Virus record (IMG/VR): IMGVR_UViG_3300025266_000005
Coordinates: 1 to 64,000 of that record
DNA length: 64,000 nt
Source of the DNA: a virus
Strand: one strand, 5' to 3'
Part shown: one piece after another, positions 1 through 64,000 of the stretch
How positions within the stretch are numbered: position 1 is the first letter of the stretch
How the letters are laid out: every line of letters begins with the position of its first letter
Made by a program: the position numbers and the translations under genes
The notes under the pieces: model-generated
Database searches by the model: none
Seen by the model: only the letters and a program-made list of their open reading frames with translations
What the model was told of the DNA's origin: nothing

Positions 1-113
1 TATTTTTAGTGAAAGACGAAAAGTAAAACACTGCCAACTTACTGAATTATATAGGGTAAATTGGTAGGCACGAATGGATTCGAACCATCGACCCCCACCA
101 TGTCAAGGTGGTA
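1..113. repeat. Direct repeat / att copy 1 (tRNA-Val 3' half and flank)
   Basis: These 113 bases are identical to 45128-45240. The repeat includes the anticodon arm, T arm and CCA end of a minus-strand tRNA-Val plus about 60 bases 3' of it. Past base 113 the copies diverge (atcgtaactcgc against acggtaaaacgc) but stay similar for another 90 bases. The strand exchange point must lie in the identical block. The block may start before base 1. Confidence 0.9.
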
Positions 114-132
114 TCGTAACTCGCGCAAACCT
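62..132 (-). tRNA. tRNA-Val(GAC)-like locus with degenerate 5' half
   Basis: On the minus strand the anticodon stem-loop reads CCACC-TTGACAT-GGTGG (anticodon GAC). It is followed by a normal variable region, a T arm (GATGG-TTCGAAT-CCATT), CGTGCCT, discriminator A and encoded CCA, close to E. coli valV. The expected 5' acceptor would be AGGCACG; here it is AGGTTTG, with G-U pairs and a mismatch. Only 14 bases separate it from the anticodon stem, too few for a normal D arm. I infer a phage-carried, probably non-functional 5' half at an attachment site. Confidence 0.55.
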
Positions 133-264
133 ACTAGGGGCGGCATTTTACACTGTTTTTAGCCACTGTCAAAAATGGCATTTTCGGCATAATAAAAACA
201 ATGAGTTACATACTTGTTTCGGATTTTGATATATATTAATTTTGGTTATAAAAGGATATTAATA

Positions 265-1059
265 ATGATCAGGGAAATACTTGTAGGATCGGGTTTTGAT
301 GGTGCCTTGTTGCGACTTCGCACTAAGGTTGAATTATTAACCCAAGCTCATAAACGCTCACTGTCTGTCGGGACTGTGATGAACGATCATCTTTCCACTT
401 TCTTGGTGGTGAGGCTGTGCGATACCGATAAGGTATTTGTCGATATAGGCGCTCACATTGGCTCAATTATCTCTGGGGTTAAAGCTCATTCCAGTCCGTC
501 AAAAATAATTGCTTTTGAAGCGATACCAGATAAAGCCAAAAAGCTGGCAGCTAAATTTAAAGATGTTGAGATTCATGAGTGCGCCGTTTCTGATCGCGCT
601 GGCTTGGCCCGTTTTTTTATTGACCCGAAGCTAAGCGGTTATAGCTCACTTAATAAAATCAAGAACGCCAGAGAGATCACTGTTGAAATGAACCTGGTGG
701 ACAATCTTGTTGATCGGGATGATATTGACGTTATCAAGATTGATATTGAAGGTGCAGAGCTTGGCGCTTTACTTGGTGCGGCAAAATTGATTGAACGATG
801 TAGGCCGGTAATTATGTTTGAGTCTGGCCCAAGTGAGGTATTGGGTTTTACAAAAGAAGCAATGTGGCAATTTTTTGAGTCGCACGGGTATCAGCTTTTT
901 ATACCCAACAGGCTACCGCATTCAGCAAAAGGTTTATCACTTGAGGCATTCATTGATTCCCATCAATACCCAAGACGAACCACCAATTATTTTGCAGTGC
1001 ATGAGTCGCGTGTTGATGAAGTAAAAACTAAAGCCATGCGTGTTCTGAAAATCACTTAA
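265..1059 (+). CDS. FkbM-family SAM-dependent methyltransferase (prophage cargo)
   Basis: A 264-residue protein with the FkbM pattern: SAM-binding motif VFVDIGAHIGS at residues 57-67, acidic loop FEAIPD at 84-89, and DVIKIDIEGAELG at 155-167. FkbM enzymes O-methylate sugars or small molecules; many modify surface glycans, but the substrate is not visible here. The start at 265 follows AAAGGAT, and the paralogue at 45404 begins at the equivalent residue (MIREILVGSG against MLKEMLVGTG). It sits between att and the lysis genes, pointing opposite to the late operon, so it is probably expressed from its own promoter in the lysogen. Its 3' end overlaps the Rz-like gene by 8 bases, tail to tail. Confidence 0.88.
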   Translation: MIREILVGSGFDGALLRLRTKVELLTQAHKRSLSVGTVMNDHLSTFLVVRLCDTDKVFVDIGAHIGSIISGVKAHSSPSKIIAFEAIPDKAKKLAAKFKDVEIHECAVSDRAGLARFFIDPKLSGYSSLNKIKNAREITVEMNLVDNLVDRDDIDVIKIDIEGAELGALLGAAKLIERCRPVIMFESGPSEVLGFTKEAMWQFFESHGYQLFIPNRLPHSAKGLSLEAFIDSHQYPRRTTNYFAVHESRVDEVKTKAMRVLKIT

Positions 1060-1525
1060 GCCGGGACTGACATGCGAGTAGCTGTTTGGTTACTCGCTCA
1101 ATTCCGTCTCTGAGGGAATAATAATACTGTCGAGCATCTGCATTAAGTTCGGGGGGGCTTCCATTATCCACGCTGGTACTGGGGCTGGTTTCGGGCAATC
1201 TATCGCTACTGGCTGGACACTTGGCGTTGACGCGCAACCGCTTACGGCCAGCATCAACATCAGCACGAAGCTGGTCGTTTTGCTTCTCTGCATCACGCAG
1301 TAAAGCATATTGTTCAACCTCAACAGCCGCCCATACAGCTTGTTTTTTATCGAATTCATCTTGCAGTTCCCGTTGTTTGTTTGCTGCGGTAACAGCAATT
1401 GATTTGAGTGTTTCGGCTGTTCTGGTATTAGCCTCAGCAATCTGCTCACCCATTCGCCAGCCTTGTATTTGCCAGCCAGCGACAAAGGCTGCCAATGCGG
1501 CTGCAAGCAGAATGTATTTATTCAT
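1052..1525 (-). CDS. rz: Rz-like inner-membrane spanin
   Basis: A 157-residue protein with one N-terminal membrane segment (MNKYILLAAALAAFVAG) followed by a long charged coiled-coil periplasmic region rich in Gln, Glu and Ala. This is the i-spanin plan. With Rz1 it would fuse inner and outer membranes at the end of lysis. The ATG at 1525 overlaps the endolysin stop by 8 bases, and Rz1 is nested in another frame. A longer reading exists, but its extra residues lie inside the endolysin gene and precede the membrane segment, so I reject that start. Confidence 0.85.
   Translation of the reverse strand: MNKYILLAAALAAFVAGWQIQGWRMGEQIAEANTRTAETLKSIAVTAANKQRELQDEFDKKQAVWAAVEVEQYALLRDAEKQNDQLRADVDAGRKRLRVNAKCPASSDRLPETSPSTSVDNGSPPELNADARQYYYSLRDGIERVTKQLLACQSRLK
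1090..1293 (-). CDS. rz1: Rz1-like outer-membrane spanin lipoprotein, nested in Rz
   Basis: A 67-residue reading frame inside the Rz-like gene. It begins with a basic and hydrophobic signal ending in the lipobox AVSGC, so Cys19 would be lipidated. The mature part is short and Pro-rich (CPKPAPVPAW), as in lambda Rz1. Fully embedded Rz/Rz1 pairs are the lambda arrangement. The equivalent gene in prophage B (46811-47014) preserves the lipobox and Pro-rich part, which supports selection on this frame. Confidence 0.82.
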   Translation of the reverse strand: MQRSKTTSFVLMLMLAVSGCASTPSVQPVAIDCPKPAPVPAWIMEAPPNLMQMLDSIIIPSETELSE

Positions 1526-2036
1526 AAATACCCGGCAGGCATAAAATGTCCCGTTCGCCCTGTCTGCGATTTTGCAGCCCCTGCAGATAAACCCCGGCAG
1601 CATATGACCAGTTTGGTTGTCCATTAAATTTGGTTGCGATTAGATTACACCCGGTCACGTAATCGCCGCTGTTAATATATTTCACCGATTGACTACCACA
1701 GGCTTTTGGCGTGCCGACATTCCAGGCCAATGACGAAACAGCGTCAAACACGCCTTGTGGCGGCTCATGCGTTAAACAACTCAGCAATTCCAATTGAACT
1801 TTTGTTAATTCCTCACTCATTACCCGATCGCACTTTTCTTTTGACCAGTAATCACCAATGATAACCGGCTCATCTGTCACGTATTTAGTGATGCCGTGAC
1901 ACGCTGTAGGCAGCCCTCCTGCAAGCTTATCTGCGTAAACTGTCATACCTTCGCTACCACCTTCCCATAACGCCAGAAACACCATTAACGGGACCGATGC
2001 CAGCGATAAGCCGCCAACCTTTGCCAATCTATTCAT
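1518..2036 (-). CDS. Endolysin, GH24 lysozyme with N-terminal membrane anchor (SAR-like)
   Basis: A 172-residue muramidase-type endolysin. The N terminus has a hydrophobic stretch at about residues 9-23 (LSLASVPLMVFLALW), resembling a signal-arrest-release anchor. It is followed by the candidate catalytic Glu25, Asp36 and Thr44 in WEGGSEG...YAD...PTACHG. The E-D and D-T spacings are each about two residues longer than in T4 lysozyme. It would cut peptidoglycan after export. It lies at the end of the late operon with the spanins; the holin candidate is 23 kb away at the start of that operon. A terminator hairpin lies just upstream (2053-2074). Confidence 0.86.
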   Translation of the reverse strand: MNRLAKVGGLSLASVPLMVFLALWEGGSEGMTVYADKLAGGLPTACHGITKYVTDEPVIIGDYWSKEKCDRVMSEELTKVQLELLSCLTHEPPQGVFDAVSSLAWNVGTPKACGSQSVKYINSGDYVTGCNLIATKFNGQPNWSYAAGVYLQGLQNRRQGERDILCLPGIYE

Positions 2037-2052
2037 GCTTTACTCCAGGCAT

Positions 2053-2074
2053 AAAAAAACCGCCCGAAGGCGGC
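2053..2074 (-). terminator. Intrinsic terminator between tail fibre and endolysin
   Basis: On the minus strand a CCGCC-TTCG-GGCGG hairpin is followed by seven T. It would reduce read-through from the fibre gene into the lysis genes unless the polymerase is antiterminated. Prophage B has the same element at 47774-47793. Confidence 0.8.
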
Positions 2075-2097
2075 TTAATATGATTTGCATTAACGTT

Positions 2098-5000
2098 CTA
2101 AGTCCAATCGCCTGCAACCACGTTCACAAGCGTCATTGTTCCAGTGCCAACACTTGCGGCCTCAGTTGTTGTGCTTCCTGAGTCCATTGCGTAGGTAGTT
2201 AATACGGAGCCAGATACGGTTAGATTGCGAACAGATGCGTTGGTATATATTGTGCCTCTTCGAGCAACCCGGTTGACCCTAATGTTTGCGGTAATAGAAG
2301 TTGTTCCTGACTGCGCGACAGTCTCTCCATCAATAACAGCGAAGAAAGAATCAGCAGCATCCCTCTGAATTCTGATAGTGTGCCAATTTCCGTCTAAAAG
2401 CCCTGTTTTTGGATAGTTAAACGTGGTTGGGCTTATCCATGTCCTAACAACAACGCCAGTTGAGTTAACCTCTACCCTTGCATCTGCGCTGGCAGACTCA
2501 CCAACTATCACCCCGCCTGTCGTTGTTTTAACTTCAAACTGTACCCAATCACCTATACCAGTTACTCCATCACGAACTATCATGTCTGGAGATATGGACG
2601 CATAGGAATCAACGCCGTTGAAGGTTACAGCCTGCGATGTAACTACTGGGGAGAAATCGCCGTTTGCAGGGTCATTCCAGTCTGGCTGTGCTAATGAGTT
2701 ATTGTCTCCCGGAATTAAACTCTCAAGCTCAGCCAATGTTTTCGCCACGCCGTCAACAGTGAACGGCTTTCCTGATATAACATTTGGAGCCCAGAATTTG
2801 TTATAACCAACATAAAGTTTTGCATCGGGGGAGTACCCTGATGCTGAAGGGGATAGCCTTAATAAGGTAGCATCCGCCGCATTTGACCAAACTTCATTAT
2901 TGTAAAGCTCTGTTGTAATAAATTGCTCTTGCTTATAAAGCCCATACCCAAAACCTCTACATTCTTCAGCAACGTAATTATCAACATTGTGATCTACTAG
3001 CGTATCTAGCTTTACTTGGAAAGAGTTATAGGCAACGCCTACAATACCGTCATAAGTGCTTCCATCGTTGTAAAATTCCATTTTCTTAGCAAAGAATGAT
3101 TTTAACGTCCAAGGGTACATGGTCCCACCTCGGCAAGTTTCGTCACCTTTGTTTCGATATAATATCATGTTGGTTTGTGTAGAGGTCTCTGGCTTATTAG
3201 CGCCATTACTACTGTCAATGAAAAATTCACTGTGCCGACAATAGCAATCATGCACTGATATACCGTCCTGTGCGGGTACGTCATCAGCATTATGATTAAA
3301 CATAAAGCCAACATTTTCACCGTCACGGGCATAAACCCATCCATAGTGAGAGTTTCCTATTTGATTGTTTGGGTAATAGTGATGGCCATAAGTATCAAAG
3401 TCACACGTAGATTCAATAATCATTCCCACAATGGCTAGACGTTTGCTAGTGATTAGCTGCTGCACAGATCGGGACTCGTGAATTGTCACCGCAGAGCCAG
3501 CCGGGAAGTCCCTCAGAAGCTCATACCTTCCTCGATCACTGATTAAGTCAAATGTTAAGTTGTCTGCTGATGTTAAGCTCATTCGATGGTATTCATACTC
3601 TGTTGGAGAGTAGTAAATTTTTATTGACGCGTATGTTGCACCGGGATTAAGTGCTGTAAATTCAGCAGGGTCAAAAGCTGTTTCAAGCGTTATCTGGACA
3701 TCACCAGTAAGTGCGGCCTCAATAGTTCGCTCAAACGTGATCATACGTTGGTTAGCTAAACACTGAGTTGCCCACATGGTTAGATGTATGTCGGCACTAG
3801 ATGGTATATACCAATTACCTATATTTTCATCTACCATCCTATCTAGGCATATATCTACCTGCTGGCCTTCTAGCGGATCAGAAAAGCTAACACCAGAAAA
3901 CATGAAAAGGATTTTACCATCATCAGGCAATCTAATATTGCTTATATATATATTATTTGGTAGGTTGTTCGTGCCGTTAGGTAACTGCATACTAATCATT
4001 CGCGACCTTGGTGGCATTGTTGTTGAGGTAATGTTGGCAGGACTTGTGCCGCCATAACTCCCCATATAAAACCAGTCATCTACACTCGCGGTCGATGGAG
4101 AGCTAGCAAAGTCACTGGTTGTGCCAGAAAGCAGCATGATGCCAAAGTTATCCGCTTGCGGATTACCTCCGGTATAAAAGCCTTTAGGCCCAGTCGATGA
4201 GGTCAGTCCGGTTGCGTCCGCACTCAGTTTATAAGCATCATCAATGCGTATCGCATCATCACTGATTTTTTCAGCAATTCGGCGTAACGCTCCACTAAAA
4301 TAAATCCAGTTTGTATTCTCTCTGTCGTAACCAATGCTTGCTGCTGCGGTGTGGTCATAGCCTGCAAACTTGCCTGTCTCGGTTAATACTCCTGTTGACT
4401 CAACATAGCTCGCATTTGTTAAAGCAAAGCCGTTAGGGTCTCTGCCATCGTTTGAATCATTGCCAGATGAGCCAGCATAGAAGTAAAAATCAGCTCCACA
4501 AGGATTTATGGTTACATTACGACTAAACACATGCTTGATAACGTTCCCTGTAGAGTTTGCCAGCATGACGGTTGTTTCTACTCTGTAATCGCCATCCTTA
4601 CGAATAAGCGCAGTAATTTCAGGCCCCGGTGTATCGGTATATGGGTTGACTACCGACTCATCACCAAATTTATGAACCTTTTTAACTTCGCCCAAATATT
4701 CAATTGGATCGCCATTGGCATACGTCACTTTTGTTTCATAATGGGCGTGACGGTATGCACTGACAGGCTTTCCTGTATGACGTAATACGCCTGACGCGAC
4801 TGCTTCGGCTGTAATCATCAATGAGCAAGGGGCTTCTAGCGTGCCCGCTAATATTCTTTCCTCAACGCTATCCTGAAACTTCAATTCTGTTACCTGAATT
4901 GAAGTTCCGTTTACTTGCGTGTAGCCGTGGAAGACCAGTGGCATCGCGTCGATTTCAGCCACCACCCAATCAGCAGTGTTAGTCGCTGCACTGCCAGCCG

Positions 5001-5586
5001 CATTAGTCGCAGTAATGGACAAGCCTGAAACGGTTTCAAAAACAGCATTGGTGTAGGTAAATACACAAGTTGAGGTGTTAAACGTCAACCATGCTGGCAA
5101 CGTGCCTGTCGCAATGGAATAGCTGTCAATCTCACCCGCAAAACAATAAGCCGCACTAAATGTGCCTGTATCGCCTTCGGTTAATTGAGGGAAAACTAAA
5201 TCAAATTCAAAGGTCGGCGCTTCAAGTGCGGCCGCTTTGTAGACAGTGACCGAACGGAATAAAGGCGTAACCGTAAAGCCTGAAGGAACATTGATAATAT
5301 CCAGCGTTACGCCCTGCCCATCTTCAACCGTAATCGTGTTGATATTGACGGTATAAACAGCACCAACTTTCGACACAACACCCTTGCTTGCACCGGTAAC
5401 AACAAAGTTAGCCGTGGTTAAGCCTGGATCAACATCAAACGTGGCTGTTAATTGCGTGGTGGAAACTGTGCCACTTGTGCCGTTTGCGGTTAGGGATTGG
5501 AAGGATACTGCTGTTGGCTCTGCAGGCGGCACAAATTTAGGTTTTCGTCCTAAAATCCATGGTGCTATGTTGCCCATAATATTCAT
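2098..5586 (-). CDS. Large tail fibre/spike with Ig-like, beta-helix and LamG-like domains
   Basis: A 1162-residue receptor-binding protein. An Ig-like segment (about 28-110) is followed by a second, putative-Ig segment (about 120-210), a long central region with a beta-helix look (about 350-930), and a C-terminal concanavalin/LamG-like domain (about 960-1140). The first Ig-like part and the last ~215 residues are nearly the same as in the prophage B spike (47817-50747), while the centres are unrelated. The centre is therefore the exchangeable, host-specific part, possibly a polysaccharide-degrading domain, though I see no catalytic motif that proves it. The start at 5586 follows AGGAAAACCGC. 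Confidence 0.82.
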   Translation of the reverse strand: MNIMGNIAPWILGRKPKFVPPAEPTAVSFQSLTANGTSGTVSTTQLTATFDVDPGLTTANFVVTGASKGVVSKVGAVYTVNINTITVEDGQGVTLDIINVPSGFTVTPLFRSVTVYKAAALEAPTFEFDLVFPQLTEGDTGTFSAAYCFAGEIDSYSIATGTLPAWLTFNTSTCVFTYTNAVFETVSGLSITATNAAGSAATNTADWVVAEIDAMPLVFHGYTQVNGTSIQVTELKFQDSVEERILAGTLEAPCSLMITAEAVASGVLRHTGKPVSAYRHAHYETKVTYANGDPIEYLGEVKKVHKFGDESVVNPYTDTPGPEITALIRKDGDYRVETTVMLANSTGNVIKHVFSRNVTINPCGADFYFYAGSSGNDSNDGRDPNGFALTNASYVESTGVLTETGKFAGYDHTAAASIGYDRENTNWIYFSGALRRIAEKISDDAIRIDDAYKLSADATGLTSSTGPKGFYTGGNPQADNFGIMLLSGTTSDFASSPSTASVDDWFYMGSYGGTSPANITSTTMPPRSRMISMQLPNGTNNLPNNIYISNIRLPDDGKILFMFSGVSFSDPLEGQQVDICLDRMVDENIGNWYIPSSADIHLTMWATQCLANQRMITFERTIEAALTGDVQITLETAFDPAEFTALNPGATYASIKIYYSPTEYEYHRMSLTSADNLTFDLISDRGRYELLRDFPAGSAVTIHESRSVQQLITSKRLAIVGMIIESTCDFDTYGHHYYPNNQIGNSHYGWVYARDGENVGFMFNHNADDVPAQDGISVHDCYCRHSEFFIDSSNGANKPETSTQTNMILYRNKGDETCRGGTMYPWTLKSFFAKKMEFYNDGSTYDGIVGVAYNSFQVKLDTLVDHNVDNYVAEECRGFGYGLYKQEQFITTELYNNEVWSNAADATLLRLSPSASGYSPDAKLYVGYNKFWAPNVISGKPFTVDGVAKTLAELESLIPGDNNSLAQPDWNDPANGDFSPVVTSQAVTFNGVDSYASISPDMIVRDGVTGIGDWVQFEVKTTTGGVIVGESASADARVEVNSTGVVVRTWISPTTFNYPKTGLLDGNWHTIRIQRDAADSFFAVIDGETVAQSGTTSITANIRVNRVARRGTIYTNASVRNLTVSGSVLTTYAMDSGSTTTEAASVGTGTMTLVNVVAGDWT

Positions 5587-5609
5587 GCGGTTTTCCTGTT
5601 TTTAGGCGC

Positions 5610-5634
5610 AAAAAAAACCCGCTCAACGGCAGGC
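5610..5634 (-). terminator. Intrinsic terminator upstream of the tail fibre gene
   Basis: On the minus strand CCTGC-CGTTGA-GCGGG is followed by eight T, between the 88-residue structural gene and the fibre gene. Confidence 0.75.
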
Positions 5635-5654
5635 TTTATGGTTTGATGGCTTTA

Positions 5655-5921
5655 TTAACTGGACCATTCAGTAAAATCAATTTTCACTGACCCGGTGGAC
5701 GCCCTCACCCAAGCTGTTAAGGTTGATGTTTTGGGGAATGCCTCAAGCGGGGCAAGCTTCATTCCTTCAACGCCTGCGCCTGGCGCGCCTGATGCGGTTT
5801 CAGCGTAGTAGCAGGAAAGTAAAGCTGTTTTATTTTGAATAGCCCCCGATAAGCCGTCCGCAGCCGTTATTTCAACCCATCCATCTTCTTTAGTAATTGT
5901 CACTGTATTGCTGGTTGCCAT
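5655..5921 (-). CDS. Small tail-fibre-region protein, function unknown
   Basis: An 88-residue protein, rich in Thr, Ser, Ala and Gly, with alternating hydrophobic residues that suggest a compact beta fold. It is flanked by two intrinsic terminators and lies between the fibre assembly protein and the large fibre, so a minor fibre or fibre-cap role is likely by position. No family is recognised. Confidence 0.6.
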   Translation of the reverse strand: MATSNTVTITKEDGWVEITAADGLSGAIQNKTALLSCYYAETASGAPGAGVEGMKLAPLEAFPKTSTLTAWVRASTGSVKIDFTEWSS

Positions 5922-5994
5922 TTTGCTACCTCGTCTTAATTGGGAACGCGATCAGCCCTCAGAAATGAATCTGCTTCGCGTGAATTTCGGGCAT

Positions 5995-6014
5995 AAAAAA
6001 AACCGCTTTCGCGG
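5995..6014 (-). terminator. Intrinsic terminator after the fibre assembly gene
   Basis: On the minus strand CCGC-GAAA-GCGG is followed by eight T, just past the stop at 6040. Confidence 0.8.
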
Positions 6015-6039
6015 CCTTGATGAATGATTAGATGTTTAA

Positions 6040-6423
6040 CTAAAGCGTTTTGGCCAGAGTGAATAAACTATTCAACTCTGATTCAGTACCGCCAAGCTGG
6101 TTCCACATAGATTGTAGAAAAGGATTGCCTAACTCCCATGTGTCAGCTTCATACTCAATCTGGGCGTCTATACGAGCGTCATCATCAGCAATATTATTGA
6201 TAGCAGACTCAACAATTAATAGCTTATTAGCTCGACGCAACGCTAACCTGCCCTGCCTGCGAGTTATAGTGGTTACCTGTGGCGCGGGCGGCTGATTAGC
6301 CGCAATAATAGCATCTGCCTGCTGCTTGGTTATCGTTACCAGTCCGCTAGGAATGAACTCATCCTGACTGCCATCAGATTCAAAAGCATATATTTTGTCG
6401 TTATTGTCTTTGTAATATTTCAT
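6040..6423 (-). CDS. Tail fibre assembly-like protein
   Basis: A 127-residue protein. Its N-terminal part (YYKDNNDKIYAFESDGSQ) and C-terminal helical part (DTWELGNPFLQSMWNQLG) resemble the small chaperones encoded beside fibre genes; the prophage B gene at 50811-51329 is of similar type. The start is taken at 6423, where TAATG couples it to the stop of the preceding fibre gene. A longer reading would run back through that gene. Confidence 0.6.
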   Translation of the reverse strand: MKYYKDNNDKIYAFESDGSQDEFIPSGLVTITKQQADAIIAANQPPAPQVTTITRRQGRLALRRANKLLIVESAINNIADDDARIDAQIEYEADTWELGNPFLQSMWNQLGGTESELNSLFTLAKTL

Positions 6424-7049
6424 TATCGTAACTCCGCCCAGCTTTGTATGCCACTTGGCGCGCTTAATGAGTACACACCACCATTTGGAACTATAAATTG
6501 AACCGACATTGCAAAACCACCTACAGGACAAGCCAGGATGGTTACCCCATTAACTATGGCAATTACATTCTGACCCTCAGTGTTTACACCGATTGACGCT
6601 GAAATCATGATCGATCTGCCAGTAGAATTGGTGTAGTTGACGTCAAGAGATCGGCTGCCGCCAACATTTTGCCAAGTTTGTACCTCCCCAATGGCTAGAG
6701 TTTTAATTTTAGAATCTAGTTTTACTGGGCTTATAGAGCTTTCTGTGGTTAATAAGCCAGAATCCCATATAGCTTGCAATTGCGATGGAGCTACGCGGGT
6801 ATTTATCATGGACAGGATGGCGTTTAATACTTGTGACGCCTGGGCGGTCTCAACAACTCCGTTGGCAACTATTTCAGCCTCATCAAGCGTGGCGTCCCTA
6901 AATCCAAGCCAGTCATTGGCCCAGTCTTTTTCAAGCGGGGTTCCGTCCTCTGACTCCGGCGATGTGTCATTCCTGAAGCTACCTGTTGGGTAGTCAAGTG
7001 ATGGAGCGTCCGCATTGGCGGGATATTTCGTTTTTACATTTATAGCCAT
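6423..7049 (-). CDS. Tail fibre protein (baseplate-proximal)
   Basis: A 208-residue protein whose N-terminal region contains YPTGSFRNDTSPESEDGTP followed by DWANDWLGFRDA, a pattern common in short myovirus fibre proteins that attach to the baseplate. The C-terminal half is beta-rich and Gly/Asn-rich. It follows the DUF2612-type baseplate gene (stop-start overlap at 7049). Confidence 0.65.
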   Translation of the reverse strand: MAINVKTKYPANADAPSLDYPTGSFRNDTSPESEDGTPLEKDWANDWLGFRDATLDEAEIVANGVVETAQASQVLNAILSMINTRVAPSQLQAIWDSGLLTTESSISPVKLDSKIKTLAIGEVQTWQNVGGSRSLDVNYTNSTGRSIMISASIGVNTEGQNVIAIVNGVTILACPVGGFAMSVQFIVPNGGVYSLSAPSGIQSWAELR

Positions 7050-7702
7050 TAGTAGCCCCTGTATCTTCTGAAACGTATATCACTTGCACCCATCCTGACC
7101 GCTGACGCTGTTGGTGCAAACCTATAAAAATCGGTCTTTTCTGTAATCCCTAAAAATTTCACACCCTGTGGCCTTTGGATAAGATTTGAATTGAATAATG
7201 CCCACCGAGTAAGGCTGTCAATATCTCCAGAAAACTCTATTCCGAAGGTCATATCCTGGTTGTCATTTACGGCAAGATACTCAATACCTGGCGCAATGAT
7301 CATCATCTGCCTAAGAATACTTTTAATGGTTGCGTCGCCATTGTTTTTGGCGATCTTTGCTTTGATTGCTATCCGCAAAAGACCGTCAGACATTATGGTG
7401 TCGGATGCGGCTGTTTTTGCCGACATGGTCGCACCACCACCCATACGAGGTTGAATATCGGTGGATGCAGCGAAACGATATTGATTTAGCGGTATATTTG
7501 AAACAAACCCGCGATCCAAAACAACAATCCTAGCTAGCACATCAAGCTGCTCGCCTTCGGCGGAATCTATGTCATATGAATTTCTGACCGCCTCCGCCGC
7601 TGATTCAATATCACCTCCCAATACTCTGGCAATATTCATCCAATCAACAAGTTTTGGCTTACTCCGATATTGGCTATAAATCCGGCTTGGTAGATTTATC
7701 AT
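7049..7702 (-). CDS. Baseplate protein, DUF2612-like
   Basis: A 217-residue protein. The N-terminal part (SQYRSKPKLVDWMNIA, then SAEGEQLDVLARIV) matches the DUF2612 baseplate family found next to baseplate-J proteins in small myoviruses. It probably links the baseplate wedge to the fibre. It overlaps the J-like gene by 4 bases (7699-7702). Confidence 0.75.
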   Translation of the reverse strand: MINLPSRIYSQYRSKPKLVDWMNIARVLGGDIESAAEAVRNSYDIDSAEGEQLDVLARIVVLDRGFVSNIPLNQYRFAASTDIQPRMGGGATMSAKTAASDTIMSDGLLRIAIKAKIAKNNGDATIKSILRQMMIIAPGIEYLAVNDNQDMTFGIEFSGDIDSLTRWALFNSNLIQRPQGVKFLGITEKTDFYRFAPTASAVRMGASDIRFRRYRGY

Positions 7703-8919
7703 GCAATCGTTACCGTGATATTAGATTCAGTCCATCGGCTTAACTCGTTATAAGCAATCGCCTGATTTGTGGTTGCGCCATTAACAGTTAAAGCGGAAAC
7801 AAAAGCGTTTCCGTAAGGCTCAATTACGTGGTTTATAGGTGTATATAAGCTGCTGTATGGCACTGATTCGCCAATATCAAACCCTCTATCACGAAAGCCG
7901 CATGATGGAGAGGTCATCGACCCATTGGCAAACTCAAGAAATGCCTCACTTATCAGGCTTTCAATATCTTCTGGCAATTCATTTAAGGTATCGGTTAACT
8001 CAATAACAATAACCATATCCACATAAGTTGGACGGTTAATGCGTATTGGTTGAATGTTGGTGGGGTAATCTTCGTCTGTGACAATTACAACTGTATCGTC
8101 ACCGGTATCGGCTAAAAAACAGCCTGGGTTTTTCTTGCTATACACCGCATAAGCAATATCGTAATCCTCGCCGCCATCCACAATAATTCCCATTGAATGC
8201 TCTGGTAGTCCGTGAGGGTTAAATATAGGATCAACTGTTGCTGAATCGGTGGTGTTTTCATAAATTCTGGCACGGCGAACACCTTCAACGGCGTAGATTT
8301 CACCCAATGCAGACCCAATCTGATTTTTGCCCGCCCTTGCTACTGCGGCACGCCTTTTCAAGCGCAAAGCTGAATCTGTTTCGACTGTGGTTCCTGGTGT
8401 TGCTGGTGCTGGGTTTGTAACGCCGGTCACGCCACTCATCGTGGTAATTATCTTTGTCAGCGTTCCTGTGTCTGCTTGCGTCAATCCAATTACAGTGGCC
8501 TTGGCTGGAACCGTTGCCGCGCCTGAAACGTCTAGCGTGTAGGTTTGACTAACGGTCCATCGTGATCCGGTAGTCGCGGACTCAACAATTGCGCCCGACA
8601 AAACGGTTGCACCTGGATTGCCAGAAAATAACAGCTCAACGTCTGATGGCGTTCCTTGCGATCTTGATGTGAACGTAATTGCTGATAACACGTCCAAATC
8701 AATGCCACGAGCCTTGTTTGGGTCTTTTGAGTTGTACGCCTGCATCAGCGTTTCATCTAAGGCAGAGAATACCTCCGCATCATGTGCGATTTTTAAACCG
8801 TCAGGCGTGGATGGATCAAGATTCCAACTAGGATCGATCTCTAAATATAAATCCCTTTGATTGTTAAACCATTCGTTTTGAGTGGTTAACTTATAGCCCT
8901 GTGGTGTCAACTGCGCCAT
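7699..8919 (-). CDS. Baseplate J-like wedge protein
   Basis: A 406-residue protein with the layout of the Mu gp47/P2 J family: an N-terminal region on non-redundant starting positions (LDVLSAITFTSRSQGTPS), a Thr/Ala-rich beta middle, and a C-terminal half with VRRARIYENTTDS and EDYPTNIQPIRIN. These proteins form the iris of the contractile baseplate. The neighbours are a gp25/W-like gene upstream and DUF2612 downstream. Confidence 0.85.
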   Translation of the reverse strand: MAQLTPQGYKLTTQNEWFNNQRDLYLEIDPSWNLDPSTPDGLKIAHDAEVFSALDETLMQAYNSKDPNKARGIDLDVLSAITFTSRSQGTPSDVELLFSGNPGATVLSGAIVESATTGSRWTVSQTYTLDVSGAATVPAKATVIGLTQADTGTLTKIITTMSGVTGVTNPAPATPGTTVETDSALRLKRRAAVARAGKNQIGSALGEIYAVEGVRRARIYENTTDSATVDPIFNPHGLPEHSMGIIVDGGEDYDIAYAVYSKKNPGCFLADTGDDTVVIVTDEDYPTNIQPIRINRPTYVDMVIVIELTDTLNELPEDIESLISEAFLEFANGSMTSPSCGFRDRGFDIGESVPYSSLYTPINHVIEPYGNAFVSALTVNGATTNQAIAYNELSRWTESNITVTIA

Positions 8920-9259
8920 TGTATAAAACCTCTATCTCGCCAAATTGCGTTAATACATAACTCGATATAGTTATCGAGCGCGACTGCAGATCATAATCAA
9001 GATTAAAAGAAAGTAGCCGCACCACCCCCGGCGTTCTGGCAATTCTGTTTCTTAAGATTGACTCAACACTGTTCAGGCTTTCAAACTTGCCAAGAATTTG
9101 CTGGAACCAGGGCGTTCCGTCAGTTATGTCTCTGAAATACTCAGCTAGGAAAAGCTTTAATCTTGTCACGCAGGTTTGGGCTATTTCTTCGCGATCGTGA
9201 ATAAACACATCGCCAGTGGTGACGATATCGCCCTGCTCATTTAATTTTCTTACCGTCAT
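8891..9259 (-). CDS. Baseplate wedge component, W/gp25-like
   Basis: A 122-residue protein. ARTPGVVRLLSFNLDYDLQSRSI and the preceding helical segment (LKLFLAEYFRDITDGTPWFQ) match the small wedge proteins encoded just before J. This class probably contributes to the sheath initiation site. It overlaps the J-like gene by 29 bases and the spike gene by 4 bases. Confidence 0.72.
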   Translation of the reverse strand: MTVRKLNEQGDIVTTGDVFIHDREEIAQTCVTRLKLFLAEYFRDITDGTPWFQQILGKFESLNSVESILRNRIARTPGVVRLLSFNLDYDLQSRSITISSYVLTQFGEIEVLYNGAVDTTGL

Positions 9260-9936
9260 ACTGGTGGCCCCGATGTTCCGCCGCCCGACTCAACGCCCGA
9301 ATGGACGTGATCGTTGCCGCTAATGGATCCGCTTCCCCATACTATATTTTCCGGCGTGGTAATAAGGCCTTCCGGAGTGATAACCACATTGTTAATGGTG
9401 ACCGTTCCATCTGCCGCCATGCGTATATGACCTATACTGTTTTCAACTGAAATTGTGTCGTCATTTTTTAACCAAGCAAACTGACTGCCTGATTTATTTC
9501 TTAATCTAATGCCATTGTTTTGAAAGTCTGGCAATACATTTGGATCGCTTCTAAATCCAGGCACAAAGAACGCATCTTGCAAGCTGTGCAATCTGCCTAT
9601 TGGGTTCTGTGCGATGCCGCCTGTTGTTTTCCAGCCATCGGTACAACGTTGGGAGAAAAAAACCATCCCCTCGCAACCTCGGTCAATCTGGTACTCAATG
9701 CAGTAATCGCCTCCAGGGAAGTGAATTGGCACGTCAATAATTGGCTTAAGTGCAAATGAAGATCCATTGATGTCAACACGCTCAATACCGACCTGTATCT
9801 GTGCCCGCTGTTTCGACCCGCCGTCTATTAGTGCAATTACGTGACCTGGCACACTGGTGTAAACGGTTTTCATTAACTCATGGAATCCCGCCTTTAATGG
9901 CGCTGAACCAGTCGTTTCTTTATGACCATTACTCAT
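9256..9936 (-). CDS. Baseplate spike / central puncturing protein (gp5-, Gp138-like)
   Basis: A 226-residue protein with an OB-like N-terminal half and a C-terminal run of short beta repeats (HIRMAADGTVTINNV, then the tail ending GPPV) typical of membrane-puncturing spikes. The His-containing end SGNDHVHSGVESGGGTSGP may bind metal at the tip, as in other phage spikes. It sits between the hub and wedge genes. Confidence 0.72.
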   Translation of the reverse strand: MSNGHKETTGSAPLKAGFHELMKTVYTSVPGHVIALIDGGSKQRAQIQVGIERVDINGSSFALKPIIDVPIHFPGGDYCIEYQIDRGCEGMVFFSQRCTDGWKTTGGIAQNPIGRLHSLQDAFFVPGFRSDPNVLPDFQNNGIRLRNKSGSQFAWLKNDDTISVENSIGHIRMAADGTVTINNVVITPEGLITTPENIVWGSGSISGNDHVHSGVESGGGTSGPPV

Positions 9937-9941
9937 GGCGG

Positions 9942-11363
9942 CTACCTAATGTATTTAAGGCCTTCCATGTAAGACTTATCAACTCTTTCAACGGCCTCAC
10001 CTCGTGTTATTTTATCGTCGCGATTTGCATCTAAACCGGCGTTTTGTGCGTACTGTCTGGCGTATGTTCCGGTCTTTTCCCACATCACATAGCTTTCAGG
10101 TTTATTAATTGCTGCAGGCCACAGCACCGCCATGTATGCATCACCAATATTTCTGATGCGTCTGGCGTAGTCTTCAAAATAACGCTCGACGTAATCAAGC
10201 TGCTGAACTGCTGTCATTCTGGCTAATGCTGTTGTGCTGGTGCCAAGACCTACCGCTGTTGACGGAATAAACTGTATTAATCCTGTAGCACCGGAACCGG
10301 CCAGATTGGTTGTTGTCGGATCAAATGAATTGCCCGTTTCAAAAGCCATAATTGCCATGAGCCAGTTGGCGTTAATACCAAGATTGCTTTCAATCTGACG
10401 GACTCTCGCTCTAAATTCCTTACTGACTTTCGCGCCCCAAACCAGACCGCCCGTAGCTTGTCTTTCTTCAACACTTGGCGCTTGCTCAGTTGCCAGTATT
10501 CCCGGCACTAATCCATCGATCGTTAAATCCCACGAATCGCCGTGACTATCGCCCGTATAGGACATGGCCAGCACGTTATAAAGGCCGTTCGCATTTGCAT
10601 TGCCGGATAGCTGCTGAATAAAAATATTGCCGGTATTGAATGTGCTGAACTCAGATTTAACATTAATTCGGCTTGACGTTCTAATGTATGGGTTAATACG
10701 CATCGTGACCGTTACACCCAATCCATCAGGGCCGCGATTCACTTCTGGCATACCTACCATGCCGGTGTATTGGTTTACTTCAAATATCGGCGTTGTTCTG
10801 GTTTTGCCTTTTCGTGTAACGGTTATCCGGCCGCGATCTTCAACCCATGTAAAGCCAAACTGCCCGCCCAAGTCGGTGAGGATTTTAGGAATATCTCCAT
10901 CTGCAATAAATCCACTTATAAAAACGGGTTTATCGGTAAATTGCGACTCATCTAAATCTAACGCTCTAGGCCATGCTGAGGCTAAATCTTTAACCACATC
11001 GACAAGCAGTGTTCCCGCGCCATACGATGAATTAATAGATCCCCTGTCATATACTGGCGTACCAGACCGGCAAAGCAATCTTGTTGCTGTGCTTGTCCCG
11101 TCACGCTCTGGCAATACGTTATTTATGATGCCGTTGAAAATTAAATCAACGCTATTCTCATAGCCCGCTTTTAGCGCGATCGTTGATCCCTGACTGATAA
11201 TGCTGGTTTTTGCCAAGTTGTATAATCGAATATCGGCAAATGATTGTGTATTTAAAGGTGATACAACCACATCAAAGACGCAACGTAACTGTCTATCTCT
11301 GCCGCCTTGCACAAACTCATTGCCGTCTATCTCAATCAGCCATCGGCGCAAATATTGAGACAT
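9942..11363 (-). CDS. Tail hub protein fused to a lytic transglycosylase (SLT) domain
   Basis: A 473-residue protein. The first two thirds are a phage late-control/hub-like beta structure (WLIEIDGNEF to the SYTGDSHGDSWDLTIDGLVPG region). The C-terminal third has an SLT-type transglycosylase core: ANWLMAIMAFETG with the candidate catalytic Glu, then SGATGLIQFIPSTA. It would cut peptidoglycan during DNA entry. The start at 11363 comes from TAATG coupling to the preceding gene. Confidence 0.82.
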   Translation of the reverse strand: MSQYLRRWLIEIDGNEFVQGGRDRQLRCVFDVVVSPLNTQSFADIRLYNLAKTSIISQGSTIALKAGYENSVDLIFNGIINNVLPERDGTSTATRLLCRSGTPVYDRGSINSSYGAGTLLVDVVKDLASAWPRALDLDESQFTDKPVFISGFIADGDIPKILTDLGGQFGFTWVEDRGRITVTRKGKTRTTPIFEVNQYTGMVGMPEVNRGPDGLGVTVTMRINPYIRTSSRINVKSEFSTFNTGNIFIQQLSGNANANGLYNVLAMSYTGDSHGDSWDLTIDGLVPGILATEQAPSVEERQATGGLVWGAKVSKEFRARVRQIESNLGINANWLMAIMAFETGNSFDPTTTNLAGSGATGLIQFIPSTAVGLGTSTTALARMTAVQQLDYVERYFEDYARRIRNIGDAYMAVLWPAAINKPESYVMWEKTGTYARQYAQNAGLDANRDDKITRGEAVERVDKSYMEGLKYIR

Positions 11364-11656
11364 TAGGCCACCCAAGTAAGCGTGTTATCGATGCCTAAAC
11401 TATCTAATGTGGCCTGCTTTCCGGTGAATACCAGTGAGCCTATTTTGGCCTGATAGTTTTCGATGATATCTGCTCCAGGCTCTAACATTGCACCCAAAAC
11501 CAACGGCGTGCCATCACGGTAAATATTTAAACTCCATGCGGGGTAATCCAGATACGAAAGGTAATTAATCTCAAAGTCCAGAAAGTTATTACCAAGCTGC
11601 ATTGAAAAGCGTTGATGTGCATTTGCAGGGCCAGCAAGCAAAGGAATTGTGATCAT
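11363..11656 (-). CDS. Baseplate plug-like protein
   Basis: A 97-residue protein beginning MITIPLLAGPANAHQRFSM, with LDFEINYLSYLDYPAWSLN in the middle. This resembles the small plug proteins encoded between the Dit-like and hub genes of simple-baseplate myoviruses. The family call rests on pattern and position only. Confidence 0.6.
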   Translation of the reverse strand: MITIPLLAGPANAHQRFSMQLGNNFLDFEINYLSYLDYPAWSLNIYRDGTPLVLGAMLEPGADIIENYQAKIGSLVFTGKQATLDSLGIDNTLTWVA

Positions 11657-12318
11657 ATATCCTCACCCACGTATTGCATGACATCCTCAACGGCTATCGT
11701 GACCGCGCCACTAGGCTGCACACCTACTTTCTGTCCTGCGTTCACATCGGCTGCGGCTGCACTTTTAACTGGATCGCCATCAGGCAATTGAAACTGTGAC
11801 GGCTGCAGTTTTTCTGGCAGCCTGTCGAGCGTGATCAATTCTTGTAATTCAGCAATGAATATCAGTCCATTTTCATTTACTGGATCTCGTGTCCTGCTGA
11901 TTCTGGTTAGCACCATATTGGCTAAGTTGGCATCGACGGTATCAACATCAAACGGCAGGCCAGCCACCATTAAATCAATTAAAAATTGTAAGGTGCTTGA
12001 CGCTCTTGTTGCGTTATTGCCTGATAGGAAGCCAATGGACAGCCCTGCAACCGTTGCTACAAAGGGATTGCTTCTATCTATGTTTGTTCCCGCACCGATA
12101 AAGTCAGTCAGTATCGGTTTGATAGGGTTATTACTCACCGCGCCGGTCAAGAAATAACGGATAGGGTTAATGATTCTGTGATCGTTTACGCGAGCGCCAG
12201 ATTCCACTGGATAGCGTGTTAATTCGATGCTGGCATCAATCGTATCTTCAAGAGTGGCGTCTAACTTATAACCTGCCAGCGTGGGAGACTGACGGAATAG
12301 GATATTAATAACACTCAT
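11653..12318 (-). CDS. Dit-like distal tail / tail-baseplate protein
   Basis: A 221-residue protein immediately downstream of the tape measure, the position of Dit-like tail proteins in small myoviruses. The N-terminal half (VINILFRQSPTLAGYKLDAT) is followed by helical segments. The C terminus has SAAAADVNAGQKVGVQPSG. Its role in joining tube and baseplate is inferred from gene order. Confidence 0.6.
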   Translation of the reverse strand: MSVINILFRQSPTLAGYKLDATLEDTIDASIELTRYPVESGARVNDHRIINPIRYFLTGAVSNNPIKPILTDFIGAGTNIDRSNPFVATVAGLSIGFLSGNNATRASSTLQFLIDLMVAGLPFDVDTVDANLANMVLTRISRTRDPVNENGLIFIAELQELITLDRLPEKLQPSQFQLPDGDPVKSAAAADVNAGQKVGVQPSGAVTIAVEDVMQYVGEDI

Positions 12319-13472
12319 TATCTGTCCGTCGTTGTTTGCATATCGTCGATTGTGGCTTGATCGCGCCGCTCAATCACCCCTGTTACCGTATTCTCTAAAG
12401 CCTTGCCATCAATCGTTAGATTAACGTCGAGATTGTTCTGTATTTTTGGTTGTTGATAATTAGTTGTGTCACTACGGCTGTTATAAAAGTTGTAGTCAGG
12501 CGTTGCTCTGATAGCGTCCTGATTGTCTACTGCGCCATCCATGACTGACTGCCGGTAAATGGATGATCGTTCAATGGCTTTGGCGCGCTGATCACCTATC
12601 CATCCGCCAACCGAATCAGTAATACCGCTAAAGCCTTCCGCGTGCCATTCACGTCTTTCACCACCATCTTTGCCAAATACGCCCTTATCGAGCATATTCT
12701 CCCAAGCTGTTGGCGCTTCTGGATCTCTTGGCGTCGTGGCCCTATCAATTAAGTCGTTTGCTGTTTCTAACATTCCAGCAAAGGCGGGCAGCATTTTTTC
12801 AGCCAGCGTATTTGATACGCCCTCTATTCTCAGCTTTGTTAACGCTAACTGCTCGTTGAAATCCCTAGCCGCTTCTGTTGAATCTTGTATGTTTCCGGTT
12901 AGGTTGGATGCCTGCTCGATCAGCCTGTCAAACTCTTGCTGCCCCTGACGCAGTGACCGCATAGTTACATCGGAAAAGCCAAATGTTTTTTGCAGTTGTA
13001 GTTGCTGCTCTTTACTAAGCTCTGGCGTAATGCTTGATAGCATTCGCATAAATTCCTCACCATCTTTAGCTTGCATTAGTGAGGCAGTATCTATTCCGGC
13101 ATAGGCCAGACTTTCAAAGGCGCTCGCATCACCACGCAACCGGAAGTCGCTTAATGCGTCTTCTATGGATGAAATGGCTGATAATGCATCTGCAGCATCA
13201 CCACCAAGAACCTCAAAGGCATTCCCTAGCCCATAAACAAACTTAGGCGATGAACTCAGCTTTTCTGCGGCAAGGTTAAAGCCATCTATCCGACTGCCCG
13301 CTGCAATAGCCGCTGATGAAGCCGCCCCAAATGCGCCAACCATAGCAGCACCGGCAAACCCCGCAACTGAACGAATACGATTTAATCCGCCGGTAACCTC
13401 TCTCTCGCCCTCATCGAACTTGGAAGCATCCAAGCCAACGCCAACAAGAAAGTTTTTAATGGTGTTAGACAT
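12318..13472 (-). CDS. Short tail tape measure protein
   Basis: A 384-residue protein with a hydrophobic Ala/Gly segment near residues 35-60 (VAGFAGAAMVGAFGAAS) and long helical regions, placed right after the chaperone frameshift pair. This is the standard tape-measure position. At roughly 1.5 angstroms per residue the tail would be near 60 nm, short for a myovirus. Confidence 0.75.
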   Translation of the reverse strand: MSNTIKNFLVGVGLDASKFDEGEREVTGGLNRIRSVAGFAGAAMVGAFGAASSAAIAAGSRIDGFNLAAEKLSSSPKFVYGLGNAFEVLGGDAADALSAISSIEDALSDFRLRGDASAFESLAYAGIDTASLMQAKDGEEFMRMLSSITPELSKEQQLQLQKTFGFSDVTMRSLRQGQQEFDRLIEQASNLTGNIQDSTEAARDFNEQLALTKLRIEGVSNTLAEKMLPAFAGMLETANDLIDRATTPRDPEAPTAWENMLDKGVFGKDGGERREWHAEGFSGITDSVGGWIGDQRAKAIERSSIYRQSVMDGAVDNQDAIRATPDYNFYNSRSDTTNYQQPKIQNNLDVNLTIDGKALENTVTGVIERRDQATIDDMQTTTDR

Positions 13473-13709
13473 TTATCGTTTCTCAGCCTTTGCGTTAGCG
13501 ATAGCAGATTTATAATCATCGACCATCTGCGTTATTGTCTGGTTGAACCGTTCAACGTCTTCCAGCGAGTAAGTTCCATCATTCAAATCAGCCCATGAAC
13601 ATAACGGCGGACAGATACCGTTTACCCCTGTGCAGGGGCGCATCAAGTACCAATTTATGTTGGTTGGCTTTGCATTGCCTCGATTGCGGCGCGGTTTTCT
13701 TCTGCCCAA
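13473..13709 (-). CDS. Tail assembly chaperone extension (GT-like, by -1 frameshift)
   Basis: A 78-residue frame overlapping the end of the chaperone gene by 55 bases, in the -1 frame. A run of seven T on the minus strand (13715-13721) lies just before the overlap. Slippage there would read GGT TTT TTT TAC CTA and continue into this frame, making a G/GT-type fusion. A free-standing start would have to be a TTG without a good ribosome site. Confidence 0.7.
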   Translation of the reverse strand: MGRRKPRRNRGNAKPTNINWYLMRPCTGVNGICPPLCSWADLNDGTYSLEDVERFNQTITQMVDDYKSAIANAKAEKR

Positions 13710-14062
13710 TAGGTAAAAAAACCTTCAAGATTCCACCGCAACACTTTCGCACGCAGTTTGTTGTATTCCATCACCTTGCCATCAAAATCACGAATGGAAA
13801 CAAAGTCATCACGTCCGGCAATGCTGATACGCGACATAATTAACCCATCGATTTTTTCTTTTAACTGATATGGCAACGCCATCATCATAAAAACCAATAC
13901 CGCCTCATCAGGCTCACTGCTTTTCTGGTTTTTTGCTGCCATAGCAAGACGCTGAGTCAATGGCTGAGTTAACAGGCTAAATACTTCATCTTGTGCGACG
14001 GCTGATGCCCTTGCGACGTTGTAGGTTTCTGCGCCCAGTGTGAATGTCTTAGTATTGGACAT
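13655..14062 (-). CDS. Tail assembly chaperone (G-like)
   Basis: A 135-residue protein between tail tube and tape measure. The N terminus SNTKTFTLGAETYNVARASA resembles small phage tail chaperones, and the C terminus ends FFTYWAEENRAAIEAM. It would bind the tape measure during assembly. The slippery T7 lies at its FF codons. Confidence 0.75.
   Translation of the reverse strand: MSNTKTFTLGAETYNVARASAVAQDEVFSLLTQPLTQRLAMAAKNQKSSEPDEAVLVFMMMALPYQLKEKIDGLIMSRISIAGRDDFVSIRDFDGKVMEYNKLRAKVLRWNLEGFFTYWAEENRAAIEAMQSQPT
13715..13721 (-). other. Programmed -1 frameshift site (T7 slippery run)
   Basis: The minus strand reads GGT TTT TTT ACC in the chaperone frame. A one-base backward slip gives TAC CTA TTG GGC, entering the downstream frame that stays open to 13473. 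The location between the tube and tape-measure genes is where G/GT frameshifts occur. Confidence 0.72.
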
Positions 14063-14475
14063 TATTCACCGCCTTTAAGACCAGTCCATGCGTTGAATTC
14101 CATTAAGAATTGGTCATCTGAAATAGTGGTGCCGCCGCGATTACTTGCGCCGTCATTGGTAATAACGCCCTCTGTACCAATTGCGTTTTCCAGTGTGCCG
14201 ATTACCGTTGCCGAAAAACTGATGTTTGCGTAACTATTGAATAGCGCCTGCATGTAAGCTGAATCGGGACTGCCAGGGTTAAGATTTAATGTTACTGAGC
14301 GGCCAGGGTTTTTCCGATCCAGACGAATAGCGTTACCACCCATGCCGCGGCGCAGGTTAGAGCGTTGATCGATAGGCGCATCAGTAATGGGTGAATCTGA
14401 ATCGCCCCAATCCGTTATTTCTCGTCCGTTGACTGTTACTACTATCTGATCGGTGCTGAAATTATTTAATGCCAT
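14062..14475 (-). CDS. Tail tube protein, DUF3277-like
   Basis: A 137-residue protein starting MALNNFSTDQIVVTVNGREITDWGDSD, with a central RGMGGNAIRLDRKNPG segment typical of DUF3277 tube proteins. It follows the sheath gene directly, the usual sheath-tube pair of contractile tails. Confidence 0.8.
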   Translation of the reverse strand: MALNNFSTDQIVVTVNGREITDWGDSDSPITDAPIDQRSNLRRGMGGNAIRLDRKNPGRSVTLNLNPGSPDSAYMQALFNSYANISFSATVIGTLENAIGTEGVITNDGASNRGGTTISDDQFLMEFNAWTGLKGGE

Positions 14476-14487
14476 CGTTAATGCCCC

Positions 14488-15627
14488 TTAGTAAACGTCT
14501 AAATCAATGATTGCTTTATGGATAGCGCCAGCACGGAACAGGCGAATACGAATTGGTGCGGACAAACGACTGTCGCGATCTTCTGTTGAAATATCCAGAA
14601 TATCTTCTGGTTTGGTTAAGATTTCATAGCCGACTGTGTATTTTTCAATACCATCATCTGGATCGACATAATTGCGCGGGCCCAAATACCCGTTATCAAT
14701 GTATTGGTCGCAAACCTGACGCGCTGTAGCCAGTAATACCGCTTGTCCGCGTGGCGTTTGTTGTAACTTGGTGGTGACATTTGCCAGTGCGTTATAAAGC
14801 CGGACCGTCACGGTATTAATAAACGCATCCAGATTCACCACGTCATCGATGTATTCACCGAAGGTGCTATGCGTAATGGTATTTAACCAGCGACCCACAT
14901 CAGTTGAGCCTTGAAGCTCTACCGTTGCGTAGAAGGTAGCGTTTTTGGTATCAGCTTCCATCGCGGCAATCTCAGTGCCTTTTAAATCTTCTGACGCAAC
15001 ACCTGGGGATTTTTTAAACTCTCCGGTAATGGTTGAGTTTTCGCCGCTGTAATTAACTGCTGCAAAATGCTTGGCCAGTGCCGTTCCTGCATAAGCGTCT
15101 GTTGCGTGCGCTGCTGTGTAAACGTGGCGATAACCCAGTGTAGTAAGCTGTGATGCAATATCGGTATCATCATTTTGATCGCGAATCGCGGCAACTGCTG
15201 TACTGGTTTGATTGTCAATGAACATACTGGCGTTTTCTTCACACCATGCAGCAGCCAGAAGCACATCTGCTTCTACCGAATACACATCAGCGGTCAGGAT
15301 TGTCCAGTACCACCAGAACTCATCACGCGCTTTATTGAACGTTGCGGTTAGCGTGGCATCTACTGGATTGGTTACCCAAATAGTAACTTGGCGCATTTTT
15401 GGTGTGCCGCCCAACCATTTATTGGCTGACTTGTATGTTTCGGTGGTATCGGCAAAGTCGGCTGCTACTTCTGTAATATCAAAGTAAGTTTTGAAAGTAT
15501 CTACGGTCAGCGCACCATTTTCGCTTGAATCTGAAAACACCACTGCTGATGCAAAGTTAGCAAAGCCCAAACCAGCAGGACTTATACGTGCATTGACTTG
15601 AATTATTCGATCTGCTGGATATGTCAT
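14488..15627 (-). CDS. Tail sheath protein, DUF3383-like
   Basis: A 379-residue protein, the contractile sheath subunit. It begins MTYPADRIIQVNARISPAGLG and has a central helical region and a C-terminal part with DSRLSAPIRIRLFRAGAIH, as in DUF3383 sheath proteins. Its presence is the main evidence for a myovirus. Confidence 0.85.
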   Translation of the reverse strand: MTYPADRIIQVNARISPAGLGFANFASAVVFSDSSENGALTVDTFKTYFDITEVAADFADTTETYKSANKWLGGTPKMRQVTIWVTNPVDATLTATFNKARDEFWWYWTILTADVYSVEADVLLAAAWCEENASMFIDNQTSTAVAAIRDQNDDTDIASQLTTLGYRHVYTAAHATDAYAGTALAKHFAAVNYSGENSTITGEFKKSPGVASEDLKGTEIAAMEADTKNATFYATVELQGSTDVGRWLNTITHSTFGEYIDDVVNLDAFINTVTVRLYNALANVTTKLQQTPRGQAVLLATARQVCDQYIDNGYLGPRNYVDPDDGIEKYTVGYEILTKPEDILDISTEDRDSRLSAPIRIRLFRAGAIHKAIIDLDVY

Positions 15628-15630
15628 TTA

Positions 15631-16161
15631 TTAACCTCGTATATCAATATTGATTTCTTGGATGACCTGGCCATCCTCTTTTTCTGCAATGATTTTGGTG
15701 CCTAAAATATTGTTCACGGCATAGGCTGTGCTTGACTCCATCCATAGATAAAGCTCAATACGTGCCCGTTGCTCGTAGTTATTTGATTGAAGTGCCGTTA
15801 AATCGAGTATTCCGCTTGTGTTGCGTATGGAAATTTTGTGCTTAAACAAATCCCATGTGACCGTTTCAACCTTGCCCATCTGCAGCAGACGCTGAGCACG
15901 CTCATTTGCTGGACCGCGATAGAACTCAACTATCACGGTGACCATGATTTGTGGTCTTACATCGGTTTCGACTTGATCGTCAGGTATGTCTTTTCGGTAA
16001 ATATTGGCTTGTCCACGCTCTTCCACTGCATAACGTGGCTGAACTGATGCGTACTCACCTGTCGGCGCATCTTGGTTTTGTGCATAGAGGATGCACTCAG
16101 GTACGCCAGTTAAACCCATAATGTGCGGGCGCAAGATGGCAAAGATTTCTTCATTGGTCAT
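15631..16161 (-). CDS. Tail/neck terminator-like protein (LIC_12616 type)
   Basis: A 176-residue protein. Its N-terminal TNEEIFAILRPHIMGLTG and the YASVQPRYAVEERGQAN region resemble a neck-proximal family encoded before DUF3383 sheaths. It probably caps the tail tube at the head side. Its start overlaps the upstream gene by 11 bases. Confidence 0.6.
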   Translation of the reverse strand: MTNEEIFAILRPHIMGLTGVPECILYAQNQDAPTGEYASVQPRYAVEERGQANIYRKDIPDDQVETDVRPQIMVTVIVEFYRGPANERAQRLLQMGKVETVTWDLFKHKISIRNTSGILDLTALQSNNYEQRARIELYLWMESSTAYAVNNILGTKIIAEKEDGQVIQEINIDIRG

Positions 16162-16507
16162 CGTAGCGAACCACTATTAGTTTTGCGTAATTGCGCCACT
16201 CTCTAACGTCACGTTCAACGATTTTCCATTCATCGCCTTCAAGCCGCATATCTTCGCCGAGCTTTAATAACTCTAAATCACCGTCATTGATATACACCTT
16301 GCGAGAATCAAGGATTCTCTGCCCGGCTAGCATGAGATTGGATAACTCTTTATCATCTAGCTGCTGAACGTTTGCTCTGTAACTGACGGTTGTTTCTGTG
16401 CCGTCCTGCCAAATACCGTTTACATAAGCGCCACCTGCTTGATAGGTGAGAGTTACAGGTATCGACTCAAACACATCATCGATGTGCCCACTCATATTGA
16501 GGCTCAA
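16151..16507 (-). CDS. Head-tail connector / minor capsid protein
   Basis: A 118-residue protein in the connector cluster. A strong GGAGGT lies six bases before a TTG codon at 16507 that overlaps the previous stop (TTGA), so TTG is the preferred start; ATG at 16495 is the alternative. Motifs such as GEDMRLEGDEWKIVERDVREW suggest a small beta-barrel stopper. The family is uncertain. Confidence 0.6.
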   Translation of the reverse strand: MSLNMSGHIDDVFESIPVTLTYQAGGAYVNGIWQDGTETTVSYRANVQQLDDKELSNLMLAGQRILDSRKVYINDGDLELLKLGEDMRLEGDEWKIVERDVREWRNYAKLIVVRYDDQ

Positions 16508-16965
16508 AGTGATACCTCCGGTTTTTTGCTGCTGACGGTGTACGTAATGCTGCTACGCATTGCGCCGGTATCGATTAATGGGTTTGAACTGCCTTTGCGT
16601 TTGATGGTGCTTGCTGCATTAGCTGGTGATTTCAAATCCGTGATGAACTCTTTCACATTACCTACGGCAAGCAAGCCAACTTGAGCAATAATCTGCTCAC
16701 TGGTTAGGCCGCGCTTCACGCCATCCTGAATGGTTTGCAAATATTCTCTGTTACCTTTTGCCACGCCTAAATCTAGGAATGGTCTGGCAGGTATCTTGCC
16801 GTTGCCAAAGTGCTGTGTGGCGCCCAATCCAGCCATAGTGAGCGGCTGACCTTCGACACTACCTGCAGACTCATGAATGCCAATTAATGCGTATTCTGTG
16901 GTGAACTTTCCCAGTTCTTTTTTAAGCGCTTCCTGCACTTGTTGCAGACCAATTATCTTGATCAT
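16504..16965 (-). CDS. HK97 gp10-like tail completion protein
   Basis: A 153-residue protein. HFGNGKIPARPFLDLGV followed by the C-terminal SSNPLIDTGAMRSSITY is the typical signature of the HK97 gp10-like completion family (arrival at PARPFL, then L.DTG.L..SI). Confidence 0.72.
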   Translation of the reverse strand: MIKIIGLQQVQEALKKELGKFTTEYALIGIHESAGSVEGQPLTMAGLGATQHFGNGKIPARPFLDLGVAKGNREYLQTIQDGVKRGLTSEQIIAQVGLLAVGNVKEFITDLKSPANAASTIKRKGSSNPLIDTGAMRSSITYTVSSKKPEVSL

Positions 16966-17381
16966 TAAACAGCCAATGCGCCCATACCAGCACGCCGACG
17001 CAGGCGTAAAAACTGCACGCCGTAGTTGGTCAGTGACAGCCAGTCGTTTTCCGTGTCCTGGATAGCGCCTACTCGATAAGTTATCGATTCATCAGCAACT
17101 GACTTAGCAGCTACGTTTAACCGTGCTGTCGGGCTAATGTTTGACGTATCGCTAGCGCCTTGCAGATAAGTCACAGCCAGCCAATGCGCGGCGTAATAAA
17201 ACATGCCACGTCGTTTAAAATTCTGACAAACATCATCAAATACACCCCAGCCGCGACCACCTGTTTCAGCGTCAGCCTCACATAACGCAGTTTCAACGAC
17301 ATCATCAGGCCATTTAGTTGCGTCAGTGAATGCAGGCTGATTTGCACGAAACGATGTGATGATGGCTGGGGTGATTTCCAT
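16965..17381 (-). CDS. DUF4054 head-tail adaptor
   Basis: A 138-residue protein starting MEITPAIITSFRANQPAFTD, with FKRRGMFYYAAHWLAVTYL in the middle. This is the DUF4054 pattern found after the major capsid in small myoviruses. It is probably the adaptor that docks on the portal. Confidence 0.75.
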   Translation of the reverse strand: MEITPAIITSFRANQPAFTDATKWPDDVVETALCEADAETGGRGWGVFDDVCQNFKRRGMFYYAAHWLAVTYLQGASDTSNISPTARLNVAAKSVADESITYRVGAIQDTENDWLSLTNYGVQFLRLRRRAGMGALAV

Positions 17382-17384
17382 TGC

Positions 17385-17693
17385 TTATGCTTCTACTGCT
17401 TTTTCAAGCTCGTCTTTCATTTGAGCGATAGTCCAGCTTTTTTTAACTTCAACACCTAAAGCTTCAAGGTCTTCAGTCAGTTGTTCTTTTTCTGTTTTTG
17501 GCGCGTCTTCATCAACGTCTTTTACGTCAACGACAGATAGCCAGCCACGCTTAAAGCAGTCTTTCGCAAATTCGGTCTTGGCTGCTTTTTCTGAAATCTC
17601 GACAGGCGGATGATTACCTGGCAATGTGCGACAAGGCTTTTCACCTTTGACATTGATCGTGATAACTCGCGCTGTGTGGTTTTTTACAAACAT
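17385..17693 (-). CDS. Small head-region protein with HeH/LEM-like C terminus
   Basis: A 102-residue protein. The last 35 residues (TEDLEALGVEVKKSWTIAQM and following) resemble a HeH helix-extended-loop-helix domain common in phage head-gene clusters. The ATG at 17693 follows GGAGAG; a slightly longer start exists at 17705 but overlaps the terminator region. Its role is unknown. Confidence 0.6.
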   Translation of the reverse strand: MFVKNHTARVITINVKGEKPCRTLPGNHPPVEISEKAAKTEFAKDCFKRGWLSVVDVKDVDEDAPKTEKEQLTEDLEALGVEVKKSWTIAQMKDELEKAVEA

Positions 17694-17706
17694 AATGCTC
17701 TCCAAT

Positions 17707-17731
17707 AAAAAAGCCCCTTTCGGGGCTTTTT
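17707..17731. terminator. Bidirectional terminator after the major capsid gene
   Basis: AGCCCC-TTTC-GGGGCT with A and T runs on both sides, 21 bases past the capsid stop. A strong terminator here fits the need for more capsid mRNA than connector mRNA. Confidence 0.82.
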
Positions 17732-17751
17732 GGTTGCTTATGGTTTACCGC

Positions 17752-18771
17752 TTAGATTAGCGTGCGGTATGCACCTGACAGCGGGTAACGGAACTCAACG
17801 CCAGACACCTTGTACTCAGCGGGAACCTTGATTTTCAGGTTGCGGGCTTGTGGTGCGATTGGACGCCAAACCATAGGCACATGCATGACCAGGTTTTCAG
17901 AGTTGTTTTCATACGCCATCATGCGATCTTTGGTAATTGCAGCATCGTATTTTGCTAATTCGGTTGCGCTTAACTGCAAACGAGGCACAACACGTAACTG
18001 CTGACCGGTCATTTTGGTGTAAACGTTGTTTTTCATCAGTAAATCCATGATGGTCACATCAGGGTTTACTGTGCTGGCTGTGGTTGTGGCTAAGAAGCTC
18101 CAACGCTCAGATGGCAACACCAACGTATTTGGCACATGAATATTTGAAGAAGTCGCCCAAACACTGGTTAAGAAATCATTCACATCTGCCACAATTTCCA
18201 GTGGAGTAGTGGCAGGATCATTCCAGTCCAGTGTTGAGTTATCGAGTGATACGTTAGGGTTATTAAACAAGCCTGTCATACCCCGATCGGCATCACCAAA
18301 GTAAGCCACTTCCTGCATATGTTCTTCTGCGCCGCGTCGTGCTGCACGCGCCAGAGAAACATCGATAGGCATACGCATTTGAGCTGATTTACGCAGTTCA
18401 TCCAGGGTGTATTCAAACGAGTTACCGGCATAGCCCACTTTAATGCTTGATTTGTGGGCATTTGCTGATACGTTTGGCAAGTCATCTGCTGCAGCGCCGA
18501 TGAATTTACCCATCGTTACGGCATCAATGCTGATGTAATCAACGCTATCTACCCATTCAGGCATAGAAGTGTCGATTGGGATCAGGTCTGCAAAGTTGAT
18601 GTTAAGGTATTTCGCTTCGTAAATACGCGATTCAACCTGTGATAACTGGCTGATGTAGAACGCCAACCCATCATCGATAGTGCGCATTTCAGCATCGAAA
18701 CTGATAACCGTACCTTTTTGCAAGCCTACTGCAGGCAAGTCACGGTCAAGAGTGATTGTATTTGTCTTCAT
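17752..18771 (-). CDS. Major capsid protein, DUF2184-like
   Basis: A 339-residue protein, HK97-fold by family. VQKGTVISFDAEMRTIDDGLAFY-type sequence near the N terminus, the long alpha segment with RIYEAKYLNINFADLIPID, and the C-terminal VSGVEFRYPLSGAYRTLI follow the DUF2184 capsids. It is preceded by a decoration protein gene and the protease/scaffold gene. Confidence 0.82.
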   Translation of the reverse strand: MKTNTITLDRDLPAVGLQKGTVISFDAEMRTIDDGLAFYISQLSQVESRIYEAKYLNINFADLIPIDTSMPEWVDSVDYISIDAVTMGKFIGAAADDLPNVSANAHKSSIKVGYAGNSFEYTLDELRKSAQMRMPIDVSLARAARRGAEEHMQEVAYFGDADRGMTGLFNNPNVSLDNSTLDWNDPATTPLEIVADVNDFLTSVWATSSNIHVPNTLVLPSERWSFLATTTASTVNPDVTIMDLLMKNNVYTKMTGQQLRVVPRLQLSATELAKYDAAITKDRMMAYENNSENLVMHVPMVWRPIAPQARNLKIKVPAEYKVSGVEFRYPLSGAYRTLI

Positions 18772-18774
18772 GGT

Positions 18775-19272
18775 TTAACCTCCTACCACAATTGATAATG
18801 CAGCCAAACCACCTGATGCAGCATCGCTGATAAATTTCGCATTAGGCAGTGCCAATGCAGTTGTTGCAGCGGTGCCTGCTGCGTTTGAGAAATGGCCGAC
18901 TGTATCGAGGTCTGAACCGTTGCCGATAACGACAAAGGCCGGCTGACCTGCGGTAACGTCTGCAATGACTGGAACGTAAATGGTGCCAACTGTTAATACA
19001 GAGGCATCATATTCAGGCAATGCGCCGTATGATTCGCCTTGTTCGGTGACGCGGTTTAATTCGCGACGCAGAACGCCAACCACATTGGCAATGACTGATG
19101 TGTTAGTGAGTAAGCCAAAACCGTCTTCACCTACGCGAGCAACAGCAACGCCAAAAGGCACAACCGCATCAGTGGTGTTTAGTTTTGAAACCGAGTTATT
19201 TACTTGTGCATCAACCACCATGCCTGGAAGGGCTTTCTGGTGATTAATGGCATATCCGCCTTGTACTGCCAT
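18775..19272 (-). CDS. Structural cement / head decoration protein (DUF2190-like)
   Basis: A 165-residue protein, Gly/Val/Ala-rich and beta in character, beginning MAVQGGYAINHQKALPGMV. It lies between scaffold-protease and capsid genes, the usual place of capsid-stabilising cement proteins. Confidence 0.68.
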   Translation of the reverse strand: MAVQGGYAINHQKALPGMVVDAQVNNSVSKLNTTDAVVPFGVAVARVGEDGFGLLTNTSVIANVVGVLRRELNRVTEQGESYGALPEYDASVLTVGTIYVPVIADVTAGQPAFVVIGNGSDLDTVGHFSNAAGTAATTALALPNAKFISDAASGGLAALSIVVGG

Positions 19273-19274
19273 GA

Positions 19275-20396
19275 TTAAGCCTCCTTAGCTTGTGGTTTGG
19301 TTAAACGGTCTTTGTACTCGCTATGCGCATCAGACGTTTGTTGCTGCATACCCTGCGCACCGTCCTGAGCCAATCGAGCAAGTTGCTCTTTGTTTTTCTG
19401 CTCTGGTGATGCTTTAGCTGATTCCAGCGCCATATCGAACGATGCACGAATGTAATCAGCCGATCTATCGGCCCATTCGTTTGCTGGTCGCGCCACTTTC
19501 AAGGCTGACCGCATAATTTCCACGTCATCCATTGAGTCGGTTGTGAAGGTATCGCCAGCAATTTTCATTGCCGCATCTTTCACGGTAGCGATGCGATCAA
19601 CACGTAATTTGATTTCTTCATCAGAAGATTTCAGTTTTAATGCGTCGATTTCTTCTTTTTGGGCATCAATCACAGCTTGTTTTTTCTGGATTTCTGCTTG
19701 TGCGTCGGAAACCGCCTTATTTGCGTCGGTTACTTCTTTGTTCAATCTGTCAAATGCATCAGTAACGAGCAGAGCTGTTGCCTCGTCCTGCACATCAACA
19801 GATCGACCACTATCTAATGTGACTTTAGTCATAGCTGTCTCTCTTTGTTGGTTGTCAAAAATACGGGCTTGCCGTCCTGCTCGTGCCATGGGCACTATAG
19901 CAACGTGATTTACCCTAATATCACGCTGTATATACTGATAATTCTCGCCGCTTGGGGCTGTGCCTTCTTGTGGCACGTAATCGGCTGTATAGCCTGCTGA
20001 AAGCTCTGCATTGCCTGCATTAATGTCATCTATGGCTAACTGGTCTTTAATGATTAAATCAGCCACCACAAAATCACCATCACGACGGCCTGAACCACGC
20101 ACCACGCCTTTTGATGTGCTGCTGTAGTTTTTGGCATTCACTAAATCGCCAGGGTGACGAATGGTGATGTCTGCACAGTTATAGGTATCGAGTGATTCGG
20201 CCTTAAATACTTCATCCTCTGGACGAAACACGTTGACCACTTCGTTAGGGTCGCCGTCTAATTGCAGTTCTTTTCTGAGGTACTGCTGAATGCCGGTTTT
20301 CGCCACACGTCCAGGCACCTTTAAAAAGCCTTCATCGGTAAACTCACGATGCGTAACCCTAAAGGTGTTTTTGTCTTGAATCGTTATGCGTGTCAT
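19275..20396 (-). CDS. DUF2213 prohead protease fused to scaffold-like coiled coil
   Basis: A 373-residue protein. Residues 1-170 form a DUF2213/prohead-protease-like domain with AELSAGYTADYV (candidate Ser133) and IRVNHVAIVPMA (candidate His164). Residues ~195-290 are a charged, Gln/Lys/Glu-rich coiled coil, as expected of an internal scaffold. Fusion of maturation protease and scaffold is known in phages. The location before the capsid genes supports this role. Confidence 0.75.
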   Translation of the reverse strand: MTRITIQDKNTFRVTHREFTDEGFLKVPGRVAKTGIQQYLRKELQLDGDPNEVVNVFRPEDEVFKAESLDTYNCADITIRHPGDLVNAKNYSSTSKGVVRGSGRRDGDFVVADLIIKDQLAIDDINAGNAELSAGYTADYVPQEGTAPSGENYQYIQRDIRVNHVAIVPMARAGRQARIFDNQQRETAMTKVTLDSGRSVDVQDEATALLVTDAFDRLNKEVTDANKAVSDAQAEIQKKQAVIDAQKEEIDALKLKSSDEEIKLRVDRIATVKDAAMKIAGDTFTTDSMDDVEIMRSALKVARPANEWADRSADYIRASFDMALESAKASPEQKNKEQLARLAQDGAQGMQQQTSDAHSEYKDRLTKPQAKEA

Positions 20397-21181
20397 TGAT
20401 TCGCCTTTTTATTCTTCATGTACTTTTCAACTGATGCCGTTGTTTTGGCTCGTGCTGTGCATCGACACCCAAAATCAGAACCGGGCTGTATTTTTTGGCC
20501 CTTATCATTCGTCGGCAGGTCATCCCATCGATAAACGCCTATGCCGTATTTAGTTTCTTTATTGGCTATCACTTCATGGCGGTGACGGACTCGCTCATCA
20601 TCACTATCGAGCCACTGGAAGTATTCAAAGCCCGCATCTATCTGGCGTTGCTTGTCTATTTCACCGTTTACTTTGGCGGTCTGGTCGCGGGCAATAAATC
20701 TGGCCCGACGCTGCGTTATTTCGTAATCCGCTTTCAGTTGCCGGGTTATCTCTCTCGGCATGATTCCGTTGCGCATGGCTGTCATAACGGTATTGGCTAC
20801 GTTATTCAGGTATTGCTCTGGAATGGATTTAATAAGGTTTGCGTTTTGCTTGGTTGCTGCGCTTAAGTAATTGGCCATCTTTTCCGAATTACCAAAAGCG
20901 TTAATGCCAAACTTTGCTTTGTTCTTTCTATCTACGAATTGCGTTGTTTCTTTAACGAACGTTCCCGCAATAACGGCTGCACGCTCAATAAACTCTCTTG
21001 AGGACCAAGTTTCTTTCAGAATATCGAGCATCAACTGAATACGATCGGGCCATGAATCATCCGCGGTGTAACTGTATTCAGACTGATAGATAACCGGCAC
21101 CAATAGCTCGTTAATATCTGTTCTGACTTGATTTACAACGCGCTGTAGATTGACGTTGTATTCAATGCCGACGCGGAGCAT
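20393..21181 (-). CDS. Mu gpF-like head morphogenesis protein
   Basis: A 262-residue protein. The C-terminal part RARFIARDQTAKVNGEIDKQ, WLDSDDERVRHRHEVI and PGSDFGCRCTARA is the conserved core of the phage Mu F-like family with its Cys pair. It is a minor head protein bound near the portal. It overlaps the portal gene by one base and the DUF2213 gene by 4. Confidence 0.82.
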   Translation of the reverse strand: MLRVGIEYNVNLQRVVNQVRTDINELLVPVIYQSEYSYTADDSWPDRIQLMLDILKETWSSREFIERAAVIAGTFVKETTQFVDRKNKAKFGINAFGNSEKMANYLSAATKQNANLIKSIPEQYLNNVANTVMTAMRNGIMPREITRQLKADYEITQRRARFIARDQTAKVNGEIDKQRQIDAGFEYFQWLDSDDERVRHRHEVIANKETKYGIGVYRWDDLPTNDKGQKIQPGSDFGCRCTARAKTTASVEKYMKNKKANQ

Positions 21182-22482
21182 TACTCATCAACCGAATTGT
21201 CTTCATCCCGGTCAAATAGATTCGGGTCTTCTAATGCTTCAAGGTCTTCAATCTTTTTATCATCGAACTGATAGGCTTCTGCTGATTGCAGTCTGCGTTG
21301 AATCTGTGACCTTTGAATAACGCCAGCATCAAGCAATAAAACGTCCGTCTCAGCTTCAACCTTGGCTGCTTCTGATTCTTCTTTACGGTTAGGCTGATAA
21401 AGCCGGTTCCAGTCCCAGTTGTAATCCGCTGGCATACTGCCAATGGCTGACCGGACCATAATCTGATCAAGCCAATTCATAGCCGGATCTAACTGGCTAT
21501 TTTGTTTCGAGCGCAAACTGTCGTAGTAATTCTTTAAGTCACCTTCGCCAGTTGCATTCATGCCTTTGGCGGATGTACCGAATAACCGTGTCGCTGGAAT
21601 ATCTGCTGCACCACTAATCCAGGTCATGAGTATTTCCATGACGGGTGCAACGCCGGTTAAATTAAGCGTTAAGCGGTCTAATTTCTCATCACCGTCGAGC
21701 AAAGCCAATCTGACAATCGATTTCATCTGACTAAACAGTGTGTAACGGTCAATAATTTTGCCGTCTTGATCGGTCGTTAAATCTTCGGTTAGCCCTTCGC
21801 GGGTAATGACATCAATATTGGCTTCCTGCATTAGCTCGGCAATACCGTCTTTTGATGCCACAACCGATTTCAGGTCAGATAAGCACTTGCGTAATTCTGA
21901 GTCACCCCAGCCTTGCGTAATAACGCGCTGTCTACGTGGGAGCTTGGCACCCATAAAGCGTGCAAAGTGTGTCCAGTGAATACGTTGATTACCCTGATAG
22001 ATGGTATAGAACTCCGGCATCAGGTAGTTTTCAGCTAATGGGTTCCAGGTGTTAATGCTGTTTGGCATTAATTCATAGCGATCGAAAACGATTAACCGCT
22101 GCAAATCACCTTTTTTAATATTGTTTGGATTGAGCGGCTGCTCTAAATCCTGATTGGCCAGCATTAAAATAGCTGAACCGCCGTACAGTCTCGCCCATGA
22201 CAAAGCGTCATTAACGTGCTGCATTAAATTAAGGCGGTCTTCCTCTACGCGGATTTCTTCTGCGTTTTGGCTTTTAATTGAGCGCCATTCACGGACCATA
22301 TCATCAGCAGGAATGTCGACTATCTGACGTGCCAGCCAATTTGACTGATAAGCCGCATCTAGTTGAGCAAAGTTACCGATCTCATCAAAGGCAAAATGGT
22401 TGTGATAACCCTTGGATGCAGCCGTACCTAGACCAGTAACGACGTTTACTAATCCGTCGCTGGTTGGTAATGGTTTATGCAT
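21181..22482 (-). CDS. Portal protein, DUF1073-like
   Basis: A 433-residue protein. AYQSNWLARQIVDIPADDMVRE near the N terminus, the central TRLFGTSAKGMNATGEGDLKNYYD motif, and the SQLDPAMNWLDQIMV segment are diagnostic of DUF1073 portals. It forms the DNA entry ring and follows the large terminase gene. Confidence 0.85.
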   Translation of the reverse strand: MHKPLPTSDGLVNVVTGLGTAASKGYHNHFAFDEIGNFAQLDAAYQSNWLARQIVDIPADDMVREWRSIKSQNAEEIRVEEDRLNLMQHVNDALSWARLYGGSAILMLANQDLEQPLNPNNIKKGDLQRLIVFDRYELMPNSINTWNPLAENYLMPEFYTIYQGNQRIHWTHFARFMGAKLPRRQRVITQGWGDSELRKCLSDLKSVVASKDGIAELMQEANIDVITREGLTEDLTTDQDGKIIDRYTLFSQMKSIVRLALLDGDEKLDRLTLNLTGVAPVMEILMTWISGAADIPATRLFGTSAKGMNATGEGDLKNYYDSLRSKQNSQLDPAMNWLDQIMVRSAIGSMPADYNWDWNRLYQPNRKEESEAAKVEAETDVLLLDAGVIQRSQIQRRLQSAEAYQFDDKKIEDLEALEDPNLFDRDEDNSVDE

Positions 22483-22520
22483 CGTTTAGTCTCCGCGCTT
22501 TAGAGCGCATCTAATGATAG

Positions 22521-23885
22521 TTACAGCATGTTGCCGATACTGAGTTTTGCAACCAGCGATCGGCTGTTGGCGATAATGAAAGAATCAGCAATATTGGGAG
22601 AGTCAACTTCTCTTGCCCTTAACTGCTTCTTGCTTTCCACCATTTCTTTGCCAGATGAGCTATACGTTTTTTCAACAACGGATAATTCTTCTTTCAGTTT
22701 TTCTAATAACTTTTTGTCCAGGTCGCTTGAGATGCTTATCATCTCGTCGGCCCTGAACTTTTTATTTTTGGTGACCGCTAAATATGTGTTTTTAAATCTG
22801 TCTGATACGGTTCGCCATGCTTGAGCTTTTAAATTCTCAAAGTGATCGACGTTTTTAATCTTGCCAGCCACCATGTAATACCGATCTGGCTTGGCTACTT
22901 TTGCGGCTGCATTAAACTTGAAGTGCTTACGCCATTTAAGGTTATTAAAATGCGCCCCAGTGCCAGCACCAACGCCGATGGAGTCATACCCTATCAGTGA
23001 GGCGTTTAATCGTTTAGCAGTGTTTACGACGCGCCCGGCAGACTTATCCAGCTCATCTTCACCAGCTTTCCACTCGTCAACATGAACAGCAACATAACCA
23101 TTCATTGTGGTGGTTGCGTTTGCATCATCGCCATCATCCGCCACGTCATAACCTACCGTTACACCACCAAGCCATTCACCACTTGCAGGCTTAACGGTTA
23201 GATGTGCATCAATAGTCGCCTCAATCCATTTCAGCTTGATAATGGCGTTTTCGCTACTGTCTTTCGGCACGCCTAGATATACGTGCTGATATTCTTCGTA
23301 GTCATCCTCTTTTAACTGCGCTATCTCTTTCTTACTGGTTTCAGATAAAAAAGGATTTTCATCGTAGTTAATAAGTCGACAAACACAATCATTAGGCGGG
23401 TCAACGACAAACCGCTTATGAATGTAATCTGTTTTAAATCGTGGATTCCAGATAAGCCATATTTCAGACCCTTCCTTACGGATGGTTGGCCTGAGAACTT
23501 TCATCTGTTCTTCAGTAAGCCCTTCGGCCTCCTCAATCCAAAGTATGTCTGCACCCTCAACCGATTTAATGTCAGTGAGGTTTCGCTGAATACCGTAAAA
23601 CATGAACTCAGAACCCGTAACCAGATTCTTGATCCGGTTATTGGTTATATAAAATCTGTCCTGCAATCCAAATGCAGCAATCTTGTCTTTCAGGACCGTA
23701 TAAACAGAGTCATCAATCCTGTTCTGAAACTGCCTTACACAGAGAAACTTAACGGTGCAGTAGTCGGCAATTCTTATGGCGTTACCGGCAGCGTCATGTG
23801 ACTTGCTTGAATCCCTACCACCCCTTAACGCCTTATAGCGTGACTTGGTAGCCCAGAAGTCTCTCAGGGCTGGATTCATCAACAT
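22521..23885 (-). CDS. Terminase large subunit
   Basis: A 454-residue packaging motor, PBSX/Terminase_3-like. The Walker A-type motif RGGRDSSKS is at residues 21-29 and Walker B DILWIEE at 113-119. The C-terminal nuclease part includes VGYDVADDGDDAN and later acidic residues. It pairs with the small subunit immediately upstream. Confidence 0.88.
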   Translation of the reverse strand: MLMNPALRDFWATKSRYKALRGGRDSSKSHDAAGNAIRIADYCTVKFLCVRQFQNRIDDSVYTVLKDKIAAFGLQDRFYITNNRIKNLVTGSEFMFYGIQRNLTDIKSVEGADILWIEEAEGLTEEQMKVLRPTIRKEGSEIWLIWNPRFKTDYIHKRFVVDPPNDCVCRLINYDENPFLSETSKKEIAQLKEDDYEEYQHVYLGVPKDSSENAIIKLKWIEATIDAHLTVKPASGEWLGGVTVGYDVADDGDDANATTTMNGYVAVHVDEWKAGEDELDKSAGRVVNTAKRLNASLIGYDSIGVGAGTGAHFNNLKWRKHFKFNAAAKVAKPDRYYMVAGKIKNVDHFENLKAQAWRTVSDRFKNTYLAVTKNKKFRADEMISISSDLDKKLLEKLKEELSVVEKTYSSSGKEMVESKKQLRAREVDSPNIADSFIIANSRSLVAKLSIGNML

Positions 23886-23890
23886 GATTG

Positions 23891-24361
23891 TTATTCTTGC
23901 CTATAAAAGTCATCCAGTGTTCTAGGTGTCTCGTTATTTATCTGAGTGTTTTGCTGTACCTGTGATGGTTTGGCGTGGCGCTCGTTAACGCCGGTCGTAA
24001 TACTTAACTTATCAACACCCTCAACTATCGCTTTAAAGTCTGAGCCTGAATCAGAAAGCGTTAAAAGGTCGCCTGCTTTACGCATTGCGTTAGTGGTGAA
24101 TAACTGTATCTCGCCAATCATTTTCTCTTTAAAGTGAACAGCTTCGTTTACTGCGTTTACTTCTTGTTCACTTAATAGCTTAATATCTTGATTTAGTTCT
24201 ACTTTCTTGTTTACTATCTCGGCGTTTTTTTTCTCAACACCTTTGGTTATTCTGTTCACCATTGCTGGCGATATTTTATGTCTATCGGCTAACTGGCGCT
24301 GAGTGTAAGTTCCAGTATGGAAGTCAGCCAGTAAAGCCGCCTTGTCATACTTTGCCGCCAT
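23891..24361 (-). CDS. Terminase small subunit
   Basis: A 156-residue protein with an N-terminal helix-turn-helix (GTYTQRQLADRHKISPAMVN) followed by a helical oligomerisation region, the plan of DNA-recognising small terminases. I prefer ATG 24361; an in-frame ATG at 24373 has no ribosome site. Confidence 0.8.
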   Translation of the reverse strand: MAAKYDKAALLADFHTGTYTQRQLADRHKISPAMVNRITKGVEKKNAEIVNKKVELNQDIKLLSEQEVNAVNEAVHFKEKMIGEIQLFTTNAMRKAGDLLTLSDSGSDFKAIVEGVDKLSITTGVNERHAKPSQVQQNTQINNETPRTLDDFYRQE

Positions 24362-24373
24362 AGCTAGTCTCAT

Positions 24374-24685
24374 TCATAAAGTAAATTCAGGCCCGGCTCT
24401 GTGGGCTTTGTAGTGTGAGTTCTTGCAGGTTTCAAACATCAGTTCAAATACCTGGTCGCTTTCTAATTCAAATGGCACCTGGTGGTAAACCAGATACGCC
24501 ATGCCGAGAAGGTTTTGATAACCTTCGTCGTCTTTGTATATTCGCTGGGTGTTTTCTTTGAACGCTTCCCAGTTATCACCTTGATGGCGTATTTCCTGAA
24601 CGTTACTGGCGACACCTGCCCGGTAAATGCATTGATCGTGTATTTGTTGCTGGCTTAGCGCGACTGCAAAAAGGAACTCGATCAT
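24374..24685 (-). CDS. Hypothetical protein between holin and terminase
   Basis: A 103-residue protein with a short hydrophobic start (MIEFLFAVALS) that might be a weak signal peptide, then a soluble helical region with two Cys. I do not recognise it. Its position between the holin and the small terminase suggests a lysis-accessory or packaging-accessory role. Confidence 0.55.
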   Translation of the reverse strand: MIEFLFAVALSQQQIHDQCIYRAGVASNVQEIRHQGDNWEAFKENTQRIYKDDEGYQNLLGMAYLVYHQVPFELESDQVFELMFETCKNSHYKAHRAGPEFTL

Positions 24686-24709
24686 GTCTTACCCCCGCAG
24701 GGTTAGTTG

Positions 24710-25006
24710 TCAAAGTCTGTCGTCTATCTCGTGTGGGTATGGATGGTTGTTTGCGTTGTTACGGGCTATTTCTGCCTCAATGCGTCTTTGCTCAAGTCTT
24801 AGTGTTTTGCTTTTGAAATACCAGGTCATCAGTGACTGCGTTAAGAAACCAGCTGCAGCAAAGAAGATACCGGCCAGGATAGCCACAACCGTCCACTCTT
24901 CCGGACTGAGCCAGCCTAAGAACAGTAACCCGGCACTTGCACCGTAGTTTGTCTTTGCTCCTACAGTGGCGGCTGTTTCAGCCAAGTGATGGGTAATGCC
25001 TGTCAT
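24710..25006 (-). CDS. Holin, HP1/P2-type small membrane protein
   Basis: A 98-residue protein with two hydrophobic segments, about residues 22-32 and 37-62 (TVVAILAGIFFAAAGFLTQS), and a charged C-terminal tail, matching class II holins encoded at the start of late operons. It is the first gene after the structured leader and terminator at 25041-25330. Endolysin and spanins are at the other end of the operon. Confidence 0.75.
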   Translation of the reverse strand: MTGITHHLAETAATVGAKTNYGASAGLLFLGWLSPEEWTVVAILAGIFFAAAGFLTQSLMTWYFKSKTLRLEQRRIEAEIARNNANNHPYPHEIDDRL

Positions 25007-25040
25007 TAGTTAATCCTGGTTTCTCCGAACGTGAGGCAAT

Positions 25041-25070
25041 AAAAAACCCCAACACATTTCTGTATTGGGG
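25041..25070 (-). terminator. Strong terminator ending the late leader RNA
   Basis: On the minus strand CCCCAA-containing hairpin (47-52 pairs with 65-70, with an inner ACA/TGT) is followed by six T. It lies just upstream of the holin gene, where lambda-like phages have tR'. Confidence 0.85.
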
Positions 25071-25330
25071 TTTAGGCTTTGCAATGTGATGACCGGTCGT
25101 TACTCCGGTTCTGTAGGAATTTCACCTACTCTTGCGTGTATCGGTGATGGTTTATCTACCTATCAATCCATTGTGAGTGCCGTAACTTTCGGATTGAACG
25201 CCCATGCTTCGCCTAACTCACCTTCGGCTGCTGCACTACAGCTTCACCACATTACAGTACCAACTGTCTCACCAAAGAAACGACTGGAGTTATCCTGTCT
25301 TCTCAATTGGTACTGTGATGCAATCTTTCT
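25041..25330 (-). ncRNA. Structured late-operon leader RNA (candidate)
   Basis: This non-coding stretch between the early operon and the holin has several strong helices on the minus strand. A 14-bp stem with one mismatch joins 25250-25263 and 25307-25320. GTAGG/CCTAC (25113-25129) and ACCGG/CCGGT (25092-25109) form hairpins. A long-range helix joins 25083-25091 with 25245-25253 and would compete with the first stem. The RNA ends in the terminator at 25041. I infer a lambda-6S-like leader or an antitermination target; no RNA family is recognised. Confidence 0.5.
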
Positions 25331-25420
25331 TAGTCACTTTTCCTAAGTATGGCTTATTAGAACATGTTTGTTTTCAGCTGTAGTGCCTTTTTGTGTGTTA
25401 TTTTTGGTGATTTCTTGTGG

Positions 25421-26032
25421 TTAATTAAGTAAATAGTAAACCCGATGACGTAAGGTGCTTAATTTACGGTAATACTCATTTCGATTTATGTCGTGGTCTT
25501 GCTCTACGTGTGCCAGCCATAGTTCATTTTTTGGCTTTATAGGTGCAAACACCTCTCCATCACCTAGCACCAACTTGCCAGGTTTATGGCCTATTGGCTT
25601 AGCTGATTTAAACCCTCCATCTCGAATGTTTTTTATCCATCTTTCTCGCTCAATATAATAAAGCACTGTATTTTTCATGAGCTTTGGTTTTTGTTGTGGA
25701 TTCCTGCCGCGCTCAGGCTTCAACCAATGGCCTTTACGCGTTACCTCTCCTCTCCACCAGTTACGCTCTATGTAGTGCAATTTACCAACCTTATGCATCA
25801 TCTCATCATCTTCTGATAGCGACAACATATAGCCCATCATAAGCTCTTCTTCTGGGCTTATTGGCTCCTGATATCCACTATAACCAATGACCATCTTTTG
25901 CTCAGCGCTTATATGGTTATATCCTAAATCGTCACCGTCATGCAGTACGTTTCTAGCCCACTCTTCTAGCGCTCTGTCTGCTACCGCCGTAATTGTTCGC
26001 TCGGAGATCCGATTTGTAGTTTTCGATGGCAT
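25421..26032 (-). CDS. Last early gene; candidate Q-type late regulator by position
   Basis: A 203-residue soluble protein of no recognised family. It begins MPSKTTNRISERTITAVAD after AAAGGATATTGA, and is basic and Trp/Tyr-rich (IERNWWRGEVTRKGHWLKPE and IERERWIKNIRDGG). It is the last gene of the leftward early operon, directly before the late leader and terminator, the slot of lambda Q. A late antiterminator or activator role is inferred only from that. Confidence 0.55.
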   Translation of the reverse strand: MPSKTTNRISERTITAVADRALEEWARNVLHDGDDLGYNHISAEQKMVIGYSGYQEPISPEEELMMGYMLSLSEDDEMMHKVGKLHYIERNWWRGEVTRKGHWLKPERGRNPQQKPKLMKNTVLYYIERERWIKNIRDGGFKSAKPIGHKPGKLVLGDGEVFAPIKPKNELWLAHVEQDHDINRNEYYRKLSTLRHRVYYLLN

Positions 26033-26264
26033 ATTCAATATCCTTTAGCAGTAACAGGTAAGGCGGTAACGTTTTAGATGTAACTCGCTTTATGTGCAAT
26101 TCTTTGATGTGGGATGATTCTGGCGTATCTCGCACAACTCGAATGCCTTCACCCTGGAAGTAAAGCTGATGAGCGCCATGCCTCTTAACCTTAATCTCTA
26201 GGGCTTGATAGTCTCGCGGCGTAAACAGATCCATTACTTTTATATCAATCAATACCTCAGCCAT
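25953..26264 (-). CDS. Hypothetical early protein
   Basis: A 103-residue protein not recognised by sequence (starts MAEVLIDIKVMDLFTPRDYQ). It overlaps the following gene by 80 bases and the preceding one by 8, in a tight early operon. The content is mixed alpha/beta with many Arg/Lys. Confidence 0.55.
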   Translation of the reverse strand: MAEVLIDIKVMDLFTPRDYQALEIKVKRHGAHQLYFQGEGIRVVRDTPESSHIKELHIKRVTSKTLPPYLLLLKDIEYAIENYKSDLRANNYGGSRQSARRVG

Positions 26265-26460
26265 TTGACACCCCTTTATGGATATCCATCTTCTCCTGCA
26301 TTAACCGCATTTCCTCATTAACCGATCCAGCCTCTTCGTAATGCCTATCTGTTTTATTGCTGTTGCTGGTTAATACGCAGATTGGTTTGCCGAAGATGCG
26401 CTCGTAGTTTTCGTTATAAGCTTTTTGGTCTGCGGTTCTGTTTCGGCTGCCTTTACTCAT
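26257..26460 (-). CDS. Small conserved-type phage protein
   Basis: A 67-residue protein whose start MSKGSRNRTADQKAYNENY and IFGKPICV resemble a small protein common near ninB-type genes in lambdoid phages. The start at 26460 overlaps the previous stop by 4 bases. Function unknown. Confidence 0.6.
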   Translation of the reverse strand: MSKGSRNRTADQKAYNENYERIFGKPICVLTSNSNKTDRHYEEAGSVNEEMRLMQEKMDIHKGVSNG

Positions 26461-27071
26461 ACGGCTTCTCCCATATTTCTCCAACTAATGCTTCTGATTT
26501 TTTCCCTTTGGCTTTCAATAGTTTTAACCAGTGATGCGTTATGCCGTGAGATTTCCTTGTATTTCTCATTGAATGTCTCAAGGTCTGGAAACCGTCTTAA
26601 TATCCTTGCCAGCAAAAAAACCTCTCTACCATGATTAGATTCGTGCGTATTGCCGGTCATCCAATCGCTTACATCACGCCAGTCTTTGGTGACAAAAGGG
26701 CTGACGATGTGTTTTATGTGGCCTCTATTGTTCACGTAGAGCAATCCAAACTTGGGCGGCAAATCTTCAGGTTTAATAATGCCTTCGGGACACATGTAAT
26801 AACGCCATCTACCTAAACCGACTTCGCTGCCGTTTCGATGTGGTTTGTTCTTATCTGATAAGAAATCCGATCGGCTTACCTTGACCTCAACAACAGTTGA
26901 TTCAGCTCCGCGCATGGTTAGCTTGAAACCGATAGCGTCAGGACATTCACCATCCCAACCACTTGTGCATTCTGATAATGCGATTTCGCAACCATGGCCT
27001 TTTTGACTATTTGGTCTTTGCAGCCATTTAACAGCTAATTTGCATAAATCCTTATGTGTCAAATTACTCAT
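26457..27071 (-). CDS. PD-(D/E)XK nuclease-like protein (MmcB-like)
   Basis: A 204-residue protein. Asp45 (CPDAIGF), Glu62 and Lys64 (VVEVKVSRSDFLSDK) fit a PD-(D/E)XK core and closely recall MmcB-type repair nucleases with K.SR.DF..D. A DNA-processing role in recombination or replication is likely. ATGA overlap with the zinc-finger gene upstream fixes the start at 27071. Confidence 0.65.
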   Translation of the reverse strand: MSNLTHKDLCKLAVKWLQRPNSQKGHGCEIALSECTSGWDGECPDAIGFKLTMRGAESTVVEVKVSRSDFLSDKNKPHRNGSEVGLGRWRYYMCPEGIIKPEDLPPKFGLLYVNNRGHIKHIVSPFVTKDWRDVSDWMTGNTHESNHGREVFLLARILRRFPDLETFNEKYKEISRHNASLVKTIESQREKIRSISWRNMGEAV

Positions 27072-27289
27072 CTAAAATGCCTCCCTAAATGTTCTTCGTT
27101 AGCCTTGCATTCCGCACATTTCGTGGTTCCGCCTGTTGCTGCTTGTCGCGCCATCGGTATGCGATTTCCGCAGTCGATACAGTCCTCAGATACCTCTCTT
27201 GGCCTAGCCGCCTCAATAGCCCTTTTCTTGTCACGCAATGCCTGTTCTTTTTCCATTCTCTCGTCTGTTTGGTCGAATATGTCAGCCAT
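27068..27289 (-). CDS. TraR/DksA-type C4 zinc finger protein
   Basis: A 73-residue protein with an acidic/helical N-terminal half and the finger CIDCGNRIP...CAECKA. Members of this family bind the RNA polymerase secondary channel and alter transcription initiation. It could bias host transcription during lytic growth; that is inference. Confidence 0.8.
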   Translation of the reverse strand: MADIFDQTDERMEKEQALRDKKRAIEAARPREVSEDCIDCGNRIPMARQAATGGTTKCAECKANEEHLGRHFR

Positions 27290-27569
27290 TAATCTGCTCC
27301 AATATCTGCTCCAGGCTGTGAACGATGGCGTAATGACCTTTCCACTCCGCCGCTAACTTGATTTGGCTGTCTTTGATTGCACCGGCTTTAAAGCTTCCGT
27401 CTTGCTTTACTTGGTTTGGAGTTTTTATTTCGAACCAAAATGTGCGATTTTTAGCTCCAACCAAAATGTCATCCATACCTGTTTGGACGGTGAAGCCTAG
27501 TTGACGAAGCTGTTTAACGATGTCGGCTTGGTTTTCATCCACTCTTGCTGCTTGTCTATATTTGCTCAC
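27282..27569 (-). CDS. Small PD-(D/E)XK / VRR-NUC-like nuclease
   Basis: A 95-residue protein with Asp33-Asp34 (GMDDILVG) and Glu47-x-Lys49 (FEIKTP), the catalytic pattern of a VRR-NUC or Holliday-resolvase-like nuclease. I choose the GTG at 27569 (VSKYRQAARV) because it overlaps the stop of the 45-residue gene (GTGA). The longer ATG start at 27599 lacks this coupling. Confidence 0.65.
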   Translation of the reverse strand: MSKYRQAARVDENQADIVKQLRQLGFTVQTGMDDILVGAKNRTFWFEIKTPNQVKQDGSFKAGAIKDSQIKLAAEWKGHYAIVHSLEQILEQING

Positions 27570-27703
27570 CAGTAGGACGCTCCAATCCTGAAATGCCACC
27601 AGTACAAATAAGCGAAGGTACTGCCAACCATTAATGTCGGGATTACTGCTTTGCAGGTAAATCCACCTCCATCACATATCAGCCTCAATCGTTTTCGCTT
27701 CAT
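27566..27703 (-). CDS. Tiny basic/hydrophobic protein, 45 residues
   Basis: A small frame with ATGA overlap to the gene before it and GTGA overlap to the gene after it. That chain of overlaps is the main evidence that it is real. The N terminus is strongly basic (MKRKRLRL). A hydrophobic stretch (AVIPTLMVGSTFAYLYWW) may insert in the membrane. No family is recognised. Confidence 0.55.
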   Translation of the reverse strand: MKRKRLRLICDGGGFTCKAVIPTLMVGSTFAYLYWWHFRIGASYW

Positions 27704-27861
27704 TTCCGCTTCCTCATCTCAAACTCATTAACCACAATTCGTTTAACCCAATTCTTTAAATGCTCTCGTACTTCGTCTAGCAGTTTTTGGCGCTCTTGCT
27801 TTGTTGGTGCTGCCAGTATTTTAGCTGCGTAATGGCGGGGCCATAGCTCGCCGTTAGCCAA
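27700..27861 (-). CDS. Small helical phage protein, 53 residues
   Basis: The frame begins at a TTG overlapping the YbcO-like stop by 8 bases and ends inside the ATGA of the next gene. It reads as a charged amphipathic protein (ELWPRHYAAKILAAPTKQER...VREHLKNWVKRIV), resembling small proteins near ybcO/nin genes. It fills an otherwise empty gap of the operon. Confidence 0.6.
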   Translation of the reverse strand: MANGELWPRHYAAKILAAPTKQERQKLLDEVREHLKNWVKRIVVNEFEMRKRK

Positions 27862-28150
27862 CCTTCAAAACCCCTTCGTTAAACCGTCTGATATTCGTCA
27901 ACATGATGTAGTGAAGGAATTGCGAATCTCGGTCATCTTTGTTGTGAAAACCTGATGTAGTGCCTTCACTGAATAATTGATCGCACACGTAGCAAAATTC
28001 AGCCGTTGCCATGTCGTGACACTTGATACCTCGACCTTTGCCGTATTGGTGTTGATATGTGCCGTTGAAGTGGCAGGAGTAAGCATCGCTTGAACCGCAT
28101 CTGATGCAGGTTGTGCCTTTTGATTTGTCAGTTAGCTTGCTCACTCGCAA
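27854..28150 (-). CDS. YbcO-like (DUF1364) putative HNH nuclease
   Basis: A 98-residue protein with CIRCGSSDAYSCHFNG, GKGRGIKCHD and FCYVCDQLF. The paired Cys and His match DUF1364 proteins such as E. coli YbcO, a prophage nuclease of the nin region. It lies next to ninB, as in lambdoid phages. Confidence 0.7.
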   Translation of the reverse strand: MRVSKLTDKSKGTTCIRCGSSDAYSCHFNGTYQHQYGKGRGIKCHDMATAEFCYVCDQLFSEGTTSGFHNKDDRDSQFLHYIMLTNIRRFNEGVLKVG

Positions 28151-28584
28151 CCCCCAATCGTTTTGCCGTCTTTAGTGGTCATGGTTGACCAGTGTTGCCA
28201 GCCTTTTTTGCAATGGAAGCCCCATTCACGTTTTACTGGTCCGGTGATGAAGATTGTCCAGGCTGGCTTGTTACCGACTAATTCAAGGCGGTGTGCGAAA
28301 TCAGCGGGCCTGATTGTTAATATGTCTACAAATCTCCGCTTTACCGGAAATAGGTGGTAATACCCGCCTATCCACTGCTCTAACGCTGTTGCCATGTAAT
28401 GCTCAACCACTCGGCCTTTTAATTTTATGCTGATGCTCGCCCACGGATGGTCATGCAAAGCCCTTTCATCATCGTTACCAATAAACTTATGCAAGTAGAT
28501 ATTGAAGAATCTGTTGCGTGGGATTAGGTGCCATCTGAGAAGATAGCCCGCGCCTATATGTTTGGGTTTGAATGGGTTTTTCAT
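28141..28584 (-). CDS. Cupin-like phage protein
   Basis: A 147-residue protein. HLIPRNRFFNIYLHKFIGND, then LHDHPW and HRLELVGNKPAWTIFITGP, fit a small beta-barrel with two His-containing motifs, as in cupin-like proteins seen in phage nin regions. Metal binding is possible; the reaction is unknown. The start at 28584 is set by ATGA overlap with ninB. Confidence 0.6.
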   Translation of the reverse strand: MKNPFKPKHIGAGYLLRWHLIPRNRFFNIYLHKFIGNDDERALHDHPWASISIKLKGRVVEHYMATALEQWIGGYYHLFPVKRRFVDILTIRPADFAHRLELVGNKPAWTIFITGPVKREWGFHCKKGWQHWSTMTTKDGKTIGGCE

Positions 28585-28976
28585 GCTGCCCACCTCGCGC
28601 TAGGTAAAGAAATTCCAGCCTCAGCCGCCAATCGGTAACAGGTTTCGATAAGCTCTGAATACTCTTGTTTTTTGAGGGTTTCGCTTGACTTGACGACTTC
28701 GATTTCACGGCCTGCCAGATTTACGACTGTCGTACCCATTAGCTCAAACTTGCACAGCTCTTTAATCTCGCCTTTTGTGTAACCGGTCTCGTCTGCAAAT
28801 ATGCCGCACAGGGTATGGAAGAAAGCGCGCTGCTCTGCTGTTTTGTCTTCTTTGTAATCCTGAACCGTGATGCGATATTTCTTATCTGCCGGTAAAGACT
28901 TAAGGCACTCGTAAAGACCAACTTTAATTTTGTCGCGTCTCTGGTCATCCAGGAATATGAAGATGCGGGAGAGCAT
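28581..28976 (-). CDS. ninB: NinB-like recombination mediator
   Basis: A 131-residue protein. ITVQDYKEDKTAEQRAFFHTLCG and the downstream helical region match the NinB/Orf family, which helps load recombination proteins on SSB-coated DNA in lambda. It belongs with Bet and Exo encoded on the other arm. TAATG couples it to the methyltransferase gene. Confidence 0.75.
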   Translation of the reverse strand: MLSRIFIFLDDQRRDKIKVGLYECLKSLPADKKYRITVQDYKEDKTAEQRAFFHTLCGIFADETGYTKGEIKELCKFELMGTTVVNLAGREIEVVKSSETLKKQEYSELIETCYRLAAEAGISLPSARWAA

Positions 28977-30394
28977 TAGGCGGCTTCCTTATTCATCAGC
29001 CAGAATGCTTCGGGGACTTTCTTATCTTCTTTTGGAAGCCATGCCCGTTTACGGCCGATAATCAGATCGAATTGCTGGAGTAACATCAGGTCTTTGAAGT
29101 AAAGGTGTACTGTGCCTTTTTGGTATATTCTGGCTTTGAAAAACTCACTTTCTACTGCTTTCCCATAACCAACATCATCAGCATTTAAAGCATCACTGGC
29201 CTTGATGTATCCGGTTTTTCCGGTTATATGCGCTAATGCCCGATCAATATCATCAAGTTGCCTTACCTTTTCCCACTTAACCTTATTGCCCAGCATCCAG
29301 CTGTCAGACATATTCGGCAAAATCACACGCTTACCAACAAAGAAATAATCGTTGCTTTTCCAGCCCTCGATATGCACTCTGTTTTCTGCGTGGTATCGGG
29401 TCATCAGGTCAAACGCTTCCTCAATACAGTCTTCGATAATCGTGTCATAATCGGCTATCAGGTTTTTCAGGAAGGTTTTAATGTTGTTCGCCGTGAACTC
29501 CATCTGGCTCACAATTTCAAGCTGGCTTTCAAATTCTGTGCGTACTTTCTCAGTCATGTATTTGTGAAAGTCAGCTAGGTTGATAACGGTTCGCCACGCT
29601 GATTTACGTAAGCCTTCAACGAAGTCATTGAGTGACTGTTTAACCATTTCGGTTTTGTCGCTGCCGTTACCCTCAATCAGATTCGCGTAGTAACTGGCTT
29701 CTGCTTCTGCAATAACCGCTTTGCGTTTCGACATCACTGCGTTGTCATAGGCCAGGACCATGTTTTCAATTCTGCTTTCAGGGATAGCGAGTTGATTGCC
29801 GTTTATCGCTGGCTCGTATTCAGTGCCGGCCGCTTTCATTCCGCCGAAGTAATCAGCGTTTATGCTGTTGCGTTTTTTCAGGTGAACCAGGGCAACGTCA
29901 ATATCGGTTTTACGCTCTGCATCGTTGAAAGCGCCCTGGATAAACTCAATGGTTCCATGTTGCTCGATAATGCTGACTAAAAGCTGTCTGGACTTGCTGA
30001 ATGGATTGCGGATGGTTTCAGCGTTGAGCAGTGCGATCACGTCTCCGTTGTAAATCAGATCCCACGCTTTCAAAACGTGATCATCGCCGTTACTAAATGG
30101 AGGGTTCATGATGATGGTGTCGTACTGCTTAGTGCTGGTGTAGGCCAGAAAATCCGTGTCAATTACTCGGTAGCCTGAACCAGTAAGCAAGGCTCTTAGT
30201 TCGGGTTCTTTTTCAATGCAATCAACATTTAGCTTTGGCTGATAGCTACGCTCAAAACGCGCTTTTACAGCCTGAACCAAATCCCCTTTTCCGGCTGATG
30301 GCTCCAAAATTCGATTGCAAAAATCTTTATCAATCATTGAGGCCATGCGCGTGGCTAAGTTACTTGGCGTGGGGTAGAAGTCAGCGTTAAACAT
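28976..30394 (-). CDS. N6-adenine DNA methyltransferase with DUF4942-like C terminus
   Basis: A 472-residue protein. The SAM motif EPSAGKGD is at 31-38 and the catalytic NPPF at 97-100. The C-terminal half (DYDTIIEDCIEEAFDLM, WKSNDYFFVGKRVILP, then FFKARIYQKGTVHLYF) is DUF4942-like. It probably methylates phage DNA to escape restriction. No restriction enzyme is nearby. The start at 30394 overlaps the upstream stop by one base (TGATG). Confidence 0.82.
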   Translation of the reverse strand: MFNADFYPTPSNLATRMASMIDKDFCNRILEPSAGKGDLVQAVKARFERSYQPKLNVDCIEKEPELRALLTGSGYRVIDTDFLAYTSTKQYDTIIMNPPFSNGDDHVLKAWDLIYNGDVIALLNAETIRNPFSKSRQLLVSIIEQHGTIEFIQGAFNDAERKTDIDVALVHLKKRNSINADYFGGMKAAGTEYEPAINGNQLAIPESRIENMVLAYDNAVMSKRKAVIAEAEASYYANLIEGNGSDKTEMVKQSLNDFVEGLRKSAWRTVINLADFHKYMTEKVRTEFESQLEIVSQMEFTANNIKTFLKNLIADYDTIIEDCIEEAFDLMTRYHAENRVHIEGWKSNDYFFVGKRVILPNMSDSWMLGNKVKWEKVRQLDDIDRALAHITGKTGYIKASDALNADDVGYGKAVESEFFKARIYQKGTVHLYFKDLMLLQQFDLIIGRKRAWLPKEDKKVPEAFWLMNKEAA

Positions 30395-30672
30395 CACACC
30401 ACACCCCAAATCATCTGCTTACCCTTGCCAAAATCCACGACTGCAACCAGTTTGCGTTCTTCAAGCTCTGGCAATCGACGTGCAAACACGTATCTGTCGT
30501 AACCCTCATGGGCGTATTTCTCGCCTAATTGCTTACTGGTCATGTTTGGGGATTGCTTAAGGCGTTTTAATACGCCAGCACGTTGCGTTGCAGCACCACC
30601 ACCCATTTCCATTTTCATTCCAGCAATGTGGCTTGATACTGGGTCTTTTGTTCTGGTGTTAGTTGTGATCAT
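30394..30672 (-). CDS. Small winged-helix-like phage protein
   Basis: A 92-residue protein. GVLKRLKQSPNMTSKQLGEKYAHEG...RLPELEERKLVAVVD reads as a small winged helix with the wing at the C terminus. A DNA-binding role in replication or methyltransferase control is possible. No named family. Confidence 0.6.
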   Translation of the reverse strand: MITTNTRTKDPVSSHIAGMKMEMGGGAATQRAGVLKRLKQSPNMTSKQLGEKYAHEGYDRYVFARRLPELEERKLVAVVDFGKGKQMIWGVV

Positions 30673-30674
30673 GG

Positions 30675-31574
30675 TTAGCTCCTGATTGCCTGAAATGGCT
30701 GTGCATCTGGATTACTGATGAACTGCTGGCTTTCTGGGTGAAAGTACAAGGCGAACTTATCTTCGATGCCTGCGTGCCGTTGTTTGGCTACGATTAGCGA
30801 TGTATCGGGATCGAATTTCTCAAACGGTTTCCCTTCACGCTGTTTGGCTTCTTTGTCTTTGTTCCGGTGAACGATGCAGACGTTATCAACGAGATCCGTT
30901 ATTTCTCCGGCGCCCTTGATATCGAACTTGTCAGGCACTTTTCCTTCACGCTCAGACTTGCGAACATGATGGACAAGGTGGATATGTATGTTTTTGGACT
31001 TAGCCGCCCAACACAGCTTGTCTACGAAGGATTTTTGAGCGTTGTAGTCATCGACTCCCAGGCCGCACTTGACCAGCGAATCAAGGATGACGTGCTCAAC
31101 TCCAAGCTTGGTTGCTGCGTAGTGGATCATGGCAATAATTCTGGGCGCTGGTATCGTGTCTAGTTGGTCATAAATCCATAAACGGCCTTTGGTCGTTTCC
31201 ATGATTTTTCTGACATAGCTTTCGGTTGGATTTGATAAGCCAGCCATCTGCCTAACCATGCGATTTATCGTTGAACGTACAGGCATTTCCAGTGATGCAA
31301 TAAGCCATTTGGCTGATGGCATTGTCAGTGCACAGATTTGATTTAGCAGTTGTGATTTACCGTGACCATTTACGCCAGCCCATAGCGTTACTTCGCCAGG
31401 GCGTAGTTGAAAACGTTCGTGCGTTTTAGGCCAAGGAAGCTGCAAACCGGACATGTGTTCGCCATCCTCGAATGACTTCACCGCCATATCAGCAAAATCA
31501 TTTGCGTCAAAAATGTATTGGCTTTCTTCCTGTGCTGCGAAATCTAGGAAATCGCTGTCTTTGAGTAATTCCAT
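30675..31574 (-). CDS. DnaB-like replicative helicase ATPase
   Basis: A 299-residue protein with a Walker A motif GVNGHGKS, the following LNQICALTMPSAKWLIASLEMP strand, and a Walker B-like ILDSLVKCG, then HHVRKSER and the late VAKQRHAG. This is the RecA-fold helicase core of the DnaB/T7 gp4 class without a primase domain. It follows the O-like initiator gene, in the lambda P slot. The start at 31574 comes from TAATG coupling. Confidence 0.8.
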   Translation of the reverse strand: MELLKDSDFLDFAAQEESQYIFDANDFADMAVKSFEDGEHMSGLQLPWPKTHERFQLRPGEVTLWAGVNGHGKSQLLNQICALTMPSAKWLIASLEMPVRSTINRMVRQMAGLSNPTESYVRKIMETTKGRLWIYDQLDTIPAPRIIAMIHYAATKLGVEHVILDSLVKCGLGVDDYNAQKSFVDKLCWAAKSKNIHIHLVHHVRKSEREGKVPDKFDIKGAGEITDLVDNVCIVHRNKDKEAKQREGKPFEKFDPDTSLIVAKQRHAGIEDKFALYFHPESQQFISNPDAQPFQAIRS

Positions 31575-32212
31575 TAGCGATATCCTGCGAATTGGTTGGA
31601 TTGTTCTTTCATTGCTGATGCGGAACTGCTTTTTTCCCATGTACGTACACAGGCCTTCCAGTCCTTAACTTTTGTTTTTCCCCTAACCCAGCCATTAGCT
31701 TCGTAGTGGTCAAAGATTTGCTCAGGATCTAAACCGTTCTTTCTTTCCTCGCAGTAGTCCGCTATTTGCTCGATGGAAGGTTTTTTAAAAATGGGATTTT
31801 CTTTTTTATTATTTTTCTTCTTAGATTCATTGACTGGTTCAGAAGAGTGACTGATTCTGGGTGCAGATTCTGCACTAGGGGTTGATGCAGATTCTGCACT
31901 ACCCTGATGCAGATATTGCACCACCCCTGATGCAGATAATTCACTAGGTTTAAGTGTTAATTGATAAATGTTTGAAGTGTTACCTTTATCTGTTTTTCTG
32001 CGCTTAATAATCAGGAAACCGTCAGTTTCAAGTTGTTTTATATGCTCAATTGCTGCACGTTTTGATATTTCACATTGGTCAGCAATATGCTGGTAACTAG
32101 GAAAGCACTGGCCTTTGTCATTTGCATTATCTGCAAGCTTTAAAAGAACTAGCTTCCTGGTTGAACTGCCGACCTTTTGTTGCATTGCAGAAACCATTAA
32201 CATCATGCTCAT
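31574..32212 (-). CDS. Lambda O-like replication initiator with origin iterons inside the gene
   Basis: A 212-residue protein. The N-terminal winged helix (SYQHIADQCEISKRAAIEHIKQLETDGFLIIK) binds DNA. The middle is a Ser/Ala/Glu linker encoded by four iterons (31862-31949), and a Lys/Asn-rich stretch follows. The C-terminal part IADYCEERKNGLDPEQIFDHYEANGWVRGKTKV resembles the DnaT-like/replisome-loading end of phage O proteins. The start at 32212 is set by ATGA overlap with the HNH gene. Confidence 0.78.
   Translation of the reverse strand: MSMMLMVSAMQQKVGSSTRKLVLLKLADNANDKGQCFPSYQHIADQCEISKRAAIEHIKQLETDGFLIIKRRKTDKGNTSNIYQLTLKPSELSASGVVQYLHQGSAESASTPSAESAPRISHSSEPVNESKKKNNKKENPIFKKPSIEQIADYCEERKNGLDPEQIFDHYEANGWVRGKTKVKDWKACVRTWEKSSSASAMKEQSNQFAGYR
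31780..31949. repeat. Putative replication origin: four iterons and AT-rich tract
   Basis: Four copies of TGCAGATtcTGCAC-type 19-mers occur at 31862, 31886, 31908 and 31931, with 22-24 base spacing. The first two contain the palindrome TGCAGATTCTGCA; later copies decay. An AT-rich tract lies directly beside them (about 31785-31850, ttttttaaaaatggg to ttttttattatttttcttctt). Iterons plus an AT-rich region inside an O-like gene are the lambda ori plan. Confidence 0.75.
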
Positions 32213-32748
32213 TGGTAGCGCCCCTTTATTACGCCCCAATTAATGCCGCAAAAGTATTTAATAACCTTGCTTGGTGAGTCGCATTTAAGGCAGGCTTTAT
32301 GCATGTGATCGCATAGCTGATCAACGTCTAATTTCGGTAAGAAATTAATACGAATGCTGTTTTTAAATTCCTCTGTAAAGCAGCGATCAGGATAGTAAGT
32401 TTCAAATACTTCCTCGATTTTATTTATGTCTTTTGTAGCTCGGCGCTTTACTGCAGCTTTAAGTTTTTTAAACTCTTTTAACTGCTCTTCTTTTTCACGC
32501 TGTAACTCTGCTTTCTCATTAATGGTTTGAGGGATTGAAGTTAAAAGCCGATCTGATTTACCACGGTTACAATCAAAGCAAGCAGTGATTAAGTTATCAA
32601 TATCGTTTTCACCGCCTTTAGATACTGGCTCAATGTGATCAATCTCAAGAACTGAACCAGGTGGCTTCCCACCACAGTAAGCGCATGTAAAATCATCCCG
32701 TTTAAAAACATCAAAACGGATTTTTTTACTTAATGATTTTCTGCTCAA
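32209..32748 (-). CDS. HNH endonuclease
   Basis: A 179-residue protein with zinc pairs CAYC...CFDC and the HNH core EIDHIEPVSKGGENDIDNLI. The N-terminal RFDVFKRDDFTCAYC is usual for HNH enzymes. The C-terminal 100 residues are helical and probably help DNA recognition. It overlaps its neighbours by 4 bases, so it is integrated in the replication operon instead of being a recent insert. It could nick at the origin or be a homing enzyme. Confidence 0.8.
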   Translation of the reverse strand: MSRKSLSKKIRFDVFKRDDFTCAYCGGKPPGSVLEIDHIEPVSKGGENDIDNLITACFDCNRGKSDRLLTSIPQTINEKAELQREKEEQLKEFKKLKAAVKRRATKDINKIEEVFETYYPDRCFTEEFKNSIRINFLPKLDVDQLCDHMHKACLKCDSPSKVIKYFCGINWGVIKGRYQ

Positions 32749-33077
32749 GCTGCATCCTCCGATAAGCGGTAATTACTCATGTCGTACTTTTCCACTTGAT
32801 CAGGCCAATACTTCTTGGCATGCTCCCAGGCCGCTATAAAGGTTCTAACGACAATCTCGAACTCACTATCAGGTGTGCGTTTATCTTCTGGGAAGCCTGC
32901 TTTTTTAAGGTTCTTAAGCTCCATCAAGGCCACTCTTGCAGGCGTTCTGTATTTATGAAGCTCAAAGGCTTTCTCAAGCGGTAAGCGCTCAATAGCGAAC
33001 TCAAGGGATTGCTCAGCAATGCATCTGGTTTCAGGTTTTACAACCAGTCGCATGTATTCATTTATGTCGAATCTCAT
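32745..33077 (-). CDS. Hypothetical early replication-region protein
   Basis: A 110-residue helical, charged protein with KYRTPARVALMELKNLKKAGFPEDKRTPD and a C-terminal AAWEHAKKYWPDQVEKYDM. I do not recognise the family. The ATG at 33077 overlaps the CII-like stop by one base. Confidence 0.55.
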   Translation of the reverse strand: MRFDINEYMRLVVKPETRCIAEQSLEFAIERLPLEKAFELHKYRTPARVALMELKNLKKAGFPEDKRTPDSEFEIVVRTFIAAWEHAKKYWPDQVEKYDMSNYRLSEDAA

Positions 33078-33529
33078 CAAACAGCCCTCACCAACTTGCC
33101 AGCTTCCTGCTGATGAATAGCCAGCTTTAAATGCTCGCAGGCTTTCTCAATTCGGTTTAACTGGCTAATGCAGTCTGCTTTCTCACGTTCTGTGTACTTA
33201 CCATCTGCCTCAGCCTCGGTAATGATGTGAGCCATTGATCCCAATTCGTGCGTGATATGCAGAAGGGATTCAGTAACGCCCCGCTCAGTCGCTCCGGCGC
33301 GCTTTTCAGCCAGTCTCATAGCATTGTTAATGCGATAGTCGTCTGCGGTGTTTTGCAGGGTTATAAGCTGTTCAGGGGAGAAATGAGAGTTATCAGAAGT
33401 TGGGCAGGCTTTGTTACGCATAACCTGCTCACTGATACCCATTAAGGCTGCAAGCTCACGAAAAGCGCCGTTCTTACCGCCCTTGTATTCGTGTGTCGTG
33501 CTCCAGATTGCTAACTTAACTTGATTCAT
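33077..33529 (-). CDS. CII/CP76-like phage regulatory protein
   Basis: A 150-residue protein. AALMGISEQVMRNKACPTSD and FSPEQLITLQNTADDYRINNAM are typical of the phage regulatory CII (CP76) family, with a helix-turn-helix near residues 24-42. It sits after cro and a terminator, the lambda cII position, and may govern lysis-lysogeny or replication genes. Its start follows AGGAGTTCAAACA. Confidence 0.75.
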   Translation of the reverse strand: MNQVKLAIWSTTHEYKGGKNGAFRELAALMGISEQVMRNKACPTSDNSHFSPEQLITLQNTADDYRINNAMRLAEKRAGATERGVTESLLHITHELGSMAHIITEAEADGKYTEREKADCISQLNRIEKACEHLKLAIHQQEAGKLVRAV

Positions 33530-33624
33530 TGTTTGAACTCCTGGAACTTAAATATTTTTTTCTTGTCATGGCTCGGTTAATCTGGAGTCATGGATAAATC
33601 AGCTTTCAAAAACGCATCAGGCAC

Positions 33625-33650
33625 AAAAAAAGCCCACCCGAAGGTGAGCT
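33625..33650 (-). terminator. tR1-like terminator between cro and cII
   Basis: On the minus strand AGCTCACC-TTCG-GGTGGGCT (one G-U pair) is followed by seven T, two bases past the cro stop. Lambda has tR1 at the same place, so expression of cII and replication genes may need antitermination. Confidence 0.82.
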
Positions 33651-33651
33651 G

Positions 33652-33849
33652 TTATGCGGCTGATTTATTTGTTTTTGCGTGCTCGTCAAACATCAGTGAT
33701 ATTGCATCCGAAGTCGATGCCTTCATGTCGGAATGCTTGTTAGTGAGGATTCGAGATATAGTTGCTTGCGACACACCAACGCGCTCGGCTATGTCACCCT
33801 GCTTTAACCCCAAATCAACCAATGCTTTAAGTTTTTGTTTTGCGTTCAT
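33652..33849 (-). CDS. cro: Cro-like repressor
   Basis: A 65-residue HTH protein (LKQGDIAERVGVSQATISRILTN). It is divergent from cI, downstream of a near-consensus promoter overlapping the operators. It should repress cI and favour lytic growth. The size and context are typical. Confidence 0.82.
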   Translation of the reverse strand: MNAKQKLKALVDLGLKQGDIAERVGVSQATISRILTNKHSDMKASTSDAISLMFDEHAKTNKSAA

Positions 33850-33855
33850 GGGGAA

Positions 33856-33884
33856 AATATATACGTTTATGTATATAGTGTCAA
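33856..33884 (-). promoter_or_regulatory. PR-like early promoter (cro operon)
   Basis: On the minus strand TTGACA (33879-33884), a 17-base spacer and TATATT (33856-33861). Operator O1 (33860-33875) covers the -10 and spacer. Confidence 0.82.
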
Positions 33885-33925
33885 TACGAATACGTTGCTA
33901 TTTTGTATTTATACGGCAACGTATA
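33860..33925. promoter_or_regulatory. CI/Cro operators, three sites
   Basis: Sites of the form TATACG-N4-CGTATA: O1 TATACGTTTATGTATA (33860-33875), O2 AATACGAATACGTTGC (33883-33898, degenerate) and O3 TATACGGCAACGTATA (33910-33925, perfect). Centres are 23 and 27 bases apart between cro and cI. Two more sites lie at 35654 and 35678. Confidence 0.8.
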
Positions 33926-33933
33926 ATCAATGC
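33922..33933 (+). promoter_or_regulatory. PRM-like promoter giving leaderless cI mRNA
   Basis: TATAAT at 33922-33927 ends six bases before the cI ATG, so transcription would begin at or next to the A of the start codon, as for lambda cI from PRM. No good -35 element is present (TTGCTA is 21 bases away), so activation is likely needed. Confidence 0.65.
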
Positions 33934-34584
33934 ATGACCGCATTTAAAGACAATCTTGATAAGTTAATGACAGAGAAAGGGCTATCTCAATATGCTCTTG
34001 CTAAAATATCAGGCGTTCCACAGCCCACTATTCAACGGGCATTAAAAGGCAGTAACCCCAGACAAGATACTGTTCAAAAGCTGGCTAAAGCTTTAGGCCG
34101 ATCTTCATCAGAGTTAATTGGTGATTTAATAGAGGGTGAATCAAGTAATATTGATGGGTTAACCGACGCCTACAGGTTTAAGCCAATACCTATTATTTCG
34201 TGGGTAAAAGCTGGTCAATTCTGCGAGTCACCGGACATGTTTGAGCCGGGTGATGCTGATGGGTGGGTTCCAGTGAGCGCCAAAGGTGCAGGGCCTAATA
34301 CTTATGCGCTAAAAGTAGTTGGTGACTCAATGACTTCTTCAAACCCAGATGGAGCCACATACCCTGAAGGTTTCATAATTATCATTGATCCAGACCAAGA
34401 AGTGTTGCCAGGTATGCGTGGGATATTCAAAATACCCGAAACCAACGAGGCCACCTTCAAAGAGCTAATGCATGACGCTGGAAAATTGTATTTAAAACCT
34501 CTAAACACAAGGCATCCGCTTATCCCTGTTAATGACGAAATGGTTGTTTGTGGGAAGGTAATTGGGTCCTATAGACCGGAATGA
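33934..34584 (+). CDS. cI: CI repressor with S24 LexA-like autocleavage domain
   Basis: A 216-residue protein. The helix-turn-helix is at residues ~17-40 (LSQYALAKISGVPQPTIQRA). The C-terminal half is a peptidase S24 domain with cleavage site Ala93-Gly94 (WVKAGQF), nucleophile Ser132 (GDSM) and Lys176. It keeps prophage A silent and should be cleaved with RecA help after DNA damage. The start at 33934 is preferred over an upstream in-frame start that would lie inside the operators. Its end overlaps the convergent secreted-protein gene by 16 bases. Confidence 0.9.
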   Translation: MTAFKDNLDKLMTEKGLSQYALAKISGVPQPTIQRALKGSNPRQDTVQKLAKALGRSSSELIGDLIEGESSNIDGLTDAYRFKPIPIISWVKAGQFCESPDMFEPGDADGWVPVSAKGAGPNTYALKVVGDSMTSSNPDGATYPEGFIIIIDPDQEVLPGMRGIFKIPETNEATFKELMHDAGKLYLKPLNTRHPLIPVNDEMVVCGKVIGSYRPE

Positions 34585-35540
34585 TAATCAAGGATTAGAT
34601 TATTAATATCTAACTTATTTAGATTAAAAGTGTATTCATGGCTTTCTTTTGAACCGGCGTAATAATTTTCATAAAAATTAACCCTTATCCTCATTGTCGA
34701 GGATTTTGATATTTTCTCCTCAAGTGAGCCGTTTGATTGGATCATTAACCTGCTTTCTTCGCCAACGCCTGTCAGAGAGTAACCCGAAATTCTAGAGGTA
34801 TAGTGTTGTGAATCATATATTGCAAGGTATTTTTCGTATGGGTTGTCATCAAATTTTATTGCAAGCATGCATTGATGAATGCAAAGAAAATCTTCTTTGA
34901 TTATTGCCCTGCCGAGTGATAATAAAACATCCCTTGCGCCATTTTTATCTACAAAAATAATCCTCGCCCGGTCAATCTCATTATAATCATCCGCCGCGTA
35001 ATCGAGATACACAGTTTCATTACTTCTTATCGAAACTTCAACTTCATCATTCATGTTTTTCTGAATTAATGGATCTCTTCTTAAATGCCTGCTGACATCA
35101 AACTGACCGACATTAAATATTAAGTCCACATCCCGAAGATCGTCTGAATCAACATTAACAGATAGTATTTTTGACTCATAGATTAATTTTTCAATTAATC
35201 CATTGGATTTTATGTTGATCACTAATTCCCCAGACCTTAATTGCATCGCTGACGAGGAAAAATAAACTGTCTTTTTATTATCAAACTGTAGATTAACTTG
35301 GCAAGGATCACCGCAATTTACACCGTACGTGGAGCCAGGTTCATAGACTCTAATCGTTATGTCGTTGTTATAATCGTTAACAAAAATACTGGACTTAACG
35401 CCCTCATTTGTCGCGTCGATTGATACGCTAATATTTTCGTTTTGTCTGACAGTCCAGTCGTCAATCGTAATTTCTTTGTATTCGCCTGCAAAAGCGGGAC
35501 ATAAGAATACAGATAATAAAAATGCACTCCGTTTTTTCAT
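34569..35540 (-). CDS. Secreted protein with two CX3C-containing repeats (moron candidate)
   Basis: A 323-residue protein with a signal peptide (MKKRSAFLLSVFLCPAFAG). No family is recognised. It appears internally duplicated: CGDPC (76-80) followed by QFDNK and later IKSNGLIEK; and CIHQC (220-224) followed by KFDDN and later IQSNGSLEE. The CX3C pairs may form disulfides in the periplasm. It is A+T-rich relative to neighbours and lies in the immunity region, convergent with cI, where lysogenic-conversion genes are often found. Confidence 0.75.
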   Translation of the reverse strand: MKKRSAFLLSVFLCPAFAGEYKEITIDDWTVRQNENISVSIDATNEGVKSSIFVNDYNNDITIRVYEPGSTYGVNCGDPCQVNLQFDNKKTVYFSSSAMQLRSGELVINIKSNGLIEKLIYESKILSVNVDSDDLRDVDLIFNVGQFDVSRHLRRDPLIQKNMNDEVEVSIRSNETVYLDYAADDYNEIDRARIIFVDKNGARDVLLSLGRAIIKEDFLCIHQCMLAIKFDDNPYEKYLAIYDSQHYTSRISGYSLTGVGEESRLMIQSNGSLEEKISKSSTMRIRVNFYENYYAGSKESHEYTFNLNKLDINNLILDYHSGL

Positions 35541-35615
35541 TCATCAATCCTCACTCAATACAGCCAAAGACAAACCACACGCAGCTATTACCATACCACT
35601 GCAATAAATAATTAT

Positions 35616-35637
35616 CCCGCCCTGCGGGTTATTTATT
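35616..35637. terminator. Hairpin upstream of the second early promoter
   Basis: CCCGC-CCT-GCGGG followed on the plus strand by TTATTTATT and preceded by AATAAATAATTAT, so it could terminate in either direction. It lies between the secreted-protein gene and the PL-like promoter and may insulate them. Confidence 0.5.
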
Positions 35638-35653
35638 GCATATATGAAATTTA

Positions 35654-35693
35654 TATACGTTTCCGTATTGACATATGTATACGTTTGCGTATA
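35654..35693. promoter_or_regulatory. Distal CI/Cro operator pair at the second early promoter
   Basis: TATACGTTTCCGTATT (35654-35669) and TATACGTTTGCGTATA (35678-35693) match the operators beside cI. They flank and overlap a TTGACA element, so CI should repress this promoter as lambda CI represses PL. Confidence 0.82.
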
Positions 35694-35697
35694 TTAT
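35668..35697 (+). promoter_or_regulatory. PL-like early promoter
   Basis: TTGACA at 35668-35673, then TATATT at 35690 (16-base spacer) or TATTAT at 35692 (18 bases). It drives the plus-strand operon from 35850 to int. Confidence 0.75.
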
Positions 35698-35849
35698 TCT
35701 CCCAACAGTCACCGAAACGCAGGCAATGACGAGTGTGAGCCGAAGCATCCTGCAAAACGTAAGACTCAGCGGTTTCGGTTGACAGGCTTAAGCCCCAAGG
35801 CAACGCCGGTCAGGACTGAAACCAACAACGGTTACGGGAGCAAAACAAC
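35698..35849 (+). other. Structured 5' leader of the PL-like transcript
   Basis: About 150 bases without a gene. ACCGAAAC (35711-35718) pairs with GTTTCGGT (35772-35779), enclosing GCAGG/CCTGC (35719-35723 with 35749-35753). A GGCTTAAGCC hairpin follows at 35785. The position suggests an antitermination or translation-control leader, but no boxA/boxB element is evident. Confidence 0.45.
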
Positions 35850-36020
35850 ATGAAGTCAGCAAAGATTTATCCAACATACAAAGTCGGTGATTGTTCTACC
35901 GAATATCCAGCGGCTAGACCTCCTAAAACATTGCTTGAAATGGCTGGTGACGCACTCGCCTTAACTTCGTTTGCATGTCTGCTGTTTTATGTCGTTTGCA
36001 AATGGCTGGGGGTGCTGTGA
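35850..36020 (+). CDS. Small single-span membrane protein, 56 residues
   Basis: This is the first gene after the leader. ATG at 35850 and TGATG coupling to the next gene. Residues ~35-56 form one hydrophobic helix (ALALTSFACLLFYVVCKWLG). No family is recognised. By analogy to first genes of early operons it may act on the host membrane or exclusion, which is speculative. Confidence 0.65.
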   Translation: MKSAKIYPTYKVGDCSTEYPAARPPKTLLEMAGDALALTSFACLLFYVVCKWLGVL

Positions 36021-36307
36021 TGGGTTCTGCTGCTTTTGCAAATATAGACTCAACCGGCTTTACCGAAGATATGGACATCAATCTTGGTGGTGAAGATTTC
36101 CCTGCAATTGTTACTTATAACAGCGGTGATGATTTAGAGGTCACTAAGGTTCACTTCTGCGTTATCGGCAATGTTTGGGCTGTTCTGGATGATGAATATA
36201 CAGATTCAGTTAGAGAGCAGCTAGAAGCGTTTCTGCTGGCACGCAAAGAAGAAGCAAAACTTGATCGCCGTATCGAAGCTTTGGAATCAAGAAAAGGAGA
36301 TTTGTGA
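36020..36307 (+). CDS. Hypothetical early protein
   Basis: A 95-residue acidic protein with a C-terminal charged helix (LARKEEAKLDRRIEALESRK). The start at 36020 overlaps the previous stop (TGATG). Not recognised. Confidence 0.6.
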   Translation: MGSAAFANIDSTGFTEDMDINLGGEDFPAIVTYNSGDDLEVTKVHFCVIGNVWAVLDDEYTDSVREQLEAFLLARKEEAKLDRRIEALESRKGDL

Positions 36308-36588
36308 TGGGCGATATGGGCGACATATTTAGAGATATGAAAGAGGCTAAAAAAGAACGCAAAGAAAAGCGTTTAAAAAATGCTGATGACACAGGCTGGA
36401 GCAAACACACCACCTATCACTGGTACAGAGAAACACCAAGAGGACGCCTAAGTTATTGGCCTTCAACAGGCCTGTGCATGCTGAACGGTAAGCGTCACAA
36501 CATACGTGGCAAGTACATCAAAAACCTGCTTGAAAAGCTAAACGCTGCCGACGAACTGGCAGCTACCAAAATTTATGAGGGGCTTTGA
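36307..36588 (+). CDS. Hypothetical early protein
   Basis: A 93-residue protein. The N terminus is highly charged (RDMKEAKKERKEKRLKNADD). The middle TYHWYRETPRGRLSYWPSTG looks like a compact beta unit shared by small phage proteins. Translation is coupled to the gene before it by TGATG. Function unknown. Confidence 0.6.
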   Translation: MGDMGDIFRDMKEAKKERKEKRLKNADDTGWSKHTTYHWYRETPRGRLSYWPSTGLCMLNGKRHNIRGKYIKNLLEKLNAADELAATKIYEGL

Positions 36589-36589
36589 T

Positions 36590-36814
36590 ATGGAAACTTA
36601 CAACAGGCCAACCGACGAGCAGAGAGATTTGGCTTATAAGCAGGTGGCAGAGATAGCAAGCAAGAACGGCTTAATCTCCCAAGCTTTTGGCGGGTTGATG
36701 GTCGTTATGCACCCAGATGCACAAAAAGATGCTGGATCAGAGGACTTAATTTTGTACACGGCTGGGCTTGGCCCGCACCCGAGCAAGATTAATAAAACTG
36801 GAGATAAATCATGA
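36590..36814 (+). CDS. Hypothetical early protein
   Basis: A 74-residue protein, METYNRPTDEQRDLAYKQVA, with a short amphipathic helix and VVMHPDAQKDAG. The ATG at 36590 lies one base after the preceding stop; overlap of 4 bases with the next gene. No family recognised. Confidence 0.55.
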   Translation: METYNRPTDEQRDLAYKQVAEIASKNGLISQAFGGLMVVMHPDAQKDAGSEDLILYTAGLGPHPSKINKTGDKS

Positions 36815-37020
36815 CCACCAGCAATGCCGATTTACCGGCCATGCCAAACCAAGTGAATGGCGGTGATTTGTACGGAGGCTTAACTAAGCGTGAGCAAGCA
36901 GCTATCCACATGATGGCCGCCAGAAGAATTGCCAATCCGCTAAGTAATAGATGGGATATAGCGAAAGACGCTGTACATGATGCCAACGCATTATTCGCAG
37001 AACTGGAAAAACAACCATGA
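36811..37020 (+). CDS. Small phage protein of a common type
   Basis: A 69-residue protein. LYGGLTKREQAAIHMMAARRIANP is a pattern often seen in small early proteins of tailed phages. ATGA overlaps at both ends. Function unknown. Confidence 0.6.
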   Translation: MTTSNADLPAMPNQVNGGDLYGGLTKREQAAIHMMAARRIANPLSNRWDIAKDAVHDANALFAELEKQP

Positions 37021-37211
37021 AAACCTACTGCTCAGAAGAAATGGTTGGCTATCCAGAAATAGTGGAATGGGTTCCTGCTGATGTGGCTCGGGAGTTGTAT
37101 TCAGCGCTTTACAGTGTGCACTCAGAAGCTAAATCAGAGTTTGCAATGTATCGATCGAGCGATATCGGTGTTGAGGTTGAGCAAGCGCTCAGAAAAGCCT
37201 GCAACAAATGA
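37017..37211 (+). CDS. Hypothetical early protein
   Basis: A 64-residue acidic protein (EEMVGYPEIVEWVPADVARE). It has 4-base overlaps with both neighbours, which is the evidence for its being real. Not recognised. Confidence 0.5.
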   Translation: MKTYCSEEMVGYPEIVEWVPADVARELYSALYSVHSEAKSEFAMYRSSDIGVEVEQALRKACNK

Positions 37212-37408
37212 CCACCACAAAACGCGACCTAGGACTTTTAGCAGCAATATTTTTAGGAATAGCTATGGCAGAACCTACTTTAGAGAAACAAGCAGAACCA
37301 TTACCCGGCGCAGGTGAAAAAACAAACCTGGCCTTTTATGAGATTTTCGGAAATTTGGATAACCAGGAAGGAGTTAGTGATGAACGCACCAGCCAAAACG
37401 AACAATAA
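37208..37408 (+). CDS. Small protein with hydrophobic N terminus
   Basis: A 66-residue protein. Residues ~8-21 (LGLLAAIFLGIAMA) could be a signal or anchor; the rest is acidic. It overlaps the Bet-like gene by 29 bases, so its 3' part is constrained by that start. Unknown function. Confidence 0.45.
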   Translation: MTTTKRDLGLLAAIFLGIAMAEPTLEKQAEPLPGAGEKTNLAFYEIFGNLDNQEGVSDERTSQNEQ

Positions 37409-38231
37409 AGACAGTTCACCGGCAATACATAAAGAGCAGCTTATTGCCGTTCTTGGCCAGTCACTTTATGTCGGCGTTAAAAGTGAATCAATATCAATGA
37501 TTATTGATTACTGCAATGCCGCTGGACTTGATGTGATGCAAAAGCCAGTACATGCCGTGCCAATGAACACTAAAAACCCAGTGAGTGGCAATTATGAATG
37601 GCGTGATGTGGTTATGCCAGGTATCGGCCTTTACCGTATCCAAGCTGACCGCTCAAAAAACATGGCTGGTATCAGTGAGCCTGAGTTTGGTCCAATCGTC
37701 ACTAAAACGCTAACCGATAAAAACGGTAATGCGGTTGAGGTTTCATTTCCTGAGTGGTGCAAGGTTACAGCTCACAAATTAGTAGGCGATCAAATCGTTT
37801 CCTTTGTGGCCAAAGAATACTGGGAAGAAAACTATGCCACCGACTCGGGCAAATCAACAGCGCCAAATGCTATGTGGCGTAAACGTCCACGCGGACAGAT
37901 TGCGAAATGTACCGAAGCCCAAGCATTACGTAAAGGTTGGCCAGAAGTTGGGGCAGCACCTACTGCTGAGGAAATGGAAGGTAAAACGCTTGACGCTGAA
38001 TACACCGTAGTTGATGACCGCAAAGCGGTAAATCATCAGCCTCAGGAATTGCCTGTATACGAAGCGAAACGCTTTGATGCCAATTTCCCTAAATACAGCA
38101 AAGCGATTGCTGAAGGCACGCAAACCGCCTATGAAATCATCGCCCTTATCGAAAGCAAGTACACCATGAATGACGATCAAAAACAGGTGTACATCGACCT
38201 TGAAGCAGATATCAAAGGAGAACAACCATGA
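37380..38231 (+). CDS. bet: Bet/RecT-family single-strand annealing protein
   Basis: A 283-residue protein. LDVMQKPVHAVPMN, DVVMPGIGLYRIQADRS, PEWCKVTAHKLV and a C-terminal RGQIAKCTEAQALRKGWPE are the conserved blocks of phage Bet/RecT recombinases. It anneals single strands produced by the exonuclease encoded next. The ATG at 37380 follows GGAAGGAG. Confidence 0.88.
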   Translation: MNAPAKTNNKDSSPAIHKEQLIAVLGQSLYVGVKSESISMIIDYCNAAGLDVMQKPVHAVPMNTKNPVSGNYEWRDVVMPGIGLYRIQADRSKNMAGISEPEFGPIVTKTLTDKNGNAVEVSFPEWCKVTAHKLVGDQIVSFVAKEYWEENYATDSGKSTAPNAMWRKRPRGQIAKCTEAQALRKGWPEVGAAPTAEEMEGKTLDAEYTVVDDRKAVNHQPQELPVYEAKRFDANFPKYSKAIAEGTQTAYEIIALIESKYTMNDDQKQVYIDLEADIKGEQP

Positions 38232-39922
38232 TCGTAATTAAGCAACAGCAAGGCTCGGAAGAATGGAAAGCCGATCGCCACCTTCACCGTAACGCGTCAG
38301 AAGCATCAATGATTATGGGTGTGCATCCTAATGTGAAACGTGACGAACTACTTCACATGAAAGCAACAGCAACCGACCAAGAGTTTTCAGATTTTGTACA
38401 AAAGTATGTACTTGATCGTGGTCATGAAGTCGAGGCTATTGCCCGCCCTATCATAGAAGACCGTATTGAAGATGAGTTATTCCCAATGGTTGGCAAAACC
38501 GATGACGAATACCTTTATTCAAGTTTTGATGGTTTGAATTTTGACCGGTCTATCGTATGGGAATGTAAGCAGTGGAACAAGCAGAAAGCCGTTGACGTAA
38601 GCAATCAAATCGTGCCTGAGTGCGATTACTGGCAAGTGGTGCAGGAAATGGAAGTGTCCGGCGCTGAGCTGGCTATTTACACCGTATCTGATGGTACAGA
38701 AGAAAATACGATTAGCGTTGAAATGAAATACAGCTTTGATGACGTGAAAAAGCTTTATGCCGCCTGGAAACAGTTTGATGAAGATTTAGAAGCCTACAAA
38801 ACCAAACTAGCCAATGGCGAAATCAAGCAGACGGTTCAGGCGCAGTCTGAGGTTATTCGCGACCTACCTGCTATCACGTACAAAATGAATGGGCTGGCAC
38901 TGCAAAGCGATTTAACAGTATTCAAAACACAAGCCAAAAAGTTGATTGAAAAATCACAGGAATCGCTTGTAACGGATAATGATTTTGCAACAGCTGCGAC
39001 ACTGGTTAAAACCTTTTCAGACGCTGAAACAAAGATTAAAGCCTTATCTGAACAGGTCATTGGCGAGGTATCGGATATTGATGCGTTTATCAAAGACCTG
39101 AAACAAATTGGCGAGGAAATCCGTCAGGCACGTTTAGCGACCGACAAAAAGGTCACATCTGAAAAAGAGCGTCGCCGTCAGGAAATCATCAACAAAGCAC
39201 AGCATGACCTGAATAATCACATTCAGACTCAGCAGGCTAAGTTAGATGGTTATACCCTGCCCGTTTACAACACTGATTTTGCTGGAGCTATGAAGGGCAA
39301 AAAAACAATTGAGTCTCTGCAATCAGCAGCTAATGACTGCCTGGCTAATGCAAAAATTGCCATCAGTCAGCAAGCCGATGAAGGTGCTGCGAACCTGAAA
39401 GTCTTTAACGAGTTAGCGGTTGATCACAAATTCTTATTTGCAGACCTGCAGCAGAACTTATTCAAACCGGCCGATGATTTTACGGCAATGGTTAAGTCTC
39501 GCATTGCTGACCATAAAGAAGCCGAAGAAAAACGCCTTGAAGCAGAGCGTGAACGTATTCGGCAGGAAGAAGCTGCAAAGGCGGCTCGACGTGCAGAAGC
39601 TGAGCTACTTGAAGCTGAATACACCAGCAAGCCAGCACAGGCGGCAGTGAAAGCCAGCGAAAAGCCAGCACTAAAGCAACAGGTTAATGCCGTGATGGAT
39701 AACAAGAAGTCTGGCGGCGAATTAAGCGGCATTGTTAATGCTGATTTACTTGATGCTGAAATCAATTCAATCGTCCGGTACATGACAGAGGAAGGTTATC
39801 CACTCAAGCACCTTAAAGCTATCGCCTCAATCGTCTACGCCTTCAACGAATCAGAAGAATCAGAAAAAGAGATTTTCGCTTTCGCTGACAGCATTAAGAA
39901 AAAGTATGGGGTGGCAGCATGA
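38228..39922 (+). CDS. YqaJ/lambda-Exo-like 5'-3' exonuclease with long coiled-coil extension
   Basis: A 564-residue protein. The N-terminal ~190 residues carry the YqaJ nuclease core: RGHEVEAIARPI (Glu67 region), SSFDGL (Asp101) and WECKQW (Glu112, Lys114). The remaining ~370 residues are helical, with a strongly charged coiled coil at ~440-480 (KRLEAERERIRQEEAAKAARR). Lambda Exo is only 226 residues, so the C-terminal part is extra; it may hold Bet or act in assembly. It overlaps bet by 4 bases. Confidence 0.85.
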   Translation: MIVIKQQQGSEEWKADRHLHRNASEASMIMGVHPNVKRDELLHMKATATDQEFSDFVQKYVLDRGHEVEAIARPIIEDRIEDELFPMVGKTDDEYLYSSFDGLNFDRSIVWECKQWNKQKAVDVSNQIVPECDYWQVVQEMEVSGAELAIYTVSDGTEENTISVEMKYSFDDVKKLYAAWKQFDEDLEAYKTKLANGEIKQTVQAQSEVIRDLPAITYKMNGLALQSDLTVFKTQAKKLIEKSQESLVTDNDFATAATLVKTFSDAETKIKALSEQVIGEVSDIDAFIKDLKQIGEEIRQARLATDKKVTSEKERRRQEIINKAQHDLNNHIQTQQAKLDGYTLPVYNTDFAGAMKGKKTIESLQSAANDCLANAKIAISQQADEGAANLKVFNELAVDHKFLFADLQQNLFKPADDFTAMVKSRIADHKEAEEKRLEAERERIRQEEAAKAARRAEAELLEAEYTSKPAQAAVKASEKPALKQQVNAVMDNKKSGGELSGIVNADLLDAEINSIVRYMTEEGYPLKHLKAIASIVYAFNESEESEKEIFAFADSIKKKYGVAA

Positions 39923-40143
39923 GCAACCAAATAAATCGCCCTGAATTCTTCATGGTTTGGAAAGAAGGTAGTGATAGAACAACGCCGACTTTCAAGCACC
40001 CTAATTATCAGATCGCCTTAGAAGAATCTATTCGACTTACCAGAATGCATGGTGGCAAGTTCCATGTGCTTTGTCAGCTGGCAAGTGTTGAGCTTAATGA
40101 CCTAAAGGTTACTGAGCTAAGCATTGATGAAATACCATTTTAG
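39919..40143 (+). CDS. Hypothetical protein after the exonuclease
   Basis: A 74-residue protein (INRPEFFMVWKEGSDRTTPT) with an alternating hydrophobic pattern. ATGA overlap with the exonuclease gene. Not recognised; possibly a recombination accessory. Confidence 0.55.
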   Translation: MSNQINRPEFFMVWKEGSDRTTPTFKHPNYQIALEESIRLTRMHGGKFHVLCQLASVELNDLKVTELSIDEIPF

Positions 40144-40151
40144 AGGTTGAT

Positions 40152-40505
40152 ATGAGCGAAAACAGCAACCAAGCCCCAACCTACTGCACTTACAAATACA
40201 AAGGCAAAAAGTATTCAAGAGATGACCTGGCAGCGCATTTAGGAATAAACAAAAACACCTTTCAATCATGGGTGTTGAGATACGGCCGGGTAAACGCAAT
40301 AGCTATTGCTGAACTGCCTAAATCAGAACGTAAAGCAGAAATGCGGAGGCTGGTTAATAAAAGAAAGCCTGAAATGAAAAGCAAGATTGACCAGTTTGAT
40401 ATACCAAAACTTGACCCGTATTACGAAGAAAGGAACAGGCTTAAACACTGGATAAGACGATTCGGAGAAGAAGGAGCAATTGCAAAGGCAAGTTTGAGAA
40501 TTTAA
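40152..40505 (+). CDS. Putative DNA-binding early protein
   Basis: A 117-residue basic protein. KYSRDDLAAHLGINKNTFQSWV reads as a helix-turn-helix, and the C-terminal half is Arg/Lys-rich. It is likely a small regulator or DNA-binding accessory. No named family. Confidence 0.55.
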   Translation: MSENSNQAPTYCTYKYKGKKYSRDDLAAHLGINKNTFQSWVLRYGRVNAIAIAELPKSERKAEMRRLVNKRKPEMKSKIDQFDIPKLDPYYEERNRLKHWIRRFGEEGAIAKASLRI

Positions 40506-40576
40506 CCAAAACCCGATTAACAACCAGCCCCTTAAATGGGGCTAAAGGGTGTAAGGAATAATTAAGGAATAAGGCA

Positions 40577-41137
40577 ATGGCCTCACCAAATACAGCAAGA
40601 AAAGAAGTTACTAGCAGCAATGATTTATATAACACACCTATTGAGGCTTTAGAGGCTGCTTGGGCTGCTGGAATATTTGATCAATTCCGTCATTACCACG
40701 ATCCATGCAACGGCTTGGGCGAAATAGCTAATTTTCTCAACACGCACGGGAAAAAATGCACTGCTGCCGACATCGTTGACTATCAAAACTTTGCACTTGT
40801 TGAGGATTTTTTACTGACCAATACAGCACATCTTGCTTCTTGCTTGGTTTTTAATCCGCCATTCCTATTGACCGAAGAATTCATTGATCACGCCTTAACG
40901 CTTTGTGATCACGTAATCATGTTTAACCGGGCAACAGTGCTGGAAACCAAAGATAGAAGCCGTAAGCACAATGAAAAGGAATGGCCGTTAAAAACATTCT
41001 ATTCAATGGCTAATCGGGTTTCATGCACGAAAGGCGTTGACCGTGAATATACAGCTAATAGCGTCTGGTATGGCTGGTATGTGTACGACAAAAACTATAA
41101 AGGCAATCCAGAAATTAAATGGCTGTTTACGAAATGA
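40577..41137 (+). CDS. Small N6-adenine methyltransferase-like protein
   Basis: A 186-residue protein. DPCNGLGEI (42-50) is a SAM-binding motif and NPPF (93-96) the adenine-methyltransferase catalytic motif. It differs from the 28976-30394 enzyme in size and lacks a DUF4942 part. It may methylate phage DNA at another site. A GGGGC hairpin (40526-40543) precedes it. Confidence 0.72.
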   Translation: MASPNTARKEVTSSNDLYNTPIEALEAAWAAGIFDQFRHYHDPCNGLGEIANFLNTHGKKCTAADIVDYQNFALVEDFLLTNTAHLASCLVFNPPFLLTEEFIDHALTLCDHVIMFNRATVLETKDRSRKHNEKEWPLKTFYSMANRVSCTKGVDREYTANSVWYGWYVYDKNYKGNPEIKWLFTK

Positions 41138-41159
41138 ACGCACAACAAGGAATCAACTG

Positions 41160-41345
41160 ATGCAAACCGAATACAGAACACCAGGCCAATCATTACGCAT
41201 CAATGACAACGTTGTTGTAAGGGTTTTAGAGGTAGATGGCAATCAGGTCAGAATCGGTATTGATGCAAGCAAAGATATTTCCGTTGATCGCATGGAAATC
41301 AGAGAACGCAAATTGGCAGATAGATTGGAGACAGCTAATGACTAA
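41160..41345 (+). CDS. csrA: CsrA/RsmA-like RNA-binding regulator
   Basis: A 61-residue protein, the exact length of E. coli CsrA and alignable without gaps. GNQVRIG is identical, and VDRMEI keeps Arg44 of the RNA-binding VHREE motif. The N-terminal strand differs (QTEYRTPG instead of LILTRRVG): Arg6 is kept but Leu4 and Arg7 are not. CsrA proteins bind GGA motifs in mRNA leaders and change translation. A phage copy could reprogramme host or phage mRNAs or interfere with host CsrA. Its stop overlaps the next ATG by 8 bases. Confidence 0.85.
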   Translation: MQTEYRTPGQSLRINDNVVVRVLEVDGNQVRIGIDASKDISVDRMEIRERKLADRLETAND

Positions 41346-41757
41346 ATCAAATAATGAATGGGTGCCTGAGGTTGGGGATGAGTTTGAGTTCAAACAGCCT
41401 CAACAAGATAGTTTAATGTGGAAGCAAAGTGTAGCCAGGTATGTTGGAGACAATCTAATTATTGGCTACCACGAAGATTTAGAGTGGGCAATATCTATAG
41501 GCTGCAACATATTCCGTCAAATCAAAACAGAAGCCGAAAAGAGGCGTGAATTTCTGCGGGTTGACCTCGGAAATTCATTATCAATGGCTGGGTTTATTGG
41601 TAGCCACACTGATGATGCAAGGTTAGATAAGTTAATCGATTCAGGCTGGATAAAACCTAAGCCGCTGACTGATGACGTGATCTCAAAACTGCATCATCCT
41701 AACAGCAAGGTTTTTGCGGCGCGCATTGAATCCTATGTTCACGGAGAATTAGATTGA
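41338..41757 (+). CDS. Hypothetical early protein
   Basis: A 139-residue protein (NNEWVPEVGDEFEFKQPQQD). The opening W-P-x-V-G-D-E-F/V pattern recurs in the next gene (WSPRVGETVEM), so both may share a small beta domain. Translation is probably coupled to the CsrA-like gene. Confidence 0.55.
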   Translation: MTKSNNEWVPEVGDEFEFKQPQQDSLMWKQSVARYVGDNLIIGYHEDLEWAISIGCNIFRQIKTEAEKRREFLRVDLGNSLSMAGFIGSHTDDARLDKLIDSGWIKPKPLTDDVISKLHHPNSKVFAARIESYVHGELD

Positions 41758-42338
41758 TGACCTCAAACAAAATAACCGAATGTACTGATGAGAAGCAGTT
41801 GTGTGAGTGGTCTCCAAGAGTCGGAGAAACTGTTGAAATGACATTTGAGGTTGAAGAGTTAAACAACTGGTTTATTGCAGAGTGGCTAGGAGAGAGAGAC
41901 GGCAAACCAATTTACCGTGATTTAGAAGATGAGCCGCCATCTATTGTTTTGGCGGATACGATCAAGTATTTCATGCGCCCGCATACACCAAAGCCAAGCA
42001 ATAGCAGCACTGAATGGAGAAGAATGATGGAAATAAAAACAGACAACAGCAAAGTAATAGACCAGCTCCAAAAACAAAACGCTGAACAGGCTGCGAGGAT
42101 TGAGAGACTTGAAAAAGCAGTATTAATTGCAATACACGCGCTACCTGGTGGCGAGTCAAAGTCTGATGTCAGAGATATTTATGACGAAACCCCCGCCCAA
42201 TCTTTAGCGGCGCGGGATGCAGAAGTAGTTCATGCGTTTTTAAATAAACACGGCACTCGAACAGGCGACATTATTGAAATAGACATTATTGATTTGCCTC
42301 ATGGTAAGTATGGAAAACAACAAACCAATGGGGAGTGA
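41757..42338 (+). CDS. Hypothetical protein with coiled coil
   Basis: A 193-residue protein. The N-terminal part repeats the WxPxVGE beta motif of the preceding gene. Residues ~105-128 form a coiled coil (LQKQNAEQAARIERLEKAV). The end has AARDAEVVHAFLNKHG. A start at 41757 overlaps the previous stop (TGATG). No family recognised. Confidence 0.55.
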   Translation: MTSNKITECTDEKQLCEWSPRVGETVEMTFEVEELNNWFIAEWLGERDGKPIYRDLEDEPPSIVLADTIKYFMRPHTPKPSNSSTEWRRMMEIKTDNSKVIDQLQKQNAEQAARIERLEKAVLIAIHALPGGESKSDVRDIYDETPAQSLAARDAEVVHAFLNKHGTRTGDIIEIDIIDLPHGKYGKQQTNGE

Positions 42339-42595
42339 TGGGGATGAGTGAAATTATAAAAATTCTTGACAGCCGATTCGTTACTGATAGAGATATTCGG
42401 GTTACCAAAGCGCTTGTTTCCTCAGTTGAATATAGTGAATTAAAACAACGCATCACCGAACTTGAGCAGCAACTGAAAACGGCAAGAAAAGAAGCATTTA
42501 TTGCTGGAGTCATTAAAGGAAATCCAAGCGCCGAAGGCCGATCAACAGTTGACGAAGCTGCCGAAGAATACGCAAACAACCTAGAGGGTAAGTGA
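42338..42595 (+). CDS. Hypothetical early protein
   Basis: An 85-residue protein with a charged helical region (ELKQRITELEQQLKTARKEA). ATG 42338 has GGGGAG upstream; an internal ATG at 42344 is the alternative. Not recognised. Confidence 0.5.
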   Translation: MGMSEIIKILDSRFVTDRDIRVTKALVSSVEYSELKQRITELEQQLKTARKEAFIAGVIKGNPSAEGRSTVDEAAEEYANNLEGK

Positions 42596-42596
42596 T

Positions 42597-42821
42597 ATGG
42601 ATGATAGAGATGTAAGTACTTTTTTTGAGCCATGCCGGTGTGATGATAGATTTTCGATTGAGCCCCACGGTGATGCTTATGCGCTTTTCTACGGCAGATG
42701 CCCGCACAAGCATGGTTATAACTTCATGCGAATAAGCGAGGTTTCTTTTAATGCGCCTGATATGAAGGAAATAGAAAACGCATTAAATTCTCATCCGCAA
42801 CTAGTATCACGCCTAAATTGA
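42597..42821 (+). CDS. Hypothetical early protein
   Basis: A 74-residue protein with Cys/His content in CRCDD and CPHKHG, which may bind metal. It starts one base after the previous stop region. Not recognised. Confidence 0.5.
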   Translation: MDDRDVSTFFEPCRCDDRFSIEPHGDAYALFYGRCPHKHGYNFMRISEVSFNAPDMKEIENALNSHPQLVSRLN

Positions 42822-42835
42822 ATAAGGACTGACAA

Positions 42836-43039
42836 ATGCCCTTAATGAAAGTATCAGTCTACAGGAAGAAACGCTTTGCGGAAGGCTCACGGCCATCTGT
42901 GAACACTATTAAGAAATGGATTGATAACGGCGAAATTCAAGGTGAAATTATCGGTGGAATGTACTATGTTGATCTGGATAAGATTAAGCCAGCAAATCAC
43001 TTGGTTTCAAAGGTGCTGAGAAATGACGCCACGGCCTAG
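42836..43039 (+). CDS. xis: Excisionase (Xis-like)
   Basis: A 67-residue protein; YRKKRFAEGSRPSVNTIKKWIDNGEIQGEIIGG is the winged-helix of phage excisionases. It overlaps the int start by 17 bases, as in lambda. With Int it would excise the prophage. Confidence 0.8.
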   Translation: MPLMKVSVYRKKRFAEGSRPSVNTIKKWIDNGEIQGEIIGGMYYVDLDKIKPANHLVSKVLRNDATA

Positions 43040-44168
43040 AAAGCGCGGGAATAAAGACTTAGCCGGACTGAACCTGTATGTTCAGAAACGTGGTGAGCGT
43101 AACTATTACCAGTATAAGCACCCTATCACTGGCAAGTATCACGGTTTTGGTTTTGACCGAAAAGAAGCCATTGAAGCGGCGAAGCAATTACAGCAGTTAT
43201 TGAAACAAAACCCTGGTTTAGTTGGCAAAGTCGTTCAGCCTGCCGGTTCATTCTCAGAATACCTTGAATATTTCCGCGACGAAATCATTCCCCAAAAACG
43301 GGTAAACGGTCAGCCATTATCAGATAGTACCGTACGGGAATATTCACGCTTGATTAAAACCTTTATTGCCGAATTAGGCCATCATGGTTTTGAAACCATA
43401 CGCCAGTCGCATATAGCAGAATACTTAAACACGCGCTCAACAGCAGAGGTTTACAACAAACACAGAACCTTGCTGGTGATGATTTTCCGGCAAGCGGTTT
43501 CAGATGAAAAATACCCTGATAACATTGCTGAGAAAATAGTAAAGCGCGACATGGATAAAACCAAACGTCAGCCGCTTACGCTTGAGCAATACGAATTGAT
43601 ATACAACCATGCAAGCTTTGCCATAAAGAACGCTATGGAGCTATCCCTGAACGCTCTGCAACGCCGTAGTGATATCCAGAAGTGGCGATTTGATAGTAAA
43701 GAAGGTGATTTTTACCGAGTCGTGATTCAGAAAACCCGCAAGCATGGCAATAACTCAAATATTGAAATACCTGCATCATTGCCAGTGGCCTACTCTGCTG
43801 CAGGCGCTAAAACGCTTGATGATATTGTGCGTAATTGCCGTGATGAATACGCCTGCCCTTACCTGGTCCACGAACCACGGCAACGGCGTAAAGAGTCAAA
43901 AGAAAAAACACACTCGATGCAGTTATCGGTTAAACAAATTAGTGATGGATTTGCCGAAGCCAGAGAAGCGGCCGGCATTAAAATGGAAAACCCGCCAACG
44001 TTTCATGAGCTACTGGCATTAGGTGAATCGTTACGGGAAAAACAAGGATGGACAACGAAGCAGCTCCAGTTATTGCGTGGTCATCGTAAAGAGAAAACCA
44101 CGCAAGATTATCTGGATCGGCATATTGAATGGGTTAGGATTGAAATGCCGGAGATTTTAAGCAAATGA
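43023..44168 (+). CDS. int: Lambda-type tyrosine integrase with a mutated HxxR box
   Basis: A 381-residue protein. The N-terminal arm-binding domain resembles lambda Int (PRPRKRGNKDLAGLNLYVQK). The core-binding domain is at ~75-175. The catalytic domain has Arg214 (LQRRSD), a Lys at 237 or 240, His354 (RGH) and Tyr363 (TTQDYLDRH). Box II reads FHELLALG, so the second conserved Arg (HELR in relatives) is Leu331, codon CTG at 44013-44015. The enzyme is full length and otherwise intact; activity is expected to be poor or absent. Confidence 0.85.
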   Translation: MTPRPRKRGNKDLAGLNLYVQKRGERNYYQYKHPITGKYHGFGFDRKEAIEAAKQLQQLLKQNPGLVGKVVQPAGSFSEYLEYFRDEIIPQKRVNGQPLSDSTVREYSRLIKTFIAELGHHGFETIRQSHIAEYLNTRSTAEVYNKHRTLLVMIFRQAVSDEKYPDNIAEKIVKRDMDKTKRQPLTLEQYELIYNHASFAIKNAMELSLNALQRRSDIQKWRFDSKEGDFYRVVIQKTRKHGNNSNIEIPASLPVAYSAAGAKTLDDIVRNCRDEYACPYLVHEPRQRRKESKEKTHSMQLSVKQISDGFAEAREAAGIKMENPPTFHELLALGESLREKQGWTTKQLQLLRGHRKEKTTQDYLDRHIEWVRIEMPEILSK

Positions 44169-44258
44169 TTGAGCGCTATTGAGCGCTTTTGAGCGACCTT
44201 GATCGGTTACCTGATATATAAAAATACTTATGTAAAAAACTATTTTGGAGATATTAAT

Positions 44259-44546
44259 GTGAATATTGATATGGATAATGCGCATGAATGGAATACAGAC
44301 AAAATGCTTAACGAATCAATTGACAGCCCAATGGAGAGAAAAGCTGATGAGCAAATCAAAAACAAAGACATTGACGAACTACATAGCGGCGTAACCGCTT
44401 TAGTTGATGAATTATCAAAACGGGCCTGTAAGGCAGAAAGCAAGCTTTACGCGATCGAGTTTATTGTGGATGAGGCTATTAAAAATGGCTATTCAAATGG
44501 GTTTATCGCTGACGACATTCGCTACGAGTTAAATAAAAATGATTGA
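44259..44546 (+). CDS. Hypothetical protein downstream of int
   Basis: A 95-residue acidic protein (start GTG at 44259, eight bases after GGAG). Content is helical with KRACKAESKLYAIEFIVDEAI. Not recognised. It lies between int and att, where cargo is frequent. Confidence 0.55.
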   Translation: MNIDMDNAHEWNTDKMLNESIDSPMERKADEQIKNKDIDELHSGVTALVDELSKRACKAESKLYAIEFIVDEAIKNGYSNGFIADDIRYELNKND

Positions 44547-44709
44547 TAGAAACGCTGGAAGCTGGGTTTGCACATGCATCACCACTGGCAGGGTGTGGGA
44601 GGTGTTTAAATATAACCAAGCTGTGGCGGCAGATAAAACAAACGTGATTATGGTTGAGACTGCTATGGAATATTTAACGCGAATTAATGAAGAAATTAAA
44701 GAGGCTTGA
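44539..44709 (+). CDS. Small protein downstream of int, 56 residues
   Basis: An overlapping frame with ATG 44539 inside the end of the preceding gene. It reads as RNAGSWVCTCITTGRVWEVF and an amphipathic helix at the end. Not recognised. Support is the overlap and the reading frame only. Confidence 0.45.
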   Translation: MIDRNAGSWVCTCITTGRVWEVFKYNQAVAADKTNVIMVETAMEYLTRINEEIKEA

Positions 44710-44718
44710 GGTGACGGG

Positions 44719-45093
44719 ATGAGAAATATAAAGCTAAGGGCTTGGGATAAGCAGCGCAACGAGTGGTATGGGGCCAGCAACCCTGAAAGCTTGACGTTTA
44801 TTGACTTCTCAATATTTGGAGAGTGCACGCTTTTGTGTACACCAAGTGTTGAGGATTTAATGAATATTGAAATAACGCAAAAAACTGGACTAAAAGATAA
44901 AAACGGCGTTGAGATTTATGAGGGCGACTTTATCTCTGAGGGTGCAACGGTTTCTGTAATTGAATGGCTACCCAAGCACGCATCTTTTGGTTATAAGACA
45001 AAAACAAGCACAGTAAAGCTGTACGGATTTTTTGGGGAAGTGATCGGCAATATCTACGAAAACCCAGAATTGCTAGAAAAAACTGCTGCATAA
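44719..45093 (+). CDS. YopX-like protein
   Basis: A 124-residue protein. KLRAWDKQRNEWYGAS, EITQKTGLKDKNGVEIYEGDF and EVIGNIYENPELLE are the YopX family signature. YopX proteins are common in phages; their function is unknown. It is the last gene before att. Confidence 0.82.
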   Translation: MRNIKLRAWDKQRNEWYGASNPESLTFIDFSIFGECTLLCTPSVEDLMNIEITQKTGLKDKNGVEIYEGDFISEGATVSVIEWLPKHASFGYKTKTSTVKLYGFFGEVIGNIYENPELLEKTAA

Positions 45094-45127
45094 TACAGTA
45101 GTATATTATTTCTATATTATTCTTTAT

Positions 45128-45240
45128 TATTTTTAGTGAAAGACGAAAAGTAAAACACTGCCAACTTACTGAATTATATAGGGTAAATTGGTAGGCACGA
45201 ATGGATTCGAACCATCGACCCCCACCATGTCAAGGTGGTA
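45128..45240. repeat. Direct repeat / att copy 2 between the prophages
   Basis: This is identical to bases 1-113 and marks the junction of prophages A and B. Left of it is the int side of A, right of it the FkbM side of B. Confidence 0.9.
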
Positions 45241-45259
45241 CGGTAAAACGCGCAAACCT
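45189..45259 (-). tRNA. tRNA-Val(GAC)-like locus, second copy, degenerate 5' half
   Basis: The 3' half is identical to copy 1. The 5' half differs (CGCGTTTTACCG between acceptor and anticodon stems) and again leaves only 14 bases for the D arm. As in copy 1, an intact gene is expected only at the far right att of prophage B, outside the window. Confidence 0.55.
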
Positions 45260-45403
45260 ACTAGGGGCGTGATTTTACACCGTTTTTAGCTACTGTCAAA
45301 AATGGCATTTTCGGCATAATAAAAACAATGGGTTACGTGTTGGTTTCGGACTGAGTTTTACTTTTCGCTTTCGCCAAAAATTATTAATTAAAAGGTGAAA
45401 ACG

Positions 45404-46198
45404 ATGCTTAAGGAAATGCTGGTTGGTACAGGATTTGATGGTGTTTTATTGAGACTACGCACGAAAGCCGAATTATTAACTCAGGCCAATAAACGTTCAT
45501 TGTCTGTTGGCACTGTCATGAACGATCACCTTTCCACGTTTCTGGTGGTCAGGCTGTGCGATACTGATAAGGTATTTGTCGATATAGGCGCGCACATCGG
45601 ATCTATTATCTCTGAGGTTAAAGCGCATTCCAGTCCATCAAAAATAATTGCCTTTGAAGCGATACCAGATAAGGCCAAAAAACTTTCATCCAAATTCAAG
45701 GATGTTGAAGTTTATGAGTGCGCCGTGTCTGACAGCACTGGCCTTACCCGATTTTTTATCGATCAAAAGCTTAGCGGATACAGCTCGCTTAATAAGATGA
45801 AAAACTCCCGGGAAACTACCGTTGAAATGAACCTGGTGGACAACCTAGTTGACCGCAATGATGTTGACGTTATCAAGATTGATATTGAAGGTGCAGAGCT
45901 TGGCGCTTTACGTGGCAGTGTAAAACTGATTGAAAGATGTAAACCTGTGATCATGTTTGAGTCCGGGCCAAGTGAGGTACTGGGTTATACCAAAGAGGCT
46001 ATGTGGCAGTTCTTTGAATCACTTGGCTATCAGCTGTTCATCCCAAACCGTTTACCGCACTCAGCAAAAGGCTTAAGTCTTGAGGCATTTATCGATTCGC
46101 ACCAGTACCCAAGGCGAACCACCAATTATTTTGCAGTGCATAATTCGCGTATTGACGAGATAAAAACAAAGGCAATGAATATCCTCACTATGAAGTAA
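45404..46198 (+). CDS. FkbM-family methyltransferase, paralogue in prophage B
   Basis: A 264-residue close homologue of 265-1059, same length, same SAM motif (VFVDIGAHIGS) and same IKIDIEGAELG block. ATG 45404 follows AAGGTGAAAACG. Retention in both phages next to att suggests it benefits the lysogen or the phage. Surface-glycan methylation could block superinfection; this is an inference. Confidence 0.88.
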   Translation: MLKEMLVGTGFDGVLLRLRTKAELLTQANKRSLSVGTVMNDHLSTFLVVRLCDTDKVFVDIGAHIGSIISEVKAHSSPSKIIAFEAIPDKAKKLSSKFKDVEVYECAVSDSTGLTRFFIDQKLSGYSSLNKMKNSRETTVEMNLVDNLVDRNDVDVIKIDIEGAELGALRGSVKLIERCKPVIMFESGPSEVLGYTKEAMWQFFESLGYQLFIPNRLPHSAKGLSLEAFIDSHQYPRRTTNYFAVHNSRIDEIKTKAMNILTMK

Positions 46199-46204
46199 AT
46201 AATT

Positions 46205-46249
46205 TTGACTTAGGATAGCAAGGGATCATATTTTGTGATCTCTATCACA
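46205..46249 (+). promoter_or_regulatory. Promoter and CRP-like site of the VPLPA-CTERM gene
   Basis: TTGACT at 46205-46210, a 17-base spacer and ATATTT. At 46234-46249, TGTGATCTCTATCACA matches the CRP consensus TGTGA-N6-TCACA exactly in both halves. The site overlaps the predicted start of transcription, so repression, or activation of another promoter, is possible. Confidence 0.6.
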
Positions 46250-46268
46250 CTTCTATGGAGGGAGTCCC

Positions 46269-46781
46269 GTGAAAGCTATCCTATTCTTATCTTTTTTATT
46301 TTTCTCATCGGCCAGTCATTCTGCTTTTATTGCTATATGGGGTGACTCAACCCCATTTGGAGACAGTATTGGCGGATGTTTTGATGAAACTTGTTATGGT
46401 GAGTCATCTCCAGGTTACTTTACCGAAAATGGCGAAATTTTCTTACATAATGAAACTGTTTTTGTTCAGCTATACACAAAATATTTTGGCCCGAGTCAAT
46501 CAGCTTTGTTTTCATGGTCTGTAATAGGCCCGAATCCTTCAAAGGCCATATCCATTTCTTCAGGCCTAGATTCTTATTCCACAACCGCCCTGAGTGGGTC
46601 GACCTGGTTAAACCTAATCAATAACCAAGAATATTATTTCAGTGTCTTGGCGTTTGCATCTGGAATAGATACAGAGGTCTCATGGAGCGTAACCCCATCA
46701 GCCGTCCCCTTGCCTGCAAGTATTTTTTTTCTTGCTTCCTCATTATTAGGGCTAATAGGTATTCGAAGAAAGCTACTTTAA
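46269..46781 (+). CDS. Secreted VPLPA-CTERM (exosortase-sorted) cargo protein
   Basis: A 170-residue protein: signal peptide (LFLSFLFFSSASHSA), beta-type middle with a Cys pair, and the C-terminal tripartite tail VPLPA (146-150), hydrophobic helix, IRRK. This is the PEP/VPLPA-CTERM sorting signal processed by exosortases in organisms that make exopolysaccharide. The GTG start at 46269 has GGAGGGAG upstream. No counterpart exists at the same place in prophage A. The 3' end overlaps the Rz-like gene by 9 bases. Confidence 0.85.
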   Translation: MKAILFLSFLFFSSASHSAFIAIWGDSTPFGDSIGGCFDETCYGESSPGYFTENGEIFLHNETVFVQLYTKYFGPSQSALFSWSVIGPNPSKAISISSGLDSYSTTALSGSTWLNLINNQEYYFSVLAFASGIDTEVSWSVTPSAVPLPASIFFLASSLLGLIGIRRKLL

Positions 46782-47246
46782 CCTGACTTGACACGCGAGC
46801 AGTTGCTTGGTTATTCGCTCAATTCCGTCTCTGAGGGAATAATAATCCTGTCGAGCATCTGCATTAAGTTCGGGGGCGATTCCATTATCCACGCTGGCAC
46901 TGGATCCGGTTTCGGGCATGTTGTCGCTACTGGCTGGACAGCTTGCGTTGACGCGCAACCGCTTACGGCCAGCATCAACATCAGCACGAAGCTGGTTGTT
47001 TTGCTTCTCTGCATCACGCAGTAAAGTATATTGTTCAGCCTCAACAACTGCCCATTTAGCCTGTTTAGTATCGAGTTCATCTTGCAATTCCCATTGTTTA
47101 TTGGCTGCAGTCACAGTAATTGCTTTCAGTGTTTCTGCTGTTCTGGCGTTTAACTCAGCAATCTGCTCACCCATCCGCCAGCCTTGTATTTGCCAGCCTG
47201 CAACGAACGTCAGGCACGCAACGGTGATAAGAATGTATTTATTCAT
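46773..47246 (-). CDS. rz: Rz-like inner-membrane spanin, prophage B
   Basis: A 157-residue protein with the same architecture as 1052-1525: N-terminal membrane segment, then a charged coiled coil. Most differences are conservative. The ATG at 47246 overlaps the endolysin stop by 8 bases. Confidence 0.85.
   Translation of the reverse strand: MNKYILITVACLTFVAGWQIQGWRMGEQIAELNARTAETLKAITVTAANKQWELQDELDTKQAKWAVVEAEQYTLLRDAEKQNNQLRADVDAGRKRLRVNASCPASSDNMPETGSSASVDNGIAPELNADARQDYYSLRDGIERITKQLLACQVRLK
46811..47014 (-). CDS. rz1: Rz1-like spanin lipoprotein, prophage B
   Basis: A 67-residue embedded lipoprotein with lipobox AVSGC and Pro-rich CPKPDPVPAW. The lipobox and last 20 residues are nearly identical to prophage A. 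Confidence 0.82.
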   Translation of the reverse strand: MQRSKTTSFVLMLMLAVSGCASTQAVQPVATTCPKPDPVPAWIMESPPNLMQMLDRIIIPSETELSE

Positions 47247-47757
47247 AAAGACCCGCTAAACAAAGGTTGTCACGCTCAGCTTGCCTGCGGTTATAAAGCC
47301 CCTGAATGAACCTTCCACTCGCATAAGACCAGTTTGGTTTACCGCTGAATGTATTTGCGAGTAACTTGCAGCCTTTCAAATAATCACCACGGTTAATGTG
47401 ACGCACTGATTGACTCTTACATGCCTTGGGCGCGCCTACGTTCCAAGCTAATGAAGAAACAGCGTCAAACACGCCTTGTGGTGGCTCATGCGTTAAACAG
47501 CTCAGCAGCTCCAGCTGAACTTTAGTTAACGCAACACTCATCACCCGATCACATTTTTCTTTTGGCCAGTATTCACCAACAATAACCGGCTCATCTGTCA
47601 CGTACTTAGTGATACCGTGACACGCTGTAGGCAGTCCGCCTGCAAACTTATCGGCGTAAACGGTCATACCTTCACTACCGCCCTCCCATAACGCCAGAAA
47701 CACCATTAAAGGGATGGATGCCAGCGATAAACCACCAACCTTTGCCAATCTATTCAT
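47239..47757 (-). CDS. Endolysin, GH24 lysozyme-like, prophage B
   Basis: A 172-residue close homologue of 1518-2036 with the same hydrophobic N terminus, Glu25, Asp36 and Thr44. The C-terminal third varies most. Confidence 0.86.
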   Translation of the reverse strand: MNRLAKVGGLSLASIPLMVFLALWEGGSEGMTVYADKFAGGLPTACHGITKYVTDEPVIVGEYWPKEKCDRVMSVALTKVQLELLSCLTHEPPQGVFDAVSSLAWNVGAPKACKSQSVRHINRGDYLKGCKLLANTFSGKPNWSYASGRFIQGLYNRRQAERDNLCLAGLYE

Positions 47758-47773
47758 GCTTTACTCCAGGCAT

Positions 47774-47793
47774 AAAAAACCGCCCTGAGGCGG
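47774..47793 (-). terminator. Intrinsic terminator upstream of the endolysin
   Basis: CCGCC-TCAG-GGCGG on the minus strand followed by six T, the counterpart of 2053-2074. Confidence 0.78.
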
Positions 47794-47816
47794 CTTGATA
47801 TGGCTTACATTAGAAA

Positions 47817-50747
47817 CTAGGTCCAATCACCAGATATCACATTAACGAAGGTCATTGTTCCAGTACCTACGCTTGCAGCCTCAGTTGTTGTGCTTCCCGA
47901 ATCTATTGCGTAGGTGGTTAATACAGATCCTGATACAGTTAAGTTTCTAACAGATGCGTTGGTGTATATTGTGCCTCTGCGCGCAACCCGATTAACCCTG
48001 ATATTTGCAGTGATGGATGTTGTGCCGGATTGGGCAATTGTTTCTCCGTCAATAACCGCAAAGAATGAATCAGCAGCATCACGTTCAATTTTAATGGTGT
48101 GCCAGTTTCCATCCAGCAGTCCGGTTTTAGGGTAGTTAAACGTAGTGGGGCTTATCCACGTTCTAACGATGACGCCTGTTGCATTAACTTCTACCCTTGC
48201 GTCCGCGCTACCAGATTCGCCTACAACTATTCCACCTGTTGTAGTCTTAACCTCAAATTGCACCCAATCACCTATACCAGTTACTCCATCACGAACTATC
48301 ATGTCTGGAGATATGGACGCATAGGAATCTACGCCGTTGAATGTTACATACGGTATCGCCTCTTCAACTGTTAAGGTTGCAGCCGTACCTGTGACGCTAC
48401 CTTTATTGCTACTAACAATCGGGTAGTATTGATCCCCGTTATCTGCAAGAGATACGGCTGATAAGGTTAAAAGCCTTGAAGTCGCGCCACTTACCGGAGT
48501 ATTGGCGGGTGAGTTATACCACTGATATGCGTCTATTGGCTCTATGTAGGCATTAATAGAAAACACAGCGTCATCACCTTCACGAGCTAATTGGTTTTCT
48601 GCTTGATCTATTATATTTATGCCTTTGTCAGTAAACCTAAACCCCTCTTTTATGTATGAGTGAGCATCGCGATCTAATGTTATCCAGTTACCTTTATGCC
48701 TTGGCAAAAGTAGCGCTGCAAAATCATCAGTTGTTCCACCGCTATGAAACTCAGTCATGTAGGAGTCTATGTCTCTCGTTGCTTCAACATAACCAGTTTC
48801 ATTTATTGCGTTTCCATAAACCGCTATAGACTGTCCCGCTGTAATGCCGGACTCTTGGATAGTCGATTCTGTACCTTCAAAGATATTGTATTTAACATCC
48901 GAGTCGGTAAATAGACCGCCTAATAAAACAGTTCTCCTATCATCTACTACCGCATCAGTGAATATGGTAGAAACCCAATTATATTGAGCATCTAAATCTT
49001 CATGGTCTTGGAACCACATGGGCCATGAAAGCCCCCGGTTGGTTGGTTTGTTTTGACCAACGCCAGCGAAAACATTATCACCGACTATAAAGCGACCGAA
49101 CCTAGGCAGGGATGTGCTTGATACGTTACCTCTCGCCTCAATACCTATCTCACCACCCACATAAAGATTTCCTGTATATGCGCAGTCATATGCGTTCAGT
49201 AGGTCATCATCATCATTAATGTTTTTATTGTGGGTTGATGATGGGTTTATAGATACGTTATCAACGCAGTAGTATTTTTTTGGCTGTAATGCATAGCTTG
49301 AGTGGCTTGTGAACACGCCACCATACAACCTTACTCTAACCTGATTTCCTGCTGTAGCGTTATCGGCTGAAAAATCTGTAGCGGGAATGGTTATTGTTGA
49401 TCCTGTATAACTTAAAACCTCAATCTCTACCTCAACAGCGCCATCCGTTGTAACATAAATATAGACGCCATCAGGCATATTGCTCGGCAGGGTTCTTGTA
49501 AACACAACTTGCGTTTCAGCAGCGCCACTTAATGTTGTAGCTAACTCATCAACGAATTGACCAGAATATGCAAACGTATTATCAGTTCCGTCATACCTGT
49601 CATAATAACCGCAGTGATAAAAAAGGTTTTCCTGCTGTAAATACCTTGTTTTCTGACCGTAACTACCAACAGCAAAGTTGCCATAGTTTCTATAGAATGT
49701 GTTTCTACGTTCATGAAAGTTTTCTACGACCGACGATGTGTTTATTGAAACACTAAACCAATCCATTCGACACCCTTCAATTAGGGTGTTGTACATTGTT
49801 GGCGCATTAGAATAGGAAAAATAAAAGCTTGCTGCTGCAACGTTGTTCCATCCAGCAAAATCAGGGCTTGATGGGTCCCTTACCGTACAAGATGCGTGGA
49901 TATGGGCAATTATGAAGTTATCACCCCTTCCAACCTGTCCAACCTGAGTAACATTATCAAACATGGTTGAATTACTACCCTGCTTCTTAAAGGCAATAAA
50001 TGGCCTGCCAAGTGCCGGATTCCCATAAGCAGTAATAATATGACTTTCAAGCAGGCTTTTACCTGCTGGCAAGTTGTTTATTTCTCCTGTTTGCTCAAAT
50101 GAATCGCCATAGCGAAGCAATACAACATCATTCTCACCTTCGCGCATCTGAGCGATAGCCGCTTGATGCGTTCTATAAGCAACCTGCCCCTCATCGGCAA
50201 ACCAGTCTGTAAACGCTGAGCCGTCACCATAAATGTATGGCGTAGCGGCGCCATCATCACCCGATTCAGATACGTACATAACGCGACTTGTTGCGGATAT
50301 AGATAAAATCGTCCATCCATCGTTATCTTGTGGTCGAGTGACGATCTCACTCATCCATGCCTGGGTGTAACTTGGCGTTGGGAACAGACTAGAGGCTGGA
50401 GCAACATTAACCGCCACGGTTCTAAACAGAGGTGTAATCGTAAAGCCTGAAGGAACATTGATAATATCCAGTGTAACGCCCTGCCCATCTTCAACCGTTA
50501 TAGTGTGAATATTAACCGTATAAACAGCCCCAACCTTCGATACAACACCCTTGCTCGCACCTGTCACAACAAAATTTGAAGTGTTTAAACCCGGATCAAT
50601 ATCAAACGTGGCTGTTAATTGCGTGGTTGAAACCGTGCCACTTGTGCCGTTTGCCGTTAGGGATTGGAAGGCTATGGGTGTGTTTGTTGGTGGCGTGAAC
50701 GAGCGCTTACCTCTCCAGTTTAATGCAAGGTCTAGGCATAGATTCAT
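47817..50747 (-). CDS. Tailspike with Ig-like N terminus, beta-helix and LamG-like C terminus
   Basis: A 976-residue protein. The Ig-like segment and the last ~215 residues closely match the prophage A fibre. The centre (RPQDNDGWTILSISATSRVM onward) is a different beta-helix-like region with GDGSAFTDWF and DRAHS-type motifs. Another Ig-like repeat precedes the LamG domain (NQLAREGDDAVFSINAYIEP). It is probably the receptor-binding spike. The start at 50747 is chosen because GGAG lies 7 bases upstream. Confidence 0.8.
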   Translation of the reverse strand: MNLCLDLALNWRGKRSFTPPTNTPIAFQSLTANGTSGTVSTTQLTATFDIDPGLNTSNFVVTGASKGVVSKVGAVYTVNIHTITVEDGQGVTLDIINVPSGFTITPLFRTVAVNVAPASSLFPTPSYTQAWMSEIVTRPQDNDGWTILSISATSRVMYVSESGDDGAATPYIYGDGSAFTDWFADEGQVAYRTHQAAIAQMREGENDVVLLRYGDSFEQTGEINNLPAGKSLLESHIITAYGNPALGRPFIAFKKQGSNSTMFDNVTQVGQVGRGDNFIIAHIHASCTVRDPSSPDFAGWNNVAAASFYFSYSNAPTMYNTLIEGCRMDWFSVSINTSSVVENFHERRNTFYRNYGNFAVGSYGQKTRYLQQENLFYHCGYYDRYDGTDNTFAYSGQFVDELATTLSGAAETQVVFTRTLPSNMPDGVYIYVTTDGAVEVEIEVLSYTGSTITIPATDFSADNATAGNQVRVRLYGGVFTSHSSYALQPKKYYCVDNVSINPSSTHNKNINDDDDLLNAYDCAYTGNLYVGGEIGIEARGNVSSTSLPRFGRFIVGDNVFAGVGQNKPTNRGLSWPMWFQDHEDLDAQYNWVSTIFTDAVVDDRRTVLLGGLFTDSDVKYNIFEGTESTIQESGITAGQSIAVYGNAINETGYVEATRDIDSYMTEFHSGGTTDDFAALLLPRHKGNWITLDRDAHSYIKEGFRFTDKGINIIDQAENQLAREGDDAVFSINAYIEPIDAYQWYNSPANTPVSGATSRLLTLSAVSLADNGDQYYPIVSSNKGSVTGTAATLTVEEAIPYVTFNGVDSYASISPDMIVRDGVTGIGDWVQFEVKTTTGGIVVGESGSADARVEVNATGVIVRTWISPTTFNYPKTGLLDGNWHTIKIERDAADSFFAVIDGETIAQSGTTSITANIRVNRVARRGTIYTNASVRNLTVSGSVLTTYAIDSGSTTTEAASVGTGTMTFVNVISGDWT

Positions 50748-50764
50748 GTGAAACTCCGGGCAAT

Positions 50765-50785
50765 AAAAAACCCGCACTTGGCGGG
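50765..50785. terminator. Intrinsic terminator upstream of the tailspike
   Basis: CCCGC-ACTTG-GCGGG with six A on one side and TTTG on the other; best read on the minus strand. Confidence 0.75.
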
Positions 50786-50810
50786 TTTGTTTGGTGAGGG
50801 TGGTTGGTGG

Positions 50811-51329
50811 TTAAAGCTGTATCTGGCTTGCGTTTATAAACAAATCGTCAAACTGCTGCTGAGTCAGATTTAAACCGCTTTCACCAGCAAGTAGCTGCAT
50901 TGTCGGGCTATCTTTCTGCCATGTATTTGCTGCATATAAAGCCTGCTCAGCAATTATTTTTGTTGTGGGATCTGGAATAGCATCAACAAGTGCAATCACA
51001 GTGGACCAATAGCCTGATATTTTTAGCTGCGCCGTTCCCTGTGCGCGACTCACTTGAGTTATCGGTTCCGGTGCGGGCGTAGGAATTTCATCCTGCCACC
51101 CAGAAGGAGTCTCATCCTCGGTCAATATTTCTTGTGATTCGACAATATTTTCAAACAGTCGGTAAACAGTTCGTTTTTCACCGCTATGAATAAAGGGTTC
51201 GCCATTGCGCACTGTAACGGGTTTACCGTCCAATTTAGCCGCAAGCAGAGACTGATATTGAGCATCGCTTATTTCAATACCACCATCAATCATTGACTGG
51301 CTTATCGTGTCATTTTTCATGTAAGGCAT
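50811..51329 (-). CDS. Tail fibre assembly-like protein, prophage B
   Basis: A 172-residue protein. GGIEISDAQYQSLLAAKLDGKPVT, then an acidic Pro-rich linker and the C-terminal helices (IIAEQALYAANTWQKDSPTM) follow the plan of phage tail-fibre assembly proteins. TAATG couples it to the HNH gene. Confidence 0.62.
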   Translation of the reverse strand: MPYMKNDTISQSMIDGGIEISDAQYQSLLAAKLDGKPVTVRNGEPFIHSGEKRTVYRLFENIVESQEILTEDETPSGWQDEIPTPAPEPITQVSRAQGTAQLKISGYWSTVIALVDAIPDPTTKIIAEQALYAANTWQKDSPTMQLLAGESGLNLTQQQFDDLFINASQIQL

Positions 51330-51838
51330 TATGCGGTCCTCTCTTCAAAAATATGTCCACAGATAGCTGTTTTTTTGGCATCAATGTATGCCGAATGAGC
51401 ATCCTCGATCTTGTCAAACGTCCCTCTGTGCTTATTTCTATATATCGCCATGTATTTTCCTGACTGCGTTTTATGCACACCCATTGGAATGGCCCTTATC
51501 TTTGGAGGTTTAGCGTTTGCTCTATTTTCCCACTGGTCCGCCAGTCTTAGGTTTTCAATTGAATTATTCAAAGGGTTCCCATCAATGTGGTCTATATGTT
51601 TTGTGGGTAAGACCTTGTTAAAAAACAGCCAAACCAAATGATGCATAAAATAGTATCGTCCAAATATAACGGTATGGGCATAGCCGTCAGGCCTTATAGA
51701 TCCGACATCACTACCTACTTTCGCTCTACCCCTAGACTTAGACCACACCAATCTGCCATCAATTAACCGGTAATACTCAGTGACAAACTTGTAAAGGTTT
51801 TTCTCATCTTCTTTGGTATGACTCTTTAGTAAACTCAT
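51329..51838 (-). CDS. HNH endonuclease (homing type) in the tail region
   Basis: A 169-residue protein. HHLVWLFFNKVLPTKHIDHIDGNPLNNSIENLRL is the HNH core; the C-terminal GVHKTQSGKYMAIYRNKHRGTF resembles an AP2-type DNA-binding domain. Free-standing HNH genes in structural clusters usually act as homing enzymes. Overlaps with both flanking genes are short (1 and 4 bases). Confidence 0.8.
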   Translation of the reverse strand: MSLLKSHTKEDEKNLYKFVTEYYRLIDGRLVWSKSRGRAKVGSDVGSIRPDGYAHTVIFGRYYFMHHLVWLFFNKVLPTKHIDHIDGNPLNNSIENLRLADQWENRANAKPPKIRAIPMGVHKTQSGKYMAIYRNKHRGTFDKIEDAHSAYIDAKKTAICGHIFEERTA

Positions 51839-52908
51839 GCTATTCTCATATAATAGGTTGCACCTATGTTTCTAGGGCGTGACTCATCGCCGCCACTAGA
51901 AGCTGTCGTGCCGGTGTTAGCCGCTCCTGAGCCAGATCCGGGATAAATGGTTGCAGCCTCCAATACAGTCTGTCGAAATGGATAGGTGTGGGTGTGAGAT
52001 AGATTTTGGCTTGATTGTTCTGCACCTGACGACCCTGGTCGAATGAATGGGCGCGATGTATTAATTAATGGAACTGTTTGCCCATCCATAGGGCTTTCAG
52101 CGTGGGATATGACAGCTGTGGCAGCGATATTAGGCGATGTACCACTTACGGACTCACTGGTTAATAGTCCCTCGTTATATTCACCAACGCCGGACTCTCC
52201 CGCTGTTAAAAGGATATATTTTTCATCGCCAGCATTTGATGGAACTGTAACACCAGTAATATGTGAAAATATTGGAAATGGCCATCCTATAGGTAGCGTT
52301 TTAAGCAAGTCTGCCTTTATCTGTGTTATTTCATTGTTGATTTCAACAGTGCTGAATGTCAGTGTGTCAAATCTGCTACTAAAGGCGTTATAAGTAACCC
52401 GCTGAATACTTCCCGCTGGCCAGTCACCAGTAACCAAAGCGTCTCCATTATTCTTTTCAACTGGCGCTGGACCGGCACCAAAATCCAGCGTCACCGCCCC
52501 GGTGTTTGTGCTCACAACCGTTAAAACATAAACCGCTTTATCCACATAGGCGCTAACAGGTGGCACAGCCTCAGCCGTGACATCGTTAATACCCTGAACA
52601 TTGATTAAGTTAATAGTGGGCGAATCTGCAAGCTCTCCACGCTGCAAGTCCTGCAGCTTTTGAGCGCCGTTACTGTCTTCAACTTTTAGAGAGTATCTAG
52701 CGGGAACCCATATCTTGTTTTGAGCGCGACCATAGCTATCGGTACGTTGTGGATTGGCAATTGGCACAGTCAATTCGCGATCCGAATAAATCACTATCGG
52801 GTTAAGCTTTGGATCTTGCCCCGCCGCACCAACATAGATATACCCATTAACAATAGGCTTTCCGTCCGTGCCCTGAAACGACTCATGCTCGCTTATCATT
52901 GATGCCAT
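51835..52908 (-). CDS. P22-tailspike-like adaptor / fibre protein
   Basis: A 357-residue protein. The N-terminal ESFQGTDGKPIVNGYIYVGA, then LNPIVIYSDREL and NPQRTDSYGRAQNKIWVPARYSL, resembles the P22 tailspike head-binding domain. The C-terminal part with SQNLSHTHTYPF and GGDESRPRNIGATYYMRIA is a fibre-tip motif. It may connect the tail hub to the spike encoded downstream. Confidence 0.72.
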   Translation of the reverse strand: MASMISEHESFQGTDGKPIVNGYIYVGAAGQDPKLNPIVIYSDRELTVPIANPQRTDSYGRAQNKIWVPARYSLKVEDSNGAQKLQDLQRGELADSPTINLINVQGINDVTAEAVPPVSAYVDKAVYVLTVVSTNTGAVTLDFGAGPAPVEKNNGDALVTGDWPAGSIQRVTYNAFSSRFDTLTFSTVEINNEITQIKADLLKTLPIGWPFPIFSHITGVTVPSNAGDEKYILLTAGESGVGEYNEGLLTSESVSGTSPNIAATAVISHAESPMDGQTVPLINTSRPFIRPGSSGAEQSSQNLSHTHTYPFRQTVLEAATIYPGSGSGAANTGTTASSGGDESRPRNIGATYYMRIA

Positions 52909-52912
52909 GTTA

Positions 52913-52940
52913 TTGCCCTAATTGGTAATTGTGATATATT
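52913..52940 (+). promoter_or_regulatory. Promoter giving a leaderless moron mRNA
   Basis: TTGCCC at 52913-52918, a 16-base spacer and an extended -10, TGA-TATATT (52932-52940). The ATG at 52947 starts six bases past the -10, so the transcript would have little or no leader. Confidence 0.65.
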
Positions 52941-52946
52941 CGGGTA

Positions 52947-53273
52947 ATGCGTTTACTTATCATTCTTTCTGTTGCTCTCTTGGCTGGTTGTCAGTCTCAA
53001 GCTGTGCGCACAGCTAACCATCACACGCAATGCGATGATTATGGTTTTGTTAAAGGAACTGCTGAATATGGCCAGTGCATGATGGCACTGGATGAAAAAG
53101 ATACTGCTGAGCGTCTTCGTAAAGCGGCGTTGATTCAAAATCTTGGCAACACAATTGAAGTTCCTGCGCCGCAACATCCTCAGTTGCCGCCTTCTCAACC
53201 AGTTCCTAACTACCCTTCCTTAAACTGCACATCAACCACGGTTGGTAATCAGGTTTATACTCGGTGTAATTAA
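52947..53273 (+). CDS. Small lipoprotein at the P22 sieA position
   Basis: A 108-residue protein with a lipobox (LLIILSVALLAGC, Cys15 lipidated) and a mature part with two further Cys, a Pro-rich stretch (PQHPQLPPSQPVPNYP) and a C-terminal Cys pair. It is encoded opposite to the structural genes, between the ejection genes and the tailspike adaptor. P22 has sieA and immI in this interval. A role in superinfection exclusion is a reasonable hypothesis, not shown. Confidence 0.75.
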   Translation: MRLLIILSVALLAGCQSQAVRTANHHTQCDDYGFVKGTAEYGQCMMALDEKDTAERLRKAALIQNLGNTIEVPAPQHPQLPPSQPVPNYPSLNCTSTTVGNQVYTRCN

Positions 53274-53377
53274 TGGAGTTTCTGGCCTTTATCGCGCTCT
53301 GCTATTTCTTTCCGGAAGTAATGGCTGTTGTCTTGGTCATTGTTGTTCTTGGCTCTGTTGTTGAATACTATCGTTAA
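53273..53377 (+). CDS. 34-residue single-span membrane peptide
   Basis: The ATG at 53273 overlaps the lipoprotein stop (TAATG). Nearly all residues are hydrophobic (FIALCYFFPEVMAVVLVIVV), ending EYYR. It overlaps the end of the ejection gene by 41 bases on the other strand. Translation coupling to the lipoprotein suggests a functional pair. Confidence 0.6.
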   Translation: MEFLAFIALCYFFPEVMAVVLVIVVLGSVVEYYR

Positions 53378-55463
53378 ACTCATCTTGCTCGATATCATTT
53401 AACAACTGCGTAAACGCTCTGGCTGCTGCAGGGGTATCTGACTTTAGCTGTCTCAATGCTCGCATTTCTGGCTGCCATTTTGGATCATAAAGTGCTTTTG
53501 CTAAGACAGAAACGCGACTATTAAATGACGCATCCTCACCTGCCATGGTTATCATGCTGACACCTTTATCAACAGCTCCAGATATAGGGTTGCGAAGCCA
53601 ATCACGGAATCCTTGAACCAGCCCACCTTTTAATTCACTCTTAATTTCTTCGCGCGCTGCCGTTTGTGATCCACCTGGACGGCCTAATCTGGCACGACCT
53701 AATGCGGTCTTTAAGTACTGCATGTTTTTACGCTGCTCAGCTGTGAGCGCATTCATCAACACTGTTTCACTTTTAGCGTTAGGGAATAGCGCCCGGTAAA
53801 GCTGTCCTGGCAGGTTTTCGACGGTTCCTGATTCGGTAGTCGCTTTGATTGAACCTAACCGGCGTTCCAATTCCGTACGCACAATTTCATTCCAGGCATC
53901 GGGATCCGTATTGGTGATGGCCTCTCTCGCTTTCAAAACAACTTGCGGATTAGTCTGGGCAGGGTCAAATATCTTACTGGTGACGCTTTTCAGCTGTGTA
54001 TCGTCCAAATCCGCTATCTTGCCAACGATTGAGTCTTGAAGAGCCGAAACAGGCGGAGATTCGGCTGCAAACAATTCTCTGGCTGCCCGGTAGTCTGGGC
54101 TTGCTTCATCCATTTGTTGCAGGAGTAAGTCTTTGATTTCGGTTACTTGTCGTTTAGTGGTATTGCCTAACGCGTTTTCGCCTTGTTTGCTGAGCATTTG
54201 GTCTAATTCAAGCTTGGCATTGTGAAGCAGTTTTAAGGTGGGCTTTTCGATAACGGTTTTACCATCCACTTCTTTCGCTTTGCCGGTCATTAATGCATTA
54301 ACTTTTTTCAGTGTTTTTGACACCTCGCCCGATTCTGGCAAGTCATCTAATGATGATTTTATGTAATCTTTGATAGGCGCTATATTCACATCAGCTGACT
54401 TCTCAAATGCTGACTTATAAAGCGGTGATGTTTTTTCTGCTCTTATCCGTTTTGCGTTATCAATCGCTGCCTGCGCTGCTGAGCGTGTACGACTTTGGGC
54501 TGTCACCACAGATTCAGGCGGGGCAATGGTATTAAGGAAGTTCTCAACTGCATCGCCTGCCGCTTTATTTTGACCTCTTAAGGCTTTTACAGCTGATTTG
54601 GTTCCTGCTGGCAATTGAGCGACAAATGATTGCTTTTCCAGTGTTGCTGGCACGCCGGTTTTTTGTGCTTGAAATAATGGCACGCCGGTTTGCTCACTGG
54701 CTTCTTTCGCCACAGCAACATTATCTGAAACTTGAGCAATATCATCTGTCATCGCGCCAAATTGTTTAGCGTTACGTGATGCCCTGAAACCTTGAATGGC
54801 TGGAGCAATGGCCTCTGCTGCGCCGCCTGCCATCATAGCCACGCCAGTTGAAACCGGATCGCGCTCTTCTCGACCCAATGCAATACCACCTTCCTGCAAT
54901 AGCTGTTCTGTTGCACCCGCGCCAGCCGCACCCATGCCTATTTTAGCCATGAGCGTTTTACCAAGGCTGGCAAGTTTTGCTGCAGGGATAAATGCCAATA
55001 CTTGGGCTGTTGCTGTCATAGCGTCTTGTGGAGAGAATCCTGGACGATTTAATACTGAGCGGCGCATTTCTCCTGAGTCAGTTGGCACTTCAATAATTAC
55101 CGTTCCATCATCTGTTTGTTCAAAGCGCGCCTCTGGCACCGCCTGCTTGATCATATCCATCTGCGCTTTAGGGTCAAACGTAGACAAAAAGCCTGCCGCT
55201 ATACGTGGTGTGTCACCTTCTTTAGTTGTGCCAAATTCAGGTAGTTCAGCTAATTCAGGGTTGTTTTGTTTTCTGGCTGAGCCGGTGAAAAATTCGCCCC
55301 ATCCAGGCTGTGCTTTTACAGGAGTTTGATTTGGGTCAGGTATTAACTTTCCCTTAACTTCATAACCGCTAAAAAGGTCAGCCTCCTTGCTCTTTTCGAC
55401 AGGCTCAGGAATGACTTTGCCTTTTACCTCGTAACCCTCAAGCAAGTCATCATATTCACTCAT
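53337..55463 (-). CDS. DNA ejection / internal virion protein (P22 gp16-like position)
   Basis: A 708-residue protein. Two copies of a short motif GYEVKGK(V/L)IP occur near the N terminus (residues ~10-20 and ~32-42). A hydrophobic Ala/Gly stretch follows (LAKIGMGAAGAGATEQ region) and the rest is helical and Gln/Lys/Glu-rich. This is the last of three ejection-type genes, at the gp16 position in the P22 order. It is probably ejected with the DNA. Confidence 0.68.
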   Translation of the reverse strand: MSEYDDLLEGYEVKGKVIPEPVEKSKEADLFSGYEVKGKLIPDPNQTPVKAQPGWGEFFTGSARKQNNPELAELPEFGTTKEGDTPRIAAGFLSTFDPKAQMDMIKQAVPEARFEQTDDGTVIIEVPTDSGEMRRSVLNRPGFSPQDAMTATAQVLAFIPAAKLASLGKTLMAKIGMGAAGAGATEQLLQEGGIALGREERDPVSTGVAMMAGGAAEAIAPAIQGFRASRNAKQFGAMTDDIAQVSDNVAVAKEASEQTGVPLFQAQKTGVPATLEKQSFVAQLPAGTKSAVKALRGQNKAAGDAVENFLNTIAPPESVVTAQSRTRSAAQAAIDNAKRIRAEKTSPLYKSAFEKSADVNIAPIKDYIKSSLDDLPESGEVSKTLKKVNALMTGKAKEVDGKTVIEKPTLKLLHNAKLELDQMLSKQGENALGNTTKRQVTEIKDLLLQQMDEASPDYRAARELFAAESPPVSALQDSIVGKIADLDDTQLKSVTSKIFDPAQTNPQVVLKAREAITNTDPDAWNEIVRTELERRLGSIKATTESGTVENLPGQLYRALFPNAKSETVLMNALTAEQRKNMQYLKTALGRARLGRPGGSQTAAREEIKSELKGGLVQGFRDWLRNPISGAVDKGVSMITMAGEDASFNSRVSVLAKALYDPKWQPEMRALRQLKSDTPAAARAFTQLLNDIEQDEFNDSIQQQSQEQQ

Positions 55464-56844
55464 TTATCTTTCTCCACGCATCAATCACTTCCTGCTCGGT
55501 TATACCGGGCCGCTTACGTTCAGCGTTTTCTTTAAACTCATAAAAGAACACCGGCAATCCTGTAGCTGGGTTTTTAACGGCACTTGATAGCAATGGCGTT
55601 TCACGCTTAAAGTTATTCCATTCAGTGCGGGCTTTACTAAAGCTTACAATCTCATCATTTTCACGTTGAGCATCCATTTTGCTCTGAATGAAATCAGCCA
55701 TTTCAATGTCACGCATGGCAAGGGCTTTCATTGCGTTGATCTTGAATTTGCCGCCCTCTGGTGTATCACCAAGATTAGCAATGGTTTGTCTAGCGCGAGC
55801 CGCATCTTGCTCAGTTTGCGGGCCTTTTGCAGCGTTTAAAACTTTATTAACCAATGTATTTGCCACTGCGTTATACGCCTGAGCGTTCGATACATTAGCA
55901 ATTCCACTAGCATCCACACCAAACCCTTCAACTATTGCCGCCATTGCCACTTTTGCAGGCTCAATCGCGCCAGTCTGAACATCAATCAATTCAAGCTGTG
56001 AAAGGTTGTCCAGTGTCTCCTGTGAGTTGCTAGCCTTTTCAAGAACCTGACCATATTGCTTGGCATCAATTTTGGCTATTTCCTCGCGCTCCTTATCTTC
56101 GCCGCCACTATTAACATTCATATTGACACTAGTTGAAGATTTACCGGCTGACGCTATTTGCTGTTTCTGCGCCAATGCCTCAGGTGATAAAACGCCATTA
56201 ACATTATTGCGAATAGCTTCTTGATATTCGGGCGTACCAGGCTTCAGCCCTGCTGCTTGCAACTGCTGCTCTAAGGCGGTTGGTTTTGGTGCTTCAGGGA
56301 ATAATGCTTTAGCATCAGCTCCCATCACCTGCATGCCCTGCAGTCGCAAATCAAGCTGCTCTTCTGGTAGGTTGGCAAGCTCAATATAAGGGGTTGGGTC
56401 TTCGCCATCCATGATGGCTTGATTAGCTAGCTCAGTAATAGCGTTGATTTTTTCAGGGTGTGACTTTTGCTTACTGATAAACGCTGATTCTCTCATGCGT
56501 CTATCGACCTCAGTTTTGGCCTGCTCCTGCTCCAGCTTATCGCCGCGCTCCATAACACCTTGCAGTGTCTTGGCAAGCTCCGGATTTATTTGAGCTATAC
56601 GCATCAACTGCTCTTGGCCCATTTGAGGATTGCCGTTGATGCCTGGGGTTGCGCCCGGCATACCTCCCTGACCGCCCTGCTGACCTACACCAAGAATCTG
56701 AGCTATTTGCTGCTGCTGTGCCGCCTTCGCTTCTTCTGCGCGCTTGCGGTCCATCATGCCGCCAAAGGCCTGAGAGAGCATACCAAGCCCACCATCAAAG
56801 CTTGGAACTAATGACGCGCCATTCACGTTTTCAAGCGTTGCCAT
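55456..56844 (-). CDS. DNA ejection / internal virion protein (P22 gp20-like position)
   Basis: A 462-residue protein with a Gly/Gln-rich N-terminal part (VGQQGGQGGMPGATPGINGN) and long helical regions. It follows the S74-containing gene and precedes the 708-residue protein by an 8-base overlap. The role is inferred from the P22 order. Confidence 0.66.
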   Translation of the reverse strand: MATLENVNGASLVPSFDGGLGMLSQAFGGMMDRKRAEEAKAAQQQQIAQILGVGQQGGQGGMPGATPGINGNPQMGQEQLMRIAQINPELAKTLQGVMERGDKLEQEQAKTEVDRRMRESAFISKQKSHPEKINAITELANQAIMDGEDPTPYIELANLPEEQLDLRLQGMQVMGADAKALFPEAPKPTALEQQLQAAGLKPGTPEYQEAIRNNVNGVLSPEALAQKQQIASAGKSSTSVNMNVNSGGEDKEREEIAKIDAKQYGQVLEKASNSQETLDNLSQLELIDVQTGAIEPAKVAMAAIVEGFGVDASGIANVSNAQAYNAVANTLVNKVLNAAKGPQTEQDAARARQTIANLGDTPEGGKFKINAMKALAMRDIEMADFIQSKMDAQRENDEIVSFSKARTEWNNFKRETPLLSSAVKNPATGLPVFFYEFKENAERKRPGITEQEVIDAWRKINE

Positions 56845-57669
56845 TTATGCGGCCTCCACTAATGTTTTTGATTCAAGCTCATCCAGTAGTGCCGGATAAT
56901 CGATTATCATGAAGCCGCCAAACTCGCCAACATGCTGCGGGTATTTATCCTGCACCTCATCTGCCATAAACCCGATAGTTGAACAGCCTTCGACCAGCGT
57001 GCCTTTGGTTTCCGGCATCCAGTCCCATTGATACACATTTAAGTCATGGATGGATGAAACCTGTTCAACATTCTCCTTCAGGCGCGGATCAGAGAAACCC
57101 ATAAACATTGAACCAATCGTTGCTGCAGTATTGAGCATATTTTGCTGGCCCTGGGCTTTGGCTTGCTGGTCCGTGATAATGCCGCTTGAAACAGCGTTAC
57201 CTGATGCGCTCATCATATTGCCGATATTGGCTGAGTTTTGCTGCCCCATCTGACCTAGTCCCGTTGCCGCATTAAGGCCGGTGTTCATTAAGTTGGTCTG
57301 ACGGCCATTGAGCATCTGCTCCAGCATTAAACCTAAGTCCGTTGGCACTCTTGCCGCTTCCTGCATAGCCGTACCTGAGCGCGTCAATCCGCCTGCAGCT
57401 AGTTGACCCTGCACACCACGCTGACGCTCATCGACCAGTGAGCCGAATATGTCGCTGTTAAATATCTGAGCGAGCATTTCATCCATGCCGCCAACTGTGG
57501 CTCCGGCCTCAACACCAGGAACAGCACCTTGCCCAGCTTCCAGAAATGGCGCAATGTTTTTCTGTGTCGTGTCAAACTGCCGCCGCATTTCTGCGATTGA
57601 TGCGTCATTAGCCTGAACCTGTGCTTCGGCTGCCCTTTTTCCTGCTTTATCGCCTTTACCGCCGCCCAT
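56845..57669 (-). CDS. Virion protein with C-terminal S74 self-cleaving chaperone domain
   Basis: A 274-residue protein. The N-terminal part is an Ala/Gly/Gln-rich helical region (MGGGKGDKAGKRAAEAQVQA). The C-terminal ~75 residues, SDPRLKENVEQVSSIHDLNV to IDYPALLDELE, are a peptidase S74/intramolecular chaperone domain, with SDPRLKEN at the cleavage site. In the P22 order this is the gp7 slot. The start is taken at 57669 after GAGGTG; a longer frame begins within the preceding gene. Confidence 0.78.
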   Translation of the reverse strand: MGGGKGDKAGKRAAEAQVQANDASIAEMRRQFDTTQKNIAPFLEAGQGAVPGVEAGATVGGMDEMLAQIFNSDIFGSLVDERQRGVQGQLAAGGLTRSGTAMQEAARVPTDLGLMLEQMLNGRQTNLMNTGLNAATGLGQMGQQNSANIGNMMSASGNAVSSGIITDQQAKAQGQQNMLNTAATIGSMFMGFSDPRLKENVEQVSSIHDLNVYQWDWMPETKGTLVEGCSTIGFMADEVQDKYPQHVGEFGGFMIIDYPALLDELESKTLVEAA

Positions 57670-58024
57670 GTTTATGCACCTCATGCCAAATATAACCATC
57701 ATCAGCAAGGTGGGTGTATGTCATTCCCGCCTTTGCCGCCATCATGCAAGCCGCCCTGTTGTCTCTTGGCGTCTCACCGTAAATCGTTTCGTAATCAGTA
57801 TTGTTCCAAACCCACTCAAACACTTCTTTTGCCGCGTCAACGGCCTTTTTGCCTCTGACATTGACACCCATCTGGCAGTGCAGCATCAGCTTTCCGTCAA
57901 CAGGCTCCAATATCCATAGTCCTTGCATATCATCCTGTATGAGGTAGTAACACTCTGACGATATGGCAAAGTTGAATTTGACCAACCGCTTGACCAGTCG
58001 ATAATCAAACGTCCTCGTTATCAC
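57656..58024 (-). CDS. GNAT-like small protein (P22 gp14-like)
   Basis: A 122-residue protein. ITRTFDYRLVKRLVKFNFAI and ETPRDNRAACMMAAKAGMTY resemble a GNAT fold as in P22 gp14 (DUF2824). It lies between the stabiliser genes and the ejection genes, as gp14 does. It is likely needed for ejection-protein assembly. Confidence 0.65.
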   Translation of the reverse strand: MITRTFDYRLVKRLVKFNFAISSECYYLIQDDMQGLWILEPVDGKLMLHCQMGVNVRGKKAVDAAKEVFEWVWNNTDYETIYGETPRDNRAACMMAAKAGMTYTHLADDGYIWHEVHKHGRR

Positions 58025-58302
58025 GAAACAACAGCCCTATCTGTTACCCTTCGCCAGTTGGTTCCGTCACTAAAGGCAGGAACAGCGCCGCCAGATTCAT
58101 TACTCACAAAGATTTGCCCGCCCAAGTTATTTGCTGCAGGCGGTAAGGTTGCTACGGTGTAAACAGGAAGCCGGACAGACTGGCCAAGCACTAAGTTATT
58201 TAACTGTGATTCGATATCATCAAAGAATGACTGCAAGCTATGAGACGCCATGCCACCATTGATAATAGCTGTGCCGTGATCGGGCTTTGTGATGATTTTC
58301 AT
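58021..58302 (-). CDS. Small tail-tip protein at the P22 needle position
   Basis: A 93-residue protein. The middle and end (VYTVATLPPAANNLGGQIFVSNESGG...TNWRRVTD) form a short collagen-free beta tip seen in fibre ends. In P22 the 233-residue needle gp26 is encoded here; this protein is far smaller and lacks its coiled coil, so identity with gp26 is not claimed. Confidence 0.55.
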   Translation of the reverse strand: MKIITKPDHGTAIINGGMASHSLQSFFDDIESQLNNLVLGQSVRLPVYTVATLPPAANNLGGQIFVSNESGGAVPAFSDGTNWRRVTDRAVVS

Positions 58303-59657
58303 CGCAGGCTCGCACTCATGTAATCAAGTGAAAACTCAATATCTTCTGTGGAGTAGATGCGCACACCCATAAAGCCTTGATAGCTACCAAGACCACCAGG
58401 CGGGTTCCAGATAAGCTTTTGTGCGTACTGACCAATACTGCCAAGGTTTCGGTATACAGGCGGGCCATAGGTCACGTTATCGCGACTCATCATGATAGCC
58501 ACCGAGCCATTGGCTGCGTTATAGCCTTGCGAGATACCAAGTTCTATTTGTTGGCAGGCAAAGTAATCGCCATCTGCCTGCTCCATCGCTAAATCAATGA
58601 TGTGCGTAATGCGTTCGCCGTAATCGGTATTCAGTTTGCCGATACGACCTAGTTTGTCGCTGAATGCGGTGTAATACTCGCCATCAAACTGCGTGATATA
58701 GCCCGCGCCCCATGGACGCGATACGCCATCAAAGACGGTATCCAGTAAGAACCAGTTGCCACCGAAAAAGCCGAATGAATGTCTGCGTAATGTGAATGTA
58801 GCAAGGTCATAGCCTCGCCACTTAATCCGGCCTGATATCGCCTCGGCAAGCTCTGCCTGTGTATACGTGGACAGGATTAAATCAATTGATTCGTTTGATA
58901 TCTTTGGAGCCTGCCCCTGACCAATTGCATAGATGCCAAAGTCTTGATCTTTCTCGCGGCCGATAAATAGAAACGTGCTGTTATATTCCAGCAATCCGCC
59001 GATATAGCCATTTGGTATTCGCGATCCATTCACGACTCGCAAAGGGTTTGGCAATATTCCAGCATCACGAAACAGCTGGATTGAGTCCGTACCACAAATA
59101 AACAGCGTGTTGTTAAAGTTAAAGCAGGCATTGTTTTTGTCGGGCAATTCCTCAGCATCAAAGAAGCTAGGTGGCTGCACGCTCGCTGCATTACCTACAT
59201 CAGATACATAAGCTGGATCACCATCCGCAGGAATGTAAACAAACCGGCCGTTTATGTGACAGACATCAACCGATGGCTCAATATTGGCCTCACCTGATAT
59301 ATCGGTCAGCGTGTCACTCGCATCAAGCGTGTAAATAGCGCCGCCTTTAACAACAATGACCGCCTCATTAAAGCCTATCGCTGTTTCAATCGCTTCAGGG
59401 CCCGCAATCGTACCAATGACTGAATACGTGCCTGTGACAAGGTTTGTCATCTTGACCAGCTCCTGACTCAACACATGATAAAGCGCACCATTCCATACAA
59501 AGCTACCGCGTGCTACCGCATTAGTCTCAGCAATTAACTCAATTCCAGGACGTCCAATTATCTTGCCATCACCATTGTTAAAACAGTTCTGCAATACGCG
59601 GCGCGTCTTTGGCAGGTACTCAACACCTTCAAAGCCTGCCGGAAATGGGATGCGCAT
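58299..59657 (-). CDS. P22 gp10-like packaged DNA stabilisation protein (tail hub)
   Basis: A 452-residue protein starting MRIPFPAGFEGVEYLPKTRRVLQNCFNNGDGKIIGRPGIE. FVWNGALYHVLSQELVKMTN, YNSTFLFIGREKDQDFG and the C-terminal RIYSTEDIEFSLDYMSASLR follow the P22 gp10 family. gp10 binds gp4 and closes the portal channel. Confidence 0.8.
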   Translation of the reverse strand: MRIPFPAGFEGVEYLPKTRRVLQNCFNNGDGKIIGRPGIELIAETNAVARGSFVWNGALYHVLSQELVKMTNLVTGTYSVIGTIAGPEAIETAIGFNEAVIVVKGGAIYTLDASDTLTDISGEANIEPSVDVCHINGRFVYIPADGDPAYVSDVGNAASVQPPSFFDAEELPDKNNACFNFNNTLFICGTDSIQLFRDAGILPNPLRVVNGSRIPNGYIGGLLEYNSTFLFIGREKDQDFGIYAIGQGQAPKISNESIDLILSTYTQAELAEAISGRIKWRGYDLATFTLRRHSFGFFGGNWFLLDTVFDGVSRPWGAGYITQFDGEYYTAFSDKLGRIGKLNTDYGERITHIIDLAMEQADGDYFACQQIELGISQGYNAANGSVAIMMSRDNVTYGPPVYRNLGSIGQYAQKLIWNPPGGLGSYQGFMGVRIYSTEDIEFSLDYMSASLR

Positions 59658-60103
59658 TAATCACCAATCTCTCTGCTGCCATTGATAAACACAGCTGCAT
59701 GATTGCCCCGAGTGCTACCAGCACCAAGCGGCATAGTTGATGACATTTTCTTTTTTGGGATCTCGATTGATTGATACATCTTTTTAATAAATGCATAACC
59801 AATACGAGCACTACGACTAAGCTCTGGTGAAACGATTTGCTTGCCGTTTGAGAATTCTGGTGCCATGTATATGGCAAGGTTGTCGATGATACCTGCTCTG
59901 GCATCCATGGGCTCTCCAAGTTCATCACCTGGCGCATTGAGTGGTACAGCGCCTAACTCAACGCCTATTGACTGCCACATTTGCAGCATACTGTTCAGCA
60001 TATCTTTACCAGACACTATAGCTTCTGGTGACGCTGGTGCAGCAACAGAGTGCACTCCAATCCTTTGGAGCGCTGTCTGTATGATTTCAGTTCCTGAACT
60101 CAT
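59657..60103 (-). CDS. P22 gp4-like tail accessory factor
   Basis: A 148-residue protein. ALQRIGVHSVAAPASPEAI, LNSMLQMWQSIGVELGAVPL and EPMDARAGIIDNLAIYMAPEF are typical of gp4-like adaptors that bind the portal before gp10. A one-base overlap joins it to both the gp10-like gene and the 86-residue gene upstream. Confidence 0.8.
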   Translation of the reverse strand: MSSGTEIIQTALQRIGVHSVAAPASPEAIVSGKDMLNSMLQMWQSIGVELGAVPLNAPGDELGEPMDARAGIIDNLAIYMAPEFSNGKQIVSPELSRSARIGYAFIKKMYQSIEIPKKKMSSTMPLGAGSTRGNHAAVFINGSREIGD

Positions 60104-60363
60104 TACTCAGCCTCAAGCATGGATTTGACTTTTTCACGGGCTTTTTCCAGGCCAATGTTTGCCGCCATCTTTTGGCCCATATCTTTTGCAATCTGATGTA
60201 ACTGTGGCAATTCCATTTCATCAACAGACTGCAAGGCTTCTGCTTCTGCTTCTGCTTCTAAATCATCATCCTTGGTATCTGGTTTTTTATCCCACCCTTT
60301 AGGCAAAGCTCCTTCATGCCACTTCTGCTTACCATCTTTGTAGCCTAGAATTAATACGGGCAT
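60103..60363 (-). CDS. Small acidic head-region protein with HeH-like helices
   Basis: An 86-residue protein. The N terminus PVLILGYKDGKQKWHEGALP is followed by an acidic run (EAEAEAEALQSVDEMEL). The C-terminal QLHQIAKDMGQKMAANIGLEKAREKV resembles a HeH/LEM-like motif. Function unknown. Confidence 0.6.
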   Translation of the reverse strand: MPVLILGYKDGKQKWHEGALPKGWDKKPDTKDDDLEAEAEAEALQSVDEMELPQLHQIAKDMGQKMAANIGLEKAREKVKSMLEAE

Positions 60364-60376
60364 TTCTATTCCCCTT

Positions 60377-60411
60377 AAAACGACAAAGGGAGCCGAAGCT
60401 CCCTATTGTCG
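60377..60411 (-). terminator. Strong terminator after the coat protein gene
   Basis: A long hairpin, CGACAA-xx-AGGGAGC-TTCG-GCTCCCT-TTGTCG followed by TTTT on the minus strand, 16 bases past the coat stop. Its strength fits the need for excess coat mRNA. Confidence 0.85.
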
Positions 60412-60426
60412 AGGTTTGTTAAGTGA

Positions 60427-61674
60427 TTAAGATTGACCGCCGATCAAGATGCCGTTTTTCTCAGGGTGCTTATTAGTCACGCCGAAGAAGATGGTCATAC
60501 GATAGGTTGTCTTGCCGGTGAACACATCAGATGAGCGGGCAAACAGAATTTCAATGCCTGACTCAGTTGTCATACGCTCAACGGCTACGTTAGGCGCTGC
60601 ATCAAACACCAGATTACCGCCGAACACTTCAATAGAGTCATTGGTAAAGAAGATGTTTGATTGAGCCGCTGTTGTGTTCAACCAAGTCAGCGCCACGCCA
60701 TCTGCTGCAGGAGCCGAGCAGTTTGCGTAATCATCTTCAAGGTTGCTGTTTCCATCATTCACCACAATAGCGGGCGCAATCTTCAACGTAGTTCCGTTAA
60801 CAACTTCTTTCACGGTGAACGTTTTCAATTGCTGCGTATTGTTTTTATTGATGTGTGACAGAGCGTTAACACCAGCGATAGTGAACTTATCACCAGCCGC
60901 AACACCAGCCGTATTATCTACGGTCAGATTCATGAAGCGGTTATCCACTTTTGATTCTTCGCCTGTTGATGCGGTCGATGTTGCTACCGGAACGTAACGC
61001 TGAGTACCGCCAACCAGAGTCGCGCCACCTGCAGCAGCAGCCACAGTTGGAGCAAACGAGCTACGGAACGTGTTAAAGCCAGCAATACGTCCAAGCTCGC
61101 TCTCGCTTAATGCTTTTTCAGAGCGATTCATTAGCGTGCGTTTCGCCAGATCGCCCGACATACGGTTGTAATCCCGTGGCGCAAGCACCATGGTTTTTTC
61201 CATATCGGACAAATCATTTTCAAGCATCAATGCTTCAACCAGAGAAACATCATCATATCCAGCCAATACTGTTGACTGAGCAACAGTCAAAGAGCCTTCA
61301 ATGTTGACCTTGTTAGCCATTGCGCGGTTAACAAATGCAGATAACGCCTGCGCGCCACTTTTAGCCTTACGTTCCCGATAAGATGGATCGCGAAGCTCCA
61401 AGGCATTCAGCTGCCAAGGTACGTTCTCAATGTTGGATAAGGTTGCAGGCACCTGGAACTCACCGATATCACCAATTTTGCCGGTAATATCCAAACCAGA
61501 TACCGTGGTTGAAATCATAGGCACATCACGCCAGACAGTATCGCCTTGACGCTGCATATTTCCTTCCGGTTGCGTGAAGAACTCAGCTTGCTTAGCAACG
61601 GTATTGTCACTGTCAAACTGCTTCACAACTTCTTCGATGAGGGAGACCTCATCTTTATTTAGCTTATTAGCCAT
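60427..61674 (-). CDS. Major coat protein, P22 gp5-like
   Basis: A 415-residue protein, close to the 430 residues of P22 coat. VVKQFDSDNTVAKQAEFFTQ, MQRQGDTVWRDVP, then LRDPSYRERKAKSGAQALSAFVNRAMANKVN match the P22 coat family. The Ig-like insertion region (YVPVATSTASTGEES onward) and a later Gly/Asn loop are also present. Preceded by the scaffold gene. Confidence 0.85.
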   Translation of the reverse strand: MANKLNKDEVSLIEEVVKQFDSDNTVAKQAEFFTQPEGNMQRQGDTVWRDVPMISTTVSGLDITGKIGDIGEFQVPATLSNIENVPWQLNALELRDPSYRERKAKSGAQALSAFVNRAMANKVNIEGSLTVAQSTVLAGYDDVSLVEALMLENDLSDMEKTMVLAPRDYNRMSGDLAKRTLMNRSEKALSESELGRIAGFNTFRSSFAPTVAAAAGGATLVGGTQRYVPVATSTASTGEESKVDNRFMNLTVDNTAGVAAGDKFTIAGVNALSHINKNNTQQLKTFTVKEVVNGTTLKIAPAIVVNDGNSNLEDDYANCSAPAADGVALTWLNTTAAQSNIFFTNDSIEVFGGNLVFDAAPNVAVERMTTESGIEILFARSSDVFTGKTTYRMTIFFGVTNKHPEKNGILIGGQS

Positions 61675-61685
61675 GGGACTTTCCC

Positions 61686-62615
61686 TTATTTAGAAGCGCC
61701 CAAAATCTGCTTCTTACGGTCAAGGTATTGCTGCATCGTGATAGCACCTTTCTCATACTGCTTAAACGCTGCACTAATCTTGGCTTCAGTGGCATTTGCT
61801 CCCGGCTCCGCTCCTTCAAGCGGGTCAACCGGGTTTGGGCTGAATGATTTGCTTGGCTTCAGTTTCAATGATTCTGAGAGCCGACCTATTTCAGCAGCAC
61901 CACGAATAGGATTGGTTTGAATTAAATCAGCGAGTCGCCGGGCTTCCTTCTCGTTCTTGCCGAGGTGGTAAACCAGCGCATGTGAGTCTTCATCAAAATT
62001 AGCAATGATGTGATTCACATTGTCTTCACCCAGGATTTCCATCACCTTATCTTCTGACACGTCATAATCTTTCACTTCAAGCGTTAAGGCGCGCTCATAA
62101 TGCCCCCGCTGCTTTTGCTCCAGCTCTTGACGTTTCGCCGCTTCTTGCTGCTGCTGTAAGGTGTTGTTCTGGCTTTCCTGGTATCGCTGATGCGCCGCTT
62201 CTTCTGCTTTTTTAATGAGGTACGATTCATGCGCTTTTCTGAACGCTGGATCGTATTCCCCACCATCAAAGTCATCAGGGTTTGGCGCTGCATCTGGTTT
62301 GGGCTGTTGCGTGCGTTGCTGTACCGCTAACTCTAAAAGCTTGTTCTTCTGCCTTAAGAGCTCCAGTTCAGTTTTAGCCGCTTCAGCTTCTTCAGATACC
62401 TTTTCCACTTTGCGATTAGCTCTTGCCACTCGCTTTTGGATCCAATCTGTTTTATGTTGCTGCTTGTCTTGAGGCTGCGTATCTTCCTCACCCTGACCAT
62501 CGCCTTCCGCTTCATTCTCGTCAGCTTCTTCCGACTCAATCTCTTCGGTTTCCACTTCCTCAAATTCATTTTCTTCAGGCGTGTTTTGGTCTAGGTTTTC
62601 CGCTTCTGTGCCCAT
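61686..62615 (-). CDS. Scaffolding protein
   Basis: A 309-residue protein: acidic N terminus, long coiled coil (KTDWIQKRVARANRKVEKVS onward), Gln-rich helices, and a basic C terminus ending DRKKQILGASK, as in P22 scaffold (gp8). The ATG at 62615 has AGAGG upstream; a longer frame lacks a ribosome site. Confidence 0.82.
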   Translation of the reverse strand: MGTEAENLDQNTPEENEFEEVETEEIESEEADENEAEGDGQGEEDTQPQDKQQHKTDWIQKRVARANRKVEKVSEEAEAAKTELELLRQKNKLLELAVQQRTQQPKPDAAPNPDDFDGGEYDPAFRKAHESYLIKKAEEAAHQRYQESQNNTLQQQQEAAKRQELEQKQRGHYERALTLEVKDYDVSEDKVMEILGEDNVNHIIANFDEDSHALVYHLGKNEKEARRLADLIQTNPIRGAAEIGRLSESLKLKPSKSFSPNPVDPLEGAEPGANATEAKISAAFKQYEKGAITMQQYLDRKKQILGASK

Positions 62616-62678
62616 GTTTTTACCTCTAATGGTGTGTGAGTGTGTGCGAATATGCACCCGGCTTAAAGTCGCCGTGAC

Positions 62679-64000
62679 TTAATTCAGACCTCGCGCTTGG
62701 CCTAAAACTTGATTGCGGATCTCCATCAGCCCTTTGCTATATTCCATCTTGGTTTTAGTCTGGCTGTTTTGTATGTCCGCGAATATTTCTTGTGTTTCTG
62801 CTGCCTTCTTCTCAGCACTGGCAATTTTCTCGATAGAGCTAGCATCAAGGTTTTTAGCCTCTGCTATTTGCTGAGCGGCTGCAGCTTCCATTAATTTCTG
62901 ATTCGGATCTTCTTGTGGCTGTGTTGCCTGGGCGAGCCATTCTTTTTCTTCATCCGTTTGCGGCTCAATCAAGCTCTGCAACATCATTTGCTTGCGGTTA
63001 AACTCTTTTAGTGGACCCATACCCACACCACTTGCGTTATCCAGCATGGTGGAGATAATGACGTCCAGATATTTTTCGCCCGCCGCCGTGCCCTTCAGTG
63101 TTTCTGAGATACCTTTCAAGTCTTCAACTGTTTGCTCTTTCATGCTGCCGTATTCTGGACCTACATCAGCATGAGCCCGGAAACGTTTGCCACGTAATGT
63201 GTTCGCTTCAATCAAGCGGCCTGTTTTTGGATCAGCAATGACCTTAAACAGGGTTTCTTTACCCTCTGAGCCATCCTTGCCAAGCGTTCTAACCATCTGT
63301 TTGGTGCTGTAGATATCTGATGCAATAGATTGGTACAAGTCACCAGCAGCAACGAATGATTTCTCAATGTTGTGCCGTATGCTTTGCGTGGTCAGATTGC
63401 GTTGTTTGATCATTGCGTTGATGGCCTTGCCGGACGCATCTGGATCTAACGTGTCCTGTGGTGCGCCACCTGTCACTTCACGCAGGAAGTTAGGAATAAT
63501 CTCAATCAATTCTGATGTGCTTTGGTCAAGCATTGGTGGCTTGTTGTAGCCAATTGGACCCGATGAAACGATATTGCCATCACCATCTGTCAATGGGTCA
63601 ACATACAAAAACGGTTTATTGTTCTTGTCAGCCCAAAGCTGAGCAACATCCTGAGCTTCTATCTGCTCACGGCCAAAGATAGGTACTTCCTGTCCAGCTG
63701 ATGCAGCATTTTCGACCAACTGATTCATCTGCACGTTAAATGACCGACAAGGATCCTTAATGGGGCGAATCAAGCCGAAGTAGTACTCAACGCCGTTAAT
63801 AAATGCACGATAGGCGTACATCGGGATAATCGGTAATCTAGTTCCCGCTATCTGGCGCGGCTCTTCAATAAACTCGTTACCAACAAAGCGCGACATCATT
63901 ACCTTACGGCTGATGATTTTTCTTTCTTTTACAAACCGATGCGTTTGACTGCTTTTTAGCTCATCCTTAATCAGTTCGTGATCGTCTTTGCTGTACATTT
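62679..64000 (-). CDS. Portal protein, P22 gp1-like, 5' end beyond the window
   Basis: The last ~440 residues. AYRAFINGVEYYFGLIRPIKDP...NVQMNQLVENAA and EVTGGAPQDTLDPDASGKAIN are conserved in P22-type portals. P22 portal is about 725 residues, so roughly 280 N-terminal residues lie beyond the edge. The C terminus has a long coiled-coil barrel region (KLMEAAAAQQIAEAKNLDAS). Confidence 0.82.
   Translation of the reverse strand, partial: MYSKDDHELIKDELKSSQTHRFVKERKIISRKVMMSRFVGNEFIEEPRQIAGTRLPIIPMYAYRAFINGVEYYFGLIRPIKDPCRSFNVQMNQLVENAASAGQEVPIFGREQIEAQDVAQLWADKNNKPFLYVDPLTDGDGNIVSSGPIGYNKPPMLDQSTSELIEIIPNFLREVTGGAPQDTLDPDASGKAINAMIKQRNLTTQSIRHNIEKSFVAAGDLYQSIASDIYSTKQMVRTLGKDGSEGKETLFKVIADPKTGRLIEANTLRGKRFRAHADVGPEYGSMKEQTVEDLKGISETLKGTAAGEKYLDVIISTMLDNASGVGMGPLKEFNRKQMMLQSLIEPQTDEEKEWLAQATQPQEDPNQKLMEAAAAQQIAEAKNLDASSIEKIASAEKKAAETQEIFADIQNSQTKTKMEYSKGLMEIRNQVLGQARGLN

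Follow-up and report, generated by a model that had tools for sequence, protein, structure and literature searches.

A conserved three-way-junction RNA in the predicted late leader of a temperate phage, probably of Methylophaga

The prophage and its late region

The window analysed here, a stretch of 64,000 nucleotides, is contained in a 67.7-kb virus record and carries two identical 25-bp tRNA-Val(GAC) 3' ends on the minus strand (62-86 and 45189-45213), 45 kb apart, the second of which is part of a longer match to Methylophaga tRNA-Val(GAC) genes. These repeats look like the attL and attR of a prophage. A related prophage in another genome (G001) is flanked by the same tRNA-Val(GAC) match twice, 43 kb apart, and the duplicated tRNA-Val end in both settings indicates that the window most likely holds an integrated temperate phage. 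Moreover, a Methylophaga sp. MAG carries the same holin as the window, which points to Methylophaga, by way of these relatives, as the probable host. By eye, a phage-integrase-like ORF is seen at 43023-44168, and spanin-like and lysozyme-like ORFs at 46773-47757 on the minus strand, outside the presumed att repeat, where they perhaps belong to another prophage or to an end that was rearranged. The sole Rfam match in the window, HPnc0260 (67 bits; 45100-45227, plus strand), is probably explained by its overlap with the antisense of the tRNA-Val end.

On the minus strand, a Q-like gene, a leader, a terminator and a holin gene follow each other in this order, with the gene for the terminase large subunit further on. 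The features of this region are as follows:

25421 to 26038, minus strand: probable gene for a Q-like late antiterminator, 205 aa (position, N-terminal motif)
25356 to 25364, minus strand: predicted extended -10 promoter TGTTCTAAT (7/8 consensus positions), with a start expected near 25349
25329 to 25347, minus strand: small 5' hairpin, CTTAG..CTAAG (leader fold)
25248 to 25321, minus strand: module A, a conserved three-way-junction RNA of ~75 nt (z -4.75, conservation, compensatory pairs)
25083 to 25253, minus strand: middle domain, variable, with helix P1 (25253-25244 / 25092-25083) as its closing stem and without similarity between types
25044 to 25073, minus strand: intrinsic terminator, a 13-bp stem and then a T run
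24710 to 25006, minus strand: holin gene, first of the late operon (phrog_20, E 1.4e-13, and phrog_4237)

Starting from the holin gene, the gene that follows it and the Q-like gene, we collected relatives, which provide four other leader types, namely L001 (= L007), L009 (with the same leader as L002 and L003), L023 and L004. When aligned across these types, the leader resolves into parts with different histories.

A preceding sequence-only reading had taken the interval 25041-25330 for a strongly structured leader RNA without a gene on its strand, in the place of the lambda pR'/6S RNA and ending at a terminator before the holin gene. These claims hold up well. The minus strand has no ORF of at least 50 aa between 25421 and 25006, and a 93-aa plus-strand ORF lying across the element, not seen in L003, was set aside. 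The 290 nt from 25330 to 25041 fold with -94.9 kcal/mol, as against -70.2 +/- 4.8 for shuffled sequences (z -5.2), none of the 200 shuffles being as stable. The terminator at 25073-25044 is directly followed by the holin gene, and the position behind a probable Q-like gene fits that of pR'. The upstream limit had to be moved: a conserved block with the likely promoter occupies 25376-25329, which places the true start further upstream and gives a predicted leader of ~309 nt, from near 25349 to near 25044.

The extended -10 element is retained in L009 and L023, and thus in three phage types with the window, all of which share TG-N-T(C/T)TAAT-AAGCCATACTT upstream of module A; at the place of the small 5' hairpin, L009 and L023 have CGGTTAAGTAACCG. 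L001 and L004 have in common TGGTATAGT (or TTGGTATAGT) instead, together with another hairpin. A simple -35/-10 scan of the leader region returned no promoter.

Ahead of every leader type stands a gene whose product has the motif W-A...S-E in its N-terminal part; the longer form WA..GY..S.EQ is common to the gene of the window and the same-place genes of L004, L023, L009 and a further Methylophaga prophage, G010. Pfam and PHROG searches with the protein of the window gave no match, and its best fold match, to Q21, is non-significant and was obtained with a poor predicted model (pLDDT 58). The G010 version matches PF06530 (Phage_antitermQ) weakly, below the cut-off (E 7e-4). Taken together, position, motif, the weak PF06530 match and the non-significant Q21 match lead us to regard these as probable Q proteins.

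Module A as a probably selected RNA fold

Most of the excess stability of the leader lies in its first stem (z -4.75), that is, in module A. The sequence-only reading had described a 14-bp stem with one mismatch, of which the mismatch, a C.A, is indeed single, but the stem is longer, with 16-20 pairs. It carries two hairpins, GAC.GGA/UCC.GUC and GUUUC/GAGAC, and this three-way junction form recurs in all copies, with z-scores of -4.75, -3.9 and -5.3 in three types. Module A of the window is 94.7-96% identical to those of L001, L009 and L023, as compared with 67-92% for nearby homologous genes; against L023 in particular, module A stands at 96%, nearby homologous genes reach 67-76% identity and the holin gene is a different one. 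Among the phages with a near-constant module A, the Q-like proteins are only ~30% identical or show no clear similarity, and in L001 the upstream ORF is a different one, with module A starting inside its end. One phage lineage has thus exchanged its antiterminator gene, its holin and the RNA next to module A while retaining module A itself, a pattern in which the high identity may partly reflect recent exchange. The window holds no second copy. L004 lacks the module A sequence and has at 2786-2847, just before the shared terminator, a three-way junction of its own with a 13-14-bp stem of unrelated sequence, which argues that the shape matters.

The four close copies show no covariation among themselves because they are too alike. 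A covariance model built from them was used to search 63 genomes and matched the G010 prophage (33 bits; E 8e-5, calculated for a single genome). The G010 copy retains the C.A mismatch, the AU neighbours of this mismatch, the junction UGA and the UGGCGAG loop, and most of its closing stem differs. The sequence-only reading had made its case depend on covariation in homologues, and in the first stem this is found: with the G010 copy included, seven stem pairs have two-sided compensatory changes, a count that was reached in 0 of 500 shuffles. It depends on a single diverged homologue, and the model itself served to align this copy. Conservation and compensatory changes together suggest that module A is a fold probably under selection within the leader.

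The G010 copy, whose sequence is the same as that of the IMG/VR entry L038, lies between genes of a leftward early operon and has no obvious terminator after it, which argues that the function of module A is not tied to late leaders. Right behind the copy, at 8114-8195 of L038, is a tRNA-like stretch with a 7-bp acceptor-like stem and a GTTCGAATCC T-arm, called by neither ARAGORN nor Rfam. A search of 369 Gammaproteobacteria genomes with model and pattern under strict filters, in which the model scored few candidates per genome, returned only the known prophage, and pattern matches in L030, L032 and L037 fall within coding sequence and were taken as chance.

We also considered that the inverted repeat matters as DNA, be it by forming a cruciform, by binding a protein or by marking the boundary at which phages recombine to swap the middle part. 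Sense and antisense fold with about equal energy in most copies, so that strand preference is not decisive, and recombination boundaries do lie inside or beside module A. However, module A is on the sense strand of its operon in every copy, its hairpin loops and junction letters are conserved asymmetrically, and no homology was found in other integrative contexts. With this evidence on its two sides, a role as DNA appears very doubtful to us.

The middle domain and the competing pairings

The ~150 nt between module A and the terminator have no visible similarity between phage types. Folded alone, the middle domains of three types reach z-scores of -1.4, -2.5 and -0.1. Hence, the earlier picture of several strong helices applies to the first stem and not to the middle domain of the window, which at z -1.4 is unremarkable, even if the two hairpins reported near 25092-25129 are present (25129-25113 and 25109-25092). 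One of the leader hairpins reads GGTGAAATTCC, and it was this that had suggested a likeness to cobalamin riboswitches. The remaining parts of such a riboswitch are lacking, the hairpin lies in the non-conserved middle domain and is not kept in relatives, and the cobalamin model matches neither at gathering score nor at E<=5 on 471 bases; the resemblance is chance. As the same reading had surmised, no known family fits: the leader has no Rfam 15 match at gathering score, sub-threshold matches to SdsR are explained as terminator, ARAGORN finds no tRNA or tmRNA in the leaders, and no DNA similarity was found in phages, plasmids or E. coli genomes.

A long-range pairing that competes with part of the first stem is likewise real as a predicted helix (25253-25244 / 25092-25083): the foot of module A (AATGTGGTGA) has two possible partners, one upstream and the other, TCATCACATT, where the middle domain ends. 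Among the anchors, the P1 spot gives the best helix in 4/5 loci (combined p 0.0015; window p 0.008), which suggests that an arrangement of two stacked domains may be genuine. When the growing leader of the window is folded, the upstream pairing comes first and P1 dominates once ~270 nt have been made. From these alternatives a conformational switch could be argued, as it was from sequence at the outset, and the choice of partner for the foot would then control late transcription. Yet the window favours the downstream partner, L023 mostly and L003 and G010 wholly the upstream one, and the terminator pairs with neither state, on which grounds we do not accept a conserved switch; with no Rfam aptamer match to add, such control seems highly improbable.

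What the leader may do

Our preferred reading, to which we give a probability of roughly 0.55, is that of a late leader of the pR'-tR' type, belonging to an integrated temperate phage whose host is probably Methylophaga, with module A as a selected fold. As at lambda pR'-tR' (6S RNA), the leader is untranslated, ends in a terminator and lies between a Q gene, here a probable one, and the lysis genes, and as in Q-controlled late leaders an intrinsic terminator precedes the lysis genes; unlike the lambda region, the phage leader has a conserved three-way junction and a swappable structured middle. We infer the promoter and the Q control from sequence: to judge by gene order and motifs, RNA polymerase would start near 25349 and, without the Q-like protein, stop at the terminator near 25044, and after induction the Q-like protein would allow read-through into the holin and terminase genes. 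Module A, as a stable, early-folding junction, could protect the leader RNA or offer a processing site, leaving a short stable RNA in lysogens, and the middle domain would be a replaceable spacer or cargo. This structural job for module A, protection or processing, we propose tentatively, as a possibility somewhat short of an even chance.

A late leader of this kind can itself be a working sRNA: StxS originates in the pR'-tR' region of Stx phages (PMC7873438). The predicted leader described here has the same position and is terminator-ended, and a constant head with a variable middle would suit an RNA acting in trans whose targets change, module A being the body and the middle domain the targeting part. 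The copy in G010, with no obvious terminator behind it, speaks against this, and we hold a StxS-like role to be rather unlikely.

Alternatively, module A may act in cis on polymerase during elongation, in a put-like or anti-Rho manner, and sustain transcription through untranslated stretches. The put RNA of phage HK022 exerts its effect on polymerase via the beta' zinc-binding domain. It is a ~70-nt RNA of two tandem stem-loops (PMC9378689). Module A resembles it as a phage operon RNA of ~70-75 nt in untranslated sequence, with conserved loop and junction letters; it occurs both in the late leader and in the untranslated gap of an early operon, and is independent of the type of Q-like gene. 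It differs in its build, since put consists of two tandem stem-loops near early promoters and module A, in all copies, of one long stem and two small hairpins joined as a three-way junction. Moreover, Q control would have no purpose if an antiterminator that works on its own lay immediately ahead of the leader terminator. An action of this kind is accordingly unlikely in our view.

Within the preferred reading of a pR'-tR' type leader, module A looks like a new small RNA element, absent from Rfam, at a site of a familiar kind. With it, the late-leader region of temperate phages gains a fold that is probably selected, and there is a testable case of a Q-independent role for RNA from late leaders, for which StxS is a precedent in the literature. 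A broader view, in our estimate quite unlikely, would see in module A the invariant head of phage RNA cassettes that form a new class, carry interchangeable structured RNA as cargo and act on polymerase or host factors; if so, the cargo would include the tRNA-like one in the early operon.

The terminator is the same or nearly so in L001, L009 and L004, and L023 has another stem sequence with the stem kept. Terminators like that of the phage, just behind a tRNA-like 3' end, are also seen in a Methylophaga genome (L015 1501-1533 and L019 1501-1533), a likeness that we take as a shared terminator style.
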